Assembly: GCA_902626065.1 (NCBI GenBank)
Contig: CACODT010000001.1
Location: 148,986 to 212,985, forward strand
Direction: 5' to 3'
DNA from: an uncultured Candidatus Actinomarina sp.
Lineage (GTDB): Bacteria > Actinomycetota > Acidimicrobiia > Actinomarinales > Actinomarinaceae
DNA length: 64,000 bases
Shown here: positions 1-64,000 of the stretch, piece by piece
Numbering within the stretch: position 1 is the stretch's first letter
How the letters are laid out: each line of letters starts with the position of its first letter
Program-made: the position numbers and the translations under genes
The notes under the pieces: generated by a model
The model's database searches: none
Told to the model about the DNA's origin: nothing
The model's input: the letters and a program-made list of their open reading frames with translations, nothing else

Positions 1-874
1 ATGAAAAAAAGAAAACTTTCTTTAGACGATCTCTTATGTTTTGAATTTCGTCTTTGTCTTTTGCTTTTGACAATTCTGGGAATAATATATCAAGGCTTGC
101 TGCTAAAAGTTGAAAAATAATTTCTAATATTCTTCTGGACCATGCCAAGACACCCAAAGCTGGACCAAAATAGAATAGACCTAACAAAACTATATCTAAC
201 TCAGAAATCAAAGCACTGGAGAATGTTGTAAGAACCATTCTTCTTCCCGAATTATTCAGCTCTTTCCTTGTCGACTTATCTTGATCGGAATCTCTTTTTT
301 TCTCGGTTTTAGGGATGTAGTAATGAGCGACTAGAAAAAATAGAAATAATATAGCCGATTGATACAGTACAACCCATATTATTTCTAGACTGCTAATCAC
401 AATAATCCAAGCACCAAATCCATAAAGGATTGTTCTAACGATTATCTGCTTGGAAGTAATTACAAAATTGCCGTCTGCTTGAAAATATGCCATTGCAATA
501 TGAATCATTTCGTTAAAAACAAAACCTATAAGAAAAATTGCTGTTATTGGGTAATCTCTGCCAAATAAAATTGTTAATGGAAAAATTGTTGCCAAGGCTA
601 ATGCAAGATTTCTTAAAACCAGAAAATATGAGTTAGCAAAAAGAGAATTTTTGAAACCAACATTTTGAGCTCTTAGCTTTGTAACAACTAATGCAAGAGA
701 TAATACGGTTGCTGTTCCAATTAATACAGAAAGACTTTTTGAAGCTGCATATTCCCCATATATTTCTGCTCCATACTCTCTACTTATTATTGTGATTAAA
801 AAAAAATTAACTCCTAAAAGAGTTAATTGCATTAGAGATATGTAAATTGTATTTTCTTTCCAATTTTTTATCAA
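1..874 (-). CDS. Polysaccharide flippase (Wzx/MATE-like), 3' part outside window
   Basis: This membrane protein probably flips lipid-linked sugar units across the cytoplasmic membrane. Reading the minus strand from 874 gives an open frame to the window edge, about 290 residues, with no stop. It has alternating hydrophobic segments typical of the oligosaccharide flippase family and an early SREYGAEIYGEY stretch resembling the family's 'lgpeeyG' signature. The start is a TTG whose last two bases overlap the TGA stop of asnB (TTGA), so the two genes are translationally coupled. It is truncated by the window end. The family assignment is from hydropathy pattern and context, and the exact substrate is unknown. 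Confidence 0.75.
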   Translation of the reverse strand, partial: MIKNWKENTIYISLMQLTLLGVNFFLITIISREYGAEIYGEYAASKSLSVLIGTATVLSLALVVTKLRAQNVGFKNSLFANSYFLVLRNLALALATIFPLTILFGRDYPITAIFLIGFVFNEMIHIAMAYFQADGNFVITSKQIIVRTILYGFGAWIIVISSLEIIWVVLYQSAILFLFFLVAHYYIPKTEKKRDSDQDKSTRKELNNSGRRMVLTTFSSALISELDIVLLGLFYFGPALGVLAWSRRILEIIFQLLAASLDILFPELSKAKDKDEIQNIRDRLKKVFFFS

Positions 875-2712
875 TTCGCAACCCTTGCTAAATGCCAATT
901 TGAAAGATTAATTAAATACCACTTTTTTTGGTAGTCATTTCCATTAAGGATATGATTTAATTCTCTTTCATTAAATAAATTTACTAGAGAATTGAACTGT
1001 TGCACAGATTCATAGAATTTTTCCTCATCTTTCTTAATCCACTCACCTATTGGAGCCCTAAATCCTTGTTTTTTTCTATTTATGATTTGATCAGGTAAAT
1101 ATTTCATTGCAACCTTTTTGAGAAGGCTTTTTGTATTAGTTAAGTCAATAAGTAATTCTTCCGGCAAGGAAAGTACATATTCTACTAATTTATGATCAAG
1201 AAAAGGCACCCTAGCCTCAACAGCAGATTGCATTACAAGCTTATCCATTCTCATAAGTAAAAGTTCCGGAAGCCTTATCTTTAAATCAATTAAAGTCATC
1301 CACTTAGAAATTTTTGAATTTTTGTTAGAAAAATAATCTTTCCATTTATTGTCAGCATAAAATATTAGATCAGAATGATTTGGTAAACCATCTTCTATCA
1401 AGCTATCTAATTCCTTTAAATTAAAACCCAAAGCTCCACCTGCAAATGAAGTTCTATTAAATAGAATATTGCTAAGCAGATTTAATCTATGATTCTTAAA
1501 ACTTGAGTATTTTTTTGTAGATTTTAAAAAGGGCTTAAAAAATTTATTCAATTTGAGATATCTATTCCAATGATCATATCCATAAAATAATTCATCTGCA
1601 CCTTCCCCGACTTGAACAACTTTAATTTTGCTGTTGTTAGTTTTCTTACCTAGGAAATAAAGTGGAATTCCAACTTCATCGCCAACTAAGTCGTCTTGAT
1701 AGAAGGAATAATTATCAAGAAGCTCTTGGAATTCTTGATAAGAAATATTCTCCTCAATTAATTCTATGTCATTATTGCTTGCCGCAAATTTTGCTTCGTT
1801 TAACTCTCCCTCATATCCGGGGAAATGGTCTTTAAAATCTATGTTGAAACCTTTCAGTCCAGCTTTTTCATTTTGTTTCATGAGCTTGCCAATCAAGGAT
1901 GAGTCAAGCCCTCCAGATAGAAATAGTCCTACTTCAACGTCACTTACTTTCCTGTACTCAACAGATTCATTTAATAATCTATCTATATTTTCAATTGCTT
2001 CTTCTTCCGAGATATCATTATTAACTTCAATATCAAATGGATCCCAATACTGATTAGATTTTATTGAATTGTCTGAAAAAAACTCTATATACTCACCAGG
2101 TTGTACTTTTGATATGTTTAAATTTCCTGTTCTATTCATTGGAACACAAAGATGCCTTAGATATGCAATATAAGACTCAATATCAGGTTCAAATGGAATT
2201 AAATTAGATTGTTCTATAGTCTTTAATTCTGAAGAAAATATAAACCAATCATCATTCCTAGCAAAGTATAGAGGTTTGATTCCGATTCTATCTCTAGCTA
2301 AAAAAATAGAGCTCGTCTTTGCATCATGAATAGCAAAGGCAAATTGACCTCTTAATTTTTTTAAAATTTCAGATTTATATTCAATATATCCTTTAAGTAA
2401 TACCTCTGTATCGCCTTCCGTAGAAAATTTAACACCTTTACTCTGTAATTCAGTTCTAATTTCTTTGAAATTATAGATTTCACCGTTAAATACAACTGTA
2501 TATCTTTTATCGTCATCCTGATAAGGTTGGTTTGATCTTGAGTCTAAATCGATAATTGAAAGCCTGCTGTGAATAAAACATGCTGATTCTGAAATATAAT
2601 TAATGGAAGAGTGATCGGGTCCCCTGTGTTCTAGGGAGACTTTCATATTATTTGCAATATTTTGGTCGATTTTAGAATTGTTAGTGCTAACAATTCCACC
2701 AATTCCACACAT
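871..2712 (-). CDS. asnB: Asparagine synthase (glutamine-hydrolysing), AsnB-type
   Basis: It transfers amide nitrogen from glutamine to aspartate, or, in glycan clusters, possibly to a sugar carboxyl group. The protein has 613 residues. I start it at MCGIGGI because Cys2 must become N-terminal as the class II amidotransferase nucleophile; an in-frame ATG 11 codons upstream would bury it. The glutaminase domain covers about 1-205 with HRGPD and the FNGEIYN stretch. The synthetase domain carries the PP-loop SGGLDSS near 266-272. It lies among polysaccharide genes, so a role in amidating uronic acids (the window makes UDP-glucuronate) is an alternative to amino-acid synthesis. The family is certain, the substrate is not. 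Confidence 0.93.
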   Translation of the reverse strand: MCGIGGIVSTNNSKIDQNIANNMKVSLEHRGPDHSSINYISESACFIHSRLSIIDLDSRSNQPYQDDDKRYTVVFNGEIYNFKEIRTELQSKGVKFSTEGDTEVLLKGYIEYKSEILKKLRGQFAFAIHDAKTSSIFLARDRIGIKPLYFARNDDWFIFSSELKTIEQSNLIPFEPDIESYIAYLRHLCVPMNRTGNLNISKVQPGEYIEFFSDNSIKSNQYWDPFDIEVNNDISEEEAIENIDRLLNESVEYRKVSDVEVGLFLSGGLDSSLIGKLMKQNEKAGLKGFNIDFKDHFPGYEGELNEAKFAASNNDIELIEENISYQEFQELLDNYSFYQDDLVGDEVGIPLYFLGKKTNNSKIKVVQVGEGADELFYGYDHWNRYLKLNKFFKPFLKSTKKYSSFKNHRLNLLSNILFNRTSFAGGALGFNLKELDSLIEDGLPNHSDLIFYADNKWKDYFSNKNSKISKWMTLIDLKIRLPELLLMRMDKLVMQSAVEARVPFLDHKLVEYVLSLPEELLIDLTNTKSLLKKVAMKYLPDQIINRKKQGFRAPIGEWIKKDEEKFYESVQQFNSLVNLFNERELNHILNGNDYQKKWYLINLSNWHLARVAN

Positions 2713-2780
2713 TTCTCTAACTCTAATGTTATATTTTTTATTCAAGTAAATTAATTTGAATAGTTTAGAGTAAATATTGT
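2713..2780. promoter_or_regulatory. Divergent promoter region, asnB / sugar transferase
   Basis: A 68-base AT-rich gap separates two divergent genes and must hold both promoters. A TAGTTT hexamer 15-20 bases before the + strand ATG is a possible -10 box. No Shine-Dalgarno sequence precedes the + strand gene, so its message may have a very short leader. Confidence 0.3.
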
Positions 2781-3398
2781 ATGAAAATAATTTTTGACAT
2801 TACAATCATGGTTTTTCTCATTCCAGTTTTTTTATTCTTTTTTCCTATCATTTACCTGTTGATAATTATTACAGATGGTTATCCAGCAATATATGTTCAG
2901 GAAAGAGTTGGTAAAAACGGTAAAATTTTTAAATTATTTAAATTCAGGACTATGGATGAAAGCTCAGATGAGGATCTACACGAAGAGCATTATAAAAAAT
3001 TAGCTGATAAAGAAAAAATTGAGCCATCTTTAGAGCCTGGAAATCCTATACGAATTGAAAACGATGACAGAATAACAAAAATTGGTCTTTTTCTAAGAAA
3101 GACTTCCTTAGATGAATTGCCTAACGTAATAAATGTTCTAAAAGGAGAAATGTCAACTGTCGGTCCAAGACCATTAGTTGTTTATGAATCAAAATTACTT
3201 GGTGATTATCAAAAAAAGAGACATTCAGTAAAACCTGGAATTACTGGTCTTGCTCAAGTCCAGGGAAGATTAGATTTAAGCCTACAAGAGAGGCTTTATT
3301 GGGATATTGAATATGTTGAAAGATACAACATTTTCCTTGATTTCAAAATACTATTTCAAACAATTATCTCTGTTATATCAAGAAAAGGGGCAAATTAG
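2781..3398 (+). CDS. Undecaprenyl-phosphate phosphoglycosyl transferase (PglC/WcaJ C-domain type)
   Basis: It starts a lipid-linked glycan by moving a sugar-1-phosphate from a UDP-sugar to undecaprenyl phosphate at the inner membrane face. It has 205 residues, the size of minimal monotopic enzymes such as PglC rather than the longer WbaP/WcaJ. One hydrophobic N-terminal re-entrant helix (about 3-30) precedes the bacterial sugar transferase domain: QERVGKNGKIFKLFKFRTM near 42-60, LRKTSLDELPNVINVLKGEM near 108-127, then VGPRPL and KPGITGLAQV. It stands alone on the + strand, and its stop overlaps the stop of the convergent glycosyltransferase by 4 nt. Confidence 0.92.
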   Translation: MKIIFDITIMVFLIPVFLFFFPIIYLLIIITDGYPAIYVQERVGKNGKIFKLFKFRTMDESSDEDLHEEHYKKLADKEKIEPSLEPGNPIRIENDDRITKIGLFLRKTSLDELPNVINVLKGEMSTVGPRPLVVYESKLLGDYQKKRHSVKPGITGLAQVQGRLDLSLQERLYWDIEYVERYNIFLDFKILFQTIISVISRKGAN

Positions 3399-4558
3399 AT
3401 TAAGGAGTAATAGTCCTCAACTACCTTTGATTTATTTAAAATATTTTTATTTAGATTGTTTATATTTTTTTGATATTTCAAAAGTAGTGATTGATCATTA
3501 AGTTTATCAAATATTTTTTTCATCGAAGTCTCATCATATGGATCAATGGTAAAACCTAATTCATATTTCTCTATAAACTTTGAAACAGCAGAATCACTGT
3601 TAGCAAAACACAATAAAATTTTATTCATTGAAAGATAGTCAAAAGTTTTACCAGGAAAACCTTCTACTGTAATTTCTTTGTCTAACGAAATAAGTCCAAC
3701 AGGAATCTCTTTCGTTTTATCGTATAATTCGTTTCTTGGTAAATGCTCAAAAACATTTAATTGATCACTTTCTAAATCTTTAATAGAATCAAATTCTTCA
3801 CCTGCTCCAAAAAATTTTAATTTCCAATTCTTCTCTTCAATAGAATTAAACGTATCGATAAATCTTTTAATATTTTGGGGTTTACCCATATTACCGGCAT
3901 ACAAAATTGTTTTTTTATCTAGATTTGGATTTTCATTTGATATTTCATAGGGAGAAAAGTGATAAATTGATTTTATGTCTTTATCTTTTAATCCACGATT
4001 GTTAATAAGAAATGCTTTTAATTCTGATGAGTTTACAACCAAATTGTCAGCAAGTTTCATGGCGTATGTATCGATTTTTTTAAAAATGTTAAATAAAATT
4101 CCAGAATTTGTTTTCAATGTTTTGTTAGCGATTTCAGGATAAAGTTCCCAGCATGAGTATGTAACTTTAATCTTTAGAAATTTCTTTATATAAATTACAA
4201 CTAAGTTCATAGTTGGTGGATAACTAAATATAAAAATATGAGAGTAATTTTTTTTGTTCTTAGATAAAAATTTAATTGTTTGATAGTGAAACATTATCCA
4301 TTGAAAAAACCTAGTTGCTTTGTTAAAACTCCTGCTTGCTGAACTTATATGTGTTATGTTTATGTCTTTATATGATGATGTGTAATATTTATCTGAAGTT
4401 AGATTCTTACTATTTTCGATATTGTATTGTGGTGAGCTTGCCAATATCTCAACATCAACACCAAGCTCTTTAAATCCATCTGCAATTTCAGCAACTAACA
4501 TTCCTGTTGAGACGTTATCTGGAGGTATTGTTAAAGAGTGAAATAAAATTTTTTTCAT
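3395..4558 (-). CDS. Glycosyltransferase family 4, WbuB-like
   Basis: This is a cytoplasmic retaining GT-B transferase that adds a sugar to the lipid-linked oligosaccharide. It has 387 residues. The N-terminal Rossmann half begins MKKILFHSLTIPP and carries the SYPPTMN and CWELYPEIA segments typical of WbuB-like enzymes. The C-terminal half has ILYAGNMGKPQN (about 224) and the donor-site stretch EGFPGKTFDYLSMNK near 300. Its ATG overlaps the stop of the 2-epimerase gene by 4 nt, making it the last gene of the five-gene operon 3395-7982. In E. coli, WbuB accompanies the FnlABC enzymes that make UDP-L-FucNAc. That parallel suggests it uses the sugar this operon makes, which is an inference. Confidence 0.88.
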   Translation of the reverse strand: MKKILFHSLTIPPDNVSTGMLVAEIADGFKELGVDVEILASSPQYNIENSKNLTSDKYYTSSYKDINITHISSASRSFNKATRFFQWIMFHYQTIKFLSKNKKNYSHIFIFSYPPTMNLVVIYIKKFLKIKVTYSCWELYPEIANKTLKTNSGILFNIFKKIDTYAMKLADNLVVNSSELKAFLINNRGLKDKDIKSIYHFSPYEISNENPNLDKKTILYAGNMGKPQNIKRFIDTFNSIEEKNWKLKFFGAGEEFDSIKDLESDQLNVFEHLPRNELYDKTKEIPVGLISLDKEITVEGFPGKTFDYLSMNKILLCFANSDSAVSKFIEKYELGFTIDPYDETSMKKIFDKLNDQSLLLKYQKNINNLNKNILNKSKVVEDYYSLI

Positions 4559-5712
4559 TCTTTAAATGAATTTGAAATATCAAATGGATAATTTTCTTTA
4601 TTGTGTTTATGAAAACTGTTTGATTCTGATAATTCTACAAGGTCGTCAACAATATTATCAGATGCTTTCCCATCACCGAATGGTTGAGCCCATTTTGTAT
4701 CAACCAACTTCATAGCCTTATCTAAGTAACTTTGAAAGTCACTTATCTTATCAGATGGATCAAATTTTATAGAAGCGTTAACATCATATACCTCTGGACG
4801 CTCTGTTGAGTATCTCATTTGAATAGAAGGTACATTCATAATGCATGCCTCTTCAACTACTGTACCTGAGTCACTCATTACAAAGGTTGAGTTCTTAAGA
4901 AGATACATAAATTCAAGATATCCTAAGGGGTCAATCATCAAAACGTTCGAATTGAGTTTTAGATCATATGATTTAAGCATTTCTTGAGTTTTGTATCCTG
5001 CAGGAAATACTATTTTCATATCAGAAGAATTAAATAGATTTACAATATTTTTAAGAGAATCGTTGTTTAATATATTCTCTCTCCTATGAGATGTTGCTAA
5101 TAAGAATTCGTTTTTTCCAATAAAATTTAAAACATTATTTTCTAAGCTTTCATGTCCCGAATCAAAAATATTTTGATTTTCTTGAATAATATCAACTATG
5201 GGGTTCCCAGTTACTTTTATTATATCTTCAGAAATTCCCTCATTTAGACCTTGCGTCTTGTATGAATCAAGATAAGCATATATCCTGTCTGACAAGTGAT
5301 CTATAGTTTTTCTGTATTTTTCTTCAGGCATTCTCCAATCGTATGAACGCATACATCCTTCAATATGAACAATTGGGATATTGTGCTGTGCTGCTCCAAT
5401 ACTACCCATGACCGTATTTGTATCACCAAGAAAAACAACAGCTTGATACTTATTGTTTTCTAAGTGATTGAATGTATTTTTAATTACTGAAGAAACTGTT
5501 GATGCATCGTTAGTAGTATCTATTTCAAATTCAACATCAGGTTTTGGAACATTAAGTTGTTTAAAGAAAACATCTTTCATATTCTCGGAATAATGCTGGC
5601 CAGACCATATGAAATCATAAGTTATATTTTTATTTTCAGACAAAAGTCTGATAATTTTACTTGCCCTTATAACATCAGGTCTAATTCCTAGAATGATTCC
5701 AAGGTCTTTCAT
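4555..5712 (-). CDS. UDP-N-acetylhexosamine 2-epimerase, FnlC/WbjD/WecB family
   Basis: It epimerises C2 of a UDP-N-acetylated sugar in the cytoplasm. It has 385 residues and covers the full epimerase 2 fold: LGIRPDVIRASKII at the N-terminus, FLGDTNTVMGS near 95, HIEGCMRSYDWRMPEE near 117 followed by RKTIDHLSD, SHRRENI near 208, and SDSGTVVEEA near 281. The RxPEE-R-x3-DH-x-SD arrangement resembles FnlC/WbjD/CapG, which act on 6-deoxy-4-keto-derived sugars, more than WecB. Note HIEGCMR where the family normally has HxEAGxR. It overlaps its neighbours on both sides by 4 nt (ATGA) in the same operon. UDP-GlcNAc to UDP-ManNAc remains a possible reaction. Confidence 0.88.
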   Translation of the reverse strand: MKDLGIILGIRPDVIRASKIIRLLSENKNITYDFIWSGQHYSENMKDVFFKQLNVPKPDVEFEIDTTNDASTVSSVIKNTFNHLENNKYQAVVFLGDTNTVMGSIGAAQHNIPIVHIEGCMRSYDWRMPEEKYRKTIDHLSDRIYAYLDSYKTQGLNEGISEDIIKVTGNPIVDIIQENQNIFDSGHESLENNVLNFIGKNEFLLATSHRRENILNNDSLKNIVNLFNSSDMKIVFPAGYKTQEMLKSYDLKLNSNVLMIDPLGYLEFMYLLKNSTFVMSDSGTVVEEACIMNVPSIQMRYSTERPEVYDVNASIKFDPSDKISDFQSYLDKAMKLVDTKWAQPFGDGKASDNIVDDLVELSESNSFHKHNKENYPFDISNSFKE

Positions 5713-6614
5713 ACAAATTCCAATATCTTTTTAGTTCCTTCATATTCAGCTAATTCAGATATATTGTCTCTTATAGATGGAATTTCTTTGTACCCACCTA
5801 ATGCCCAAAGTTCTTGGTTAGCTTTTGAATCCAATGTCTTTAATGTTCTATCAACTTTGTTGTCTGATAAAACATTATTTATTTCTATATCTTTTGTGAA
5901 ATATTCTTTAAAAAGATTTAACAGCTCATACTTGTTAACTTTGTTACTTGGCACTAGGTGTTGCAATTTAATTTGAGTTTGTTCTTTCTTTGTAATACCT
6001 AATACAATTTTTGCAAAGTTTAATGTTGTTATGCCATTCCATACATGATCTGTAAATCCGTTAACTTCTGATTCATCTGTCCTTAAAAACCAGTTAAGAA
6101 GTGACCTTCCACTCCCAGTTTCAGGTCCAACAATACTCGAACGCAGCAAGGTTTTATTATTACTAGAAACCTCTCCAACAATTTTGGTTTTACCATACAC
6201 ATCTGTGGCATCTGTCATAGATGTTTCAATATATTCTCCTTCTAATCCAGAAAATACACAATCTGTTCCAATTTGAATGTAGCTGAAATTAAAATCCAAA
6301 CTTGCTTTCGCAATTGTTAATGGAAAAAAGGAGTTTATAGATATTGCATTGCTAATTGATTCTTTTGTTTCCGAGATGGTTGGCTTTATTGCTCCTATAC
6401 AATTTATGACAAAACTAGGATTTGTTAATTTACATAAATCATCAAAGTTATCTTTGGTAGGATCAAAGTTAATCTTTTCACCGTTCAATTCACTTATAAA
6501 TTTATTTTCAGAACGTGATGTAAAAAAAAGATTATCTTTGGAGAAATCAGAAAAAACCAAAGAAACCATTTTTCCTAACATACCTGTTGAGCCAAGTATA
6601 AGAAGGTTACTCAA
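5709..6614 (-). CDS. RmlD-like NAD(P)-dependent sugar reductase
   Basis: This short-chain dehydrogenase of the dTDP-4-dehydrorhamnose reductase family probably reduces a 4-keto group of a nucleotide sugar. It has 301 residues from a TTG start at 6614. I prefer this start because a strong GGAGGTGA Shine-Dalgarno lies just upstream and the cofactor motif GSTGMLG then falls at residues 8-14. A longer in-frame ORF beginning at 6677 would run 71 nt into the preceding gene. Further motifs are QIGTDCVFSG near 114 and the catalytic YGKTK at 140-144. It shares the operon with the RmlC-like cupin and the 2-epimerase, where UDP-L-QuiNAc/L-RhaNAc pathways also use an RmlD-like reductase. Confidence 0.85.
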   Translation of the reverse strand: MSNLLILGSTGMLGKMVSLVFSDFSKDNLFFTSRSENKFISELNGEKINFDPTKDNFDDLCKLTNPSFVINCIGAIKPTISETKESISNAISINSFFPLTIAKASLDFNFSYIQIGTDCVFSGLEGEYIETSMTDATDVYGKTKIVGEVSSNNKTLLRSSIVGPETGSGRSLLNWFLRTDESEVNGFTDHVWNGITTLNFAKIVLGITKKEQTQIKLQHLVPSNKVNKYELLNLFKEYFTKDIEINNVLSDNKVDRTLKTLDSKANQELWALGGYKEIPSIRDNISELAEYEGTKKILEFV

Positions 6615-7053
6615 ACAGTTCACCTCCATTGCTTGTCCAAGGATCCCAATATTTTGAATCAAATCTGTAATCATCATTTAGAGAGTCTTCTAGAGTTGAA
6701 GAAGAAAAATACATTATTTTACTATTTTCTTCAAGGTTCATGGCTCCATTTGCATAACCCTCTGGAATGGATAATAAGTCTGAATTTATATCCATTTCGA
6801 CCATTTCTGGAACAATTGTCTTATCTGGATTTTCCCAATCATCTATTTTTATTACACCGACCAAAAACTTGCCTGATAATACTTTGATAAGTTTTTTTTC
6901 ATTTTTATGACCGTGCCATGCTCTCACAGTTCCTATTTTTGGATTTGTTACTGTATAAAATCTCTTGTAATCACTAAGGTTTAATTCATTAAAAAACTCA
7001 ACATTTCCTCTGTGGTCTTCAGAAAACCCTCTTTCATATCTTTCTAGGTTCAA
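6607..7053 (-). CDS. RmlC-like cupin, sugar 3,5-epimerase family
   Basis: It is a small cupin of 148 residues related to dTDP-4-dehydrorhamnose 3,5-epimerase (RmlC, usually about 180-200). Visible RmlC-type elements are the HRGNVEFFNE opening, VRAWHGHKNEKKLIKVLSGKF with metal- or base-type histidines near 46-50, IPEGYANGAMNL near 98-109, and the closing FSSSTLEDSLNDDYRFDSKYWDPW segment. It lies between the SDR and the RmlD-like reductase, overlapping the former by 4 nt. It therefore probably supplies the epimerase step of the same nucleotide-sugar pathway. Which carbon is epimerised cannot be told from sequence. Confidence 0.83.
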   Translation of the reverse strand: MNLERYERGFSEDHRGNVEFFNELNLSDYKRFYTVTNPKIGTVRAWHGHKNEKKLIKVLSGKFLVGVIKIDDWENPDKTIVPEMVEMDINSDLLSIPEGYANGAMNLEENSKIMYFSSSTLEDSLNDDYRFDSKYWDPWTSNGGELFE

Positions 7054-7982
7054 GATACACCAAACTTCTGCAAAAAGTTCTGATTTGAATACCTAGGATC
7101 TGTTATGTCCTTAATCCTGTTGTGAAAAATTAAATCATATATTTCATTAACTCCATTGATAAGCTCTATTGAAGCTTCAAATCCTGTTTCATCCAATAAT
7201 TTTTGACTTGATACTTGATAGTTTCTAGCATCCTCAAAGCTCATGGGAGTCACTTCTACTTCAACATCTTTTACTTTATTTTCTATCTCTCTTGCTATAT
7301 CGATGATTCTATAGTTCTTATGATGAAGATTGTAAATACCACTTGCATCAGTGTTTAGACAGTGACTTATTGCATTTGAAACGTCATTTACATGAAGTAG
7401 GGGCCTCCATTGCTCACCGCCATAAACACTAATTTTTTTATCTATAAGTGCTTTTGCTGTAAGAACATTTACTACTAAATCAAGACGTACTCTTGAGAAT
7501 TCATCACTTATCCCAAATAAAGTTCCAAGCCTAAAAATTAACGCATTTGCATTTTGCAAATATTCTTCTGCTTTTAATTTAGATGATGCGTATTCAGATA
7601 ATGGATTTGTATCGGAAGCCTCTGTTAAAACTCCATCTTGAGCCCCATATACCGAACAAGTCGACAAAAATATTATTCTTTTATCATAATTTTCAACAAG
7701 ATTTTTCACACTTTCAGAATTAATTTCAAAGGTTAGGTCTGGATTAATGGTACACGCACCATCACCAACTAACGCTGCAAGCCAAACAACAACATCAAAG
7801 TTATTTAAAATACCATTTAATTTTGTTGTATCCCTTATGTCTCCAAGAATAAAATTTACTTTTTTTCGATAAGATGTTTCATAAATCAATGAATCGTAAA
7901 CAGTAACTTCATGTTCCTGAGAAAGCTTATCAACGATTCCTCCTCCAACATATCCGGCACCACCTACAACTAAAATTTTCAT
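7050..7982 (-). CDS. NAD-dependent epimerase/dehydratase (extended SDR)
   Basis: This cytoplasmic nucleotide-sugar SDR has 310 residues and is first in the five-gene operon ending at 3395. The Rossmann glycine motif is GGAGYVGGG at 7-15, with STCSVYG near 107 and the catalytic YASSK near 131-135. The C-terminal substrate half includes GGEQWRPLLHVND. A dehydratase, epimerase or reductase role is possible. The sequence does not look like the CapD/FnlA dehydratase type that would normally open an L-FucNAc pathway, so the first step may be encoded elsewhere or carried out by this divergent enzyme. Confidence 0.83.
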   Translation of the reverse strand: MKILVVGGAGYVGGGIVDKLSQEHEVTVYDSLIYETSYRKKVNFILGDIRDTTKLNGILNNFDVVVWLAALVGDGACTINPDLTFEINSESVKNLVENYDKRIIFLSTCSVYGAQDGVLTEASDTNPLSEYASSKLKAEEYLQNANALIFRLGTLFGISDEFSRVRLDLVVNVLTAKALIDKKISVYGGEQWRPLLHVNDVSNAISHCLNTDASGIYNLHHKNYRIIDIAREIENKVKDVEVEVTPMSFEDARNYQVSSQKLLDETGFEASIELINGVNEIYDLIFHNRIKDITDPRYSNQNFLQKFGVS

Positions 7983-8025
7983 CTTAAATATAGTATATGT
8001 TTGAGTTTTCTAATAAAACAGTATT

Positions 8026-9078
8026 TCAAAATGTAGAATTCTCCTTTTCATTAAGATACAGAAAGTAGCTAAAGTAAAAAAACCAAGATACAGAGTGATT
8101 TTGTAATAAATCACTTGATAAACTCAATAACAGAAATGCCATAATTGCCATAAGATTTGGTGAGTAGTTTGTTAAATCTCTTAATTTAAAAAGACTTAAT
8201 ATAAGATCCTTAAAAATTAATCCGTACAAAAACAGGCCCACAATCCCGTAATTTAAAAGTATGAATAAATATGAATTGTGAGGACCATAAGAAAAAGGAT
8301 TATCATCAAAGTTTTTGGAATCGAGTACCTCATTTCCTTTTATTACGAAATTATCATACCCTCTTCCAAAAATATTATTGATAATTGAATCTTCTGAAAC
8401 ATATTGTAATGTTCCTGATTGCATTTCAACTCTATCTTGGATACCGCTGTTATCATCTTGAATGAATCTATCTATTAAACCAAAATTTACACATATCAAT
8501 AAAGAGCCAATTAATAATAAAATAGTATTTAGTTTTTTATCTTGAAGCATGATTCTAAATAATATAAATAAAACCAAAACAATTAGAGAAAACCGTGAAT
8601 ATGTAAAGAAACATCCAACAATTGAGAATGGAATTATTACACGTAAATAACTACTTTCCATCCTGAACATTGAATATATTCCTGTTACAGTAATCAAATC
8701 AGCAAAACTGTTTGGCCCCCCCGCCTGAAATCCATTTGTTCTTCCTTTGATATATTCAATATCACTTAAATTAATTCCTATATTCCAAGTCTGATAGATG
8801 TCTTTGCCAAGATTTATCGAGAATAAATATGAAAGAATTGAAAACGAACTTAAAAACAGAAATATATAGAAAGGAAAAGTGTTTATATAATTTTTTTCAC
8901 CTATAAGTGATATAAATATAAATAAAAAAAGATAAAATCCAAATCGCAGGATTTCAGAATGAAATAATACGCCATTCACAAAAAAATTTTGAATTATTAG
9001 ATAAAAAATAAAAAATACAAAATACATGTAATTTTCAATTTTTAAGGAGACATTTTCAATATTAAAAAGAAGATACAT
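8026..9078 (-). CDS. O-antigen polymerase/ligase-like membrane protein (Wzy type), 5' end displaced
   Basis: This polytopic membrane protein probably polymerises repeat units on the outer face of the membrane. The intact frame from the first ATG gives 350 residues with many hydrophobic helices, GRTNGFQAGGPNSFADL near 110-126 and the GPHNSYLFILLNYGIVGL loop motif near 265, as in the Wzy_C family. The same frame stays open upstream to about 9215 and encodes a further hydrophobic segment ending FVHTDDLPILLFFSLA, characteristic of this family, but it has no standard start codon. The ATG pair at 9218-9223 is out of frame by one base because of a T5 run at 9207-9211 (see findings). Confidence 0.82.
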   Translation of the reverse strand: MYLLFNIENVSLKIENYMYFVFFIFYLIIQNFFVNGVLFHSEILRFGFYLFLFIFISLIGEKNYINTFPFYIFLFLSSFSILSYLFSINLGKDIYQTWNIGINLSDIEYIKGRTNGFQAGGPNSFADLITVTGIYSMFRMESSYLRVIIPFSIVGCFFTYSRFSLIVLVLFILFRIMLQDKKLNTILLLIGSLLICVNFGLIDRFIQDDNSGIQDRVEMQSGTLQYVSEDSIINNIFGRGYDNFVIKGNEVLDSKNFDDNPFSYGPHNSYLFILLNYGIVGLFLYGLIFKDLILSLFKLRDLTNYSPNLMAIMAFLLLSLSSDLLQNHSVSWFFYFSYFLYLNEKENSTF

Positions 9079-9223
9079 TGCTAATGAAAAAAATAATAAA
9101 ATTGGTAAGTCATCGGTATGAACAAATCCTGGAATAATGTCGAAGTGAGGAATTAATGAAATGAAAAATAAAACGTATAAAGGCGAAAAACTTTTAAGCC
9201 TATTTATTTTTAATCCCCATCAT

Positions 9224-9306
9224 TTAAGATATTAACCAATAAATACTTATAAATAGTATTTAAATCTTTTTAAAGAATAATAATTAGTTTTGTTAGCATG
9301 TATTAA
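9224..9306. promoter_or_regulatory. Divergent promoter region between wzy-like gene and UDP-GlcA epimerase
   Basis: An AT-rich gap lies between the likely 5' end of the minus-strand wzy-like gene (ATG at 9223) and the GTG start at 9307. No Shine-Dalgarno is seen for either gene. I recognise no operator or palindrome, and promoter positions are not resolvable by eye. Confidence 0.25.
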
Positions 9307-10290
9307 GTGGATAAAAAAGTAGTAGTTACAGGCTGTTCCGGCTTTATTGGTTTTCATCTATCAAATTCTCTATTAGAGGCAGATAAACAAGTAATAGGTA
9401 TTGATTCTTTAAATTCAGCATATGATGTCAATCTAAAGCAAAAAAGACTTGAAAAATTGGATAAAAATAATAACTTTACATTTTTTAATAACAATTTAAG
9501 TCAAGAGGATAGTCTTAACGAAATAAAGAAATATGATATATCGACAATCTATCACATGGCAGCAAGAGCAGGAGTAAGACAAAGTTTTTTAGATCCACAA
9601 AGCTACATAGAGGATAATACATACGCAACTGCGAATGTTGCTAATTTCTGTAAAGAAATAGAGATTCCTGAATTAATTCTTGCATCAACATCATCAATTT
9701 ATGGGGACAGTGGTGAAAATTTAATGGTTGAAGAGAAAGATGAAAAAATAAAACCCCCTTCTGTTTATGCAAGTACAAAATTGTCTGGGGAATCTTTATC
9801 AAAAATAATTCTTGAAGACACAAATACAAACTTAATAATTTCTAGATTTTTTACAGTATATGGACCCTATGGAAGGCCTGATATGTCGATTTTAAGATTT
9901 ATTCATTGGATAATAAATGAAGAAAAAGTAAAAGTTTTTGGGAATGGAGAACAGCAAAGATCTTTTACATATATAAAAGATGTTGTCGATGCACTCAGAA
10001 GAATGTCGGGTTTAGAAAACTCACATACTTTCAATGTTGGATCAAATATTACAGTTTCACTAAACGAAGTTATAAAATTAATTGAGGAATTTTCAGGAAA
10101 AAATGCAAATATTGAAAACTTAGAACGTGCATATAAAGATCCTGACGTGGTTCGTCCAAATTTAGATAGAATAAATGAAGCAATTGGATGGGAGCCGACA
10201 ACTAAAATACAGGAGGGTATTGAAAAAACAGTTTCATGGTATAAAGAAAATGAAGACTATCTGAAAGATCTGGTATATGTCAATGAATAA
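9307..10290 (+). CDS. UDP-glucuronate 4-epimerase-like SDR
   Basis: It probably interconverts UDP-glucuronate and UDP-galacturonate. It has 327 residues from a GTG start. The glycine motif is GCSGFIG at 9-15. The stretch SLNSAYDVNLKQKRLEKL near 34-51 resembles the 'yyDv.LK..RL' signature of UDP-glucuronate epimerases. STSSIYG near 126 and the catalytic YASTK near 152 complete the SDR site, and RSFTYIKDVVDA near 217 is typical of the family. It starts a four-gene + strand operon with the next SDR and two glycosyltransferases. Ugd (14372-15574) would supply its substrate. A dTDP-glucose dehydratase role is less likely. Confidence 0.85.
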   Translation: MDKKVVVTGCSGFIGFHLSNSLLEADKQVIGIDSLNSAYDVNLKQKRLEKLDKNNNFTFFNNNLSQEDSLNEIKKYDISTIYHMAARAGVRQSFLDPQSYIEDNTYATANVANFCKEIEIPELILASTSSIYGDSGENLMVEEKDEKIKPPSVYASTKLSGESLSKIILEDTNTNLIISRFFTVYGPYGRPDMSILRFIHWIINEEKVKVFGNGEQQRSFTYIKDVVDALRRMSGLENSHTFNVGSNITVSLNEVIKLIEEFSGKNANIENLERAYKDPDVVRPNLDRINEAIGWEPTTKIQEGIEKTVSWYKENEDYLKDLVYVNE

Positions 10291-11239
10291 AGTAATCGTC
10301 ACTGGAGGTGCAGGTTTCATTGGTTCGAACCTTGTAGAAAGGTTATTAAAGGATGGTGCTGAAGAAATACTTGTAATTGATGATTTTTCAACCGGAAAGA
10401 AGGAAAACCTTCATGATTCCTCAAAAGTACATCTCGTTGAATCAAAACTTGAGGATATTAATGATTTAGAAAGTCAATTTAAGGGGTATGATTTTTGCTT
10501 TCATCTAGCAGCTGGCGTAGGCGTTCAATACATAATGGATAATTTGAGTGATTCATTATTAACTAATATTCAAGGAACCCATATTGTCTTTGAAGCGTGC
10601 AAAGAAAACAACATACCTGTGTTAATAACTTCTACTTCAGAGATTTATGGAACCTCTAAAGAAGAAAGTTGGGATGAAGAAACAAAGAGTTTGATTGGGC
10701 CTACGACAAAACTTAGATGGTCATACGCTGTATCAAAAATGATTGATGAATTCTTAGCTCTATCTGAATTTGAAGCTGGTAATCTTAGACCAATAATAGT
10801 GAGGCTCTTCAATACGATAGGTCCAAATCAGGTTTCTGATTATGGAATGGTTGTACCAAGATTTGTGGAATCTGCATTAAAAGACGAGGATTTAGTTATC
10901 CATGGTGACGGATCTCAAACGAGATCATTTACCTGGGTTGGAGATGTGATTGATTACTTTGTGAAACTAGCTGAGTTAAAAAGTTTTGGAGAAATATATA
11001 ACATTGGTCAAACCGAAGAAATATCGATAAAGAACTTAGCTCAACTAATAATTGATACATCGAATTCAAATTCAAAAATTAAGTTTTTAAGTCATAAAGA
11101 TGTGTTTGGTGATAAGTTTGAAGATCCTACAAGGCGCACACCGAATATAGATAAAATTGTTAAAGCAACCGGAATTAAACCGGGGTACGATATCCAAACA
11201 ATGATTAAAGAAATTGTGGAATTTAAAAGACAAGATTAA
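10283..11239 (+). CDS. NAD-dependent nucleotide-sugar epimerase/dehydratase
   Basis: This extended SDR has 318 residues from the ATG at 10283, which places GGAGFIGSN at the usual distance from the N-terminus; an ATG two codons earlier (10277) is an alternative. Motifs are STSEIYGTS near 119, catalytic YAVSK near 149, VRLFNTIGPNQVSDYGMVVP, and DGSQTRSFTWVGDV. The closing FEDPTRRTPNIDKI segment is found in UDP-glucose 4-epimerase and UDP-xylose-synthase relatives. It overlaps the stop of the preceding epimerase gene, so the two are coupled. The precise reaction is not readable. Confidence 0.85.
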   Translation: MNKVIVTGGAGFIGSNLVERLLKDGAEEILVIDDFSTGKKENLHDSSKVHLVESKLEDINDLESQFKGYDFCFHLAAGVGVQYIMDNLSDSLLTNIQGTHIVFEACKENNIPVLITSTSEIYGTSKEESWDEETKSLIGPTTKLRWSYAVSKMIDEFLALSEFEAGNLRPIIVRLFNTIGPNQVSDYGMVVPRFVESALKDEDLVIHGDGSQTRSFTWVGDVIDYFVKLAELKSFGEIYNIGQTEEISIKNLAQLIIDTSNSNSKIKFLSHKDVFGDKFEDPTRRTPNIDKIVKATGIKPGYDIQTMIKEIVEFKRQD

Positions 11240-11246
11240 TTAAATT

Positions 11247-12386
11247 ATGAGGGTATTAGTGACTGTAGGAATATTTCCTCCAGATATTGGTGGACCTGCA
11301 ACTTTTGTTCCAAAAATTGCAAAATATTTTCAAGATGAACTTAATTATGAAATTGAAATCTTAACTTTGTCTGATAATAAAAATTCAAATATAAACGATG
11401 ATTTTAGTGTGAATCGAATTGATAGAAACTTACCAATAATATACCGTTGGTTAAAAACAATTTTTACTATTTATAAATTGGGGAAGAATAAAGACTTAAT
11501 ATTTGTAAATGGTCTTGGTACAGAAACCACAATTGCCAATATTTTTTTGAAAAAAAAGATAATAAGAAAAATTGTTGGTGACCCTGTCTGGGAAAGAGCA
11601 TACAGCAAAGCAAAGATATCAGAAAGCTTTGATGAATTTCAAGTTAAAAATTATGGGTTTTCAATATCGCTCCAAAAGAAGGTGCGAAGCTTTAGCATTA
11701 AAAAATCTAATATTGTAGTAACACCATCTAAACACCTAAAAAATTTTATTCTAAATTTAGGATTTAAAAACAAAATTGAGATCATAAATAATGGTGTATT
11801 TATACCTGAGGAAAATACAAATATATTTACAAATGATCAAATTAATATAACTATTGTATCCAGGCTGGTATCGCATAAAAATATTAAAAAAATAATTAGA
11901 GCAATATCAGATTTAAATAATCCATTAATTTATTTAAATATTATCGGAGATGGGCCTGAGCTAGATCAACTTCAAAAAATTTCATTAGAATCAAATAACA
12001 AAGATAATATTATTTTTCATGGGAAACTAAATAGTGATGACATTAATCATATTTTTTTGAAAAGTGATATTTACATCCAAGCATCGAATTATGAGGGATT
12101 GCCACATTCCTTACTTGAGGCCATGAGTTATGGAATTCCAGTTCTGTGTACCCCTGTCGGAGAATGTAAAGAAATATTGGGAAATGAAGATAGAGGATAT
12201 ATATTAGATTTACCCGTATCTAAAAATAATATTAAATCAAAGATTAGTGAGATTATTGGCGAAAAAAATATTGCAAATAAAAAAGGTGAAAGAGGTAAAG
12301 ATTTTATTAATGAAAAATATAACTTAACAAATTCTTTTAATCTTTATAAAAATCTTTTTACAAGACTACTTGAGGAAGAATATTAA
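11247..12386 (+). CDS. Glycosyltransferase family 4
   Basis: This is a cytoplasmic GT-B enzyme of 379 residues. The acceptor half opens with VGIFPPDIGGPATFVPKIA (7-25), the common GT4 start. The donor half carries VSRLVSHKNIKKII near 210, GDGPELDQL near 233 and EGLPHSLLEAMSYGIPVLCTP near 275, whose first Glu is the donor-phosphate contact in this family. It lies 7 bases after the SDR, and its stop overlaps the start of the next glycosyltransferase. It is part of the + strand operon 9307-13447. Donor and acceptor are unknown. Confidence 0.92.
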   Translation: MRVLVTVGIFPPDIGGPATFVPKIAKYFQDELNYEIEILTLSDNKNSNINDDFSVNRIDRNLPIIYRWLKTIFTIYKLGKNKDLIFVNGLGTETTIANIFLKKKIIRKIVGDPVWERAYSKAKISESFDEFQVKNYGFSISLQKKVRSFSIKKSNIVVTPSKHLKNFILNLGFKNKIEIINNGVFIPEENTNIFTNDQINITIVSRLVSHKNIKKIIRAISDLNNPLIYLNIIGDGPELDQLQKISLESNNKDNIIFHGKLNSDDINHIFLKSDIYIQASNYEGLPHSLLEAMSYGIPVLCTPVGECKEILGNEDRGYILDLPVSKNNIKSKISEIIGEKNIANKKGERGKDFINEKYNLTNSFNLYKNLFTRLLEEEY

Positions 12387-13447
12387 TGAAAAAAGTGCTT
12401 GTATTGAATATATCTACTGATTCCAAAAATACATCTCTGGGATTTGCAATATCTTGGTTAAATGCATTTGCAAAAAAATTTGATGAAGTTCATGTCATTA
12501 GCTTAAGTAAAGGAAGTGATGATGAACTAGAAAAAAATGTAGTTGTTTCCTCAGTAGATAATGAACTTGGAAGAATTTCAAAAATAATTAATCTTTATAA
12601 ATTAATCAATAAGCTAACAAAATCAAATAAATATGAATTCTGCTTGTCTCATATGTCGTCATTAATGGTGATAATCTCCTCACCAATACTTAAAATAAGA
12701 AAAATTAAATCAATATTTTGGTACACACATAAAGGTCCTACTGATTTCGTAAAAAAAATATTTTTACTAAAAGCATCGATTTATTCTAACAAGATAATAA
12801 CAGCATCAAAAAATTCATTTCCGTACAAAAGATTTTTCAACAATAAAAGAAAATTACACGTTATTGGCCATGCAATTAAATTCGATGAGTTTTTCAGAAA
12901 AATTAATAGTTTCGATGAAAAAAATTTTGTAATCATATCAAGAATTTCTAAATCAAAGAAAATTGACGAATCCATATCAGGGTTTCTCAATAGCGAAAAA
13001 GGATCTAGTCATAAATTATCAGTTATTGGAGGACCTCTATCATCTGAAGATGAAATATATTATCAAAACCTTAAATTAAAATATGCTTCACATGAAAATA
13101 TAAGTTTTTTGGGAAGTATGCCTCATAAAAATTTAATAAATGAAATTTCTGATTTTAGTTTTCACATTAACAATACGGAAGAAGGCTTTTATGATAAATC
13201 TGTTCTTGAAACAATGTCACATGGACTTGTTAATTTTTATTCTAATTCAGACTATGACGATCTTTTACCAGAAGAATATCGAGATAAATTTAAATTTGAT
13301 GGAACGCCTGAAAGCTTATCAAAAAAAATTACTGAAATTGGCAATTTAAAAATTGATGAAATCAATAAAATTATTAATTTTTCACAATCAAAATTAAAAA
13401 AGCAGTCTGTTAATAACCTTGTAGATAGAGTTCTAACAATTATTTAG
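12386..13447 (+). CDS. Glycosyltransferase (GT4-like)
   Basis: It has 353 residues and a GT-B organisation: an N-terminal half starting KKVLVLNISTD with AFAISWLNAFAKKFDEVHVISL-like content, and a C-terminal half with FVIISRISKSKKI near 172 and NNTEEGFYDKSVLETMSHGL near 265, equivalent to the E-x7-E donor motif. The motif is less canonical than in the preceding gene. The ATG overlaps the stop of that gene by one base. Its stop codon lies inside a perfect palindrome shared with the convergent UXS gene. Confidence 0.85.
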   Translation: MKKVLVLNISTDSKNTSLGFAISWLNAFAKKFDEVHVISLSKGSDDELEKNVVVSSVDNELGRISKIINLYKLINKLTKSNKYEFCLSHMSSLMVIISSPILKIRKIKSIFWYTHKGPTDFVKKIFLLKASIYSNKIITASKNSFPYKRFFNNKRKLHVIGHAIKFDEFFRKINSFDEKNFVIISRISKSKKIDESISGFLNSEKGSSHKLSVIGGPLSSEDEIYYQNLKLKYASHENISFLGSMPHKNLINEISDFSFHINNTEEGFYDKSVLETMSHGLVNFYSNSDYDDLLPEEYRDKFKFDGTPESLSKKITEIGNLKIDEINKIINFSQSKLKKQSVNNLVDRVLTII

Positions 13448-13456
13448 ATAATTGTT
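13435..13456. terminator. Palindrome at convergent stop codons
   Basis: A perfect 9-bp inverted repeat, AACAATTAT-TTAG-ATAATTGTT, spans the stop codons of both convergent genes (TAG at 13445-13447 on +, TAA at 13442-13440 on -). The symmetry would form a hairpin in both transcripts. There is no clear U-tract, and the stem is A+T only except for one C-G pair, so bidirectional termination or 3'-end protection is an inference. Confidence 0.45.
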
Positions 13457-14375
13457 CTTCGACCCATGTAATAGTTTTTGCTAATCCTTCATCAAGATTT
13501 ACTTTTGGCCCCCAATTTAACTTTGTTTTAGCTTTTGTGATATCAGGCTTACGCTGCTTTGGATCATCATTTGGAAGTTCTAAATATTTTATTTCAGACG
13601 TTGAATCTGTTAATTCAATAATCTTTTCTGCTAATTTTCCAACTGTCATTTCATTCGGATTACCGATATTGAAAACATCATATTCAGTTGAGTTCATTAA
13701 GGAGATAATTCCTGCAACAGTATCTTCTACGTATGAAAAACTTCTTGTTTGTGTACCATCTCCATATATCGTTATATTTTCATTTCTTAGTGCTTGTACA
13801 ATAAAATTTGTTACTACTCTTCCATCATTTAATTGCATTCTTGGACCATATGTATTAAAAATTCTTACAATTTTAGTTTTAAGACCATAGGACCTTGAAT
13901 AAGTTGCAACTGCTGCCTCTGCAAATCTCTTTGCTTCATCATACATACTTCTCTCACCATTTGGATTCACATTACCCCAATATTCTTCGTTCTGAGGACT
14001 GATCAATGGATCTCCATAAACTTCAGAGGTTGATGCGAGTAAGTATTCTGCACTATGTTTTTTAGCCAAACCCAATGTATTTATTGTGCCTACACTTCCA
14101 GCTTTGAGAGTATTGACTGGATGTTCGGTATATGCTTTTGGTGAAGCTGCACTGGCAAAATGTAAAACATAATCAACCTTATCTTCTATTTCTATATGAT
14201 TTTGAACATCATGCTCAATAAACGAAAAATTTTTATTTTCCATTAAATTATTTATATTTTCAGTGGAACCTGTCAGTAAATTGTCTATAACGATAATTTT
14301 ATGTCCATCATTAATTAGGTTTTCACATAGATAAGATCCTACAAATCCCGAACCACCAGTAATTACAATATTCAT
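13440..14375 (-). CDS. uxs: UDP-glucuronate decarboxylase (UDP-xylose synthase)
   Basis: It converts UDP-glucuronate to UDP-xylose in the cytoplasm. It has 311 residues from the ATG at 14375, whose ATGA overlaps the ugd stop; three more in-frame codons upstream are possible. The glycine motif is GGSGFVGSYLC. UXS-type landmarks are HFASAASPKAY near 71, STSEVYGDP near 114, RSMYDEAKRFAEA with the catalytic Y-x3-K, RIFNTYGPRM near 165, and DGTQTRSFSYVEDTV. The gene directly follows Ugd, which makes its substrate, and the two form a two-gene operon. Confidence 0.92.
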   Translation of the reverse strand: MNIVITGGSGFVGSYLCENLINDGHKIIVIDNLLTGSTENINNLMENKNFSFIEHDVQNHIEIEDKVDYVLHFASAASPKAYTEHPVNTLKAGSVGTINTLGLAKKHSAEYLLASTSEVYGDPLISPQNEEYWGNVNPNGERSMYDEAKRFAEAAVATYSRSYGLKTKIVRIFNTYGPRMQLNDGRVVTNFIVQALRNENITIYGDGTQTRSFSYVEDTVAGIISLMNSTEYDVFNIGNPNEMTVGKLAEKIIELTDSTSEIKYLELPNDDPKQRKPDITKAKTKLNWGPKVNLDEGLAKTITWVEEQLSK

Positions 14376-15574
14376 AGTGACCATGGAATATAAGTTTTAG
14401 AATTAGAATCTTCAATGATTCTATTTAACTTATCAAGTGTTAACTCTTTGACTGGGTACATTAAAACAAATAGATGAGGAGAATTCAGATTTTCAAGATA
14501 ATCAAACTTAACTATGTCTTCACTATTTATTATTTCATCAAAAATAACCACATTTTCAATTGAACTTTTAAGATTTTTAAATATTTCTGTCGTTGGTGAG
14601 TTTCTTAAATCATCTGTGTCTTCTTTGAATGCTGCGCCAATAAGAACTACTCCTTCTAGTTTTTTCGTTTCATAAAGTTCTTTAATATTTTCTGAAGTCC
14701 AAATAGCATGAATATCGTTTGAATTTATAATATTTGAAATAAGTGGAAGATTTAATTTGTCATTATCATAAAAATTATTTACTTCTACAAGGTCTTTTGG
14801 AAAACATGAACCACCCCATGAAGGTGAGGGTCTAAAATAATGCTGTCCAATTCTTTTGTCTAGGCCAACACCTTTTAAAACATCATCTAAATTTCCCCCG
14901 GAGTATTCTATTAACCTTGTTGCTTCATTCACAAAAGATAATCTGAGTGGAAGATATGTGTTTGCAAGATATTTAATCAATTGAGAGCTAATTGAATCAG
15001 TTATAATAATCTCACAGTCAAAGCCACTATAAAGTTCTTTTAATTTGGTAAGTTTTTCACTGTCAGTCCCACCAAGAACAATCCTATCTGGCTTAAAGAA
15101 ATCTTCAACAGCTGTACCCTCTCTCAAGAATTCTGGATTAAACGTTAATTTACTTGAATCCATTCCAACTTTCTCACAAACCTTTTCTATCTCGTATGGA
15201 GGAATTGTCGATTTTACAGTTATTACTAAGTCATTATTATTTACATTATTTATTTCTTTAATGGCAGATTCTAAAAACTTTGTATCTACAGAATTTGTTT
15301 CAATATTGTTTGGTGTTTGAACGCAGACAAAAACAATATCTATTTTATCCCATTCAATGCTTGCATAATCTGAAGAGAAAGACATTCTTTTAAATGTTTC
15401 ATCATCATTGAAATATTCTTCAAGTCCAGGCTCGTAAAAGGTAATTTTTTTACTGGATAGATCTTTAATTTTATTCTCATCCAAATCAATAAAATTAATG
15501 ATGTTGCCACGACTTGCCAATCCTACTCCAGTGACTAAGCCTACATATCCTGTACCTATTATGACAATGTTCAT
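14372..15574 (-). CDS. ugd: UDP-glucose 6-dehydrogenase
   Basis: It oxidises UDP-glucose to UDP-glucuronate with two NAD+. It has 400 residues counted from MNIVIIGTGYVGL, the standard N-terminus; the frame extends 9 codons further upstream into the divergent gene, which I reject. It has the Rossmann GTGYVG, FVCVQTPN, TVKSTIPP, NPEFLREGTAVEDF, RLSFVNEATRLIE, and the catalytic cysteine in GGSCFPKD near 263. The C-terminal UDP-binding half has IGAAFKEDTDDLRNSP. Its product feeds UXS (adjacent) and the UDP-GlcA epimerase at 9307. The divergent start of the next gene is about 32 bases away. Confidence 0.95.
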   Translation of the reverse strand: MNIVIIGTGYVGLVTGVGLASRGNIINFIDLDENKIKDLSSKKITFYEPGLEEYFNDDETFKRMSFSSDYASIEWDKIDIVFVCVQTPNNIETNSVDTKFLESAIKEINNVNNNDLVITVKSTIPPYEIEKVCEKVGMDSSKLTFNPEFLREGTAVEDFFKPDRIVLGGTDSEKLTKLKELYSGFDCEIIITDSISSQLIKYLANTYLPLRLSFVNEATRLIEYSGGNLDDVLKGVGLDKRIGQHYFRPSPSWGGSCFPKDLVEVNNFYDNDKLNLPLISNIINSNDIHAIWTSENIKELYETKKLEGVVLIGAAFKEDTDDLRNSPTTEIFKNLKSSIENVVIFDEIINSEDIVKFDYLENLNSPHLFVLMYPVKELTLDKLNRIIEDSNSKTYIPWSL

Positions 15575-15606
15575 ATTATGCAATGTTAACAATTTTAACA
15601 CTTAAA
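15575..15606. promoter_or_regulatory. Very short divergent intergenic region, ugd / glycosyltransferase
   Basis: Only 32 bases separate the two start codons chosen here, so promoters for both genes must overlap each other and reach into the coding regions. No Shine-Dalgarno is present for either gene, so very short or leaderless mRNAs are likely. Confidence 0.3.
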
Positions 15607-16764
15607 ATGTTATTAATGATTGTTTATTTAGCACATTGGGATTGGATACTAACTCAATCAAGAAAAGACATTGTTTCAAATATTGATGACTCAAAATTTA
15701 TGGCAATTTGCCCAATTGATGGAAATAAAATAGAACTTGAAAATTATTATCATAAAACAGTTGATTGGAACCTAAATAGAAATAAAATTTTTGACATTTC
15801 GGGAATTAGAAGTCTTAGAAAAATCACAAAGTCTCTTAATTATGACGATATTGTACACGTTTATACTTTAAAATCTGGGTTGCTTTTTGCTTTTGCAAAC
15901 CTTTTTAGAAATAATAAAACTAAAAATATATTGACTATTACTGGTTTAGGATATCTATTTAGCAACAACTTTAAAGCGAAGATTTTAAAAATATTGTTAA
16001 GCTTTTTTATTACACACCTGATAAATAAAAATTTTGATTTTTTGATGTATCAGAACAATGTAGATCAAAAAACATTTAATAATTATTCAAAATATATAGG
16101 TGAATCTTACATTATTCCAACTTCTGGAATATCTGTGAAGGAATTTAAGATAAAAAAAGAATATCGAAATTCAAATTTAAAAATAATCATGGCCACAAGG
16201 TTGATTAATGACAAAGGTGTATTTGAATATCTTGAGCTAGCTAATTTAATGAAAGATTCTGATTTTGAATTCTATCTAGCTGGAGATATTGACAAAGGAA
16301 ATCCAGACTCATTAAGTAAATCTCAGCTAGATGAAATTAAAAATAATAAATCTATAAATTATTTAGGACATATTGATATAAGTAAAGAGCTTCACAATTA
16401 CGATATAAATCTCGTTATGTCAAAGTATGAGGGATCTTCAAGAATACTTTTAGAGTCGTTGTACATAGGATTGATATGTATATCAAATAATATTCCAGGG
16501 ACAACTGAGCTGAGCTCAAAATTTAATAATTCTTTCTTTGTAAATGACAACAACATACAAGAATTTAAAAGAAATCTTGATGAAATAATTAATCATGATG
16601 TTTTTTTAGATAGTACACAAAATGAATTTTTTGGAAATGGTGCTGATTTCAATAGAAAATTAATTAATGAAAACTATACATCTATCAAAATTGCAGCTGC
16701 ATATAATAAAATTTATCAATATTTAAGAGGAGAGATCGAGAGCTACAAAAGTGAATTTGTCTAA
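15607..16764 (+). CDS. Glycosyltransferase (GT4-like)
   Basis: This GT-B enzyme has 385 residues from ATG 15607; ATG 15616 is equally possible, and a frame beginning at 15583 would overlap ugd's leader. The N-terminal half has IVYLAHWDWILTQSR, HVYTLKSGLLFAF and LTITGLGYLF, reminiscent of the WcaA/CapM-type group that often adds the second sugar. The C-terminal half has IMATRLINDKGVFEYLELA near 195, LAGDIDKGNPDSL near 225 and MSKYEGSSRILLESLYIGL near 275. It overlaps the following WecA-like gene by 14 nt, suggesting they act in sequence on the same lipid-linked intermediate. Confidence 0.85.
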   Translation: MLLMIVYLAHWDWILTQSRKDIVSNIDDSKFMAICPIDGNKIELENYYHKTVDWNLNRNKIFDISGIRSLRKITKSLNYDDIVHVYTLKSGLLFAFANLFRNNKTKNILTITGLGYLFSNNFKAKILKILLSFFITHLINKNFDFLMYQNNVDQKTFNNYSKYIGESYIIPTSGISVKEFKIKKEYRNSNLKIIMATRLINDKGVFEYLELANLMKDSDFEFYLAGDIDKGNPDSLSKSQLDEIKNNKSINYLGHIDISKELHNYDINLVMSKYEGSSRILLESLYIGLICISNNIPGTTELSSKFNNSFFVNDNNIQEFKRNLDEIINHDVFLDSTQNEFFGNGADFNRKLINENYTSIKIAAAYNKIYQYLRGEIESYKSEFV

Positions 16765-17791
16765 CTTTCAAGTCTCAATAACAAGTGCTGCAATAGCAAC
16801 ACTTTTATTATCCATACTCTTTAATTGGATAACTCTTCAAAGATCAAAAAACTTCGTACCAAGCAAAAGAAAAAATGAAGAAAGACTTTCTTCCAAATAC
16901 GTTCCACCATTTGGAGGTATTGCATGTTCAATTGCATTTTTGATATCTACAAGACTTCTAGGGCAAGCAGAAAGTAATTTCTTATATATTGGTTTTTTTG
17001 CAGTAGCAATTTCAATTGTTGGCTTGCTTGACGATTTATATAATTTTAAATGGTATATCAAGTTTATTTTTCAAATAATCATTGTCTACATACCTCTATA
17101 TAACCTGAATATTTTTATAAATTTTGAATCGCTGATTGGAATAGAATTTAATAATTCTTTAAATTATATAGTTTCAACAATTTGGATTATGTTGATAATG
17201 AATGCTATAAATTTTATAGATAATATGGATGGACTTGCCGTAGTTGTATCCTCAGCTATTTGCATTCAGATTGCAGTCTTAACAAATTATTTAAACCAAT
17301 ATAAGTTAACAGATATTTCAATTCTTTTACTTTGTGCAATTGGAGGCTTTTTATTTTTCAATTTCCCACCAGCAAAATTATATTTTGGAGATTCTGGTAG
17401 TTTATTTATCGGATTTTGCTTAGGATTTATGAGTATTTTATATAACTGGCTTCCAGAAAATATTACCATTTATTCATCTACACTCAGCCCAATATTGTTG
17501 ATTTTTTCTGTTCCTCTTATTGATTTTCTTGTTGTAGTAACTTACAGAATTAGTATTGGAAAATCCCCTACTATTGGTGGAACAGACCATATATCACATA
17601 GATTACTTGCAAAAGGATTTTCTGAAGAAAAGGTTCTTACAATATTTATAGGTTATAGTTTTGGAACTTTTGGATTAATCTATCTCTCAATCTTTACACC
17701 AACACTAATATCGTATGTAATCATTGGAGCTTTGTTTATTCTTTATTTTTTGGCATATTTTATATCAATAAAATTGAAGGTATTAACTTAG
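16751..17791 (+). CDS. wecA: Undecaprenyl-phosphate GlcNAc-1-phosphate transferase (WecA/TagO/MraY family)
   Basis: This polytopic membrane enzyme transfers a HexNAc-1-phosphate from a UDP-sugar to undecaprenyl phosphate, initiating surface or wall glycan synthesis. It has 346 residues, a GTG start, and about ten hydrophobic helices. Key loops are PPFGGIACSI near 52, the Mg-binding GLLDDLYNFKWYIKF near 90, NAINFIDNMDGLA near 151 (catalytic Asp pair), FGDSGSLFIGF near 212 and the cytosolic IGGTDHISHRLL near 275. The HISHRLL loop favours WecA/TagO over MraY. With the PglC-like enzyme at 2781 the locus holds two initiating enzymes of different folds. Confidence 0.9.
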   Translation: MNLSNFQVSITSAAIATLLLSILFNWITLQRSKNFVPSKRKNEERLSSKYVPPFGGIACSIAFLISTRLLGQAESNFLYIGFFAVAISIVGLLDDLYNFKWYIKFIFQIIIVYIPLYNLNIFINFESLIGIEFNNSLNYIVSTIWIMLIMNAINFIDNMDGLAVVVSSAICIQIAVLTNYLNQYKLTDISILLLCAIGGFLFFNFPPAKLYFGDSGSLFIGFCLGFMSILYNWLPENITIYSSTLSPILLIFSVPLIDFLVVVTYRISIGKSPTIGGTDHISHRLLAKGFSEEKVLTIFIGYSFGTFGLIYLSIFTPTLISYVIIGALFILYFLAYFISIKLKVLT

Positions 17792-18487
17792 TTTTTGTTC
17801 TAGTTCTATTATTCTTTCAGGAGTTCCAGCATCAATCCACCAACCATCAATTGAAAAATTTTTACAGTTTTTTTCATTGACATATAAATTGCATAAATCA
17901 GTTATTTCATATTCGCCTCTTTTTGATGGTTGGAGTTTAGAAATCTTTTCAAAGACAGATTCATCAAACATATAAGCACCAACTACTGCATCATTTGATT
18001 TTGGCATGTCTGGTTTTTCTTCAATAGATATTACATTTCCATTTTGATCCATTTGGGCTACTCCAAATTCTTGAGGATTTTCAACCATTTTTGTAAAGAT
18101 AAAAGCACCAGATTGGAATTCATTTAAATTAAATCCTTCAAGAGGATTATTCTCAAAAAAATTATCACCTAACACAAATAATAATTTCTCATTTTTTACC
18201 AAATTTTCTGCCTGTTGTAGAGCATGAGAAATACCCTTTGGTTCATCTTGAATTGAAAATCCAATATCAAAATTTGAAAAAGATCTCATTACAACATCTT
18301 GAATCAGAGAAGAGTATTCAGGATTTGTAATAATTACAAAATTTTCAAACCCCCAATTATTTAATTGTTGTATTTGATGGTTTATCATTGGGGTTCCATT
18401 TACTTCTAATAAAATTTTGGTAGATTTATTGTCTCTAAAATTTTGAAGCCTAGTTCCCAAACCCCCAGCTGCAATCACACATTTCAT
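17783..18487 (-). CDS. Sugar-1-phosphate nucleotidyltransferase (RmlA-like)
   Basis: It couples a sugar-1-phosphate with an NTP to give a nucleotide sugar. It has 234 residues starting at MKCVIAAGGLGTRL; the frame continues 8 codons upstream but the family start is clear. Motifs are GGLGTRL (8-14), the lysine in the NKSTKILLEVNGTPMI stretch, VLGDNFF near 113, EEKPDMPKS near 158, and WWIDAGTPE near 222. It is short compared with RmlA (about 290) and ends soon after the catalytic domain. The nucleotide and sugar are not certain. UDP- or dTDP-glucose are the candidates, and UDP-glucose would feed Ugd. Confidence 0.87.
   Translation of the reverse strand: MKCVIAAGGLGTRLQNFRDNKSTKILLEVNGTPMINHQIQQLNNWGFENFVIITNPEYSSLIQDVVMRSFSNFDIGFSIQDEPKGISHALQQAENLVKNEKLLFVLGDNFFENNPLEGFNLNEFQSGAFIFTKMVENPQEFGVAQMDQNGNVISIEEKPDMPKSNDAVVGAYMFDESVFEKISKLQPSKRGEYEITDLCNLYVNEKNCKNFSIDGWWIDAGTPERIIELEQKLS
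17785..17805. terminator. Imperfect hairpin at convergent stops
   Basis: The arms AACT-t-AG and CTAGTT (six pairs with one bulged base, 8-base loop of mostly T) lie across the overlapping 3' ends of the WecA-like and nucleotidyltransferase genes. The hairpin is weak. I list it because comparable palindromes occur at other convergent junctions in the window. Confidence 0.25.
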
Positions 18488-18491
18488 ATTT

Positions 18492-18520
18492 TTCACAATT
18501 AAAGAATACACAGTTATATT
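18492..18520 (+). promoter_or_regulatory. Sigma-70-type promoter for the LCP gene
   Basis: TTCACA (18492-18497) and TATATT (18515-18520) are separated by exactly 17 bases, each matching the consensus -35 and -10 at five of six positions. Transcription would start near 18527, about 11 bases before the ATG at 18538. No Shine-Dalgarno is visible. It lies in the 50-base gap shared with the divergent nucleotidyltransferase. Confidence 0.55.
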
Positions 18521-18537
18521 ATGTAATTTGGTATCAA

Positions 18538-19668
18538 ATGAATATTTTAAATAAATATACTTATCTTCTTCTTGGATTACTAGGAATTGCAGGGATCGTT
18601 ATTTTGGTTTTTTTACCGAATCTAGAAACTGAGGAATTTAGTCAAGATGTAATTGATGACATTATTGAGGGTGTTACAACAACAACAATTTCAGAAGCTG
18701 AGATTAATGAAGCATCTGTAGATGAATCATTTACAAATTTAGGAGACGAACTAATTATTTCAATTGAAGATAAGTCTCAAATTGAAGATATGTTGTTGTA
18801 CAACAATTTTGAAAAAGAAATTGATAGTTTTGATACATATTTACTTATTGGATCAGATGAAAGATCAGAAAAAATTGCCGAAACACGAGGTGAAATTGAA
18901 GGTAAAAGAGCTGATGTAATAATTCTGGGTCTCGTTGAAAAAGGAACAAATGAAATCACACTTTTATCATTTCCTAGAGATTTATTAATAGAAAACAATT
19001 GCACAAATAATTTAGAAAGAATAAATGCGGCATATTCAAAAAATGAGTGTGGTGGAAGGGCGGAAAATTTAGCTGCTGCCATTTACAGTATATCTGGAAT
19101 AAGAGTAGATCATTTCGCTAGTTTTGATTTTGAGGGTTTTGAAGAAATTATTGACTCCGTAGAGGGTATAGAAGTCTGTGTTAATGAGACTCAAAGAGAG
19201 GGATTTAGTTTTGAATTACAAAAAGGATGTCAAACGGTAAATGGATTGACAACCTTAAATTGGGTTGTTTCAAGATCAACAGAAGTCCTAGTAGGTGAAA
19301 AAATTATTGATAAAGACGGAAATGATATTTCGAATTGGAGACCTATGCCTGGCGTTAGTGATTTATCAAGAATTGAAAGACAGCAATACGTAGTGATGCA
19401 ACTGATAAATGAATTAAGAAATTTTGAATCAATAAACGAACTCTACGGGTTTATAAATGCTTTAGAGAATGCTTTCGTTATTGATGAAAATTTAACAATA
19501 AATAGAGCTGTTGATATCTTGTGGACATTTAGGAACATCGAGCTAAGTAATGTAAAAAAATTAACTACACCAGTAAACTATTTAACTTTGAGTGATGGAA
19601 GACAAGTTCTAGTTTTAAGCGAAACTATTGAAGACTTTTTGAATAAGAACTCAATTATTGATTCTTAA
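18538..19668 (+). CDS. LytR-CpsA-Psr (LCP) family glycopolymer ligase
   Basis: LCP enzymes attach lipid-linked glycopolymers to peptidoglycan outside the membrane. It has 376 residues: a single N-terminal transmembrane anchor (about 8-28), a linker rich in acidic and Thr residues, then the LCP domain. LCP landmarks are DTYLLIGSDER near 99-109, ADVIILGLVEKG near 124, LLSFPRDLLI near 141 (the conserved Arg), ERINAAYS near 161, and DHFASFDFEGFEEIIDSVEGIEVCV near 192. The SRSTEV and DLSRIERQQYVV segments near 236 and 276 match the polyprenyl-phosphate pocket. With three Wzy-like proteins in the window it probably anchors their product to the wall. Confidence 0.93.
   Translation: MNILNKYTYLLLGLLGIAGIVILVFLPNLETEEFSQDVIDDIIEGVTTTTISEAEINEASVDESFTNLGDELIISIEDKSQIEDMLLYNNFEKEIDSFDTYLLIGSDERSEKIAETRGEIEGKRADVIILGLVEKGTNEITLLSFPRDLLIENNCTNNLERINAAYSKNECGGRAENLAAAIYSISGIRVDHFASFDFEGFEEIIDSVEGIEVCVNETQREGFSFELQKGCQTVNGLTTLNWVVSRSTEVLVGEKIIDKDGNDISNWRPMPGVSDLSRIERQQYVVMQLINELRNFESINELYGFINALENAFVIDENLTINRAVDILWTFRNIELSNVKKLTTPVNYLTLSDGRQVLVLSETIEDFLNKNSIIDS
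19645..19666. terminator. Hairpin across convergent stop codons, T-run on + side
   Basis: Arms AAGAA-c-TCAA and TTGA-TTCTT pair with one bulged C around a TTA loop. The hairpin covers the stops of the LCP gene (+) and the O-antigen-ligase-like gene (-). On the + strand it is followed by AAAGTTTTTT (T6 at 19671-19676), which makes it a fair intrinsic terminator candidate for the LCP transcript. Confidence 0.45.
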
Positions 19669-21630
19669 AGTTTTTTCAAAGAAATAGATTGGTATGAGCC
19701 AAAAATATATTGCTACATCTGGAGCATAAATTAAATCATTTGTTAAATTTTGTGTAATCAACATTAACAATATTGCTAATTCGATAGCGTTAGAGCTTTT
19801 AAAATTTTTAAATATCGAATAAAAAATTAATAACACAATTAATAAAACAATGACTAAACCATATTCAACTGCCATGGTTAAAAAACCATTATGTGATGTT
19901 GTAATTTCGTCGAACTGTGAAAGTGAGAATTCTGAGATGATTGTATTAAATTTGCCGTTATCTGCAATCAGTTGACCTGATCTTAGACTCTGACCACCTA
20001 AAAAGTTTGAATAACCACTTTGTATATCTTCAACCCAAAAAAAGTACATTTTTCCATCTACAATTGACCATTTCCATGATTGATTATTTTCTTTTTCATT
20101 AATTTTTAAAATTGAACTTTGACTAAATAAAGTTTCGTTTCCTTTTGGAATATTGTCCAAATCTAAATTTATGATTATTTCAAAATCTTTTCCAGATAAT
20201 GTTGTTTCATTGGGAATAGCAATCCAGTAACTTCGTGGCCTTTTTAACTTCAACCCATTATTCTTGTAAACAATTTTTCCATCATTCCTGTTGTCGTAAT
20301 AATCACTTGAAGCTGGTAAAAATATAAAATAATTTTTGTCCCTATTACTTTCTCTAAAGCTATAACTATAAGCTTTATCATCTACCTCAATTGTTAGATC
20401 ATTTATATAGCCATCTAAATACGATCCTCCAGGAGATTGACCATCAGCCCAGCCACCAACTTCAAAAAACGAATTATTATCAATTAGATCAATGACTACA
20501 CCACTTGTATGATTGGAACCAATTTGTTTCCAGTCATTGCCGTTATTTGAAAAGAAGAATGAAACAATTGACCTAGGAAGTATGTTGTCTCTATAATCAA
20601 ATTTCATTTTTAGATATCCCCCAGCTGGCTCCTCACTGCTGTTATCAATTAATTTATTCACATCCTCTTTTTGATTTGCTGAATATTTAATATTAAATTT
20701 ATCCATTAATATTTCATCATCTAACGTTATAAGATAATCTTTATAAACCTCCTTTATATAGTTGCCACCCCCCGTACCGTTTAAAATTTCAATATTAATT
20801 AAACCAATAGAATTTAAATATCCCCTATTTGACTGTTTAAGAAATATGGATGGAAATAAAAAAATTACAGCTAATCCAATTGCTAATGTACCAACTGTAA
20901 AATATATTTTTACTTTTTTTTCAATTGAGTTGGTAAATGAAAGAATTACAAACATCCCCACAACAAAAGCTAGATATGAGCCTCTTGAGAATGTTAAGTA
21001 GAGATTTAATAATGAAATTATTAGAAAAAGAGTATTTGATTTATTTTCAAATAAATAATTTTTAAAGTTATTACTTAGTGAGATTTTGTAGAGGCAAATT
21101 AATGAAGCTATTGCACATATGATACCTATTACATTTGGCCCACCACCTTGAAACCCTCCAAGTCTTCCAGATGTAAATGGATTGGTACTATCAGTATTAT
21201 TACTAATCCAGCCATCAATGGTTCCGGGGAGTTCAATTTGGAAAATAACTAGTACAAAATTGCCAATCATAACTAGTGATAGAGGTTCAAAAATTTCAAT
21301 AATGTTGTCATTATTTTTTCTTACAAATTCAATGCAAAGATAAGAAAGCACAAAATAAAAGTAAAATCTTAAATTTGTTTGGTTTAACAAATTTATTTCG
21401 TCCGTTAAGAAAGTTGTATATAAAACGAAAATTATGAAAAATGATATGAATGCTTTATCAAACCTATCAAAATTAAGATTCCTTAATCTATTTGTCAATA
21501 AAACAACAAAAATTGCAATTAAGGGAATGTCTTCAAAATTAACCCCAAAAAAATTTAAGCCAAAATTTGAAGGTATTAATAAAGTTATTGCAAAAATCGA
21601 TCCAATTAGACGAGAATTTATCCGACTCAT
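19651..21630 (-). CDS. O-antigen ligase/polymerase-like membrane protein with large extracytoplasmic insertion
   Basis: This polytopic protein of the O-antigen ligase (Wzy_C) family probably polymerises or transfers lipid-linked glycan outside the membrane. It has 659 residues from ATG 21630; a GTG at 21648, two bases after tRNA-Met, is an alternative. Membrane helices fill about 5-270, with GRLGGFQGGGPNVIGI near 155 as in other Wzy proteins. The family's large outer loop is expanded to roughly 300 residues (about 270-575) and contains a beta-rich, Trp/Asp/Gly-rich segment resembling LamG/concanavalin-like domains. The family motif SHNGFLTMAVEYGL follows near 578, then further helices. Typical members have 400-450 residues. 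Confidence 0.85.
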   Translation of the reverse strand: MSRINSRLIGSIFAITLLIPSNFGLNFFGVNFEDIPLIAIFVVLLTNRLRNLNFDRFDKAFISFFIIFVLYTTFLTDEINLLNQTNLRFYFYFVLSYLCIEFVRKNNDNIIEIFEPLSLVMIGNFVLVIFQIELPGTIDGWISNNTDSTNPFTSGRLGGFQGGGPNVIGIICAIASLICLYKISLSNNFKNYLFENKSNTLFLIISLLNLYLTFSRGSYLAFVVGMFVILSFTNSIEKKVKIYFTVGTLAIGLAVIFLFPSIFLKQSNRGYLNSIGLINIEILNGTGGGNYIKEVYKDYLITLDDEILMDKFNIKYSANQKEDVNKLIDNSSEEPAGGYLKMKFDYRDNILPRSIVSFFFSNNGNDWKQIGSNHTSGVVIDLIDNNSFFEVGGWADGQSPGGSYLDGYINDLTIEVDDKAYSYSFRESNRDKNYFIFLPASSDYYDNRNDGKIVYKNNGLKLKRPRSYWIAIPNETTLSGKDFEIIINLDLDNIPKGNETLFSQSSILKINEKENNQSWKWSIVDGKMYFFWVEDIQSGYSNFLGGQSLRSGQLIADNGKFNTIISEFSLSQFDEITTSHNGFLTMAVEYGLVIVLLIVLLIFYSIFKNFKSSNAIELAILLMLITQNLTNDLIYAPDVAIYFWLIPIYFFEKTLRINN

Positions 21631-21650
21631 AATTGTATTTTTACTCACTG

Positions 21651-21724
21651 TGGGCCCGGCAGGACTCGAACCTGCGACCGACGGATTATGAGTCCGTTGC
21701 TCTAACCAACTGAGCTACAGGCCC
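21651..21724 (-). tRNA. tRNA-Met (CAT)
   Basis: A complete cloverleaf on the minus strand: acceptor GGGCCTG/CGGGCCC (with one T-G pair), D-arm AGCTCAGTTGGTTAGAGC, anticodon loop ACTCATAAT with CAT, T-arm GGTTCGAGTCC. The discriminator is A and no CCA is encoded. A lysidine-modified tRNA-Ile2 with the same CAT anticodon cannot be excluded. It sits between the SCP2 gene (stop 5 bases upstream) and the O-antigen-ligase-like gene (start about 20 bases downstream). Confidence 0.93.
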
Positions 21725-21729
21725 AAAAG

Positions 21730-22020
21730 TTAATTAATTACTGATTGTAGTTTGAGAGCAATCCCCATATCACCCTCTACTTTTAATTTACCAGTCATGA
21801 AAGCTGCTTGAGGGCTTACAGATTTATCGTACATCCCTTTAAAAGTTTCCATATCTGTTGTAATTGTGCATGCTGCTTCAACGTCATCATCAGTAATCTC
21901 ACCATTATCAGGATTCATAAATACTATTTGAGAATCTACAACCCATTTAATTGATCCTGGTAAAACACTTAAGTCTTTACCTTCCGCATTTTGCTTTACA
22001 AAATCTAAAGCTTCTGACAT
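21730..22020 (-). CDS. SCP2 sterol-carrier-domain protein
   Basis: This is a small soluble lipid-binding protein of 96 residues. I start it at MSEALDF because TAGGAGGAAT precedes that ATG with ideal spacing; a frame reaching five codons further upstream would contain the Shine-Dalgarno itself. The SCP2 fold is suggested by DLSVLPGSIKWVVD, DDVEAACTITTDMETFKGMYDKSVSPQAAFMTGKLKVEGDM-type content and the closing hydrophobic helix. SCP2-domain proteins bind acyl chains or sterol-like lipids in a tunnel; no catalytic role is expected. It lies between tRNA-Asn and tRNA-Met on the same strand, probably in one transcript. Confidence 0.85.
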   Translation of the reverse strand: MSEALDFVKQNAEGKDLSVLPGSIKWVVDSQIVFMNPDNGEITDDDVEAACTITTDMETFKGMYDKSVSPQAAFMTGKLKVEGDMGIALKLQSVIN

Positions 22021-22079
22021 ATTCCTCCTATTCAAAAGTAATTATAGACTAGTTATTGATAGATAATTAGAAAATTTTG

Positions 22080-22152
22080 CTCCGAGGGTGGGACTTGAAC
22101 CCACAACCAACGGATTAACAGTCCGCTGCTCTGCCAATTGAGCTACCTCGGA
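22080..22152 (-). tRNA. tRNA-Asn (GTT)
   Basis: Minus-strand cloverleaf with acceptor TCCGAGG/CCTCGGA, D-arm AGCTCAATTGGCAGAGC, anticodon GTT in ACTGTTAAT, T-arm GGTTCAAGTCC and discriminator G, as expected for Asn. No CCA is encoded. It starts 24 bases after the dnaG stop and is followed by the SCP2 gene. Confidence 0.95.
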
Positions 22153-22175
22153 TAGCAAATTAATAATAGTATGTA

Positions 22176-23807
22176 TTAAAGAGTATTCTGATAAAATTCT
22201 ATTTTCTTTTTTAAGTCTTCTAAATCTTCCAACAAGGACAAATCGTTAGTCTCATCCATTTCTTGAATTAGTTTATTGATTTTTAAGTCGGAGTAATAAA
22301 TATAAAGCCTAGCTATAGACTCTTTAAGTTGATTGTCAGAATAAGATATATTTTCATATTTGTCGAATTCATCACTCTTTCTATTCGCTTTAAGGTCCTC
22401 AACTGACTTCCTGAAATCAGAATTTAAATTAACAAGAAATTCAACATCCTCATCGACACTAAAGTCTTGCTTTATTATTTCAGCAACTAAGATATCTTTG
22501 AATGTTTCAATGTGTTTAATTTGGCTTGAAGAATTTTCAACTTGAGATAATGGTTCTTTATCTTTCTGATAATTTAATTCACTGATTAGAACCTCTTTGG
22601 TTATACCTATTTTTTTACTTAAATATCCAATAGATATATCTCTTTCCAATGGACTCAAAAAGTTTGAAATCTTTTTAAACTCTTGAAAAGTTTTTTTTGT
22701 GTCATCTTGATCAATTATTTTATTTATACAAAATTCAACAAGATCTTGCTTTTCACTTATAATTTGAGAGATATCATCTCCACCGCTTTCATAAAGTTCT
22801 GATATATCCTTAAATTCTTCAGGAAGATTTAGTTTAAAAAAATTCATTTCTGAAGGCTGATTATTCTTGATTTCAAGAACCCTTTTTGAAGCACTATCTC
22901 CAGCCGCATCATTATCAAAACATAAATAAACTTCTTTTGTATATCTAGAAAGTAAATTAATTTGTTGAACTGTCAAGGCTGTACCAGATGGTGATGCTAC
23001 ATTGTTAAATCCAAGTTTATTAAATGCTATGACATCAAAATATCCCTCAACTAAAATAACGAATTTTTTCTTTTTTACATCAGACAGGAACTCATTTGTA
23101 AAATAAAGGGTCCTATTTTTCCGATAAATAGAAGACTCAGCTGTATTTAAATATTTTGGACCAAAGTCATCTATTGCCCTTCCTCCGAAACCAACCGTTT
23201 CATTCCTTAAATTCGTTATTGGAAAAATAATTCTATTTTTAAATAAAAAGTTACCTCTTTCACTCAATAATCCAAGATTATTTAAATCAGTTTTTGATAG
23301 ATTATTTTTTTTAAAAAACTCATTTGTATTTTTGTCATCTTTTTCTGCAAAACCTAGTTGAAATTCTTTTATATCGTTTCCATCTAAATCTCTTGACTTT
23401 AAATAATCTATTGATTCTGAACTCTTACCTTCTTTCATATTATTAACAAAATAATTATGAATTTTACTCATGGTTCCAATAAGATTTTTTTGATCACTCT
23501 CGAACTTTGAATCAGTATATGTAAGATTGAATCCATACTTTTCAGCAGCAATTTCAACAGATTCTTGAAATTCAACATTGTTTATTAATTGAATATATTT
23601 ATAGATATCTCCACCTTCTTTACATCCAAAGCAGTGAAACAAATTATCTTCGTCTGTAAAACTCATACTTGCAGTTTTCTCTCCATGGAAAGGGCACAGG
23701 GCCATCCCTTTATTCCCTCTTAGCTTTCCAGTTGTAGAACTTAAAATAAAATCACTAATTTTTGATCTGTTTCTTAAATCGTCGATTGATTGTTTAGATA
23801 TACCCAT
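22176..23807 (-). CDS. dnaG: DNA primase
   Basis: It makes RNA primers for replication. It has 543 residues, shorter than the usual 580-640 because the C-terminal DnaB-binding region is reduced. The CHC2 zinc motif is CPFHGEKTASM with FHCFGCKEGGD (residues 38-66). The RNA polymerase core has GRAIDDFGPKYLN near 218. The Toprim domain has LVEGYFDVIAF near 252 and CFDNDAAGDSA near 297. The ATG shares its A with the TAA stop of glyS (TAATG), so translation is coupled. The glyS-dnaG neighbourhood is common in Actinobacteria. Confidence 0.96.
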   Translation of the reverse strand: MGISKQSIDDLRNRSKISDFILSSTTGKLRGNKGMALCPFHGEKTASMSFTDEDNLFHCFGCKEGGDIYKYIQLINNVEFQESVEIAAEKYGFNLTYTDSKFESDQKNLIGTMSKIHNYFVNNMKEGKSSESIDYLKSRDLDGNDIKEFQLGFAEKDDKNTNEFFKKNNLSKTDLNNLGLLSERGNFLFKNRIIFPITNLRNETVGFGGRAIDDFGPKYLNTAESSIYRKNRTLYFTNEFLSDVKKKKFVILVEGYFDVIAFNKLGFNNVASPSGTALTVQQINLLSRYTKEVYLCFDNDAAGDSASKRVLEIKNNQPSEMNFFKLNLPEEFKDISELYESGGDDISQIISEKQDLVEFCINKIIDQDDTKKTFQEFKKISNFLSPLERDISIGYLSKKIGITKEVLISELNYQKDKEPLSQVENSSSQIKHIETFKDILVAEIIKQDFSVDEDVEFLVNLNSDFRKSVEDLKANRKSDEFDKYENISYSDNQLKESIARLYIYYSDLKINKLIQEMDETNDLSLLEDLEDLKKKIEFYQNTL

Positions 23808-25090
23808 TACATATTGTCAAAATAGCTTTTTACATCTTCGATTTTAATTCTTTCTTGTGACATAGTATCTCTATCTCGTATAGTTACAGCTTTATCATCC
23901 AATGTATCAAAATCGACTGTGACACAATAAGGAGTACCGATTTCATCCTGTCTTCTGTAACGTTTTCCAATAGATTGAGTTATATCAACTTCAGTTCTGA
24001 AACTTGTACCTAATTCAGATTTGATATCTTTGCATACCTTTATCAATTCATCCTTTTTACTCAATGGAAGAATCCCAATTTGAATTGGAGCAAGGTCAAA
24101 ATTAAATTTGAATAACGTTCTCATTTCTTTTTCCAATTCCTCTTCTTCATATAACGAAAGCAAAACTGCAAATAATGTACGAGTCAAACCACCAGCAGGC
24201 TCAATTACAGATGGAGTAAATTTGTTATCACTATTTGGATCGAAATATCTCAAATCCTTTCCACTACTTTCTTGATGAGCATTTAAATCATAACTGCCTC
24301 TATTTGCAATACCTTCTAGCTCTCCCCATCCCCATGGATATTCAAATTCAATGTCCGATGTTTTTTTTGCGTAATGAGCAAGTTCAGATTTATCATGTTC
24401 TCTTATTCTTAATTTATTATCAGGAATACCGAGACTTTTGTACCAATTTAATCTATTTTCGATCCAATAATCAAACCACTCATCCTCTTCATTTTCAGCA
24501 CAAAAAAATTCAATCTCCATTTGTTCAAACTCTCTTGTTCTAAAAATAAATTGTCCAGGTGTTATTTCGTTTCTAAATGACTTTCCAATGTTTCCAATTC
24601 CAAAAGGTATTTTTGCTCTCATTGTTCTTAAAACGTTTTCAAAATTTACAAATATACCCTGAGCAGTTTCTGGTCTTAAATAAACAGTGGAGTTTTCGTT
24701 TTCAACCGGCCCAATGCTTGTTTCAAACATGAGATTAAATTGTCGTGGTTCTGTTAAGTCTTCTTTTTTAATATGATCTGGTACCTGATCTGCTCTATAT
24801 CTTTCACCAGTAGGTTTATGATCAACCATTGGATCTGTAAATTCACCTACATGGCCTGATGCCTTCCAGACATCACTTGATTGTATAATTGCAGTATCTA
24901 CAGGATAAATTTCAACCTCTAGATTGTTGATACTTTTCCACCACATTTTTTCAATATTATTTTTAAGAAGTACACCTAATGGCCCATAATCATAAGAACT
25001 TCTTAATCCTCCATATATTGACGAAGCATTAAATACAAATCCTCTTGATTGAGCAATTTTTACAACCTTTTCAAATATTTCTTCAGGCAT
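23807..25090 (-). CDS. glyS: Glycyl-tRNA synthetase (single-chain alpha2 type)
   Basis: It charges tRNA-Gly. It has 427 residues and is the class II alpha2 form, not the alpha/beta form. Motifs are FEKVVKIAQSRGFVFNASSIYGGLRSSYDYGPLG at the N-terminus (the glycine-specific opening; positions 5-38), motif 2 around SFRNEITPGQFIFRTREFEQMEIEFF near 169-194, and motif 3 GGLTRTLFAVL near 301. The C-terminal anticodon-binding domain is IQIGILPLSKKDELIK onward. The start overlaps uppS by 8 nt. A tRNA-Gly(TCC) is present at 63016. Confidence 0.96.
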   Translation of the reverse strand: MPEEIFEKVVKIAQSRGFVFNASSIYGGLRSSYDYGPLGVLLKNNIEKMWWKSINNLEVEIYPVDTAIIQSSDVWKASGHVGEFTDPMVDHKPTGERYRADQVPDHIKKEDLTEPRQFNLMFETSIGPVENENSTVYLRPETAQGIFVNFENVLRTMRAKIPFGIGNIGKSFRNEITPGQFIFRTREFEQMEIEFFCAENEEDEWFDYWIENRLNWYKSLGIPDNKLRIREHDKSELAHYAKKTSDIEFEYPWGWGELEGIANRGSYDLNAHQESSGKDLRYFDPNSDNKFTPSVIEPAGGLTRTLFAVLLSLYEEEELEKEMRTLFKFNFDLAPIQIGILPLSKKDELIKVCKDIKSELGTSFRTEVDITQSIGKRYRRQDEIGTPYCVTVDFDTLDDKAVTIRDRDTMSQERIKIEDVKSYFDNM

Positions 25091-25781
25091 TTCCGTACTT
25101 TCTCACTCTATTTTGAAATTCTCTAACGGCTGAATCTAATTCTTTTTCATCAAAATCAGGCCAAAGGGTATCCACAAACATAAGCTCAGTGTAGCTTAAT
25201 TGATAGAGAAGAAAATTACTTACTCTTTTCTCCCCTGCAGTACGTATTAATAAATCTGGGTCTGGCATTTCAGGTAATATTAGATTAGCCCTAAATGATT
25301 CCTCATCTAATTGATCAATCGATTCTTTATTTATTTTTGCGAAAGCATCATGAATTTCTTTTCTTGAACCATAATTAAATGCGAATACAAGATTTAGCTT
25401 TTTGTTATTTTTCGTCATTTCTTCAGTTTCATTCATAAGAAACTTATTTTCATCAGGTATTCTTTCGTCTTCTAAGTCACCAATAAAATGAAACCTGACA
25501 CCTTTATCATTAAATTCATCTCTTCTTCGTATTAATATATCTCGATTGAAAAACATCAAAAAATCAACTTCATCTTCAGACCTTGACCAATTTTCAGTTG
25601 AAAAAGCGTACACCGTGAGCCACTGAAGATTATTTTGAAGTGACCAATCAATTGAGCGAGATAAAGAAAATTCACCAGCAGCATGTCCTGCAGTTCTATC
25701 CAGCCCCTGGTTTGTTGCCCACCTTCCATTGCCGTCCATAATTATGGCAATATGATTAAGATTTATATCTTTAAGATTCAT
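25083..25781 (-). CDS. uppS: Isoprenyl (undecaprenyl) diphosphate synthase
   Basis: This cis-prenyltransferase elongates isoprenoid diphosphate to the C50/C55 carrier used by the wall and glycan enzymes in this window. It has 232 residues. Signatures are IIMDGNGRWA (13-22, catalytic Asp in DGNGRW), GHAAGEFSL, VYAFSTENWSRS near 62, NYGSRKEI near 136, PDLLIRTAGEKRVSNFLLYQLSYTEL-type content near 174, and the WPDFDEKEL end. It overlaps ybeY by 11 nt and glyS by 8 nt. Confidence 0.95.
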   Translation of the reverse strand: MNLKDINLNHIAIIMDGNGRWATNQGLDRTAGHAAGEFSLSRSIDWSLQNNLQWLTVYAFSTENWSRSEDEVDFLMFFNRDILIRRRDEFNDKGVRFHFIGDLEDERIPDENKFLMNETEEMTKNNKKLNLVFAFNYGSRKEIHDAFAKINKESIDQLDEESFRANLILPEMPDPDLLIRTAGEKRVSNFLLYQLSYTELMFVDTLWPDFDEKELDSAVREFQNRVRKYGNA

Positions 25782-26214
25782 TCCAAATTTTCTTCATAAG
25801 TTGTGTTTCGTACTTCTTTAATTTGTCATTTTTTTCATGTGAGTAACCAATTAAATGTAAAAGGCCATGAATTACAATATATTGTAGTTCTTCAACAAAC
25901 TCTTTATTGTAGATTTTTGCATTCTTTTTAATGACCTCTCGACAAATGAACATATCACCCATGTCTTCAGACATATTTTTATCTAGTCTATTAATAGAAT
26001 CAATATTGTTATATAAAGGAAAAGACAAAACATCTGTTGGTATGTTTTTACTAAAAGTTTTTTTATTTAGTTTTTTTGATTCATTTTCATTCAAAGAATG
26101 TAAAGTAAAATGAAATTTTTTGGAAATTTTAAAAGTTTCAGAGAAAGTTTCAACAGCCTTATCTACCTTTAATTTTTCATTTTTATAGAAATAGCCGTTG
26201 AAAATAATTTTCAA
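25771..26214 (-). CDS. ybeY: Endoribonuclease YbeY
   Basis: It is a metal-dependent RNase for 16S rRNA 3'-end maturation and 70S quality control. It has 147 residues. The zinc site HGLLHLIGYSH matches the family H-x3-H-x5-H signature near 115-125. FPTDVLSFP-like content is present as NIPTDVLSFPL near 57, and MGDMFIC near 84 resembles the family's LGDIvI stretch. It lies between the 7TM-HD gene and uppS, in the phoH-ybeY neighbourhood conserved in most bacteria. Confidence 0.94.
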   Translation of the reverse strand: MKIIFNGYFYKNEKLKVDKAVETFSETFKISKKFHFTLHSLNENESKKLNKKTFSKNIPTDVLSFPLYNNIDSINRLDKNMSEDMGDMFICREVIKKNAKIYNKEFVEELQYIVIHGLLHLIGYSHEKNDKLKKYETQLMKKIWNES

Positions 26215-26217
26215 TAT

Positions 26218-28392
26218 CTATTCTTCTTCATCATCTGTAAATTCTGGATATAAAACTCTTTGATGATAGAGACCTTCTAAGCTTGCTTGAAGTGACTGTT
26301 TAATTTGCTCAAGATCTTGGAAAGTTATAGGAGCATTTAGTAATTGACCATCATTTATCTTTTCTTCAAAAATTTCATTTACTAAATTAGAAATTTTTTC
26401 TTCATCAGCATCTTCATACTGAAATCTTGCTCTGCATGCTGCTTCAAGAGCGTCTGCAAACATTAAAATAACCGTTTCTTTTGTGCTTGGCTTTTCTCCC
26501 AAATGTCTAAAATCGTCTTTTGTGACTTCTGGGTTTGTGAGTTTTTCTTTCTCATAAAAATATCTCATAACTGAATCGCCATGATGTTCGATTATCCCTC
26601 TATAAACTGCTTCTGGGATCTTAAATTTTCTAGCTAATTTCACACCATCTGTTACGTGTGATCTAATAATTTTAACTGATTCATCTGATGATAAATTATC
26701 ATGTGGATTACTTGATCCAAATTGATTTTCGACAAACATTGAAGGATTTTCAGTTTTTCCTAAATCATGAAAATATGCCATAGCTCTGACTAATTGTGAA
26801 TTAGCACCTATTAGATTTGCCGCTCTATCTCCAAGTGTTCCTACTACTAGCGAATGATTGAATGTCCCTAAAGCTTTTTCTTCTAAATATCTAAGTCCTG
26901 GATGGTTTCTATCTGCAATTTCTGACAATCTAAAATTTGTAGTTAATCTAAATGCCAATTCAATATAGTTAATTAGTGAAAAGGCGGCTAAATTACCAAC
27001 CAAACCTCCAATTAAAGAAGAGACTAAGATTTCTACAAAACTGAAATTTTCTCTCAAGAAAAAGAATATCCCAAAAGCAACAACTGGTTGAGACAAGGTT
27101 ATGTAAATTATTCTCTCTCTCAAGGTAATTCTGTCTATGTCCTCTGACAAAAATATTGATGGTACAACTGTTAATACAGCACCCATTGCAACTAAACCTA
27201 TGTTTCCACCGCCAGCAAGAGCTAACAATGAGCTTGAAAGTGACAAAATTAGCGTAGCCCTTAAGTTTAATAAAACTGCCGAAACTACCCCAACAAAAGA
27301 AATTGGAACAGCATATTTCAAATAATTTAAATCCAAGCTTTGAGAAAAATACGAAATACCTCTTAAAAATATTGATGAAACAAGAATTAAAGTTAACAAT
27401 AATAAAAATTCATTATCATTGTTCCACATAGAATCTTTAAATCTCCATAGTAAAAAATATATTAAAACAAAAACAGAGAAAATTATAGGTATTGCCGCTG
27501 TTTGTATACTCCTAGATTCACCTGATAAATATCCAAAATTATCTAGTGCATTATATTGAACAGGATTAATTTTTTCACCCTGACTTACAACTATATCCTC
27601 TTCAAAATATTTGATAACTACAGGTTCAATTGAATCAGCAACTTTCTCTTTTTGTTCGTCCCATAGATCTTGTTCAAGTTTTTGATTGACTGTTAAATTT
27701 TCCGCTATTAATTCTGCAACGGAAGATCTCAATCTACTTTCTGGTATAAGTGCGAACAACTCACTTGATAAATCTAAATATGGAGGATTTGATACAAGAT
27801 TCTGTCTTGTTTGATTTAAATTATCATTGTTGATGCCAACTTGTAGAATATCACTTGCTAAGCTTTTTGCCTCAAGCTCTAACTGAGAAAGATATCCTGT
27901 TTTATTAATTAAATCATAATTTGATATTTCAACGAGAACTTCAATATTTGCTGTAGAAATTGTTGAAAACAAAAGTGAACTTGCAATTCTTTCAATCTGT
28001 TGGATTTTGTTCAGCTCAACAATCTCAACTACGGGTTCCGTACTTTCACCAACTGTATCCTGATCGCTTGATACTAATACTTCATCTGTTCTTGCCTCAA
28101 TGACTGTTAGAAACATACTTGTTATACCATTTAAAACAGTTTGATTAAGGTCTGAATTTATTGAATATATTGGATTGACTGAATCGACAGCTTGAGCAAT
28201 ATTTTCATTGGTTTGTTCTTCATCGACAATCTCTATATATTTTGGAGCTACAAACGTTAGTGGCGATTCCTCTCCAATGCTTATTTTTATTACTTGATTT
28301 TCAGGAAATATTGAGAATGAAATAAACCACACTAAACCACCAAAAATTGCAATGTATAAAAGTTTTACACCAAAAGAAAAGTAATTTCTCAT
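26218..28392 (-). CDS. 7TM-HD phosphohydrolase (PgpH/YqfF family)
   Basis: This membrane HD-domain protein resembles PgpH, which hydrolyses c-di-AMP. It has 724 residues: an N-terminal helix (about 12-30), an extracytoplasmic domain to about 275, seven hydrophobic helices (about 285-470), then a cytosolic HD domain. The HD site shows HSLVVGTLGD near 506, AYFHDLGK near 531, and further histidines in RSHVTDG and IIEHHGDS. It overlaps phoH and precedes ybeY, the usual setting (yqfF-phoH-ybeY). No nucleotide cyclase for c-di-AMP is in the window, so the substrate is inferred from family. Confidence 0.9.
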   Translation of the reverse strand: MRNYFSFGVKLLYIAIFGGLVWFISFSIFPENQVIKISIGEESPLTFVAPKYIEIVDEEQTNENIAQAVDSVNPIYSINSDLNQTVLNGITSMFLTVIEARTDEVLVSSDQDTVGESTEPVVEIVELNKIQQIERIASSLLFSTISTANIEVLVEISNYDLINKTGYLSQLELEAKSLASDILQVGINNDNLNQTRQNLVSNPPYLDLSSELFALIPESRLRSSVAELIAENLTVNQKLEQDLWDEQKEKVADSIEPVVIKYFEEDIVVSQGEKINPVQYNALDNFGYLSGESRSIQTAAIPIIFSVFVLIYFLLWRFKDSMWNNDNEFLLLLTLILVSSIFLRGISYFSQSLDLNYLKYAVPISFVGVVSAVLLNLRATLILSLSSSLLALAGGGNIGLVAMGAVLTVVPSIFLSEDIDRITLRERIIYITLSQPVVAFGIFFFLRENFSFVEILVSSLIGGLVGNLAAFSLINYIELAFRLTTNFRLSEIADRNHPGLRYLEEKALGTFNHSLVVGTLGDRAANLIGANSQLVRAMAYFHDLGKTENPSMFVENQFGSSNPHDNLSSDESVKIIRSHVTDGVKLARKFKIPEAVYRGIIEHHGDSVMRYFYEKEKLTNPEVTKDDFRHLGEKPSTKETVILMFADALEAACRARFQYEDADEEKISNLVNEIFEEKINDGQLLNAPITFQDLEQIKQSLQASLEGLYHQRVLYPEFTDDEEE

Positions 28393-29324
28393 TATTTCTT
28401 TGGAAATACCTCTAATATTTTTGAGACAATAGGATTTCTTACAATATCAGCGTTATCAAATTCCATAACGGATATTTCCTCAATATTAGAAAGTGCTTTC
28501 CTTGTTCTTTTCAGACCTGAGTTGTCAGTGTTATAAAGATCTATTTGAGATTCATCACCCGTAATAATTACTTTAGAATTTTCCCCGAGTCTTGTTAAAA
28601 ACATTTTTATTTGACCTGAGGTAGCATTTTGAGCTTCATCAAGGATAATACATGCATTGTTCAAAGTTCTACCTCTCATGTAAGCAAGTGGAACGATTTC
28701 TATATTTCTTTTTTCGATCAAGTACTCTAAGTTCTCGTTACCAAAAAAGTATTCTAAGGAATCAAATAATGGCACTAAATATGGATCGATTTTTTGAGAT
28801 AAATCGCCAGGTAGAAAACCCAATTTTTCACCTGCTTCAACTGCGGGTCTTGTAAGAACAATTTTCTTTATCTGGTCTTCTGAGTACATTTTTACAGCAC
28901 TTGCTACTGCTAAAAATGTTTTTCCTGTTCCAGCAGGTCCTACTCCAAATGTGACGGTTGAATTCATGATTGTTTCTATATATCTGTATTGGCTTATATT
29001 TTTGACTTTTATGGACTTATTGTTTGTGATGCTTATTGTGCTTAATTTTTTACCATTACCATTGAGTGTCCCATTCATATTCATCAGAAGTTCAATATCT
29101 GGTATGTCAATAGTTTGATTATTTTGATTTAGCGCGACCATTTCATCGATTAGGCTAACTAGTTTTTCTATCCTATCCTTGTTTCCGTCTATGTAGAGAA
29201 TATTTCCTCTTGCGTTGATTTTTAATGCTGGAAATATTTTTTTAATGTATTTTAAATTATTGTCATTAATTCCAAATAGATTAATTAATTCGATATTATT
29301 TGGTATGACTTTTTCAACAACCAT
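28392..29324 (-). CDS. phoH: PhoH-family ATPase
   Basis: This cytosolic P-loop ATPase is linked to RNA processing together with YbeY. It has 310 residues. An N-terminal KH-like segment (about 1-80) is followed by the PhoH domain: Walker A FGVGPAGTGKTFLA near 127-140, LTRPAVEAGEKLGFLPGDL near 161, PLAYMRGRTLNNACIILDEAQNAT near 214 (Walker B), and FLTRLGENSKVIITGD near 245. It shares single-base overlaps with the HIT gene upstream and the 7TM-HD gene downstream, so the chain is tightly coupled. Confidence 0.95.
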   Translation of the reverse strand: MVVEKVIPNNIELINLFGINDNNLKYIKKIFPALKINARGNILYIDGNKDRIEKLVSLIDEMVALNQNNQTIDIPDIELLMNMNGTLNGNGKKLSTISITNNKSIKVKNISQYRYIETIMNSTVTFGVGPAGTGKTFLAVASAVKMYSEDQIKKIVLTRPAVEAGEKLGFLPGDLSQKIDPYLVPLFDSLEYFFGNENLEYLIEKRNIEIVPLAYMRGRTLNNACIILDEAQNATSGQIKMFLTRLGENSKVIITGDESQIDLYNTDNSGLKRTRKALSNIEEISVMEFDNADIVRNPIVSKILEVFPKK

Positions 29325-29665
29325 CAGAATGCCTTCAATTTTTCTCCTCCAATTAAATGGAGGTGTATATGGTAAACAGTTTGGCCACCGTCATCATTAG
29401 TATTAAAAATCAATCTATAGCCACTTTCATCTATTTGATATTCTTTTGCTAAATCTTTGGCTACTTGTATCATTTTTCCAACCAACAATGTATCTTCATC
29501 AGATAGGTTATTTATTGTATTTATTCTTTTTTTAGGAATGATTAAAAGATGAACTCGAGCAACAGGATTTATGTCTTGAATTGAAAATATATCATCATCT
29601 TCGTAAATTATCTCTGACTCTATTTCTTTATCTAGAATCATCTCAAATATTGATTTTTCTTCCAT
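29324..29665 (-). CDS. HIT-family nucleotide hydrolase (Hint-like)
   Basis: It is a small histidine-triad protein of 113 residues, likely a purine nucleoside phosphoramidase. The triad HIHLHL lies near 100-105 in VYHIHLHLIGG. Other Hint features are FEMILDKEIESEIIYEDDD at the N-terminus, DINPVARVHLLIIPKK near 30-45, and GYRLIFNTNDDGGQ near 83. It lies between rsmE and phoH, as in other Actinobacteria. Confidence 0.95.
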   Translation of the reverse strand: MEEKSIFEMILDKEIESEIIYEDDDIFSIQDINPVARVHLLIIPKKRINTINNLSDEDTLLVGKMIQVAKDLAKEYQIDESGYRLIFNTNDDGGQTVYHIHLHLIGGEKLKAF

Positions 29666-29673
29666 ATTATATT

Positions 29674-30306
29674 TTACATCAATAAGGATACACCAAGTAT
29701 TGAGGCTGTCTCGGTTCTTAACGTAAAATCACCAATATTTGATAAGTATTTAAAACTATCTTTCTCATTATCAGACCACCCACCTTCAGGACCAATTGCA
29801 ATGTTTTTTATACTAATGTTTTCTATGATGTTTTCACCAGTTATGTCCAATCCGTGATTAAATTTTTCAAAATCCAAATTATTAGTGATAAATATATCCG
29901 GTTTAAATGCGTTTCCTGATTGCTCTACTGCTGAGATAGACCACTTGTTAAGCTTATCAAAATCAACTTTTATTTTTTGTGAATGATCTGTAGGGCCAAA
30001 ACTAATTGAATTCACAGACAGCTCTGTGAGTTTCTCAATTATGAAACGAAGTCGATCCTTATCTTGAATAAAAGAAACAAAAATATCAATTTCATTTTTT
30101 CTTTCAAATTCTTCACTAGATTTTAATGTAACAATATTGCCGTCTAGGTTTCCATAGTAAAGTTTTCCTTTCCCGTTTGATATTTTTATTTCATCCATAT
30201 CTTTCATCCTCAGAACATTTTTTAAATGATGTAATTTTTCATCAGAGAGTAGTAACTCATTGAATGTATCTAATTTATTGGAAACAAAAACTGTAGGAAT
30301 GTGCAT
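29674..30306 (-). CDS. rsmE: 16S rRNA m3U1498 methyltransferase
   Basis: This SPOUT methyltransferase methylates U1498 of 16S rRNA with SAM. It has 210 residues, about 30 fewer than usual. The N-terminal PUA-like part has HHLKNVLRMKDMDEIKISNGKG near 26-47. The knot part has KLTELSVNSISFGPTDHS near 93, SISAVEQSGNAFKPDI near 122, IAIGPEGGWSDNE near 169-181 and the closing LRTETASILGV, all RsmE signatures. It begins one base after the lepA stop. Confidence 0.92.
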   Translation of the reverse strand: MHIPTVFVSNKLDTFNELLLSDEKLHHLKNVLRMKDMDEIKISNGKGKLYYGNLDGNIVTLKSSEEFERKNEIDIFVSFIQDKDRLRFIIEKLTELSVNSISFGPTDHSQKIKVDFDKLNKWSISAVEQSGNAFKPDIFITNNLDFEKFNHGLDITGENIIENISIKNIAIGPEGGWSDNEKDSFKYLSNIGDFTLRTETASILGVSLLM

Positions 30307-30307
30307 G

Positions 30308-32086
30308 CTATTGTTTTAAAAATTCTTTAAAGGCTTCTTTGGGTACTTCTACCCTACCAATGCTTCTCATTTTTTTCTTACCTTCTTTTTGCTTTTCAAG
30401 AAGTTTTCTCTTTCTTGTAACATCACCTCCATAAAGTTTTGCCGTAACATCTTTACGAAGGGCTTTTACGGTTTCTCTAGATATAATTCTTGAACCTATC
30501 GCAGCTTGAATTGGTATATCAAATTGTTGACGTGGGATTAAATCAGCTAATTTTTTAACCCTATTTCTTCCAACATATTCTGAACTATCTTTTGAAAGAA
30601 TTGAACTAAATGAATCCACAACCATACCATTAACCAAAATATCTAATTTAACCAAATTTCCATCTTCAAATCCTAAAATTTTATAGTCAATCGATGCAAA
30701 GCCTTGTGAGATAGATTTAAGAGAATCATAAAATCCTGAAACCAGTTCAAGTAAAGGTAACTTATATTTAAGTTTCACCATTGTTGTGCTTAAGTATGTT
30801 AGATCTTCCTGTATGCCTCTTTTATCATTTAAGAGTGTCAGAATAGCTCCAAGATATTCTTTTGGAAATAATAAATCTACCTCGCAAATTCGCTCTTGTA
30901 ATTTCTTTATATCCGTATATTCATCAAGAATGGATGGGTTTCTTATTACCCTTTCTTCATCATTATTCCTTATAAGCTTAAACTCAACTGATGGTGGAGT
31001 CACAATCAATGATAGGTCGAACTCTCTTTCCAATCTTTCTATAACAATCTCTAAATGTAGTAGACCTAAAAATCCACATCTAAAACCAAATCCGAAAGCA
31101 GAAGATGTTTCTGGTTCAAAAACAAAGCTTGCATCGTTCAATACATATTTATCTAGGGATTCCCTAAGTTTTGTAAAATCATCAGAGTCTGAGGGAAATA
31201 TACTAGAAAAAACTGTAGGTTGAGATTCTTCATATTCTGACAATATAATTGGATTTTCATCTTCTCCTGTGACCAAAGTATCCCCAACTCGTATTTGTGA
31301 CAAATCTTTTGCCCCAGTTACAATGTACCCAACTTCACCAAAACTCAAGCTATCAGATTTTTGCAGGTTCAAATCAAAATATCCGATATCATTTGCATCG
31401 AATTTAAATCCAGAATTAACAAGCTTTAGATTCATATCTTTTTTAATCTCGCCTCCAAATACCCTTACTGAAGCTACAACTCCTTTGTACGAATCAAAAT
31501 ATGAATCGAAAATTAAAGCATTAACTTTATTAGATTTTTCACTTGGAGCAGTTATTAAGTTTGGAATTTCCGAAATTAGTTCTTGAACTCCCTCTCCAGT
31601 TTTTGCAGAAATATTAAATATTTCCTCATCTTTTGAGCCAATTAAATTGTGTATTTGTTGAGAAACATTTGATATATCGGCATCAACAGAATCTATTTTG
31701 TTTATGACAGGAATTATATCCAACCCTGCCTCAATGGCTGCATAGGAATGTGCAAAAGTCTGAGCTTGTACCCCTTTTGTTCCATCTACTAGTAATAATG
31801 CTCCGTCACAGGCAATTAAAGCTCTGGAAACTTCGTATGAAAAATCTACATGTCCTGGTGTATCAATCAAATTTATTACTAAATCATCAAAAATTAATCT
31901 AATCGGTTGGGATTTAATGGTGATACCTCTTTCTCTTTCAAGATCCATATTGTCAAGAATTTGATCATTATGATCTCCTGGAGTAATTAATCCAGATAAT
32001 TCGATAAGCCTGTCAGCTAAAGTAGATTTACCATGATCAACATGTGCAATAATTGAAATATTTCTTATATTTTTATTTGTTAACAT
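30308..32086 (-). CDS. lepA: Elongation factor 4
   Basis: This translational GTPase back-translocates or rescues stalled ribosomes. It has 592 residues, the normal length. G-domain: AHVDHGKSTLADRL (14-27), RERGITI near 50, DTPGHVDFS near 76-84, NKIDS near 129 and a SAKTG motif near 158. Its unique C-terminal domain includes EYVGRNRVKKLADLIPRQ near 500 and AKLYGGDVTRKRKLLEKQKEGKKKM-type content near 550. It is the first gene of the minus-strand run lepA-rsmE-HIT-phoH-HD-ybeY-uppS-glyS-dnaG, divergent from rpsT. Confidence 0.97.
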   Translation of the reverse strand: MLTNKNIRNISIIAHVDHGKSTLADRLIELSGLITPGDHNDQILDNMDLERERGITIKSQPIRLIFDDLVINLIDTPGHVDFSYEVSRALIACDGALLLVDGTKGVQAQTFAHSYAAIEAGLDIIPVINKIDSVDADISNVSQQIHNLIGSKDEEIFNISAKTGEGVQELISEIPNLITAPSEKSNKVNALIFDSYFDSYKGVVASVRVFGGEIKKDMNLKLVNSGFKFDANDIGYFDLNLQKSDSLSFGEVGYIVTGAKDLSQIRVGDTLVTGEDENPIILSEYEESQPTVFSSIFPSDSDDFTKLRESLDKYVLNDASFVFEPETSSAFGFGFRCGFLGLLHLEIVIERLEREFDLSLIVTPPSVEFKLIRNNDEERVIRNPSILDEYTDIKKLQERICEVDLLFPKEYLGAILTLLNDKRGIQEDLTYLSTTMVKLKYKLPLLELVSGFYDSLKSISQGFASIDYKILGFEDGNLVKLDILVNGMVVDSFSSILSKDSSEYVGRNRVKKLADLIPRQQFDIPIQAAIGSRIISRETVKALRKDVTAKLYGGDVTRKRKLLEKQKEGKKKMRSIGRVEVPKEAFKEFLKQ

Positions 32087-32106
32087 CTTTAATAAGTTAT
32101 TATCTT
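32077..32106 (+). promoter_or_regulatory. Candidate rpsT promoter overlapping lepA start
   Basis: TTGTTA (32077-32082) and TATCTT (32101-32106) are spaced 18 bases apart. An AAGAGG Shine-Dalgarno lies 6 bases before the rpsT ATG at 32126. The -35 would lie in the first codons of the divergent lepA gene (start 32086), as only 39 bases separate the genes. Confidence 0.4.
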
Positions 32107-32125
32107 ATATACCAAGAGGTTTTAG

Positions 32126-32362
32126 ATGGCAAATATTAAATCCCAAAAAAAAAGAATAAGACAAGATGAGAAGAAAAATCTCAGAAATAAGGATAAAAAA
32201 ACAGCACTTCGCTCATCCATAAAAGCTATATTAAATTCGGAAAATGATGTTGAAAAAGATCAAAAAGATTTAGTTATAAAAAATTTAGACGTAGCTTATT
32301 CAAATGGAATAATAACAAAGAACTACAGGGACAGAAATAAGTCCCGCATTTCAAAACTGTAA
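32126..32362 (+). CDS. rpsT: 30S ribosomal protein S20
   Basis: This primary-binding protein of the 30S subunit has 78 residues, slightly shorter than the usual 85-90. It has the basic IKSQKKRIRQDEKKNLRNKDKK opening, a helical middle with LRSSIKAIL, and the closing NYRDRNKSRISKL, equivalent to the family's KNtAaRkKSrLakk end. It is the only + strand gene here, encoded divergently from lepA and convergently with the holA-like gene, whose stop it overlaps by 12 nt. Confidence 0.93.
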   Translation: MANIKSQKKRIRQDEKKNLRNKDKKTALRSSIKAILNSENDVEKDQKDLVIKNLDVAYSNGIITKNYRDRNKSRISKL

Positions 32363-33028
32363 AAGATTCTTAATAGAGACAACAAATCGTTTTGCATTCT
32401 CTTGATTAAATGATGAGAGAGTATTTAATTTTTCAATTTTATAAATCATACCAAGAGAATTTTCTATATCTTTAACATTTAACTTGTCCCTTCTTTTTTG
32501 AGCAAGCTCATATTTATAATCTACTTTTTCAGAGAGTATTTCTGCTACTTTTTTTTCATCAAATTTATAAATTAATAACAATCTTTGAAGCTCTTTGTTG
32601 AAGTAAGATAAAAACTGTTTAAACACTGTCTCATCATTACAGTATTTGTCAATAGTTTCATTTTTTAATTTTTTTTGTATCGAAAAAATTATATTTACTA
32701 AGTCCCACGGATAAATCTCTGTACTTTTTTTGTTTTCTGGATAATATGTTTCAATTAATTCAGATACAGCTGAAAAAGTTTTCAAGTTATTTTTTTTAAC
32801 TTGAAAAATATACTTTTCATTGAAATCATAACTCATTTTTTTTAAATCACTATATGTAACAAAACTATCGGATACAAACTGAAAATTATCGCTTTGAAAT
32901 AAAGTAGCAGTATTGTTCGCAGAAAATTCTTCTAGTGATATTGACGTAACACTTTCATTAATATCTATTTCAGATTTTATTTGATTGATATCCGTAATTA
33001 AGTTTTGGGTAATAATTAATTTCGTCAC
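32351..33028 (-). CDS. holA: Short DNA polymerase III delta subunit-like protein (HolA)
   Basis: It is probably the clamp-loader delta subunit. It has only 225 residues against the usual 320-340. The C-terminal part is HolA-like: FNKELQRLLLIY near 143, VAEILSEKVDYKYELAQKRRDKLNVKDIENSLGMIYKIEKLNTL-type content near 160-203 (the VAxxL-x-hpY-x3KL-x2A segment), ending in KNLLQF. The N-terminal AAA-like domains are compressed or absent: I see no Walker motif, which delta lacks anyway. Position supports the call, since holA lies between leuS/comEC and rpsT in Actinobacteria. It begins one base after leuS ends. The assignment is inferred from weak similarity plus synteny. Confidence 0.6.
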   Translation of the reverse strand: MTKLIITQNLITDINQIKSEIDINESVTSISLEEFSANNTATLFQSDNFQFVSDSFVTYSDLKKMSYDFNEKYIFQVKKNNLKTFSAVSELIETYYPENKKSTEIYPWDLVNIIFSIQKKLKNETIDKYCNDETVFKQFLSYFNKELQRLLLIYKFDEKKVAEILSEKVDYKYELAQKRRDKLNVKDIENSLGMIYKIEKLNTLSSFNQENAKRFVVSIKNLLQF

Positions 33029-35467
33029 TTATTGAACTATGTTAATTAATTTATCTTTGATAAATACTATTTTTTTTGCATTAGAAAAATCAATATCGAA
33101 ATTAGCTTTGCAAATTTCTTTAACTTCATCTTCTTCAATTCCTGTTTTAACGTTTATTGCATGTTTCTTTTTTCCATTTATTTGAATCACGAGTTCATAA
33201 ACAGGATTCTCCAGTTTAGTTTCATCAAATGTTGGCCATTTCTCCTGACTTATATCACCATCAAAATAATCTTGGAAAATTTCTGAAGCAATATGTGGTG
33301 ACATTGGATATAAAAGGATTAACACGCTTCGTAAAATTGAATCTTTCAGGTCCCTTGGCATCGTATTATCGTCCTTAAGGTAGTCGCCTAAATCATTATT
33401 TAATTTCATAAGATCAGATACCGCGGTGTTAAATTCAAATTTCTCAAAATGTTGTGTAACAGATTTAATTGCTTGATTTATCTTTCTTTCAATATCTTCG
33501 TCCTTAGTACTAGCAGTTTCAGAAGAACCTTGTTGGTCAATAATTTTAAGCATATTATCCCAGAACTTGTTCAAGAATCTCTTAGTTCCTTCTATACCAC
33601 CATCATTCCACTCAACCCCGTCACTAGGAGGAGCCATAAAAAGAATGTACAGTCTTAAAGCGTCCGCCCCATGAGTTGCAAAATATGATTCTGGATCAAC
33701 TATATTCCCCTTTGATTTTGACATCTTTGCACCACCAAAGTTAATCATCCCTTGGGAGAAAAGATTATAAAATGGTTCATCAATTGTCATAAAACCAAGA
33801 TCTCTTAAAGCTCTTACAAAAAACCTTGAATAAAGAAGGTGCAGAATAGCATGTTCGACTCCACCAATATATTGATCTACCGGTAACCACTCATTGATAA
33901 ACTCAGATTGAAAAGGTTCTTTATCATTTTTTGGATCTAAAAATCTCATGTAATACCAAGATGAATCTACAAAAGTATCCATGGTGTCTGTTTCACGAAG
34001 AGCTTTCTTAGAACATTTTGGACAATCAGTTTCAACAAAATCTTTGCTCTTGGATAGCGGAGATCCATCTGTATTTATATAATCTTTAATTTCTGGAAGT
34101 AATACTGGTAGATTTTCATATTTTTCTGGTAACAATCCACAGTCTTCACAATTGATTAATGGAATTGGACAACCCCAATATCTCTGTCTACTGATTAACC
34201 AATCTCTCAAACGATATGTTGTTTTTTCATCTCCAATTTTATTTTTTACTAAAAATTCATTTATCTTTTTACTTGCTTCTTCGTGAGAGCTCAAGTCATT
34301 GAACTCTCCAGAATTAATAAGGACTCCATTACCTGTAAAAGCTTCATTATCTACATTTATTGTTTTTTGTTTATCTATAATTACCTGTCTAATTTCAATA
34401 TCGTATTTTTTTGCGAATTCATAATCCCTTTCGTCGTGAGCTGGAACCGCCATAATCGCACCTGTTCCATAATTTATGAGGACATAGTCAGCTATCCATA
34501 ATGGTACTTCCTCATTAGTGATTGGATTTGTTACTTTTAAGGTAGTATCTACTCCAGTTTTTTCTTTTGTAATAGACATTCTCTCAAATTCTGACTTATT
34601 AACAATTGAGTCTAAATAATTTTGTATCTCATCTTTAGTCTCTGATTGTTCCATAATGTCACTGATTAATTCATGCTCTGGAGATATTACAGCAAAAGTC
34701 ATTCCAAACAATGTATCAGGTCTTGTTGTAAAAACATCAAAAGTAAGATCTGTTCCAATTATGTTTAATTCAAACTGCGAGCCTTCAGATTTTCCGATCC
34801 AATTTCTTTGCATTGTTTTCACATTTTCTGGCCAATCACCAATCTCATCAAGACCCTGTAATAATTCCTCAGAATATTCAGATATTTTTAGGAACCATTG
34901 ATTTAAATTTTTTGGCTCAACAGCTGTGTCACATCTCTCACAAGAGCCCTCTATAACCTGTTCATTAGCTAGAACTGTTCTGCATGAGTTACACCAATTT
35001 ACTGGTGCATCCTCTTTGTAAGCCAAATTGTTTTCAAACATTTTTATAAATAGATATTGAGTCCATTTGTAATAATCAACAGAGTGAGCTGCAACTTCCC
35101 TATCCCAGTCATATAAAGAACCTAATCTAATAATTTGAGATTTCATATTTGCAATTCTTTCTTCGGTAAATTCTCTTGGGTGGATACCAGTTTTGATTGC
35201 TGCATTTTCGGCAGGAAGACCAAATGAATCCCAGCCCATAGGAGACAAAACATTAAAGCCATTCATTTGTTTATACCTAGTGATAACATCACCTATCGTA
35301 TAATTTCTTATATGTCCCATATGCAGATCGCCGGAGGGATATGGATACATACAAAGGTTATAAAATTTTGGTTTGTCAGATTTTAACTCACACTTAACAG
35401 TTTCACTGTTTTCCCAGTGATCTTGCCATTTCTTTTCTATTTTTTTATATTCAAATTGATTGTTCAT
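33029..35467 (-). CDS. leuS: Leucyl-tRNA synthetase
   Basis: It charges tRNA-Leu. It has 812 residues of the bacterial LeuRS type. The HIGH-type signature is [15 protein letters not shown] near 42-56; a zinc-ribbon-like [23 protein letters not shown]-type segment lies near 158-180. The editing domain spans about 220-410 with [14 protein letters not shown] near 247. KMSKS is [13 protein letters not shown] near 580. The anticodon-binding and C-terminal domains follow. It overlaps the glycosyltransferase gene upstream by 17 nt. A tRNA-Leu(TAG) is at 63346. Confidence 0.97.
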
Positions 35468-36557
35468 ATACTTTTACTAATTCTGGAAATATGTTTTCCT
35501 TACTTGATTTTTCTAATTTCTTTTCAATATTAAACAATTTTTTTTGTATTAATTCAATATTGTTTTCTAAATCTTGAATAGATGAAACTATTGAATTTGA
35601 TAACCCATCAACATCATCAAACAAATAACCTGAGTTTTCATCTATGTAGTTTGTCATTGGAAGAATATTTCTTGTTACGCAAATCTTTGAAAAACTCATA
35701 GCTTCCAAAAGCACTAAGCCTAAACCTTCTGAAAAAGATGGAAATACAAAAATATCTATATTTTTGAAGAATTCTTCTCTATCTTCAATGTATCCAAGAA
35801 AATTTACTTTTTCAGTTTTGTCTTGATCTATCATGTTTCTTAATTTTTCTAGATACTCTTTAGTACCACTTCCACCAATCATCAGTTTAAAATCAAGAGA
35901 TTTGAGCTGTTCTGAATTGAGTGCATTAATTAAGTCTTCTATTCCTTTATTCACGTTTAGTCTCCCAAGGAATCCAAGTGTTACGATATCTTTTTTTTCA
36001 AAAGTTTCAGAATTTTTAATATCTATCCAATAAGGTATTACTAAAACATTCAATTCATGATTAAGGTTTTCAATCCAACTTTTTACTTCCTCAGAAATTG
36101 CGATTATTGAAGAAGCAGATTGCCAATGTTTAGAAAGCCTCTTCATAAAGTATTTTCTTAGGTTATTACTTAAACTACCTTTTTCTAGATATGTATCATA
36201 TTTTCCATGAACACTTACAATCCACTTGCTTTTTTTTGGTAAATATTTTTTTATTCTATAAACCATAAAATCGCTACGAGGTTGATGTGAATGGATAATA
36301 TCAAATTCTTCATTTCTGAATTTTGTATACATGTAAAAATATGAAAAGAAATTAAACATTCTTGGACCATTAAGTCTTGTTATGTTGACGCCATTTTTAA
36401 GTAATTCATTTTCGATTGAATATGATTCAACATTATCTTCACCAATAACAGTGACATGGACATCCATCCTGTCATTAAGCTGTGCATTAATTAAGTCCAA
36501 TAAATGCGATTCAGCACCTCCCCTGTTTAAAGAATTTATAACATGACAAATTTTCAT
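35451..36557 (-). CDS. Glycosyltransferase family 4
   Basis: This cytoplasmic GT-B enzyme has 368 residues. The acceptor half begins [20 protein letters not shown] (4-23), the common GT4 opening, with [10 protein letters not shown] near 89. The donor half has [17 protein letters not shown] near 199, [13 protein letters not shown] near 228 and [21 protein letters not shown] near 275, containing the E-x7-E donor motif. It is the last gene of the second glycan island and overlaps both leuS and the DUF1015-like gene. The sugar is unknown. Confidence 0.92.
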
Positions 36558-37201
36558 AATCTAGGAGTTATCCATGTAGATTTTGGAGGGAACAATGAAT
36601 CATTTTCTATAATCTCAGATATTTTAATGGGGGTAAAGTTTACAATTGATTTATCGTTAGCTTGATTACCATCGACTGCAGAATTTATATATTCGTTAAC
36701 ATAACAATAATTTTTAAATTCATAAAGTTGATAAATGTCCTCAATTTTCCTATTGAAAAATTTAACATCATCTAGTGAAACATAAAACTCTGAAGAAACA
36801 TTGTTTGAAAAATTATAATTTTCAAGAATTTCCTCGAATTCTTTTTTTGCAATTGTTAAATGTGCTGGGTAAGAAAGAATCTCTACATCATCAATTGAAA
36901 TAAGAACTAATTCAATTGATTTATCAATATTATTTCTTTTCAAGTATTCATATCGATGATGTCCGTCTAGCAGAATTATTTTCTTTCCTTTTAAATCATC
37001 CATATGTCCAATATTTTTAATATTCATATCAATTCCAAATAAAAGTGGGTCAAATGATTCTTCAATGTTTTCAATCGGTGTGTTTATTTCTTCATGAGTC
37101 TTTATCTCGATAAAATCAGTATTAGAAAAATTAATTTCAAGCTTTAAACCTTCAACATCATAGTTTTCAAATTGATAGGCTGTGAAGTTATTATTTTCCA
37201 T
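36554..37201 (-). CDS. DUF1015/ParB-like domain protein, short form
   Basis: The function is unknown. It has 215 residues from ATG 37201; the frame reaches further upstream into serC, which I reject. It carries KIILLDGHHRYEYLKRN near 78-94, matching the DGHHRYE signature of DUF1015, a ParB/Srx-fold family, and ends [12 protein letters not shown], matching the family's PPKSTxFxPK end. Full DUF1015 proteins have about 400 residues, so much of the middle is missing. The ParB-like fold includes free-serine kinases that act on serine, and DUF1015 genes often adjoin serC and serA. Here it directly follows serC, so a role in serine metabolism is a reasonable inference. Confidence 0.75.
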   Translation of the reverse strand: MENNNFTAYQFENYDVEGLKLEINFSNTDFIEIKTHEEINTPIENIEESFDPLLFGIDMNIKNIGHMDDLKGKKIILLDGHHRYEYLKRNNIDKSIELVLISIDDVEILSYPAHLTIAKKEFEEILENYNFSNNVSSEFYVSLDDVKFFNRKIEDIYQLYEFKNYCYVNEYINSAVDGNQANDKSIVNFTPIKISEIIENDSLFPPKSTWITPRL

Positions 37202-38261
37202 TATCCGTAAAAAATTTGTCCATAAATTCTGATAAGTAATCAATCATTTCATTAGTAATTGAATTGTAAAGACTAATTCTTATACCCCCCTCACTTCTAT
37301 GTCCATTCAAACCAAGTATTCCCTTTTCTGTTGCTTCAATAAGAAAATTCTTTTCCAAATCCTCATTTGTAAATTTAAAAATAATATTGGATCTACTTCT
37401 TGAATAATCACTGACAGGTAATATTAAAAAGTCTTCATAACTTTCTAATTGTTCATATAGTTTTGATGATTGTCTAATCGATTTCTCTTCAAAATATTTT
37501 ATACCTCCCATTTCAATCATCCAATCTGTTACGAGCTTGAGGACGTATATCGAAAAAGTTGGCGGTGTGTTCAATAAAGACTTCTTTTCTACTAATTGTC
37601 CAAGGTTGAGGTATCTAGAATTATCCTCAGAACTTAAATACTTTTCATTTCCAATACATATTGAGACACCTGGAATGCCCATATTTTTTTGAGCTCCAGC
37701 ATAAATATAAGCTAGATTATCCCATTCGAAACTATAAGAACCTATATCTGAGGACATGTCAATAAGTAATGAATCATGCTGAATTTTATTGAAATCTCTT
37801 AATTGAACTCCGTTTATTGTTTCGTTTGATGTTAAATGTAAATAATCAACATCGTCAAGATCCCATGGTGTTTGTACATAATTTTCAATTTCATCTTGGC
37901 TTAATTCAATTATTTTTGAATCTCTAATTTTTGAAAAATCTTCAAATGAGTACCTCCCCCATGTCCCTGTGACTAGGCATCCTAATAATTTATTTTCTTT
38001 ATCAAAGTTATTAGCGATAAATGTATTCTGATATGTTGCTCCTCCTTGCAAGAGAAGAGTGAAATAATCAGATGGGATATTAAAAATATTAATCATATTT
38101 TCTTGAAGAGAATTTATTAATATTTCAAAATCTTTTGATCGATGACCTATCTCTAAAATTGACAAACCGGTTTTTTGGTAGTTGCCTACAGCCTCCTGTG
38201 ACTTACTAACAATCGAAGGATCTAATCTAGCTGGACCTGGTGAAAAATTATAGATTTGCAT
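37191..38261 (-). CDS. serC: Phosphoserine aminotransferase
   Basis: This PLP enzyme converts 3-phosphohydroxypyruvate and glutamate to phosphoserine. It has 356 residues. SerC features are YNFSPGPARLD (3-13), LEIGHRSKDFE near 36, LLQGGATYQNTF near 69, WDLDDVDYLHLTSNETINGVQ-type content near 132, DMSSDIGS near 168, and the PLP lysine in YIYAGAQKNMG near 186. The end GGIRISLYNSITNEM is typical. It lies inside a glycan island between a Wzy-like gene and the DUF1015-like gene, overlapping both. No serA is in the window. Confidence 0.94.
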   Translation of the reverse strand: MQIYNFSPGPARLDPSIVSKSQEAVGNYQKTGLSILEIGHRSKDFEILINSLQENMINIFNIPSDYFTLLLQGGATYQNTFIANNFDKENKLLGCLVTGTWGRYSFEDFSKIRDSKIIELSQDEIENYVQTPWDLDDVDYLHLTSNETINGVQLRDFNKIQHDSLLIDMSSDIGSYSFEWDNLAYIYAGAQKNMGIPGVSICIGNEKYLSSEDNSRYLNLGQLVEKKSLLNTPPTFSIYVLKLVTDWMIEMGGIKYFEEKSIRQSSKLYEQLESYEDFLILPVSDYSRSRSNIIFKFTNEDLEKNFLIEATEKGILGLNGHRSEGGIRISLYNSITNEMIDYLSEFMDKFFTDNGK

Positions 38262-39633
38262 TTATATCATCTTTCATAAAAATCAAATTATATGCAGCAC
38301 CAATAATTAAGCCATAGAATGCGTTGACTTCCTCAACTGGACTAACAAAGAAAAATAAAATAAAACAAGAAAAGAAAAACAACTTCAGTAACTCTTTTTT
38401 TTGAACAATAATGTTTAGAAATATTAAAAATATTACAAGCGGAAAAATTACTCCGAAAGCTTGGGTATAAAACACAAACAAATTTTGTACATTTAAGTCA
38501 TATTTAAGTAGCGAATAATTACCAGTGCCAAAATTTTGAGTACTGTATCTTTGCAGAAGATATTTAGGTAGTGTTCTATTCGTAAAATACATTTCTTCAT
38601 TAACTCTTACTGAAGCATAATCTTGATAATCTGAGTTAATATTGATGATGCTTTTAGGTGTGATATCTCTCAATGAATTAATAAAAAAATTGAATACATT
38701 TAATCTATCATTACCCAAACCAAATTCTGCACTATCTGAATTTACATCAATTTTAATTTCACCAGATGCATTCATTTTTTGAACATCTTCTTCATATTCA
38801 ATACATTGCCTACTGTCAGAATTTAAATTACACTCAAAAACTCCAAAATTAGACATAATCAATGAGACAACCAAAAATAGTAAAAGTGATTTATTTATCT
38901 CTTTTGTTTTTAGATAGTTGAATAATATGAACGTTAGAAAAAGTATACAAAATAATCTTAAATAATTACTTCTTGATAAACCTAATGCAAGTCCTGAGAT
39001 AATGGATAACAAATAATTATTACTTTTATATTTGTAAAGATATAACACAACGAGTGGCATTAAATATGATATCAATAAAACTGGTTCTCTAAATGTACCC
39101 ATTGCTCTGTGCGGTTCTGATAACCAAAAAGTAGATTGGTCTGAGTCTCCAAAAATATTGGTATTTGACCTATTCCTTATAAATTCGTTTAAGTCATAAA
39201 TTTGAGCAATAAAAATATAGATTGTCAAAGCTGACATTACCCCAATTAGATATTTCGAGGAGTTAAGAAAAGAAATTATTTTTTCATTTTTAAAGTAACT
39301 TACTGAGAACAGAAGGACTACAACAAATGAAATTATGTTAAGTAATCGTAAAAAAAGGTACTGTATTTCTCCCTGCGAAACTTCATTAAAGAGAATATAT
39401 ATTATCTGTGGAATCATCACGACTGCAAGCAATAGTGTAACAATTGCAATATTTTTGGAGTTGTAGAACAGTTTATATTGAATTGAAGCAAACAATAACA
39501 ATAGAGTCATACCTAACCATGGAATTGGTATGCCATACAATTCGTAGGCATCTAGAAACACTAATAAGACAGAGCCGATAAGAAACATAATTTTGTAAGT
39601 GTCTAGACTTGATTTTTTATTTATCTGCATCAT
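38248..39633 (-). CDS. O-antigen polymerase-like membrane protein
   Basis: This polytopic membrane protein of 461 residues is probably a glycan polymerase (Wzy). About ten to twelve hydrophobic helices cover the chain, with a soluble outer loop near 270-370 that contains NSDSRQCIEYEEDVQKM and a segment rich in Asn/Asp/Tyr. SEPHRAMGTFREPVLLISYLMPL near 172 is the most polar-conserved-looking inner motif, like the 'R..g.f.nPn.la' region of Wzy proteins. It is encoded between the flippase and serC, the usual Wzx-Wzy neighbourhood. The call rests on topology and context, since Wzy sequences diverge strongly. Confidence 0.75.
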   Translation of the reverse strand: MMQINKKSSLDTYKIMFLIGSVLLVFLDAYELYGIPIPWLGMTLLLLFASIQYKLFYNSKNIAIVTLLLAVVMIPQIIYILFNEVSQGEIQYLFLRLLNIISFVVVLLFSVSYFKNEKIISFLNSSKYLIGVMSALTIYIFIAQIYDLNEFIRNRSNTNIFGDSDQSTFWLSEPHRAMGTFREPVLLISYLMPLVVLYLYKYKSNNYLLSIISGLALGLSRSNYLRLFCILFLTFILFNYLKTKEINKSLLLFLVVSLIMSNFGVFECNLNSDSRQCIEYEEDVQKMNASGEIKIDVNSDSAEFGLGNDRLNVFNFFINSLRDITPKSIININSDYQDYASVRVNEEMYFTNRTLPKYLLQRYSTQNFGTGNYSLLKYDLNVQNLFVFYTQAFGVIFPLVIFLIFLNIIVQKKELLKLFFFSCFILFFFVSPVEEVNAFYGLIIGAAYNLIFMKDDINANL

Positions 39634-39657
39634 TCTTATGTTAATGTTGAGATTTAT

Positions 39658-40908
39658 TCAATTTGATTTTATTTTTATCAAATATATGGTGTATTCAAAG
39701 ATTTTCTGTAAAACCATTGCAGAGCTTAATGCAATGGCAATTCCAAGTGAGGATAAAGAATCTGATAACAATATTGCTAAAACCAGAAATACAAGTGAGT
39801 AAATAATTCGTCCATAAGCATGGAACTGGATCAAGTCTGAAAATAATAGATACTGTCTTATCCAAAAACTTAACAAATAAGTTATAAATCCTATTAACAA
39901 CACCATCATTGGCATAAATGAATTAAGAAATTCTTCATTACCAATAAATACAATTAAATTTTTTCCAAAAATGAAATAAATTCCAAATAACAGCAGTGAA
40001 GTTGGTAACAAAATTTGCTTAAAAAAGGATGCTATTTTGAAATCTTTATCCTCAGATTGTAATTTGTTTTGTAGCCAGGGATTAAATGTAACAACAAGAT
40101 AATTAATTGGCTCTACTAATCTTTTTGCAAATTGATAGATTCCAACAGTCTGAATATCAACTACAACAGCCAATAATATTACATCAAAATGTTGGGGTAC
40201 AAGTCCAATAATTTGGTCATATCTAATTTTTCCATAAGAAGATTTGATGGCTTTTAAATATGTTTTGAAATGCTGAATCTTGAAATTTGACGAATCATGA
40301 TATTTATTTGAAAGATATAAACCAAAAAGTCCAAAAGAAATTCCATATATTGACTGTGCAAGCAAATAATTTTCTATACTTGGATCATTTAAAAGTAACA
40401 AAACTATTGCAATAAACCTAACCACTACAGTGCTGACTTCGAGTATTGAGTATCTTCTTAAATCATTATTAAAAATTAATATGGATTTACTTGTTTCTGA
40501 AAAAGTCTGAATAATTCTTGTAATTAAATAAATTATTAAAATACTTGATAACGTTTCGATACCAAAGTAATCACCTATAGAAGAATTAATAATCAATGGA
40601 TTTGTAAAAATTATAAGGCAAAAGATAAAACTACCAATACCAGTTATTAAATTGAAAAAAATAGATTCAAAATAAAAGTTTTTTCCATCCTTGAGAGTTA
40701 GAAGATTTACATCACTATTTCTTGCATGTGAAGCCCGAAAGATAAGACTTGGTACAGCAATTAAAAGAACTACAGCACCATACTTTGCGGGTCCAAGTTG
40801 TTTTACAACAAACGAAACTTGAATAATTGAGATAATTGCAATTGCAGATTGTGAACCAATCAAATCTTTTGTTTGATTAAATATTTCTCTTATATATTTT
40901 AAGTTCAT
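39658..40908 (-). CDS. Polysaccharide flippase (Wzx-like)
   Basis: This polytopic transporter probably flips lipid-linked oligosaccharide. It has 416 residues from ATG 40908; a frame continuing upstream enters tRNA-Ala and is spurious. Features are KDLIGSQSAIAIISIIQVSFVVKQLGPAKYGAVVLLI-type opening with the LGPxxYG signature near 37-43, and repeated hydrophobic pairs along the chain. The ATG lies only 9 bases from the 3' end of tRNA-Ala, so tRNA processing would leave an almost leaderless message. It starts the second glycan island. Confidence 0.85.
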   Translation of the reverse strand: MNLKYIREIFNQTKDLIGSQSAIAIISIIQVSFVVKQLGPAKYGAVVLLIAVPSLIFRASHARNSDVNLLTLKDGKNFYFESIFFNLITGIGSFIFCLIIFTNPLIINSSIGDYFGIETLSSILIIYLITRIIQTFSETSKSILIFNNDLRRYSILEVSTVVVRFIAIVLLLLNDPSIENYLLAQSIYGISFGLFGLYLSNKYHDSSNFKIQHFKTYLKAIKSSYGKIRYDQIIGLVPQHFDVILLAVVVDIQTVGIYQFAKRLVEPINYLVVTFNPWLQNKLQSEDKDFKIASFFKQILLPTSLLLFGIYFIFGKNLIVFIGNEEFLNSFMPMMVLLIGFITYLLSFWIRQYLLFSDLIQFHAYGRIIYSLVFLVLAILLSDSLSSLGIAIALSSAMVLQKIFEYTIYLIKIKSN

Positions 40909-40917
40909 ATTTGTTTG

Positions 40918-40990
40918 TGGAGCTGAGGGGATTTGAACCCCTGACCCCGTGCATGCCATGCACGTGCTCTGCCAACTGAGCTACAGCCCC
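40918..40990 (-). tRNA. tRNA-Ala (GGC)
   Basis: Minus-strand cloverleaf with acceptor GGGGCTG/CAGCTCC including the G3-U70 pair that identifies alanine tRNA, D-arm AGCTCAGTTGGCAGAGC, anticodon GGC in CATGGCATG, T-arm GGGGTTCAAATCCCC, discriminator A. No CCA is encoded. It lies 13 bases after rsfS and just before the flippase gene. Confidence 0.96.
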
Positions 40991-41003
40991 AATACAATTA
41001 AGG

Positions 41004-41360
41004 TTAACCGTATTGAAGCATTAGATTACTATCAAAAAATAAATCCTCTAGATTGTAATATTCTCTCGCCTCTTCTGTAAAAAAGTGTATGCCAACACCT
41101 TCAAATTCAACTAATGCCCAAGAGGAATCAATACCCTCAGAGAAAAAGTTTTTATTTCTTGATTTAACAAGATTTTTTAATTTTTTTACTGATGAAACCA
41201 TTTGTGTATTGGATGTAACATTGCACATGATTACTACGTCAAAAAAACTATTTTTTTCTACCTTGAAAGCTTTGATGTTTGTACATTTTTGGATAAGCAA
41301 AATATCTATGACACTATCAAAGAAAAAATTATCTGTAAATTCTGTTTTTCTTTCAGTCAC
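41004..41360 (-). CDS. rsfS: Ribosomal silencing factor RsfS
   Basis: It binds L14 and blocks subunit joining when nutrients are scarce. It has 118 residues from a GTG start. Iojap-family features are VIDILLIQKCTNIKAFKV near 15-32, the DVVIMCNVTSNTQMVSSV stretch near 45-62 and the closing SSWALVEFEGVGIHFFTEEAREYYNLEDLF near 80-110, equivalent to the family's 'W.llD.gdvvvHif....R.yY.LE.lw'. In Actinobacteria it normally follows nadD. Here a + strand channel gene separates them. Confidence 0.94.
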   Translation of the reverse strand: MTERKTEFTDNFFFDSVIDILLIQKCTNIKAFKVEKNSFFDVVIMCNVTSNTQMVSSVKKLKNLVKSRNKNFFSEGIDSSWALVEFEGVGIHFFTEEAREYYNLEDLFFDSNLMLQYG

Positions 41361-41406
41361 TTATAAATATGTTACCATGTAAAAAATAAAGACACTATTC
41401 TTAAGA
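41361..41406. promoter_or_regulatory. Divergent promoter region, rsfS / K+ channel
   Basis: 46 bases separate the two genes. For the channel, TTACCA and TATTCT are 18 bases apart. A GAGGAGAG Shine-Dalgarno-like stretch lies inside the annotated 5' end of the channel, which argues for its second TTG. For rsfS, TAACAT lies 8 bases before the GTG, compatible with a leaderless message. Confidence 0.35.
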
Positions 41407-41817
41407 TTGAGGAGAGAGTTGACAAGAATTAAAAACCTTATTGGCTTACTAGAGACACTTTTTAACAGCAGGAGATTAAGAACTATACTTGCTGCTTTAA
41501 TATTTTTTATTTTTCTATTTGGATATCTTTTTTATATATCAGAACCTGAAGTAAGAAACTTAGGTGATGGTATATGGTGGGCTCTTGTAACAATCACCAC
41601 TGTTGGCTATGGAGATATTACACCATTAACAACAGTTGGAAGAGTTGTCGCTAGTTCTCTAATGTTTCTTGGCTTAGGATTGATTGCTACAATCACAGCT
41701 ATTGTTTCAGCTAAATTTATTCAAAACTTTGTGGATCATCATACAAATGATGATGTTTTGGAAAAACTTGATGAAATGCAACTTGAGTTAGATGAAATAA
41801 AGAAAAAACTTCAATAA
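41407..41817 (+). CDS. Two-TM potassium channel (Ion_trans_2)
   Basis: This is a small K+ channel subunit of 136 residues. Two helices (about 20-40 and 82-105) flank the pore loop WWALVTITTVGYGDITP near 57-73, which holds the TVGYGD selectivity filter. A short cytosolic tail ends in a charged probable coiled coil (LEKLDEMQLELDEIKKKL). There is no RCK/TrkA domain and no voltage sensor. The first start is TTG 41407. A second TTG at 41419, just downstream of AGGAG, is a strong alternative. It is inserted against the strand of the nadD-rsfS block. Confidence 0.9.
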   Translation: MRRELTRIKNLIGLLETLFNSRRLRTILAALIFFIFLFGYLFYISEPEVRNLGDGIWWALVTITTVGYGDITPLTTVGRVVASSLMFLGLGLIATITAIVSAKFIQNFVDHHTNDDVLEKLDEMQLELDEIKKKLQ

Positions 41818-42377
41818 AGATTGTTATCTTTTATATAATTTAAAACTTCTTTAGATAGATCTTTATCATTTATTTCATTTCTCTTTAATTTACTTCTTAT
41901 ATTGCTTGAACTTAAATCAACTTTCTCACCATCAATAAGAGAATATTCAAATGGAAAATACTCTTTTAAAGTCTCATTATTGTCTTCTCTTCTAAGTGCA
42001 ATTAAAAAATTGGTAAGTTCAGATAATTTATTATGATTTTTCCACGTTTTTATATTCATTGCAGTGTCAGAACCTAAGATAAAATACAATTCTTTCTTTG
42101 GGTGGTCAAATCGAAGTAAAGTTTCGTATGTATAGGAGGGATTTTCTTCAGATTTTTCGATATCACTAATTTCAAAATACTCAGATTCATTAATTAAAAT
42201 TTTTGTCATCTCAAACCTATGAAGAAATGATGTAGAATCTTTTTTCTGCCAAGGATTGCCTGAAGGAATAAAAACTACCTTGTTCAGACCAAATTGAGAA
42301 ATTGATCTCCTAGCTATCTCTAAATGTGCTTCATGAGGAGGATCAAAAGTTCCCCCCAATATACCAATCTTATTCAT
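41811..42377 (-). CDS. nadD: Nicotinate-nucleotide adenylyltransferase
   Basis: It adenylates nicotinate mononucleotide in NAD synthesis. It has 188 residues. The nucleotidyltransferase motif GGTFDPPHEAHLEIA lies at 8-22, FIPSGNPWQKK near 36, YFILGSDTAMNIKTW near 96, and the closing SSSNIRSKLKRNE near 155 equals the family's S-S-T-x-I-R. The order proB-proA-nadD-rsfS is actinobacterial. In this genome MoxR and VWA genes lie between proA and nadD. Confidence 0.94.
   Translation of the reverse strand: MNKIGILGGTFDPPHEAHLEIARRSISQFGLNKVVFIPSGNPWQKKDSTSFLHRFEMTKILINESEYFEISDIEKSEENPSYTYETLLRFDHPKKELYFILGSDTAMNIKTWKNHNKLSELTNFLIALRREDNNETLKEYFPFEYSLIDGEKVDLSSSNIRSKLKRNEINDKDLSKEVLNYIKDNNLY
41816..41831. 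terminator. Palindrome at convergent stops, K+ channel / nadD
   Basis: The perfect inverted repeat AAAGAT-TGTT-ATCTTT overlaps the last bases of both convergent genes. It is short and AT-rich without a clear U-tract, so termination is only a possibility. Confidence 0.35.
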
Positions 42378-43741
42378 TTGAGATCTCTTTTGAAATCGAT
42401 TGAATTAACAAAAGCTTTCATTTGATTGTAATTTCTAACTTCAGATGTATTGTTCGTAATCCTGTCGAATTTCCTGATTAAACTATCACCGGTATTCCAA
42501 TACTTAAATCTTTCAGGATTCAACCAATATATATTTTTAAAAGATTTACTTATCTCATTGATAAGTTCTTCATCTATATCTCGATAATTGTTTCTTGCGT
42601 CCCCTATGACTATCAAACATTTATAGTTCGTATTATTTTTCTTTACCTCATCCATTAACTCTTCGAAGGTTCTTGAATAGTCTGAGTGACCATCTTGTTT
42701 AACAAAGTTATTCCAATTCTTTAAGAATGATTCTATCTCGGTTTTTTTAAGCTTTTTGATATCTTTTGTTACTTCAGTAATTCCATCAATGAAAACGAAA
42801 GACTTGATTGAGTTGAATCTGCTAACCATTCCATAAAGTAATGTAAGTCCAAAAAGTGAATATAGTGCCATTGAGCCACTTATGTCACATAAAATAATAA
42901 GCTTGGGTTTTTTCTTATTCTTCGGTTTGTAAATAATATTTTGGAGGACCCCTCCAGATTGGATGGACTTTCTTATAGTCTTTCTTAAATTCAGATTCCC
43001 TTTATTGGAGAACTTTATCTGCTTTTTAAATTTTATAGCAAGTTTATTCCCAAGGGAGTATGTTTGTTCAAGTAATTTTTTTCTTTCTTCACTATTTGTA
43101 TAAAGGTAATCTAACTCATTTAATTGATCTTTATTGTCTAATTCAGAAGGTTGATAAGCATCTCTTGTTTTATTTCTCTCTTCTTTAAGTAGCTCTAATA
43201 GTTTCAAATCAAGGAAATTCGAGAAGTTTTCTCTATTTAAATTATTAATTATATTTTTAAAAGTATCATCAAATTGAACATCAAAAAGACTTACCATGTC
43301 TTCGTAAGCTTTTGTTTTCTTTATCTGATTTAACCAGTAGGCATTGGAAACAGGTCTAGAAAAGTCTAAATTTTCGAAATCTTGTATTATTTCTATTGCA
43401 ATTTTAGAAAAATCAATATCTCGACTTTCGCCATCAATTAGTACATCTTGAAAATTTTCGTTTAAATCATATTCATTAAAAAAATTAAAATCAAAAGTTG
43501 TATTGTCTTCAAATTTGAAATTGAAATATTCAGAGATTAAATGTTTAATTTTATCTTTTTCATCCTTGTCTTTAGGAATTAGGAAATACAAATATCTAAT
43601 CTTTTCTTCAAATGATTCGATTTTTTTTGATTCAATGTATCCAAAATAAGTTTGAAGTTTATCAATAGATATAAAAAATTGTTGTTCTTTACAAAACTGT
43701 GAAAAAGCAACTATTTCATTCTTGAATGAGCTCATTTGCAT
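42374..43741 (-). CDS. VWA domain protein, CoxE-like
   Basis: This is the putative partner of the adjacent MoxR ATPase in assembling or activating a metal enzyme or complex. It has 455 residues from ATG 43741; TTG 43747 and ATG 43735 are alternatives. The N-terminal half is helical and charged. The C-terminal VWA domain has the MIDAS motif DISGSMALYS near 287 and TFEELMDEV with IGDARNNYRD near 375, the second metal site. It overlaps MoxR by about 26 nt and nadD by 4 nt. CoxE/MoxR pairs are often neighbours of CO dehydrogenase or Rubisco genes. None is seen here, so the client is unknown. Confidence 0.85.
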   Translation of the reverse strand: MQMSSFKNEIVAFSQFCKEQQFFISIDKLQTYFGYIESKKIESFEEKIRYLYFLIPKDKDEKDKIKHLISEYFNFKFEDNTTFDFNFFNEYDLNENFQDVLIDGESRDIDFSKIAIEIIQDFENLDFSRPVSNAYWLNQIKKTKAYEDMVSLFDVQFDDTFKNIINNLNRENFSNFLDLKLLELLKEERNKTRDAYQPSELDNKDQLNELDYLYTNSEERKKLLEQTYSLGNKLAIKFKKQIKFSNKGNLNLRKTIRKSIQSGGVLQNIIYKPKNKKKPKLIILCDISGSMALYSLFGLTLLYGMVSRFNSIKSFVFIDGITEVTKDIKKLKKTEIESFLKNWNNFVKQDGHSDYSRTFEELMDEVKKNNTNYKCLIVIGDARNNYRDIDEELINEISKSFKNIYWLNPERFKYWNTGDSLIRKFDRITNNTSEVRNYNQMKAFVNSIDFKRDLK

Positions 43742-44546
43742 TTTCAATTTGTTCTTTGTACTTTTCTTGATCAGATTTATCCTTTAAAAGTATCCCTAAA
43801 TTATCTATTGTTGACTTATTTTTATTCAAAAAGTTGTATTTCACCCACTCAACAGACTCGATTAGTGATGGAATTTTGTTTAAATTAAGTTTCCTGACAA
43901 AAGAAATAAAAGAAGCATAGCTTTTTGCCTGGGATTCCGATATCTCCTCAATATTGTTCATTAAAACTTTAGACTCGACATCAACGGAAGGAAAATCAAG
44001 AAAGAAATAAATACATCTCCTTTTAAGCGCGTCTGATAACTCTCTTGTTCCATTTGAGGTGAGGATAGTTATTCTATTATCATTACCATTAATTGTCCCA
44101 AACTCAGGTATAGTAACTTGATTTTCAGCAAGAATTTCGAGTAACAACGCTTCAAACTCTTCATCTGATCTATCTATTTCATCAATAAGAAATAAACTGT
44201 CTTTTTCAGCAGTTAATGCATTTAAGATAGGTCGTTTGATTAGGTATTTTTCATCAAAAAGGTTCTCGGCATTTTTATCTTGTTGAATGCTCAAAAGTTG
44301 CTTTTTATAATTCCATTCATAAACTGCTTTATCTTCATCAATTCCTTCATGGCACTGGAGTCTTATCAACTCTAGATTAAAAAGCGACGAAATTGCTTTC
44401 GCCAGAAAAGTTTTTCCAGTTCCAGCAGGACCCTCAATGAGTAATGGCTTCTCGAGATATATTGCAGCGTTAACAACATCTACAAGATCTTCGTTAGAGA
44501 AGTAATTTACGCTCTCTAAATCTTTTATACTTACCTCTTTATTCAT
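43716..44546 (-). CDS. MoxR-family AAA+ ATPase (CoxD/CbbQ-like)
   Basis: It is a chaperone-like AAA+ ATPase that works with VWA proteins. It has 276 residues. Walker A is EGPAGTGKTFLAKAI near 38-52, then RLQCHEGIDEDKAVYEWNY near 61. Walker B is LFLIDEIDRSDEEFEALLLEIL near 117. Sensor 1 is ILTSNGTREL near 156 and a SDALKRRC arginine finger region lies near 166. The ATG overlaps the proA stop by 4 nt, so it is transcribed with proB-proA. Confidence 0.92.
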   Translation of the reverse strand: MNKEVSIKDLESVNYFSNEDLVDVVNAAIYLEKPLLIEGPAGTGKTFLAKAISSLFNLELIRLQCHEGIDEDKAVYEWNYKKQLLSIQQDKNAENLFDEKYLIKRPILNALTAEKDSLFLIDEIDRSDEEFEALLLEILAENQVTIPEFGTINGNDNRITILTSNGTRELSDALKRRCIYFFLDFPSVDVESKVLMNNIEEISESQAKSYASFISFVRKLNLNKIPSLIESVEWVKYNFLNKNKSTIDNLGILLKDKSDQEKYKEQIENANELIQE

Positions 44547-44995
44547 CCTCTGACAGTTCCTTTTCCATTAATTACGTATCTTTCTGTGGTTAATGCTTCT
44601 AAGCCCATTGGTCCTCTAACGTGTAATTTTTGAGTACTGATTCCTATCTCAGCTCCAAAACCAAACATCTCACCATCCGTAAACCTTGTTGAAGCATTTA
44701 TGAATATTACAGATGAATCAATAGAACTCGAGAATTTATCGGCAATTTTTTCAGATTCAGTAAGAATCCCCTCTGTATGTCCAGAAGAAAATTTATTGAT
44801 ATGCTTGATTGCATCATTTTCATCCTCAACAATTTTTATTGCTATTTTCAGATCCAAAAATTCTGTAAAGTAATGTTCATCATTAGCAATCTCTAAATCT
44901 GGATAATCATTACTGGCTTGTTCATCAATAAATACCTCTACCGAATTATCTTTGAGGGCATCAATAATATCCTTACCATTTTTTTTGATATACAT
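44543..44995 (-). CDS. proA: ProA, C-terminal part (separated by a frameshift)
   Basis: This frame encodes the last 140 or so residues of glutamate-5-semialdehyde dehydrogenase: NGKDIIDALKDNSVEVFIDEQA, then EFLDLKIAIKIVEDENDAIKHINKFSSGHTEGILTE-type content, FINASTRFTDGEMFGFGAEIGISTQKLH and RGPMGLEALTTERYVINGKGTVRG, all classical ProA C-terminal elements. It continues the upstream frame after a run of eight A on the coding strand (44979-44986). Removing one A joins the two parts into one normal-length ProA. The ATG at 44995 is probably not a genuine start. Confidence 0.85.
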   Translation of the reverse strand: MYIKKNGKDIIDALKDNSVEVFIDEQASNDYPDLEIANDEHYFTEFLDLKIAIKIVEDENDAIKHINKFSSGHTEGILTESEKIADKFSSSIDSSVIFINASTRFTDGEMFGFGAEIGISTQKLHVRGPMGLEALTTERYVINGKGTVRG

Positions 44996-45785
44996 CTTTA
45001 TGAAGTATTAAAGTTTCTAAAGCGTTGCAAACTCCTGGTCTTTGAACCTTTGAATTGATGACTATGGGAACCATATATTCCTCTTTTGCATCTCTATGTA
45101 TATAAAGGTGTACATTTCCATCACCATCTAAAATAAATGGAACTTTTGAATTATTAACTAGAGTTTCAATTAACCCCCTACCTCCTCTAGGAACTATCAA
45201 ATCAATATACTCTGTCATATTCATAAATTCGATTGCATCTTCTCTATCTTTACTATCGATAAGTTGGATACAATTTTTTGACAAATCATTTCTTTCCAAG
45301 GCTTTTTGTAACGTGTTTAAAATTTTTAAATTTGAATCTAAACAATAGCTTGATCCACGAAGAATAGATGCATTCCCTGACTTTAAACAAAGACCTGAAA
45401 CATCACTTGTTACATTTGGTCTTGCTTCATAGATAATTCCGATTACCCCAAATGGTGAACGTACTTTATTTATATGAAGTCCATCTTCTGAAATCCAAGA
45501 TTCCGTTATCTTTCCAACTGGGTCCTCTAAAGGTATAATTTTTTTTAGGCCATCAGACATACCTTGGATTCTTTCTTTGTTTAAAGTTAACCTATCGGTT
45601 AAAGCAGGAGTTAAATCTAGTTGTTTTGCATTTTCTAAATCGATGTTGTTTGCTTCAATAATTTCGTCAGCATCCTCGATTAGTTGCGCCGCCATATCAT
45701 TTAATACTTTATTTTTAGTATCTGTCTCGATTGTTTTTAGCTCTTCAGCTGCCAAAAGAGCATTTTTACCAATTTCTTTAAGCAC
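44973..45785 (-). CDS. proA: ProA, N-terminal part with active site (truncated by frameshift)
   Basis: It encodes the first 270 residues of glutamate-5-semialdehyde dehydrogenase (proline pathway, reduces gamma-glutamyl phosphate). Motifs are IGKNALLAAEELKTI at the start, GVIGIIYEARPNVTSDV near 112-128, SGNASILRGSSY near 135, IVPRGGRGLIETL near 200, and the catalytic cysteine in NSKVQRPGVCNALETLILHKDVYQ-type content near 250. Sense translation ends with KKW-stop immediately after an A8 run, leaving the NAD-domain tail in another frame. It lies directly downstream of proB with a 39-base gap. Confidence 0.88.
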   Translation of the reverse strand: MLKEIGKNALLAAEELKTIETDTKNKVLNDMAAQLIEDADEIIEANNIDLENAKQLDLTPALTDRLTLNKERIQGMSDGLKKIIPLEDPVGKITESWISEDGLHINKVRSPFGVIGIIYEARPNVTSDVSGLCLKSGNASILRGSSYCLDSNLKILNTLQKALERNDLSKNCIQLIDSKDREDAIEFMNMTEYIDLIVPRGGRGLIETLVNNSKVPFILDGDGNVHLYIHRDAKEEYMVPIVINSKVQRPGVCNALETLILHKDVYQKKW

Positions 45786-45824
45786 ATAACAAGAATAATT
45801 TGATTTGATGGAAAGTAAAATTTT

Positions 45825-46883
45825 TTAGAGAATTAATAGGTTATCTTTATGAATTACTACAGTATTTTCAGTCTCAGTTAAATCTTGAATCTCTTTACTT
45901 GATAAACTAACAACTCCCCTTGCAATTAATTCATTATTAGAACTTCTTATTTCAACCCCAGAATTTTCCTCAAAACTTTTGTTGACATTAATTACTCCTT
46001 TTGAGAGAAGTGATGCATCTGCTTTAAGGGCCTCTATCGCACCATCATCTACTATAATTTCGCCATCGGTTGTCATGCCAAACGCAATCCAAAGTTTTCT
46101 TAATTTTATACTTTTCTTTGATGGCTTGATTATTGTCCCGATTTTTGATCCATTGACGACTTCATTAATACAATTTGGTGACCATGAAAGTATCTGCGTC
46201 TCGATTCCAGAGAAACCTGCCATCTGTGCTGCCATTATTTTTGTTGAAAAGCCACCCATACCTTTACCAGAGGAAGATTTAGGAATGAGATCATTTAATT
46301 CCTCGGAGTTGTATTCAATATTTTCTATTTTTTTTGCTTCCTCCATCTTTTCAGGATCTGAATCATATAAACCTTCTTTATCAGTAATAACCACTAATTT
46401 GTCTGCTTTGAGTAAAATCGAGACAATTGCTGAAAGCCTATCATTATCTCCAAATTTTAGTTCTTCTGTAGCAACTACATCGTTTTCATTTATTACTGGA
46501 ATAATATTTTTTGATACAAGACCATTCAATGCTTCTGTAGTATTTACAAATTGGTTTCTGTCTTCAAGAACATTCTTTGAGATAAGAACTTGAGCAATTT
46601 TTAATTGATGAGAGTTAAATATATCTTTGTATTTGTTGATAAGACTCACTTGACCCACTGCGGACGCAACTTGTAGTTCTTTAAGATTTTTTGGTCGTTC
46701 TGGTAAGTTCAATTCATTTGCGCCAGACTGTACCGCCCCTGATGTAACAATGGCAAAATTAATACCATCTTTTCTCAGGTCACTTATTGATACTGCTAAA
46801 GATTCGATAACATCGTCTCGAAGGACGTTTTCATCAAATAATGTGTTTGTCCCAATTTTTATAACTATAGTTTTATTACTCAT
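45825..46883 (-). CDS. proB: Glutamate 5-kinase
   Basis: It is the first enzyme of proline synthesis and phosphorylates glutamate. It has 352 residues. The amino-acid kinase domain (about 1-250) has VIKIGTNTLFDE (6-17), VTSGAVQSGANEL near 44, INENDVVATEEL near 130, FGDNDRLSAIVS near 144 and GKGMGGFSTKIMAAQMA near 207. A C-terminal PUA domain (about 260-345) has ARGVVSLSSKEI. It overlaps obgE by 8 nt. It depends on proA, which is frameshifted here. Confidence 0.95.
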   Translation of the reverse strand: MSNKTIVIKIGTNTLFDENVLRDDVIESLAVSISDLRKDGINFAIVTSGAVQSGANELNLPERPKNLKELQVASAVGQVSLINKYKDIFNSHQLKIAQVLISKNVLEDRNQFVNTTEALNGLVSKNIIPVINENDVVATEELKFGDNDRLSAIVSILLKADKLVVITDKEGLYDSDPEKMEEAKKIENIEYNSEELNDLIPKSSSGKGMGGFSTKIMAAQMAGFSGIETQILSWSPNCINEVVNGSKIGTIIKPSKKSIKLRKLWIAFGMTTDGEIIVDDGAIEALKADASLLSKGVINVNKSFEENSGVEIRSSNNELIARGVVSLSSKEIQDLTETENTVVIHKDNLLIL

Positions 46884-48069
46884 AAGAAAATTCGTGTCCG
46901 TTTAAATCTACTATATCGCCTTTCTTAATTCCTTGATTTATTAATTCATGAGATATTGAGGACTTTTCGAATCGATATGAAATCTCATTCAATATTTCAT
47001 GAGAGTTTCCTTTGAGATTAGTAATTTTTTCTGCTCTCCTTCCTCTTATTGTCCAAATATCTTTATCAGCATGTATATCAAATTCGTCAGTTTCTATAAA
47101 AATTTTTTCATAGCTCTTATTCACCCTATTGAGCTCTGTGAAGGAAATATCATCAAGCTGTTTAAGTAATTCATTAATACCCTCTTTAGTAACAGTAGAA
47201 ATATTAATATACTTATTATCAGTCTTATCTAAGTCCGATTTATTAACTACTTTAATATTTTTAATATTTTTAAATTCTGGATTAAATGTTTGGATTTCAT
47301 TCTCCAATAAATTAATTTGCTCTTCAATGTTGTATTCAGAATTATCTGGATCTAAAAGAAAAATTATAAATTTAGTATTTTTGAGATGTCTTAGAACCGA
47401 TTTACCTAGACCTGTTCCCTTCGCTGCCCCTTCAATAAGACCGGGTAAATCACAAATTGTTATTATTTCTGAATTATTCTCATAAACTCCGAGACTTGGA
47501 CTTACAGTTGTAAATGGATAGCTATCAACTTTAGAGTTTGAATTTGTTATTGTCGTAATTAAAGAACTTTTACCGGCATTTGGTAATCCAATTAAAGCTA
47601 CATCTGTCATAAGACTTAACTCAAGATTTAAAGTAATTTTTCTTCTTTTTTCACCTGATTCACAAATCTCAGGATTTGGATTTCTTTTTGATATTAAATC
47701 TTTATTTCCCCTACCCCCCAATCCACCTTGACATATCTTATATTCAACATTTTCATCTATTATTTCTGCCAGCAATTCACCATTAGATATAACAGACGTA
47801 CCTATTGGAATCTTTAAGTATATGTCTTTACCGTTAGCACCATTTTGTAAATTTTTGGATGCATCTCCTCCGTTTTCTGCTTTAAATGAACCTTTTGACT
47901 TTAAATTTGAATAATCAAATACATTGGAATCTGTAATAAGAAAAATTGACCCTCCATTTCCGCCATTTGCTCCATTTGGAGAGGTTTTACTTTTTTTGGA
48001 GCTGAAACTTACAGATCCTGAGCCTCCGCTACCTGATAACAGATCAATTTGGATAGTGTCAACAAACAT
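46876..48069 (-). CDS. obgE: GTPase Obg/CgtA with OCT domain
   Basis: This ribosome-associated GTPase acts in 50S assembly and stress. It has 397 residues. The glycine-rich Obg domain (about 1-155) includes LLSGSGGSGSVSF and GANGGNGGSIF. The G domain has ALIGLPNAGKSSLITTI near 158, ICDLPGLIEGAAKGTGLGKSVLRHL-type content near 205, and NKSDLD near 272. A C-terminal OCT domain is seen at about 310-397 (DEFDIHADKDIWTIRGRRAEKI), the Gram-positive/actinobacterial form. It follows rpmA, as in most bacteria. Confidence 0.96.
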   Translation of the reverse strand: MFVDTIQIDLLSGSGGSGSVSFSSKKSKTSPNGANGGNGGSIFLITDSNVFDYSNLKSKGSFKAENGGDASKNLQNGANGKDIYLKIPIGTSVISNGELLAEIIDENVEYKICQGGLGGRGNKDLISKRNPNPEICESGEKRRKITLNLELSLMTDVALIGLPNAGKSSLITTITNSNSKVDSYPFTTVSPSLGVYENNSEIITICDLPGLIEGAAKGTGLGKSVLRHLKNTKFIIFLLDPDNSEYNIEEQINLLENEIQTFNPEFKNIKNIKVVNKSDLDKTDNKYINISTVTKEGINELLKQLDDISFTELNRVNKSYEKIFIETDEFDIHADKDIWTIRGRRAEKITNLKGNSHEILNEISYRFEKSSISHELINQGIKKGDIVDLNGHEFSYE

Positions 48070-48073
48070 GACA

Positions 48074-48322
48074 TTACGGAATTATATTTACTAGTTTTCT
48101 TCCATTTCGGGTTGAATACTTTACGGTTCCATTGACTTTGGCATAAAGTGTATCATCCCCACCCTTTTGAACGTTATTTCCAGGATGAATTTTTGTTCCT
48201 CTTTGTCTCACTACAATTGAACCTGCGGAAATTTTTTGACCATCAAAAACCTTAGTGCCTAATCGTTTAGACTCTGAATCTCTTCCGTTCCTAGTTGAAC
48301 CACCTGCTTTTGTTTTTGACAT
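48074..48322 (-). CDS. rpmA: 50S ribosomal protein L27
   Basis: L27 lies near the peptidyl-transferase centre. It has 82 residues. The N-terminus [18 protein letters not shown] is family-typical, with no cleavable Firmicutes-type leader, and is followed by [13 protein letters not shown] and [11 protein letters not shown]. It starts immediately after the rplU stop. Confidence 0.97.
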
Positions 48323-48649
48323 TTACTCTTCTTCCTCACCTTTGCCAGTTGAAATTGATTTTACTTTTACAATTTTTATATCTTCACGATAACCTAATTT
48401 TCTTCTAATCCCAGATTTGTTCTTATAAGTGAAGATGTTTAATTTTTTTGACTTTTTTTCATCCAAAAGTTCGAAGTTCACAGAATATTTTGAGAGCTTT
48501 TTCTCATCTGTAATCAAAGACCCTTTTCTTGCACTCATGAGAATCGGTGTTTTTGACTCTAATTTAAAGTTTGCTGGGACGCTTAAAACATCTCCAACAC
48601 TTACTTTTTCCTGAGATGAACCTATTTTAACCACGGCGTATTTACTCAT
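48323..48649 (-). CDS. rplU: 50S ribosomal protein L21
   Basis: L21 binds 23S rRNA. It has 108 residues. Features are YAVVKIGSSQEKVSVGDVL (4-22), where the family has 'yAVIktGGkQykV..Gd.l', and the basic NIFTYKNKSGIRRKLGYRE stretch near 70-88, equal to the conserved 'f.yKrRK.y.rk.GHRq'. A short acidic tail (KGEEEE) ends the protein. It lies 7 bases after rne. Confidence 0.93.
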   Translation of the reverse strand: MSKYAVVKIGSSQEKVSVGDVLSVPANFKLESKTPILMSARKGSLITDEKKLSKYSVNFELLDEKKSKKLNIFTYKNKSGIRRKLGYREDIKIVKVKSISTGKGEEEE

Positions 48650-48656
48650 AATTCAA

Positions 48657-50126
48657 CTACTCTACTACGGCTTCAGTTTCAAGTAAATCGGTATTAACTG
48701 AATTATTTGAAAATATATCACCAATAATCAAACCTCTACCGTTGCATTCTTCACATTCATCAGAAAAACTTTCAATTAGTCCTGCTGAAACATTCTTTCT
48801 AGTCATTTCAACAAGTCCCAAACGAGAAATATCAAATACTTGTGTTCTTGTTTTATCCTTTGCTAATTCTTGTTTGAACTTATTGAGAAGTTCTTGTTGT
48901 TTCTTTTGAGTCTCCATATCAATAAAATCAATAACAATTATTCCACCAATATCTCTAAGTCTCAATTGCCTCGCAATCTCTTCTGCTGCCTCAAGGTTAT
49001 TTTCAAAAACTGTTTGCTCAAGACTATCTTTTCCAACAAACTTTCCAGTATTTACATCTATAACTGTAAGAGCTTCTGTTCTATCAATAATTAAGTGACC
49101 CCCAGAAGGAAGCCATACTTTTCTATCTAAGGCTTTCTTTATTTGATCTTCAATATGGTATCTTTCAAAAAGATCTAAATCGTCTGTGTATTTTTCTACT
49201 ATTTCATTTAATTCTGGAGATGTATCAGAAATATAACTTTTTATGCTTTCAAATTTCTGATTGTTTTCAATTAATAATTTTTTGAAATTTGAACTTAAAT
49301 GTTCTCTAATTACTTTTATCGATATATCTGGTTCTTCATGAATAAGGACTGGAGAACTGCCTGAATCTTTTGATGAGGTTGTTTCCCATTCACTAATTAA
49401 CTTGTCTATATCATTTTTGAGAGACTCTTCACTTACCCCCTCAGCAGCTGTTCTAACTATTACTCCAAATCCCTCCGGCTTAATTTTTCTTATTATTTTA
49501 TCAAGCCTGTTTCGTTCCTCATCGGGCAACCTTCTTGAAATTCCCTTTGTATTAGAATTAGGAATTAGTACTAGATACCTACCTGGAAATGAAATCTGAC
49601 CTGTTAACCTTGCACCTTTTTCTCCCATCGCATCTTTGACAACCTGTACTAAAATTTCTTGTTCTTGCTTTAATAGATTTTCAATTTTTGAATTTCGTTT
49701 TGAGTTAGAAACATCAGCAACATATAAAACACCATTTTTTTCCTCACCAATTGATACAAATGCTGCCTCCATGCCCGGAAGAATATTTTTAACTTTTCCA
49801 AGGTAAATATTTCCTACGAGTGATTTTGATTTTGCTTCAGCTGTGTAATATTCAACTAGTGTAGCCCCTTCTAAAATAGCAATTTTTGAAGAACCTCCTT
49901 TAAAACTAATTAGCATTTGCTTCTTGTCTACATGGGGTACTGGTAAAGGTGTTTCCCTAAACCAAGTTTGACGATTAGATTTTTTATAATCTTCTTTTTT
50001 TCCTCTGGATCTTGATGTTCCAGATTTGATTTTTACTTTTTGACCATTAAACCATTTAGTTTCAGTATTACTGAACTTATCTTCGCTTTTTCGTACTACT
50101 TTCGATTTTTTGAAAATACCAAACAT
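48657..50126 (-). CDS. rne: Ribonuclease E/G
   Basis: This endoribonuclease acts in mRNA decay and rRNA processing. It has 489 residues starting at MFGIFKKSK, because GGAGG precedes this ATG with ideal spacing; the in-frame ATG four codons upstream overlaps that site. The S1 domain is GNIYLGKVKNILPGMEAAFVSIG near 100-125. The RNase H-like/catalytic part has RTAAEGVSEESL near 222, and the metal-binding IDVNTGKFVGKDSLEQTV near 357 and IVIDFIDM near 397. The zinc-link CEECNGRG is near 455. It lacks the long arginine-rich arms of large RNase E proteins. It heads rne-rplU-rpmA-obgE-proB-proA. Confidence 0.95.
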   Translation of the reverse strand: MFGIFKKSKVVRKSEDKFSNTETKWFNGQKVKIKSGTSRSRGKKEDYKKSNRQTWFRETPLPVPHVDKKQMLISFKGGSSKIAILEGATLVEYYTAEAKSKSLVGNIYLGKVKNILPGMEAAFVSIGEEKNGVLYVADVSNSKRNSKIENLLKQEQEILVQVVKDAMGEKGARLTGQISFPGRYLVLIPNSNTKGISRRLPDEERNRLDKIIRKIKPEGFGVIVRTAAEGVSEESLKNDIDKLISEWETTSSKDSGSSPVLIHEEPDISIKVIREHLSSNFKKLLIENNQKFESIKSYISDTSPELNEIVEKYTDDLDLFERYHIEDQIKKALDRKVWLPSGGHLIIDRTEALTVIDVNTGKFVGKDSLEQTVFENNLEAAEEIARQLRLRDIGGIIVIDFIDMETQKKQQELLNKFKQELAKDKTRTQVFDISRLGLVEMTRKNVSAGLIESFSDECEECNGRGLIIGDIFSNNSVNTDLLETEAVVE

Positions 50127-50198
50127 TAAAACCTCCATAATTATGATGTGAGAATATATTTAAAAACTTCATATATTAAGACTAATACCCTTTAAATA
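50127..50198 (-). promoter_or_regulatory. Leader region of the rne-rplU-rpmA operon
   Basis: A 72-base AT-rich gap follows the rodA stop and precedes rne. It contains the strong GGAGG Shine-Dalgarno six bases before the ATG. Long A/T runs could hold a -10 box, but no convincing -35 is seen, so a separate promoter is only likely. Confidence 0.35.
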
Positions 50199-51299
50199 TT
50201 AAATTGTTATGTTATTTTCTATAAATATTCGATTTGTAATTCCAAATATAAAAGCAATAGAAACCATTGAGGAGCCTCCCAGACTGAGTAGTGGGAATGG
50301 CAAACCTGTAACAGGTATCAAACCTACAACTGTTGATATATTTATAATTATCTGAAATGATAAAAGAGCAATAAAACCAGCAATTACAAACTTATCAAAA
50401 TCTGAATTCGACACTGTCAAAATTCTTCCTAATCTGCTGAACAGAAGACCCCAAAGGCCAATTAAAAACAAAATACCAAAAAAACCGAAATTATAAGCAA
50501 ATGCTGCAAATATAAAATCCGTAGTTTCAACTGGAACAAACACTTTATCGATATTTTCAGCAACAAAATATTGTCCAAACAATCCACCACTAGAAATTAA
50601 CAACCTACTTTGAGATTGAGAAAAATCTAGATCTGAGGAGAAAAATTCATTCAACCTGCTGATTTGGTATTGTGTTACGAGATTTACATTATCAACTCTG
50701 GATCCTATTTCTAAAAAAATGAAAAATAAAGATACACCAAATATCAAAAGTAAAGACATATAACGTAACTTAATGTTGGATAACAAAAGCATTGAAAGAA
50801 ATACAAATGATATTATTAATGCAGTTCCTAAATCTGGCTGAAAATTAATTAATAGAACAGTTCCAAAAATGAGAGAGATCAAGATACCTTTATTAAAATT
50901 TTTTGATAATAAGTTTGCAACAAAAACAACAATAATGACTTTAGCGAATTCAGATGGTTGAACATCAATTGGACCAAGGTCAAACCATCTACGTACGCCT
51001 AATTTTGGTTGAGTGAATAATAAGGCACCTAATAAACTAACAATTACAAAGAACAAAAAGTTTGCGTATCTTTGAAGATTTTCTATTGATAAATATGTAA
51101 GCAGAAAAAAAACTATTACTGATAAAATTGAAAAAACTACCTGTCTAGTCAGAATATTATCTACCTCAAATTCAAGACCTTGAAAGTCCGTTAGTGTATA
51201 AAGAGTAAACCAAGATATAAAATTAAAAAAAAGAAAAATTAAAAAAATAAAAATATTTGTCCCTTGTGGTCCTAGTAGAGTTATTTTTCTGTTATTCAC
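50199..51299 (-). CDS. rodA: Rod-shape SEDS peptidoglycan polymerase
   Basis: This membrane glycosyltransferase polymerises lipid II during elongation with PBP2. It has 366 residues and about ten helices. SEDS features are RRWFDLGPIDVQPSEFAKVIIVVFVANLL-type content near 104-132 (W-x2-LGP...QPSEFAK), NFQPDLGTALIISFVFLSML near 150-169 and the late VVGLIPVTGLPFPLLSLGGSSM stretch near 324-345. It overlaps mrdA by 4 nt. Confidence 0.95.
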   Translation of the reverse strand: MNNRKITLLGPQGTNIFIFLIFLFFNFISWFTLYTLTDFQGLEFEVDNILTRQVVFSILSVIVFFLLTYLSIENLQRYANFLFFVIVSLLGALLFTQPKLGVRRWFDLGPIDVQPSEFAKVIIVVFVANLLSKNFNKGILISLIFGTVLLINFQPDLGTALIISFVFLSMLLLSNIKLRYMSLLLIFGVSLFFIFLEIGSRVDNVNLVTQYQISRLNEFFSSDLDFSQSQSRLLISSGGLFGQYFVAENIDKVFVPVETTDFIFAAFAYNFGFFGILFLIGLWGLLFSRLGRILTVSNSDFDKFVIAGFIALLSFQIIINISTVVGLIPVTGLPFPLLSLGGSSMVSIAFIFGITNRIFIENNITI

Positions 51300-53134
51300 T
51301 CTGTTATCTCTCCGTATCTTACTGGTGTTAAATCACTTCCAATTAAATGTTGGATTATCCTTCTACTTATTGGCGCAGCAATGGCACTGCCTGATCCTCC
51401 CTCTTCGACAACTGTCACCACAACATATTTTGGATCTTTCACAGAGTCTATACCAACAAACCATGAAGTATTATTTTTTTCTCCTGGATTCTGAGCTGTA
51501 CCAGTTTTACCCCCAATATCGTTTGCCTTTCGTCCCATAATTTCAAATGCAGCATATGCCGTACCATTCTTATTTGTCACTAAATTTAAATCATTTTTTA
51601 AAAAATCAATAAAATCATCGGAAATATTATATTTTTTAAGTTTCAGATTATCAGATGTTTCAATATTTAGATATGGGCTTGAATAGGTTGACGTAAGTAA
51701 TGTTTTATATGCATTTGCTACTTGAATTGGCGTTACTGTTATCGCTCCTTGTCCAATAATTAAGTTCATAAGGTCACCACCAAGCCATCCCTCTGGTCTT
51801 ACCAAATCTGGCCTAGATATAGTCCAATCTTCAAAAACTTCCCTATCTGGAATTATTCCGTTTCTTTCAAAAGGAAGATCTATATTTGTTAGTTCACCAA
51901 AACCCAAGTCTTTTGCATAATTCTGCAAAATTGATTCATTCTGAGTCCCCTCATATGTTCTCCAGATATTTAAAGCAATGTCCCAAAAATAAACATTACA
52001 AGATTGCTGCATAGCTGAACTTAAATTTACCCTTCCGTGGCCATCTTCTTTCCAGTCTTGATAAACTTGCTGAGAACCATCATCAAATCCAAATGATAAG
52101 CTTCCCTTACAGTCGATTCTTCCTCTTCGCGAATTCAAACCTTCCGGGAAAAGTCCTTCATTTTCGGCAAGCCAATAGGAAACAACCTTAAATACAGAAC
52201 CAGGGGGATATAGTCCTTGGATTGCAAAATTGTTAAATGCCTGTATTCTATTGAGCTGTTCAAAATCTTGATTCGAGATTCCATCTACAAATTGATTTGG
52301 GTTGAAATCAGGTAGAGATACCATTGAAACTATAGCCCCTGTATTTACATCTAAAACAATTGATGCACTTCGAATTACTTTATTTTTTGTTTGCTCATTT
52401 TCATTCGCAAGTTCGATGCCTTGGAGAAGTGAATTTTTCACAATATTCTGGGTTTCAATGTTTAAAGATATATATATATCTTCACCTTTTTGTGGTGGAA
52501 TATATTCGATTATTTCATTTCCTTTTAAAGTTATTTCTCCAGGCAACCCTGTTAAAGTATTTTCATAAAATTTCTCGAGTCCATTTTTGCCTACCTGAAG
52601 GCTTTTCTTGGTATGCGGAAATTCTTCAAAATCATCAGATGTTGGTTTACCTACATATCCAATTATGTGTGAAGTTAAATTATCGTAATTATATTTTCTA
52701 ATCGGAAAATCAAAAATTTCAAAAGCATCTAACTCTAAAAGTTTCTGTCTTTCTGTTGCAGAAAAGGTCGAAATATTTCCGACTAATTCGATATTATTTC
52801 CATCAACAAAGAAGTTTGTAATTTCATTTTGGCCAAATTCTGGAAAGTTATATCTAATGAATTGTTGATAAATTTGACTATTATTTTCATCAATTTTCCT
52901 AAAATTTAAAAAAAGATGAGGCTCCATCGATGATGTTGCTAGCCTTTCATTCTTGTCATCAAATATGTCACCTCTCGGTGCTGTAAGATAAAAAGTATCA
53001 CTAGTTTGTTTGTCAATCGTACTCAATGCTGTAGCTCTTGATAAGACCTGTAAATCAAAAAGGAAAGAGGCTATGTATATAAATAATCCGATTAAAAGAA
53101 GTGCTAAGAAATTATATCTTTTGTTTAAGAACAT
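51296..53134 (-). CDS. mrdA: Penicillin-binding protein 2 (elongation transpeptidase)
   Basis: This class B PBP crosslinks peptidoglycan with RodA. It has 612 residues: an N-terminal membrane anchor (about 8-28), a dimerisation/pedestal domain, then the transpeptidase. Catalytic motifs are GLYPPGSVFKVVSYW near 309 (S-x2-K), QQSCNVYFWD near 366 (S-x-N), and IGGKTGTAQNPG near 537 (KTG). DIFDDKNERLATS near 55 is the usual PBP2 opening. It overlaps mreD by 23 nt and rodA by 4 nt. Confidence 0.96.
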   Translation of the reverse strand: MFLNKRYNFLALLLIGLFIYIASFLFDLQVLSRATALSTIDKQTSDTFYLTAPRGDIFDDKNERLATSSMEPHLFLNFRKIDENNSQIYQQFIRYNFPEFGQNEITNFFVDGNNIELVGNISTFSATERQKLLELDAFEIFDFPIRKYNYDNLTSHIIGYVGKPTSDDFEEFPHTKKSLQVGKNGLEKFYENTLTGLPGEITLKGNEIIEYIPPQKGEDIYISLNIETQNIVKNSLLQGIELANENEQTKNKVIRSASIVLDVNTGAIVSMVSLPDFNPNQFVDGISNQDFEQLNRIQAFNNFAIQGLYPPGSVFKVVSYWLAENEGLFPEGLNSRRGRIDCKGSLSFGFDDGSQQVYQDWKEDGHGRVNLSSAMQQSCNVYFWDIALNIWRTYEGTQNESILQNYAKDLGFGELTNIDLPFERNGIIPDREVFEDWTISRPDLVRPEGWLGGDLMNLIIGQGAITVTPIQVANAYKTLLTSTYSSPYLNIETSDNLKLKKYNISDDFIDFLKNDLNLVTNKNGTAYAAFEIMGRKANDIGGKTGTAQNPGEKNNTSWFVGIDSVKDPKYVVVTVVEEGGSGSAIAAPISRRIIQHLIGSDLTPVRYGEITE

Positions 53135-53582
53135 TTTTCTCTATGGTAATGTTCAAAATTCTAAATAAAAAGTAATTGACCACAGATGAAATCAATAATT
53201 GATACAAAAACTGTGGATTTAAATATTCAAGAGAGTAAATAAATTTATATACAAAAATTCCTATTGTAAATGTTGCAAAGTCTAAGAATATATTTTCTTG
53301 TTGATTTGCTATTATGAAGTTCATTAAAACAACCGTTATCAAAAATTTGGCACTTGAAAAACCTAGAATATTTGATGAGAATAAAGAATCATAATAAATC
53401 CCTGCAATCAAAAAAACGGATATATAAAAATTAGAAAAACGTCTGGTTGAGATTACAAACATTCCTATAAAAAATGGCAGTATCATAAAATAATTGGAGT
53501 CAAGAATAGTGTTTATTAATAACTCAATAAATAGTAAAAAAACAAAACTAAAGATATTAAATAAATTCTTAAGGTAAATCAT
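53112..53582 (-). CDS. mreD: Rod shape-determining protein MreD
   Basis: This small integral membrane subunit of the elongasome has 156 residues with about five hydrophobic helices and little polar sequence. The call rests on topology, size and its fixed place between mreC and mrdA. GIYYDSLFSSNILGFSSAKFLI-type content near 61-82 fits the family's 'G...Dll....lG..al...l' region. It overlaps both neighbours. Confidence 0.87.
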   Translation of the reverse strand: MIYLKNLFNIFSFVFLLFIELLINTILDSNYFMILPFFIGMFVISTRRFSNFYISVFLIAGIYYDSLFSSNILGFSSAKFLITVVLMNFIIANQQENIFLDFATFTIGIFVYKFIYSLEYLNPQFLYQLLISSVVNYFLFRILNITIEKNVLKQKI

Positions 53583-54372
53583 TTATCTTAACTATGTACA
53601 AATCTGTAAAAGAAAAAGTTGTATTATTAATCTCCAATGTTGAAGATATCTTATTGTCATCAGTTGTAATCTTTGCATCTGTAAGAGATACAATTGGAAA
53701 TCTAGATGGTTGATCAAATCTTGTATCCGTAAAGATAAAATCTATGTTTGAGGATAACTCCCTAACTAAAGTCGTATAAACCAAAATCTCACTTCCATTA
53801 TTTTGAACTAAATATTCATTACCAAACCTATCCAAACCAGGCATAGAAAAATCTGAATCAGTTAAAAAAATAATTTCTGAATGATTTTGAAAAATTTTAT
53901 CAACAAAACCAATAACAAAACCTTCATCATTTACGACAATATCATCCTTCATAAAGTTTTGGTCATAACCACCTGATACGAGAAATTTGCTTTCATTATT
54001 TTTGATAAATGGAGTTGTTTTTATATAAAAATAGTTAGTCGAATCTACTGATTCTATAAGATTTTTGTTGGAATCCAGTTCATCCTTAAGAAGATCGTTC
54101 TCTATTTTTAATTGTCTTAATTCAAGAACTTCATTCTTTAATCTAATGTTTTCATTTATCAGACTATTTCTTGTTTGAAATAAATCATTATCAAAAAATT
54201 CAATATAATCAGAAAAATTAATATTTGAAGGAATTAAAAAATTCATTCGCTTTGAGATAGTTGATGATATTTCTTGATTTGAAAAATAATCTAAAACCAT
54301 TATCGAAAATGAAAATAAGACGAAAATAACATAAATTATATAATTTCTTACTGTTAAATTTTCATTTTTCAT
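53569..54372 (-). CDS. mreC: Rod shape-determining protein MreC
   Basis: This extracytoplasmic scaffold of the elongasome has 267 residues. One N-terminal helix (about 8-28) is followed by a coiled-coil segment rich in Leu/Glu/Lys (about 70-105), then the beta-barrel domain with FLVSGGYDQNFMKDDIVVNDEGFVIGFVDKI-type content near 130-160 (the family's 'i..G...Gv..g..Vv...GlvG.V') and IFLTDSDFSMPG near 168. It overlaps mreD by 14 nt and follows mreB by 2 nt. Confidence 0.92.
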   Translation of the reverse strand: MKNENLTVRNYIIYVIFVLFSFSIMVLDYFSNQEISSTISKRMNFLIPSNINFSDYIEFFDNDLFQTRNSLINENIRLKNEVLELRQLKIENDLLKDELDSNKNLIESVDSTNYFYIKTTPFIKNNESKFLVSGGYDQNFMKDDIVVNDEGFVIGFVDKIFQNHSEIIFLTDSDFSMPGLDRFGNEYLVQNNGSEILVYTTLVRELSSNIDFIFTDTRFDQPSRFPIVSLTDAKITTDDNKISSTLEINNTTFSFTDLYIVKINDLP

Positions 54373-54374
54373 TT

Positions 54375-55418
54375 TTAATTAGGTTTTGGAGAGGATTTTA
54401 GTACAGAATTGTAATCATCAAATCTCTCCAAACATATACCTGAACCAACTACAACAGTACTTAAGGGGTCTTCCGTCATATTAATTGGAATACCGAGCTC
54501 TTCAGCTATCTTCCTATCCAGCTGCTTAAGAAGTGAACCTCCTCCTGTAAGCCATGCCCCATATTTATCGATATCTGACACTAGTGCTGGTGGTGTTTGG
54601 GATAAGGATATACGAACTGCTTCAATAATATCTTGAACAACAGGACTTAAGGCATTTCTTACATCGGATGCTTCTAATAACACTTGTTTTGGAACACCTT
54701 TTACTATATCTCGACCTGTAACAGTTACTTGAGGCTCTTTATCAAATTGGTAAGCAGACCCTACGGCATGTTTTAGTGATTCAGCAATTCCTTCATCAAC
54801 CAGCATAGAATGTTCAGCTCTTAGCCATTCAATAAGCCTATCAGTCATATCCTCCCCTCCAACTCTTACGGAGTTGGCATTTACAATATCTCCCATTGAA
54901 ATGACTGCTATTTCAGTGGTTCCACCACCAATATCAATTACCATGTTTCCAAATGGTTCATAAATTTGAAGACCAGCACCAATAGCAGCAGCCATTGGCT
55001 CTTCAACTGTGAAGACTTCAGATGCTCCTGTTGCATGAGCCGCAGTTTCAATTGATCTTTGTTCAACGCTTGTAACACCATTTGGTACACACATAACTAT
55101 TCTTGGTCTTGAGTATGACCTTCCGATGGCACGAGTTAATAAAGTTTTGACTAACTCCTCTGCCATTTCTATTTCTGAAATAACACCATCCCTTAGGGGC
55201 TTGATCAACTTAATTGATTCCGGAACTCGACCAACAAGTTTTTTTGCTTCTTCACCTACTGTGAGTATAGAACCATCCTCCTTGTTGACAGCAATAAGAG
55301 TTGGCTCATCTACAACGACTCCTATGCTTTTGACATATATTAAGGTATTAGCGGTTCCGAGATCGATTGCGATATCATTACCGCCAAAAAGTGATCTTCT
55401 TAAATTTATTCCAGCCAT
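54375..55418 (-). CDS. mreB: Rod shape-determining actin homologue MreB
   Basis: This bacterial actin directs lateral wall synthesis. It has 347 residues. The phosphate-1 loop is AIDLGTANTLIYVK (17-30), then DEPTLIAVN, RPRIVMCVPNGVTSVE near 105-120, EEPMAAAIGAGLQI near 138, the phosphate-2 loop VIDIGGGTTEIAVISMG near 160-176, and WLTGGGSLLKQLDRKI near 290. It is the head of mreBCD-mrdA-rodA and begins 44 bases after ndk. Confidence 0.97.
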   Translation of the reverse strand: MAGINLRRSLFGGNDIAIDLGTANTLIYVKSIGVVVDEPTLIAVNKEDGSILTVGEEAKKLVGRVPESIKLIKPLRDGVISEIEMAEELVKTLLTRAIGRSYSRPRIVMCVPNGVTSVEQRSIETAAHATGASEVFTVEEPMAAAIGAGLQIYEPFGNMVIDIGGGTTEIAVISMGDIVNANSVRVGGEDMTDRLIEWLRAEHSMLVDEGIAESLKHAVGSAYQFDKEPQVTVTGRDIVKGVPKQVLLEASDVRNALSPVVQDIIEAVRISLSQTPPALVSDIDKYGAWLTGGGSLLKQLDRKIAEELGIPINMTEDPLSTVVVGSGICLERFDDYNSVLKSSPKPN

Positions 55419-55462
55419 GTATATACAGATTAATAGCCTGAATAATCAAATTAAATAAAAAT

Positions 55463-55861
55463 TTAATTGTTAAAGAATAGGCCTAATTCTCTTTCAGCGC
55501 TCTCTTCTGAGTCTGAACCATGTACTACATTTTCTTCAAGTTTTGTCGCAAAATCCGCTCTAATTGTCCCTGGATCCGCATCTTGGGGATTTGTCGCACC
55601 CATGATTCTACGGACTTCACTAACGACGTTTTCCCCTTCAACCTCCATTGCTACAACAGGGCCACTCGTAATGAAGGATACTAAATCTTGAAAAAATGGT
55701 TTATCTTTGTGTTCAGCATAATGCTGTTCAGCAAGTTCAGTAGTGATTGACATCATTTTCATTTTTGAGATTTTGAATCCTTCTTGCTCAACCCTATCAA
55801 TTACCTGCCCAACTATATTTCTTTTCACACCATCTGGTTTTACCATAAAGAAAGTTTTCAT
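55463..55861 (-). CDS. ndk: Nucleoside diphosphate kinase
   Basis: It balances NTP pools by transferring phosphate through a phosphohistidine. It has 132 residues. Features are FFMVKPDGVKRNIVGQVIDRVE (4-25), the MMSITTELAEQHYAEHKDKPFF segment near 36-57, and the active-site His in NVVHGSDSEESAERELGLFF near 110-129. It lies between folC (4-nt overlap) and mreB, the typical actinobacterial folC-ndk-mreB order. Confidence 0.97.
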   Translation of the reverse strand: MKTFFMVKPDGVKRNIVGQVIDRVEQEGFKISKMKMMSITTELAEQHYAEHKDKPFFQDLVSFITSGPVVAMEVEGENVVSEVRRIMGATNPQDADPGTIRADFATKLEENVVHGSDSEESAERELGLFFNN

Positions 55862-57021
55862 GAATATTCCTTTTTATATTTACCAACTAAATATAAACTT
55901 CCCGTCAATATAGATGGATTCTTTGATGCATTAAAATCATCCATACTTGCTACTTCAAATGATATTTGATTTGATTCAAGATATTCTTGATAACTTGAAA
56001 TATCAGCTTGTCCAAAAAATGAATCATTTTCAATAAGATAAATTTGCTTGAATTTTTCTGAATTGATTTTCGTTATAAATTCAGTAATATTTTTACCTTT
56101 TTTCATACCTAAATAAACATCAAATTCGCTAATCACATAACTATTCTTTACAAAACTTATCAGTGCCTCCAAGCTAGAAACATTATGTGCTCCATCAATA
56201 ATTTTTGGAGGAGTATTAGAGACTTCTTCAAACCTGCCTGAAATTGTTGAATAATTTTCGATTTTATTAATTGTTTCATTTGTGTCTAGCTCATCATATC
56301 TTGCAATACACTCAAATACCTTCAATGCAGTCTCAAAATTTACATTGGTCTTATTATCACTTGTATCCTGACAAACAAAAATATCATCATCATTTAAATC
56401 AAAATTCTCATGCATATAGTTTTTATGGAGTTGATACAAATCCGGATCACCAAAAATTACATGTTTCGGATTTTTAGATACTTGAATTTTTTGAAAAAAA
56501 ATATCTTTTAAAGAATCACCTAATAAATCCATATGGTCGTAACCTACATTGGTTATACACACAGTATCCGAATTAAGAATTGAAGTAGTATCGTATAGGC
56601 CGCCAATTCCCGCTTCAACAATAAAATAATCGAACCCACTTTCTAAAAATAACTTTGATGAGATAAGGAAAAGTGTTTCAAAATAGGCAAGTTCAATATT
56701 ATTATCAGTTTCAAAATTTTTTAAAACGTTCATATAGGAAGAAATATCTTCTTCTGGGATATTTTCATCGTTTATTTTTATTCGCTCATTTACATCGACC
56801 AAATGTGGTGATGTAAATAGAATTGATGAGATACCATTCTGCATTAAGATTTTGTGCAAGAAGGATGCACAAGAGGTTTTCCCATTTGTTCCAACTACAG
56901 ATATCGACTTTTGTTTCAATATCTCAAGTTCCTGAGTTCCAAAAAAAGAATTTAAGAGATCTAGATTTTTGTTACTTTTACCTATTTTTGAATTTAAGTA
57001 GTTCTTGAATTCATCAGACAC
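55858..57021 (-). CDS. folC: Folylpolyglutamate synthase / dihydrofolate synthase
   Basis: This Mur-ligase-type enzyme adds glutamate to folates. It has 387 residues. The P-loop is VVGTNGKTSCASFLHKIL near 42-59, then LFTSPHLVDVNERIKIN near 69-85, FIVEAGIGGLYDTTSILN near 136, the VCITNVGYDHMDLLGDSL segment near 156, and DGAHNVSSLEALISF near 265. It is somewhat shorter than the usual 420-450 residues. It overlaps valS by 8 nt and ndk by 4 nt. Confidence 0.94.
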   Translation of the reverse strand: MSDEFKNYLNSKIGKSNKNLDLLNSFFGTQELEILKQKSISVVGTNGKTSCASFLHKILMQNGISSILFTSPHLVDVNERIKINDENIPEEDISSYMNVLKNFETDNNIELAYFETLFLISSKLFLESGFDYFIVEAGIGGLYDTTSILNSDTVCITNVGYDHMDLLGDSLKDIFFQKIQVSKNPKHVIFGDPDLYQLHKNYMHENFDLNDDDIFVCQDTSDNKTNVNFETALKVFECIARYDELDTNETINKIENYSTISGRFEEVSNTPPKIIDGAHNVSSLEALISFVKNSYVISEFDVYLGMKKGKNITEFITKINSEKFKQIYLIENDSFFGQADISSYQEYLESNQISFEVASMDDFNASKNPSILTGSLYLVGKYKKEYS

Positions 57022-59611
57022 TGAATTGATCCCGTGTATCTTTTAATATTTTTATCTCGTTTTCCACCTCTATAACGTTTTGTTGTTCTTCTTTAATCAG
57101 TTCGTCTTTCGCATTTTGAATAAATTTCTCATTCTCTAATCTTGATTTTGAGACAGTTAATGTTTTTGTAAGACTCTCAATTTTTTTATCTAACTTTTTG
57201 ATTTCTACATCAATATCAATGTAATCATCAGCGACTAGAAAAAACTCATAATTTCCCGATTGAAAAATAATTTTTCTTTCATCTTCATTATCTGAGGAAG
57301 AAACATTCAGTTCAACATTCCCAATGTTTGTTAACTGTTTCTTAAACCATTGATCAACATCCTTTTTTGAATTGACCGCTAAAACTTCTTTATTCTTAAG
57401 TTGATACGTAGCTTTGAAATTTCTTATTTGAGATATGACTTCTTTCAAATTCTCAACATCATTACTGACATTGCTAGATGTATCATTATGTGTTTCTGGC
57501 CATGTGTTGTTAATTAAGAGTTCATTCTCAAAACTTGACCAAATCTCTTCTGTAATATGTGGCATAGCTGGATTCAATACTTTTATACTTTTTAAAAATA
57601 TATTTCTAAGCACATACATTGTTTCATTCTTAGTTTTTTCATCATCAATTAGATTCTTAGAAAATTCGAAGTACCAGTCAAATAAATCTGACCACACAAA
57701 GTTATAAATTAATTTATAAGCATCAGATATTTTATATTTTTCAAATAACTCATTAAATTCATTTAATACTTCATCAAACCTTGATATTATCCATTTATTT
57801 TCTGGACAGATTACTTCTTTAACCTCTTCAATAAGTTCATCTGCTGGGGAATATAGGTGAACAAATTTTGACGCATTCCATAATTTATTACCAAATTTTT
57901 TCGCCGCAAGTGTCCATTCTTCGTCAAATGGTACATCTTGACCAGGAGCTGCTTTCTCTATCAATGAAAAACGTAAGGCGTCAGCCCCATGTTTTTCTGA
58001 CAGCTCCAATGGGTCAATAGTATTTTTAAGACTCTTTGACATCTTTCTTCCTTTTGAGTCTCGAACTAAACCATGAATAAGTATGTCTTTGAATGGAACA
58101 GCATCATTAAAGTTCAAACCCATCATTATCATCCTGGCTACCCAGAAAAATATTATGTCAAAACCTGTTACAAGTAATGAGGTAGGGTAATATTTTTTTA
58201 AATCATTACTTTCATCTGGCCAGCCTAAAGTTGAAAATGGCCACAATGCTGATGAAAACCATGTATCTAAAACATCTTTATCTTGTGTTAACTTTAATGA
58301 ATCAGCCAGTTTGTACTTAGCCCTAGCTTCAGATTCACTTGTTGCAACGTAAACATTTCCGTCCCCGTCGTACCAAGCTGGTATTTGATGACCCCACCAA
58401 ATTTGCCTTGAGATACACCAGTCTTGTATATTGTGCATCCATTCAAAATAGGTTTTCTCCCAATTTTTAGGTATAAACTTAATATTTTCGTTTTCTACCT
58501 CGGCGATACTTCTTTCCGCAAGGGTTTTGGTTTTAACAAACCATTGATCAGTAATCATTGGTTCAAGTATGCTTTTAGACCTATCCCCTTTTGGTAATTG
58601 AATAATGTGGTCATCGGCGGAATGAAGAATTCCAAGCTCGGTTAATTCATTTACTATCTTTTCTCTTGCTTCGAATCTATCTATATTTTTATAACTTTCT
58701 GGCATGAAGTCCTCATCTGACATTGTTCCATCCAACTTCATACAAGATATAATCTCTAAACCGTGTTTTAAACCTATTTCATAATCGTTAAAGTCATGTG
58801 CTGGTGTAATCTTGACACATCCTGAACCAAATTCTTTATCAACATATTCATCGGCAATAACTGGGACCTCCCGATTGACAATAGGGATAATGGCTGTTTT
58901 CCCAATAAAACTTTTATATCTTTCATCCTCAGGATTAACCGCGACAGCAGTATCAGCAAGTATTGTTTCGGGCCTAGTAGTAGCGATAGTAATAAATTCA
59001 TCGCCACACTTGTAATTAACGCTCCAAAGCTTACCATTTTGTTCCTCAAGGTTTACTTCAAGATCAGAGACCGCGGACATAAGTTTTGTATCCCAATTAA
59101 CCATTCTTGATCCTTTATAAATAAGACCAGAATCATAAAGACTTACAAATACTTGTCTCACTGCATCGGAAAGTCCTTCGTCCATCGTAAATCTTTCTCT
59201 TGACCAATCACAACTCATACCAAGTTTTTTCATCTGACTTGAAATGTTCTCTCCTGATTTTTCTTTCCACTCCCAGACTTTTGAAATGAAGTTTTCTCGA
59301 CCAATATCTTCTTTTGTAAGCCCTTTCTCTGATAATTCATTTTCAACTAGTAGTTGTGTAATAATGCCTGCATGATCAGTACCAGGAACCCAAAGTGTTT
59401 CAAATCCTTTTAGCCTCTTTATGCGGACAATAACATCTATTATTGAATGTTCTAAAGCATGTCCCATGTGTAATGAACCAGTTACATTTGGAGGTGGTAT
59501 TACAATCGAAAATTGTTTATCCGATTCAACTGGTTTAAATTGATTTTTTAATTCCCACTCGGATTGCCATTTTTGCTCGATACTTAATGGCTCATATGAA
59601 TCTTCAACCAT
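57014..59611 (-). CDS. valS: Valyl-tRNA synthetase
   Basis: It charges tRNA-Val. It has 865 residues. The HIGH-type motif is IPPPNVTGSLHMGHALEHS near 38-56, LWVPGTDHAGI near 75, editing-domain TTRPETILADTAVAV near 206 and GSGCVKITPAHDFNDYE near 266. KMSKS is SKGRKMSKSLKNTIDP near 521. The C-terminal coiled-coil arm typical of ValRS ends the protein (about 800-865). It lies 4 bases after clpX, in the actinobacterial clpX-valS-folC order. Confidence 0.97.
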   Translation of the reverse strand: MVEDSYEPLSIEQKWQSEWELKNQFKPVESDKQFSIVIPPPNVTGSLHMGHALEHSIIDVIVRIKRLKGFETLWVPGTDHAGIITQLLVENELSEKGLTKEDIGRENFISKVWEWKEKSGENISSQMKKLGMSCDWSRERFTMDEGLSDAVRQVFVSLYDSGLIYKGSRMVNWDTKLMSAVSDLEVNLEEQNGKLWSVNYKCGDEFITIATTRPETILADTAVAVNPEDERYKSFIGKTAIIPIVNREVPVIADEYVDKEFGSGCVKITPAHDFNDYEIGLKHGLEIISCMKLDGTMSDEDFMPESYKNIDRFEAREKIVNELTELGILHSADDHIIQLPKGDRSKSILEPMITDQWFVKTKTLAERSIAEVENENIKFIPKNWEKTYFEWMHNIQDWCISRQIWWGHQIPAWYDGDGNVYVATSESEARAKYKLADSLKLTQDKDVLDTWFSSALWPFSTLGWPDESNDLKKYYPTSLLVTGFDIIFFWVARMIMMGLNFNDAVPFKDILIHGLVRDSKGRKMSKSLKNTIDPLELSEKHGADALRFSLIEKAAPGQDVPFDEEWTLAAKKFGNKLWNASKFVHLYSPADELIEEVKEVICPENKWIISRFDEVLNEFNELFEKYKISDAYKLIYNFVWSDLFDWYFEFSKNLIDDEKTKNETMYVLRNIFLKSIKVLNPAMPHITEEIWSSFENELLINNTWPETHNDTSSNVSNDVENLKEVISQIRNFKATYQLKNKEVLAVNSKKDVDQWFKKQLTNIGNVELNVSSSDNEDERKIIFQSGNYEFFLVADDYIDIDVEIKKLDKKIESLTKTLTVSKSRLENEKFIQNAKDELIKEEQQNVIEVENEIKILKDTRDQFSV

Positions 59612-59615
59612 AGAT

Positions 59616-60884
59616 TTAGGCTGGTTTAGAGTCTTTTTTGTCTTTACTTTGTTTTAGGACCATTTTTGGTTGAATGTCATCAGTCACATTCTCTTTATCA
59701 ATAATTATTGTCTCTATGTCTTTTCTGGATGGTGCTTCAAACATTTCATCGAGTAATAATTTTTCAATAATTGATCTCAATCCTCTTGCACCCGTTTTTC
59801 TTTCAAGGGCAAGTTCAGCCATTGCTTCAAGAGCACCATCTGTAAAGGTAAGTTCAACATCATCAAGCTCAAAAATTTTCTTAAATTGTTTTGTGATCGC
59901 GTTTTTTGGTTCAACAAGAATTTTTATTAATGCATCTTTATCTAATTCATTAACGCTTGTAACAACTGGTAGTCTTCCAATAAACTCTGGTATCAATCCA
60001 TACCTTCTCAGATCTTTTGGCTCAACCTTGTCATATATTTTTCTTTCGTTTACTTTATCTTTGCTGCTTAAATTTGTATTGAATCCAACTGAGTTGTCCC
60101 CAAGTCTTTTTCCTATAATTTGATCAAGACCATCAAATGCTCCGCCGACTATAAATAGAATATTTGTCGTATCTATCTGTAAATATTCTTGCTGAGGATG
60201 CTTTCTTCCTCCTTGCGGTGGTACTTGAGCGGTGGTACCTTCTAATATTTTAAGTAATGCTTGTTGCACTCCTTCACCTGAGACATCTCTAGTAATTGAT
60301 GGGTTGTCTGATTTTCTCGTAATTTTGTCTATCTCATCAATATAGATGATTCCTTTTTCAGCCTTTTTAATATCAAAGTCTGCTGACTGTATGAGTGTTA
60401 GTAGGATATTTTCTACATCCTCCCCGACATAACCAGCTTCAGTCAGTGTCGTCGCATCAGCAATAGCAAACGGAACTTGGAGTATCTTTGCAAGTGTTTG
60501 TGCCAATAAAGTTTTACCACTTCCGGTAGGTCCGAGAATTAAGACATTGGACTTTTGTATTTCAAGATCATCATTTTTGTCATCGTCTTTATAAATTCTT
60601 TTGTAATGGTTGTAAACAGCCACAGACAATGTTTTTTTCGCTTCAGATTGACCAATGACAAACTCATTTAATGCCTGGTTTATTTCTTTTGGTAAGGGAA
60701 GATGTGTCTCGTTAGAAGTTTCAAGCGTATCAATTTTTTCTTCTTCGATTATCTCTACGCAAAGTTCAATGCACTCATCGCATATGTAGACTCCTGGTCC
60801 AGCAATGAGTTTAATGACTTGCTTTTGTGATTTTCCACAAAAACTACACTTTAACGGATCAGTTGATGATTCTTTATTAGCCAT
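59616..60884 (-). CDS. clpX: ATP-dependent Clp protease ATPase subunit ClpX
   Basis: This AAA+ unfoldase feeds ClpP. It has 422 residues. The N-terminal zinc-binding domain is [10 protein letters not shown] with CDECIELC (13-42). Walker A is [17 protein letters not shown] near 113-129, Walker [11 protein letters not shown] near 175, [15 protein letters not shown] near 221 and the pore loop AGYVGEDVE near 145. The arginine finger GRLPVV lies near 312. It follows clpP by 15 bases. Confidence 0.97.
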
Positions 60885-60899
60885 AACCTTACCCTGTTG

Positions 60900-61517
60900 T
60901 TATTTTTTGTCTGCTAACTCCCTTTGAGTTAGTACTTCATCTACTATACCGTATTCTAAAGCTTCTTGCGCAGTCATCCAGAAATCTCTGTCAGTATCAA
61001 CAGCAATTTGTTCAATATCTTTTTTGGTAAAATCTGCCAAAAGTCCATTAATCTGATTTCTCATATCAGTAATGAGCTTTGCTTGAATTTCAATATCTTT
61101 TGAAGTACCTTCTGCCCCACCAGCTGGTTGGTGTAACATAATCCTTGCGTGTGGAAGTGAGTATCTCTTACCTGGAGTTCCTCCAGCAAGAATCACTGCA
61201 CCTGCTGAAGCAGCAAGTCCCATACAGACTGTTGCAACATCTGGCTTTATGTATTTCATTGTGTCGTATATAGCAAACAATGAAGTAATTGAACCACCTG
61301 GGGAGTTTATGTATATATAAATGTCTTTCTCAGGATCTTCTGATTCAAGATGTAAAAGCTGTGCCATTATTAGGTTTGCAACTCCATCGTCAATTGGAGT
61401 ACCAAGAAATATGATTCTATCTTTTAAAAGCCTTGAATAAATATCAAAAGCTCTTTCGCCTCTATTTGTATTCTCAATAACTGTAGGTACAACATAATTT
61501 GAAGGCTCTTTTTTCAT
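60900..61517 (-). CDS. clpP: ATP-dependent Clp protease proteolytic subunit ClpP
   Basis: This serine protease subunit forms the Clp barrel. It has 205 residues from ATG 61517, which is preceded by GAGGAAG. The in-frame ATG further upstream lies inside tig. Catalytic residues are seen in [17 protein letters not shown] (nucleophile Ser near 109), [12 protein letters not shown] (His near 134) and an Asp near 183. [18 protein letters not shown] near 72-89 is the handle region. Only one clpP is present between tig and clpX, whereas many Actinobacteria have clpP1-clpP2 here. Confidence 0.95.
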
Positions 61518-61518
61518 T

Positions 61519-62835
61519 TTATTCTTCCTCTCTTGTATCTGTATCTTGATTGTACACATCTTGAAGATATACTTTTTCACCATTTTTATCTACCGACGAT
61601 CCAGACTTTAAAACATGAATCATTGCCTTATTTCTTAAGGATTCTGCTTCTAGATTAAGTCTATGTGTAGTGTTTTCGACATCATCTTGATTGTCATGTG
61701 ATTTCATATGCTCTTCAATCACTGCAACATCCTCATCTTCAAGTTTTATGTCTAGGTCTTCAATGACTTTATCTAGTATCACGACCATGGTTAAATTTCT
61801 AGTAGCTTGTTTATTAAGATCATCCCGTAATGTCTCCTCAGTGAGTCCAGTTACTTGAAAGTAATCCTCAAGTTTTATGTTGTTTTGGGCCAACTCATTG
61901 ATAAAGTTTTGCAAGATGCTGTCCATTTCAGCAACTACTAATTGTTCAGGTAGCTCAATCTTTGCCTCTTCAATAAGTTTGTTTGTTAACTCTGCCTGAT
62001 ATTGAGAGGCTACTTGTCGTTTTTTAATCATCTCAATATTCTTTTCAAGCTCTTCTTTAAGGTTTTTGATATCATCAAACTCAGTAGTTTCAGAAACCCA
62101 CTCATCTGTTAAATCAGGAAGGATTTTCTCTCTTACCTCTTTTACTAAAACAGTAACCTCAACATTTTCCTCTCCCAATTGTGGAAGATTTTCATCGTAC
62201 TTCACAATTGCACCGGGAGATACTGCTTCCAATTTAGAATCGAGCTGAGCAGTTAACGTATTAGAGCCAACTTCATACAAATAATCTTGAAAATTAAAAT
62301 CTTTCAAATCGTTATTGTTCTTTCTTGCTGAGATATTTACAAGAGCATAATCTCCGGACTTAAGTGGCCTTTCAACTTTTGAAACCTCCGCAAATTGTGT
62401 TCTGACCCTGTCAATTTGATCATCAAGTTCATCTTCAGTTGGCTTTATTGACTCAACCTCCACTTCCTGTTCTAGTTTTGGAAGTTTGGATAATTTTGGC
62501 CAAAGGGTGATTAATACATCTATTTCAAAGTTCTTTTCCTTTTTATCTATCTTTTTAATTACTGGTCTTGTTGCTGGATTGATTTCTTCATCTTTAAGAA
62601 TTGAAAATAATTTTTCAGGTAAAAAGAGTTCAATTGCCTCCTCGTTTATTGCATCTTCACCAACTTCTCTTGTAACTATATTTGGCGGTATTTTTCCTGG
62701 CCTAAAGCCCTTAATTTTTAAATTTTTTGAGATTCTTTTAATTGCCTCATCTTTATATTCTTCAAGGTCTTTATTGTCTACTTTTAGATCAAGTTGTCTC
62801 TCAAAGTCACTTGTATTCTTTATTTTATATTTCAA
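61519..62835 (-). CDS. tig: Trigger factor
   Basis: This ribosome-bound chaperone and prolyl isomerase has 438 residues from a TTG at 62835, chosen because AGGAGA lies 6 bases upstream. The open frame extends beyond into tRNA-His and that part is not coding. The ribosome-docking signature [12 protein letters not shown] lies near 39-50. The FKBP-like domain with [12 protein letters not shown] lies near 150-230, and the C-terminal chaperone arms follow. The acidic tail ends TDTREEE. It is first of tig-clpP-clpX, directly behind tRNA-His. Confidence 0.94.
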
Positions 62836-62854
62836 TTGTTCTCCTAAATAAGGT

Positions 62855-62932
62855 GGGTGACCGACGGGATTTGAACCCGCGACCTCCTGGACCACAACCA
62901 GGCGCTCTAACCAAACTGAGCTACGATCACCC
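62855..62932 (-). tRNA. tRNA-His (GTG)
   Basis: Minus-strand cloverleaf with acceptor GGTGATC/GGTCACC, anticodon GTG in TTGTGGT, T-arm GGGTTCAAATCCC. The extra G at position -1 (62932) faces discriminator C (62855), the hallmark of tRNA-His. The encoded sequence continues ACC rather than CCA after the discriminator. The tig start lies about 20 bases downstream. Confidence 0.95.
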
Positions 62933-62935
62933 CGG

Positions 62936-63009
62936 CGCTCTCGATAGGACTCGAACCTATAACCTACAGATTAGAAGTCTGTTGCTCTATCCATTTGAGC
63001 TACGAGAGC
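62936..63009 (-). tRNA. tRNA-Arg (TCT)
   Basis: Minus-strand cloverleaf with acceptor GCTCTCG/CGAGAGC, D-arm AGCTCAAATGGATAGAGC, anticodon TCT in CTTCTAA, T-arm GGTTCGAGTCC, discriminator G. No CCA is encoded. It lies 3 bases before tRNA-His in the same cluster. Confidence 0.95.
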
Positions 63010-63015
63010 CTCTCG

Positions 63016-63086
63016 AGCGGGTGAAGGGAATCGAACCCTCATAGCCAGCTTGGAAGGCTGGAGCTTTGCCATTAAGCTACACCCGC
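63016..63086 (-). tRNA. tRNA-Gly (TCC)
   Basis: Minus-strand cloverleaf of 71 bases with acceptor GCGGGTG/CACCCGC, D-arm AGCTTAATGGCAAAGC, anticodon TCC in CTTCCAA, T-arm GGGTTCGATTCCC, discriminator T as usual for Gly. No CCA is encoded. Confidence 0.95.
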
Positions 63087-63091
63087 GCTAG

Positions 63092-63166
63092 TCGGGCTGG
63101 TGAGATTCGAACTCACGACCTCCTGCTCCCAAAGCAGGCGCTCTAGCCAAGCTGAGCCACAGCCCG
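63092..63166 (-). tRNA. tRNA-Pro (TGG)
   Basis: Minus-strand cloverleaf with acceptor CGGGCTG/CAGCCCG, D-arm GGCTCAGCTTGGCTAGAGC, anticodon TGG in TTTGGGA, T-arm AGTTCGAATCT, discriminator A. No CCA is encoded. It is first in the tRNA-Pro-Gly-Arg-His-tig series. Confidence 0.95.
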
Positions 63167-63261
63167 CACGTCTAATTATTGTTCCATGATAATGGTTTTA
63201 TGGAAACAATAAATCAAAAAAAATATAGTTAAGTAACATGAGTTAAGTTAATCTGTAAAAA
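63167..63261. promoter_or_regulatory. Divergent promoter region between two tRNA clusters
   Basis: A 95-base gap separates tRNA-Pro (-) from tRNA-Lys (+). It must contain the promoters for both clusters and probably for tig-clpP-clpX. A near-perfect inverted repeat lies at 63178-63210 (ATTGTTCCAT and ATGGAAACAAT, one extra A, 12-base loop). TAATCT (63249-63254) is a possible -10 for tRNA-Lys. No ClgR-like or CIRCE-like operator is recognised. Confidence 0.4.
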
Positions 63262-63334
63262 GGGTCGCTAGCTCAATTGGCAGAGCAACGGACTCTTAAT
63301 CCGCAGGTTCGGGGTTCAAGTCCCCGGCGACCCA
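63262..63334 (+). tRNA. tRNA-Lys (CTT)
   Basis: Plus-strand cloverleaf with acceptor GGGTCGC/GCGACCC, D-arm AGCTCAATTGGCAGAGC, anticodon CTT in ACTCTTAAT, T-arm GGGGTTCAAGTCCCC, discriminator A. No CCA is encoded (CGC follows). Confidence 0.95.
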
Positions 63335-63345
63335 CGCGACATTTA

Positions 63346-63428
63346 GCGGATGTGGCGGAACTGGTAGACGCGCTAGATTTAGGATCTAGTGAGCTTTGCT
63401 CGTGGAGGTTCGAGTCCTCTCATCCGCA
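63346..63428 (+). tRNA. tRNA-Leu (TAG)
   Basis: Plus-strand class II tRNA of 83 bases with acceptor GCGGATG/CATCCGC, anticodon stem CTAGA/TCTAG around TTTAGGA (anticodon TAG), a long variable arm (GAGCTTTGCTC) and T-arm GGTTCGAGTCC. Discriminator A, no CCA encoded. It ends five bases before the convergent thioesterase gene. Confidence 0.95.
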
Positions 63429-63433
63429 CAAAT

Positions 63434-63922
63434 TTAGGACATTGCTACAACAAGTTCAGTTGATGAAGCAGTAGCTAGAAGCTTTCCTTTCATGTCACGA
63501 AGTTCACCGGTTAAAAAAATTACTTTTCTACCTAATTTATCAATTTTGCCCCGTGCCACTACCTCACCAGTATCGACACTTATCTGACTTAAATAATTGA
63601 CTTTTATATCAGTTGTTAGCGCAATAAACCCTTTATCTAAATTGCATTGGGCAGAAATACTGTTGCAGGAATCTAAAAGTGTTGCTGCCAATCCTCCGTG
63701 AACACTTCCTATAGGGTTGTAATGAAATTCCTCTGGTTTGCAATAAAATGATGCCTGCCCTTTCTCATCAATTTCAATCTTGGTAAAACCCATTAATGAT
63801 CCTATTCCAAAAGAATCTGGTTTTAGTTCAGTAAATAATTTACGCCTATCATCTTTATCTAGATTAAGTAGTTTTTCTGCAATATCTAATGGAGGATCCC
63901 AGGAGTGTGTTCTCTCACTCAT
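63434..63922 (-). CDS. Hotdog-fold thioesterase, PaaI family
   Basis: It probably hydrolyses acyl-CoA thioesters in the cytoplasm. It has 162 residues. The hotdog signature YNPIGSVHGGLAATLLDSCNS lies near 69-89 (family 'n..g.vHGGv.atLlD.a.g'), then LTTDIKVNYLSQI near 102 and VVARGKIDKLGRKVIFLTGELRD-type content near 119-141. Its ATG overlaps the end of the upstream acs-like gene by 8 nt, so it may clear acyl-CoA linked to that enzyme's activity. The substrate is unknown. Confidence 0.9.
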   Translation of the reverse strand: MSERTHSWDPPLDIAEKLLNLDKDDRRKLFTELKPDSFGIGSLMGFTKIEIDEKGQASFYCKPEEFHYNPIGSVHGGLAATLLDSCNSISAQCNLDKGFIALTTDIKVNYLSQISVDTGEVVARGKIDKLGRKVIFLTGELRDMKGKLLATASSTELVVAMS

Positions 63923-64000
63923 CGCTTGATTCAGATGATCTTGTTTGTAACTCAGATACTATGTCAGCGTTTGCTAACGTTGTAACATCTCCTAATTTTC
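63915..64000 (-). CDS. Acetyl-CoA synthetase-like, C-terminal fragment
   Basis: Only the last 27 or so codons are in the window. The minus strand reads KLGDVTTLANADIVSELQTRS and ends SSDE-stop at 63915. LGDxxTLANxxIV matches the C-terminal end of AMP-forming acetyl-CoA synthetase (LGDTSTLADPxVV). The stop overlaps the start of the thioesterase gene. The assignment rests on a short stretch. Confidence 0.6.
   Translation of the reverse strand, partial: KLGDVTTLANADIVSELQTRSSESSDE

What the first reader, a model, noticed from the sequence alone, without database searches (positions are those of the whole stretch)
19651..21630. O-antigen-ligase-like protein with a roughly 300-residue outer-loop domain
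Family members usually have 400-450 residues. This one has 659, with the increase in the large extracytoplasmic loop just before the conserved SHNGFL motif. The insert (about residues 270-575) is beta-like, with Trp/Gly/Asp-rich repeats such as WIAIPNETTLSGKDFEIIINLD, WKWSIVDGKMYFFW and GGWADGQSPGG, resembling LamG/concanavalin carbohydrate-binding domains. A sugar-binding module beside the active site could select the acceptor or measure chain length. The gene faces an LCP ligase, pointing to wall-linked glycan.
Basis: partly seen in the sequence, partly recalled or inferred. Interest (0 to 1): 0.55.

Follow-up and report, generated by a model that had tools for sequence, protein, structure and literature searches.

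The report
Sugar-polymer enzyme with inside-out lectin domain
A membrane enzyme that probably builds or attaches a surface sugar chain in a tiny marine bacterium carries, in the loop next to its likely active site, a sugar-binding-type domain whose two halves are wired in swapped order, and in sister species a second, cell-wall-binding-type module as well.

Summary
The 659-residue protein (19651-21630, minus; Candidatus Actinomarina) is a Wzy_C/O-antigen-ligase-like membrane protein whose outer loop before the SHNGFL motif is 319 residues, against 68 in a paralogue in the same window. It is no chimera: all 16 aligned relatives keep the insert, and the convergent LCP gene lies beside it in 30 of 30 loci.

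The insert is not an ordinary LamG domain: Pfam gives nothing significant. Profile comparison shows a circularly permuted copy of a beta domain found in phage tail proteins. Residues ~335-416 match its C-terminal half and ~466-556 its N-terminal half. hhalign probability rises from 89.7% (native order, one half) to 97.4% (halves swapped, whole domain); 100 column shuffles reached at most 1.9%. 28 of 29 native inserts show the swapped order; 0 of 29 reversed and 0 of 290 shuffled do.

A sister clade adds ~170 residues in the same loop resembling three SLH repeats (96.1%; shuffles at most 9.8%), a module known for binding wall polymers.

Both AlphaFold jobs failed (pLDDT ~30), so the fold is inferred. 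Glycan binding and the docking role are untested. New variant of a known kind.

The parts
19651..21630 (-). whole gene, 659 aa (alternative GTG start at 21648)
20839..21630 (-). residues 1-264: membrane core, first part, with the GRLGGFQGGGPN motif similar to one in the paralogue and the first half of the Wzy_C match
20629..20838 (-). residues 265-334: start of the outer loop and variable lead-in; in the long-form relatives this is where the SLH-like triplet sits
20383..20628 (-). residues 335-416: matches the C-terminal half of the phage tail domain (GYLKMKF...FEVGGWADGQSPGG...INDLTIEV)
20236..20382 (-). residues about 417-465: joiner between what would be the natural C and N ends of the domain
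   Evidence: rotation scan
19963..20235 (-). residues 466-556: matches the N-terminal half of the phage tail domain (RSYWIAIPNETTLSGKDFEI...QSWKWSIVDGKMYFFW)
19879..19896 (-). SHNGFL motif with His580, in the place of the family's catalytic-His motif
   Evidence: role from literature passages
19654..19884 (-). residues 583-659: membrane core, second part
18538..19668 (+). LCP (LytR-CpsA-Psr) glycopolymer transferase, convergent neighbour
   Evidence: conserved in 30 of 30 loci
21650..21724 (-). tRNA-Met directly upstream, at the edge of the envelope-polysaccharide gene cluster
8026..9078 (-). 350-aa Wzy_C paralogue without the insert

Best explanation
The protein is a Wzy_C/O-antigen-ligase-like, undecaprenyl-PP-dependent sugar-polymer transferase whose catalytic outer loop has taken up a circularly permuted beta-sandwich domain of the kind used in phage tail proteins. 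Swapping the halves puts the domain's free ends at a surface loop instead of at its natural termini, so the domain can hang between two membrane helices directly over the active site. Most likely it holds a glycan there: either the acceptor wall polymer or the growing chain, so that the enzyme joins lipid-linked sugar chains to the right partner before or alongside the neighbouring LCP transferase. In a sister clade the same loop also carries an SLH-like triplet, which would dock the enzyme to the wall polymer. Shown by sequence profiles: the insertion, its permuted order, its relation to the phage tail domain, the SLH-like triplet, its conservation and its neighbours. Inferred: the beta-sandwich fold, glycan binding, and ligase rather than polymerase action.
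For: Anatomy (about 0.85): hhalign of the 29-sequence insert against 14 phage domains gives native order 89.7%/score 46.1, one half only; swapped order 97.4%/78.4 over template 12-175 of 178; each half alone 94.0% and 86.8%; reversed 0.9%; 100 column shuffles at most 1.9%/20.8. The native insert aligns across the junction of a doubled template, 96.2%/69.4. HMMER: 28 of 29 native inserts show the C-half match before the N-half match; 0 of 29 reversed, 0 of 290 shuffled. tblastn: swapped query hits Arthrobacter phage Shoya tail fibre E 0.04 over 75%, native only E 0.5 over 24%. Long form: SLH-like triplet 96.1%/61.8, 200 shuffles at most 9.8%/25.9. Role (about 0.4): the genus's own SLH triplet lies in a SpoIID-like protein with peptidoglycan-binding-like repeats (my reading); 30 of 30 loci have the convergent LCP gene; the locus lies at a tRNA edge of an envelope-sugar cluster like the island described in PMC7771536 (section 9); EmbB, another membrane glycosyltransferase, has outer beta-sandwich carbohydrate-binding modules proposed to guide the acceptor (PMC7341804 passages).
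Against: Both structure predictions failed (mean pLDDT 30.4 and 31.6), so no fold search was possible. Neither the insert nor the phage family matches a solved structure significantly, and the phage family's own link to LamG is weak (probability 15%). No sugar-binding residues were identified. Wzy_C score stays under the cut-off (24.6 of 31.7 bits). The 29 inserts are related, so counts are not independent. The SLH match without the genus's own SLH sequences is only 9.9% (shuffles at most 3.3%) and Pfam SLH does not ring.
Confidence: 0.45

Rival explanations
1. The protein is a polymerase (Wzy) rather than a ligase, and the insert grips the growing chain or sets its length.
For: Wzy_C covers polymerases and ligases alike (established knowledge of the family); in monoderms the LCP enzyme is the usual ligase (PMC7831098 passages), and an LCP gene is next door in 30 of 30 loci.
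Against: The cluster already holds two other Wzy_C-like genes (window 8026-9078, 47.4 bits; L087:16634-18022, 18.9 bits). This one is found in 8 of 8 near-complete genomes of the genus, unlike a glycotype-specific polymerase; the SLH-like triplet suits a fixed wall partner better.
Confidence: 0.3
2. The insert is a structural or protein-protein domain (for example contact with LCP or another partner) with no sugar binding.
For: Many beta-sandwich domains bind no sugar; no binding residues were found; the phage relatives are annotated mostly as tail or hypothetical proteins.
Against: Position in the catalytic loop, and company of an SLH-like triplet in sister species.
Confidence: 0.2
3. Two incomplete copies of the domain stand side by side (a duplicated domain, each copy having lost one half) rather than a permuted single domain.
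For: Gives the same order of matches.
Against: The two halves add up to one domain over template 12-175 of 178, and the order is the same in 28 of 29 sequences.
Confidence: 0.08
4. Assembly chimera or disordered low-complexity insert.
For: None found; only the lead-in of about residues 318-334 is variable.
Against: Conserved in 16 of 16 aligned sequences with invariant residues through the insert; separate genomes agree.
Confidence: 0.01

Closest known systems
WaaL O-antigen ligase / Wzy_C (PF04932) proteins
   Same: Membrane core, conserved His-Asn motif at the end of the large outer loop, Wzy_C halves on both sides of the insert
   Different: About 270 extra residues in that loop; profile score under the cut-off with the insert in place
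Beta domain of phage tail proteins (Arthrobacter phage Shoya gp25 and 13 relatives, alignment A5)
   Same: Both halves match, and the whole domain is matched once the halves are swapped
   Different: Order of halves swapped; sits in a bacterial membrane enzyme
EmbB/EmbC/AftD arabinosyltransferases with outer carbohydrate-binding modules
   Same: Works-like: membrane glycosyltransferase with outer beta-sandwich modules proposed to guide the acceptor (PMC7341804 passages)
   Different: Different enzyme family; modules at other positions and not permuted phage-type domains in the catalytic loop; no membership claimed
SLH domain proteins
   Same: Long-form relatives have an SLH-like triplet
   Different: Absent from the window protein; Pfam SLH not reached
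Brucella WadA
   Same: O-antigen ligase with an added domain (PMC9938171 passages)
   Different: There a cytoplasmic glycosyltransferase is fused to the N end; here the addition is inside the outer loop

Membership tests
Wzy_C (PF04932) O-antigen ligase/polymerase | Pfam gathering score 31.7 bits | tested here: not met
   24.6 bits for the window protein; 28.8 with residues 297-565 removed. Of 5 proteins tested without insert, 1 passes (L022, 38.4)
Wzy_C (PF04932) O-antigen ligase/polymerase | Profile matched end to end once the insert is removed | tested here: met
   4 of 5 give one stretch over profile 1-2 to 148 of 149; L009 does not, and scores of L009 and L015 fall slightly (26.2 to 24.1; 31.1 to 29.8)
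Wzy_C (PF04932) O-antigen ligase/polymerase | Conserved His at the end of the large outer loop | tested here: met
   H580 N581 invariant in 16 of 16; equivalence to the WaaL His is by profile position and literature passages, not by structure
Wzy_C (PF04932) O-antigen ligase/polymerase | About 12 membrane helices | tested here: inconclusive
   8 hydrophobic segments by a simple scale, which merges neighbours
O-antigen-ligase activity | Transfer of lipid-linked glycan to an acceptor | not testable with these tools
   needs a bench assay
Laminin_G_3 / LamG | Pfam gathering score 27.6 bits | tested here: not met
   0 of 16 inserts; best 15.1 bits; 16.4 with halves swapped
Phage tail-protein beta domain (A5) | Homology over both halves | tested here: met
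   halves 94.0% and 86.8%, whole swapped 97.4%; 28 of 29
Phage tail-protein beta domain (A5) | Same order of strands | tested here: not met
   order is swapped; rotation scan optimum at residues about 417-477
Concanavalin A-like fold | Beta-sandwich structure | tested here: inconclusive
   AlphaFold failed; phage family to LamG 15%
SLH domain (long-form relatives only) | Three SLH repeats | tested here: inconclusive
   hhalign 96.1% over three repeats, but 9.9% without the genus's own SLH sequences and no Pfam SLH match in any of 9 members

The most novel reading that the evidence does not exclude
A class of glycan ligases that carry their own acceptor-docking modules in the catalytic loop: a permuted phage-tail-type lectin domain, with or without an SLH triplet, so that the enzyme is tethered to the wall polymer it modifies. 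Host enzyme and phage tail would then use the same domain family to recognise related envelope sugars.
Probability: 0.3. Interest if true: 0.75.

Novelty: new variant of a known kind. Interest (0 to 1): 0.57.

Why it matters
[quoted passage not shown] A fixed enzyme at the edge of their variable sugar cluster, with a conserved module in its active-site loop, is a handle on how variable surface sugars are joined to a constant anchor. Circular permutation as a way to fit a domain into a membrane enzyme loop, and a domain shared between phage tails and a host sugar enzyme, are both testable. No paper describing this was found in the held library (searches of open-licence full text only).

Tried and rejected
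Plain LamG reading: rejected as a family call; the insert against the LamG set of the class gave only 0.3-0.7% in hhalign. Viral-contig scan with the full alignment: 12 pattern matches, no relative. Phylum scan with A1: 13 of 396 genomes including the window's own; the other 12 genomes have short matches, E 2.9e-7 to 9.7e-5. I read 7 of their 13 loci: L036 is a Wzy_C-like protein with a TPR-like C end and no insert; no such insert was seen in the other readings, though in L044 the longest frame printed was not a Wzy frame. Phylum scan with A5: 1 of 198, weak. PDB searches with A1, A2, A5, A6, A8: nothing significant. hmmsearch of single sequences with swapped against native order gives nearly the same total (median best domain 16.7 against 15.7 bits; swapped better in 23 of 29), as expected when both halves are scored apart; it supports homology of the halves, and the order comes.

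Dropped rows: 20 LamG matches were found and 17 used (L059, L061, L067 left out as partial). SLH set: 26 sequences, some holding fewer than three repeats; L098, L100, L101 and the many other matches were not used. Of 27 complete or nearly complete frames 16 went into A1/A2; all 27 plus 2 partial ones (L018, L019) went into the script alignment; L020 (broken) was left out, and L024 lacks its N end. G034 (long form) had no locus and was not aligned. A6 has 9 of the 10 long forms fetched (L025 left out). Of 22 phage records, 10 were fetched.

Full report
What is there. The gene at 19651-21630 (minus) encodes 659 residues. Pfam gives Wzy_C (O-antigen ligase) at 24.6 bits, under the cut-off of 31.7, over residues 201-262. 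A simple hydrophobicity scan shows a 319-residue hydrophilic stretch at 265-583, against 68 residues in a 350-residue paralogue in the same window (8026-9078, Wzy_C 47.4 bits). The two proteins are related (BLASTP E 3e-5 over the first part). Removing residues 297-565 lets the Wzy_C profile match in one stretch from end to end in 4 of 5 proteins tested; one of the five passes the cut-off, and two lose a little score.

Where it is. The genome belongs to Candidatus Actinomarina: three close relatives are so named. The gene lies directly beside a tRNA-Met (in one search it was found in 15 of 18 loci, the other three being cut at that edge) and faces an LCP gene in 30 of 30 loci. A study of these genomes describes one island of envelope-sugar genes present in the whole order, using tRNAs as insertion points (PMC7771536; passages and section 9 read). 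By gene content the window holds one end of such an island; that it is the same island is my inference.

Conservation. 31 of 42 genomes of the genus have the gene; 8 of 8 that are at least 90% complete have it; the 11 without are 51-87% complete. None of 107 genomes outside the genus matched. There are two size classes: about 660 residues (17 complete frames) and about 800-834 (11 genomes, 10 fetched). On an unrooted tree of the membrane core the 10 long forms form one group with support 0.999.

The insert. Single Pfam searches do not name it. Reading the sequence, I noted that its first part looks like the second half of a lectin-type beta domain and its second part like the first half (a resemblance recalled, then tested). 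With the halves exchanged, tblastn of the window's insert against phage records found an Arthrobacter phage tail-fibre protein (E 0.04, 75% covered, across the junction), against E 0.5 and 24% for the native order. That phage domain and 13 relatives from phages and viral contigs were aligned (A5). Profile comparison: native 89.7%, score 46.1, one half only; exchanged 97.4%, score 78.4, E 9.5e-12, template 12-175 of 178; reversed 0.9%; 100 column shuffles at most 1.9% and score 20.8. Scanning rotations in steps of six, the best cut lies at about residues 417-477. The native insert aligns across the junction of a doubled template (96.2%). In 28 of 29 native inserts the C-half match comes before the N-half match; in 0 of 29 reversed and 0 of 290 shuffled. 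The insert is therefore best read as a circularly permuted copy of this domain. The name concanavalin A-like is recalled for such sandwiches; the computed link of the phage family to LamG is weak (15%, colinear), and two AlphaFold runs failed.

The long form. Its extra ~170 residues (A6, 9 sequences) hold eight invariant Cys and resemble three SLH repeats: 96.1% against 26 SLH sequences including 14 of the genus, with 200 shuffles at most 9.8%; only 9.9% when the genus's own sequences are left out, still above all 200 shuffles (at most 3.3%). Pfam SLH gives no match. Each of 14 Actinomarina genomes searched has one SLH-bearing protein of about 990 residues; the window genome's copy reads as SpoIID-like with peptidoglycan-binding-like repeats (my reading, not tested). 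SLH triplets bind pyruvylated wall polymers in other bacteria (PMC7831098 passages).

How it most likely works. The family transfers undecaprenyl-PP-linked glycans, and a conserved His in the main outer loop is needed for ligase activity (PMC9938171 and PMC10449877 passages). The insert ends about 25 residues before His580, which I take as its equivalent. I propose that the insert holds the acceptor or growing glycan over the active site, and that the long form adds a wall-docking module. This resembles EmbB, where outer beta-sandwich modules are proposed to guide the acceptor (PMC7341804 passages). None of this role is shown here. A polymerase role is the main rival.

Verdict. A real and conserved feature, a new variant of a known enzyme kind.

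Noticed in passing
L087:16634-18022 (minus) and window 8026-9078 (minus): Two further Wzy_C-like genes in the same sugar cluster (18.9 and 47.4 bits), so the genome has three such proteins within about 30 kb.
   Followed up: partly
L117 (G000 contig C2, 62864-63331): One SLH-bearing protein of about 990 residues per Actinomarina genome (14 of 14 searched), reading as SpoIID-like with peptidoglycan-binding-like repeats.
   Followed up: partly
L020: Copy of the gene in genome G038 with 12 stop codons inside the best match; the assembly may be error-rich.
   Followed up: no
L069:1147-1659 and alignment A5: The beta domain shared by tail proteins of actinophages and a Cellulophaga phage reaches no Pfam family in the one protein scanned, so it may be an undescribed domain family.
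   Followed up: partly
L087:18019-19653 (minus): A 544-residue protein that reads like a heparinase/alginate-lyase type enzyme inside the sugar cluster (reading only, not searched).
   Followed up: no
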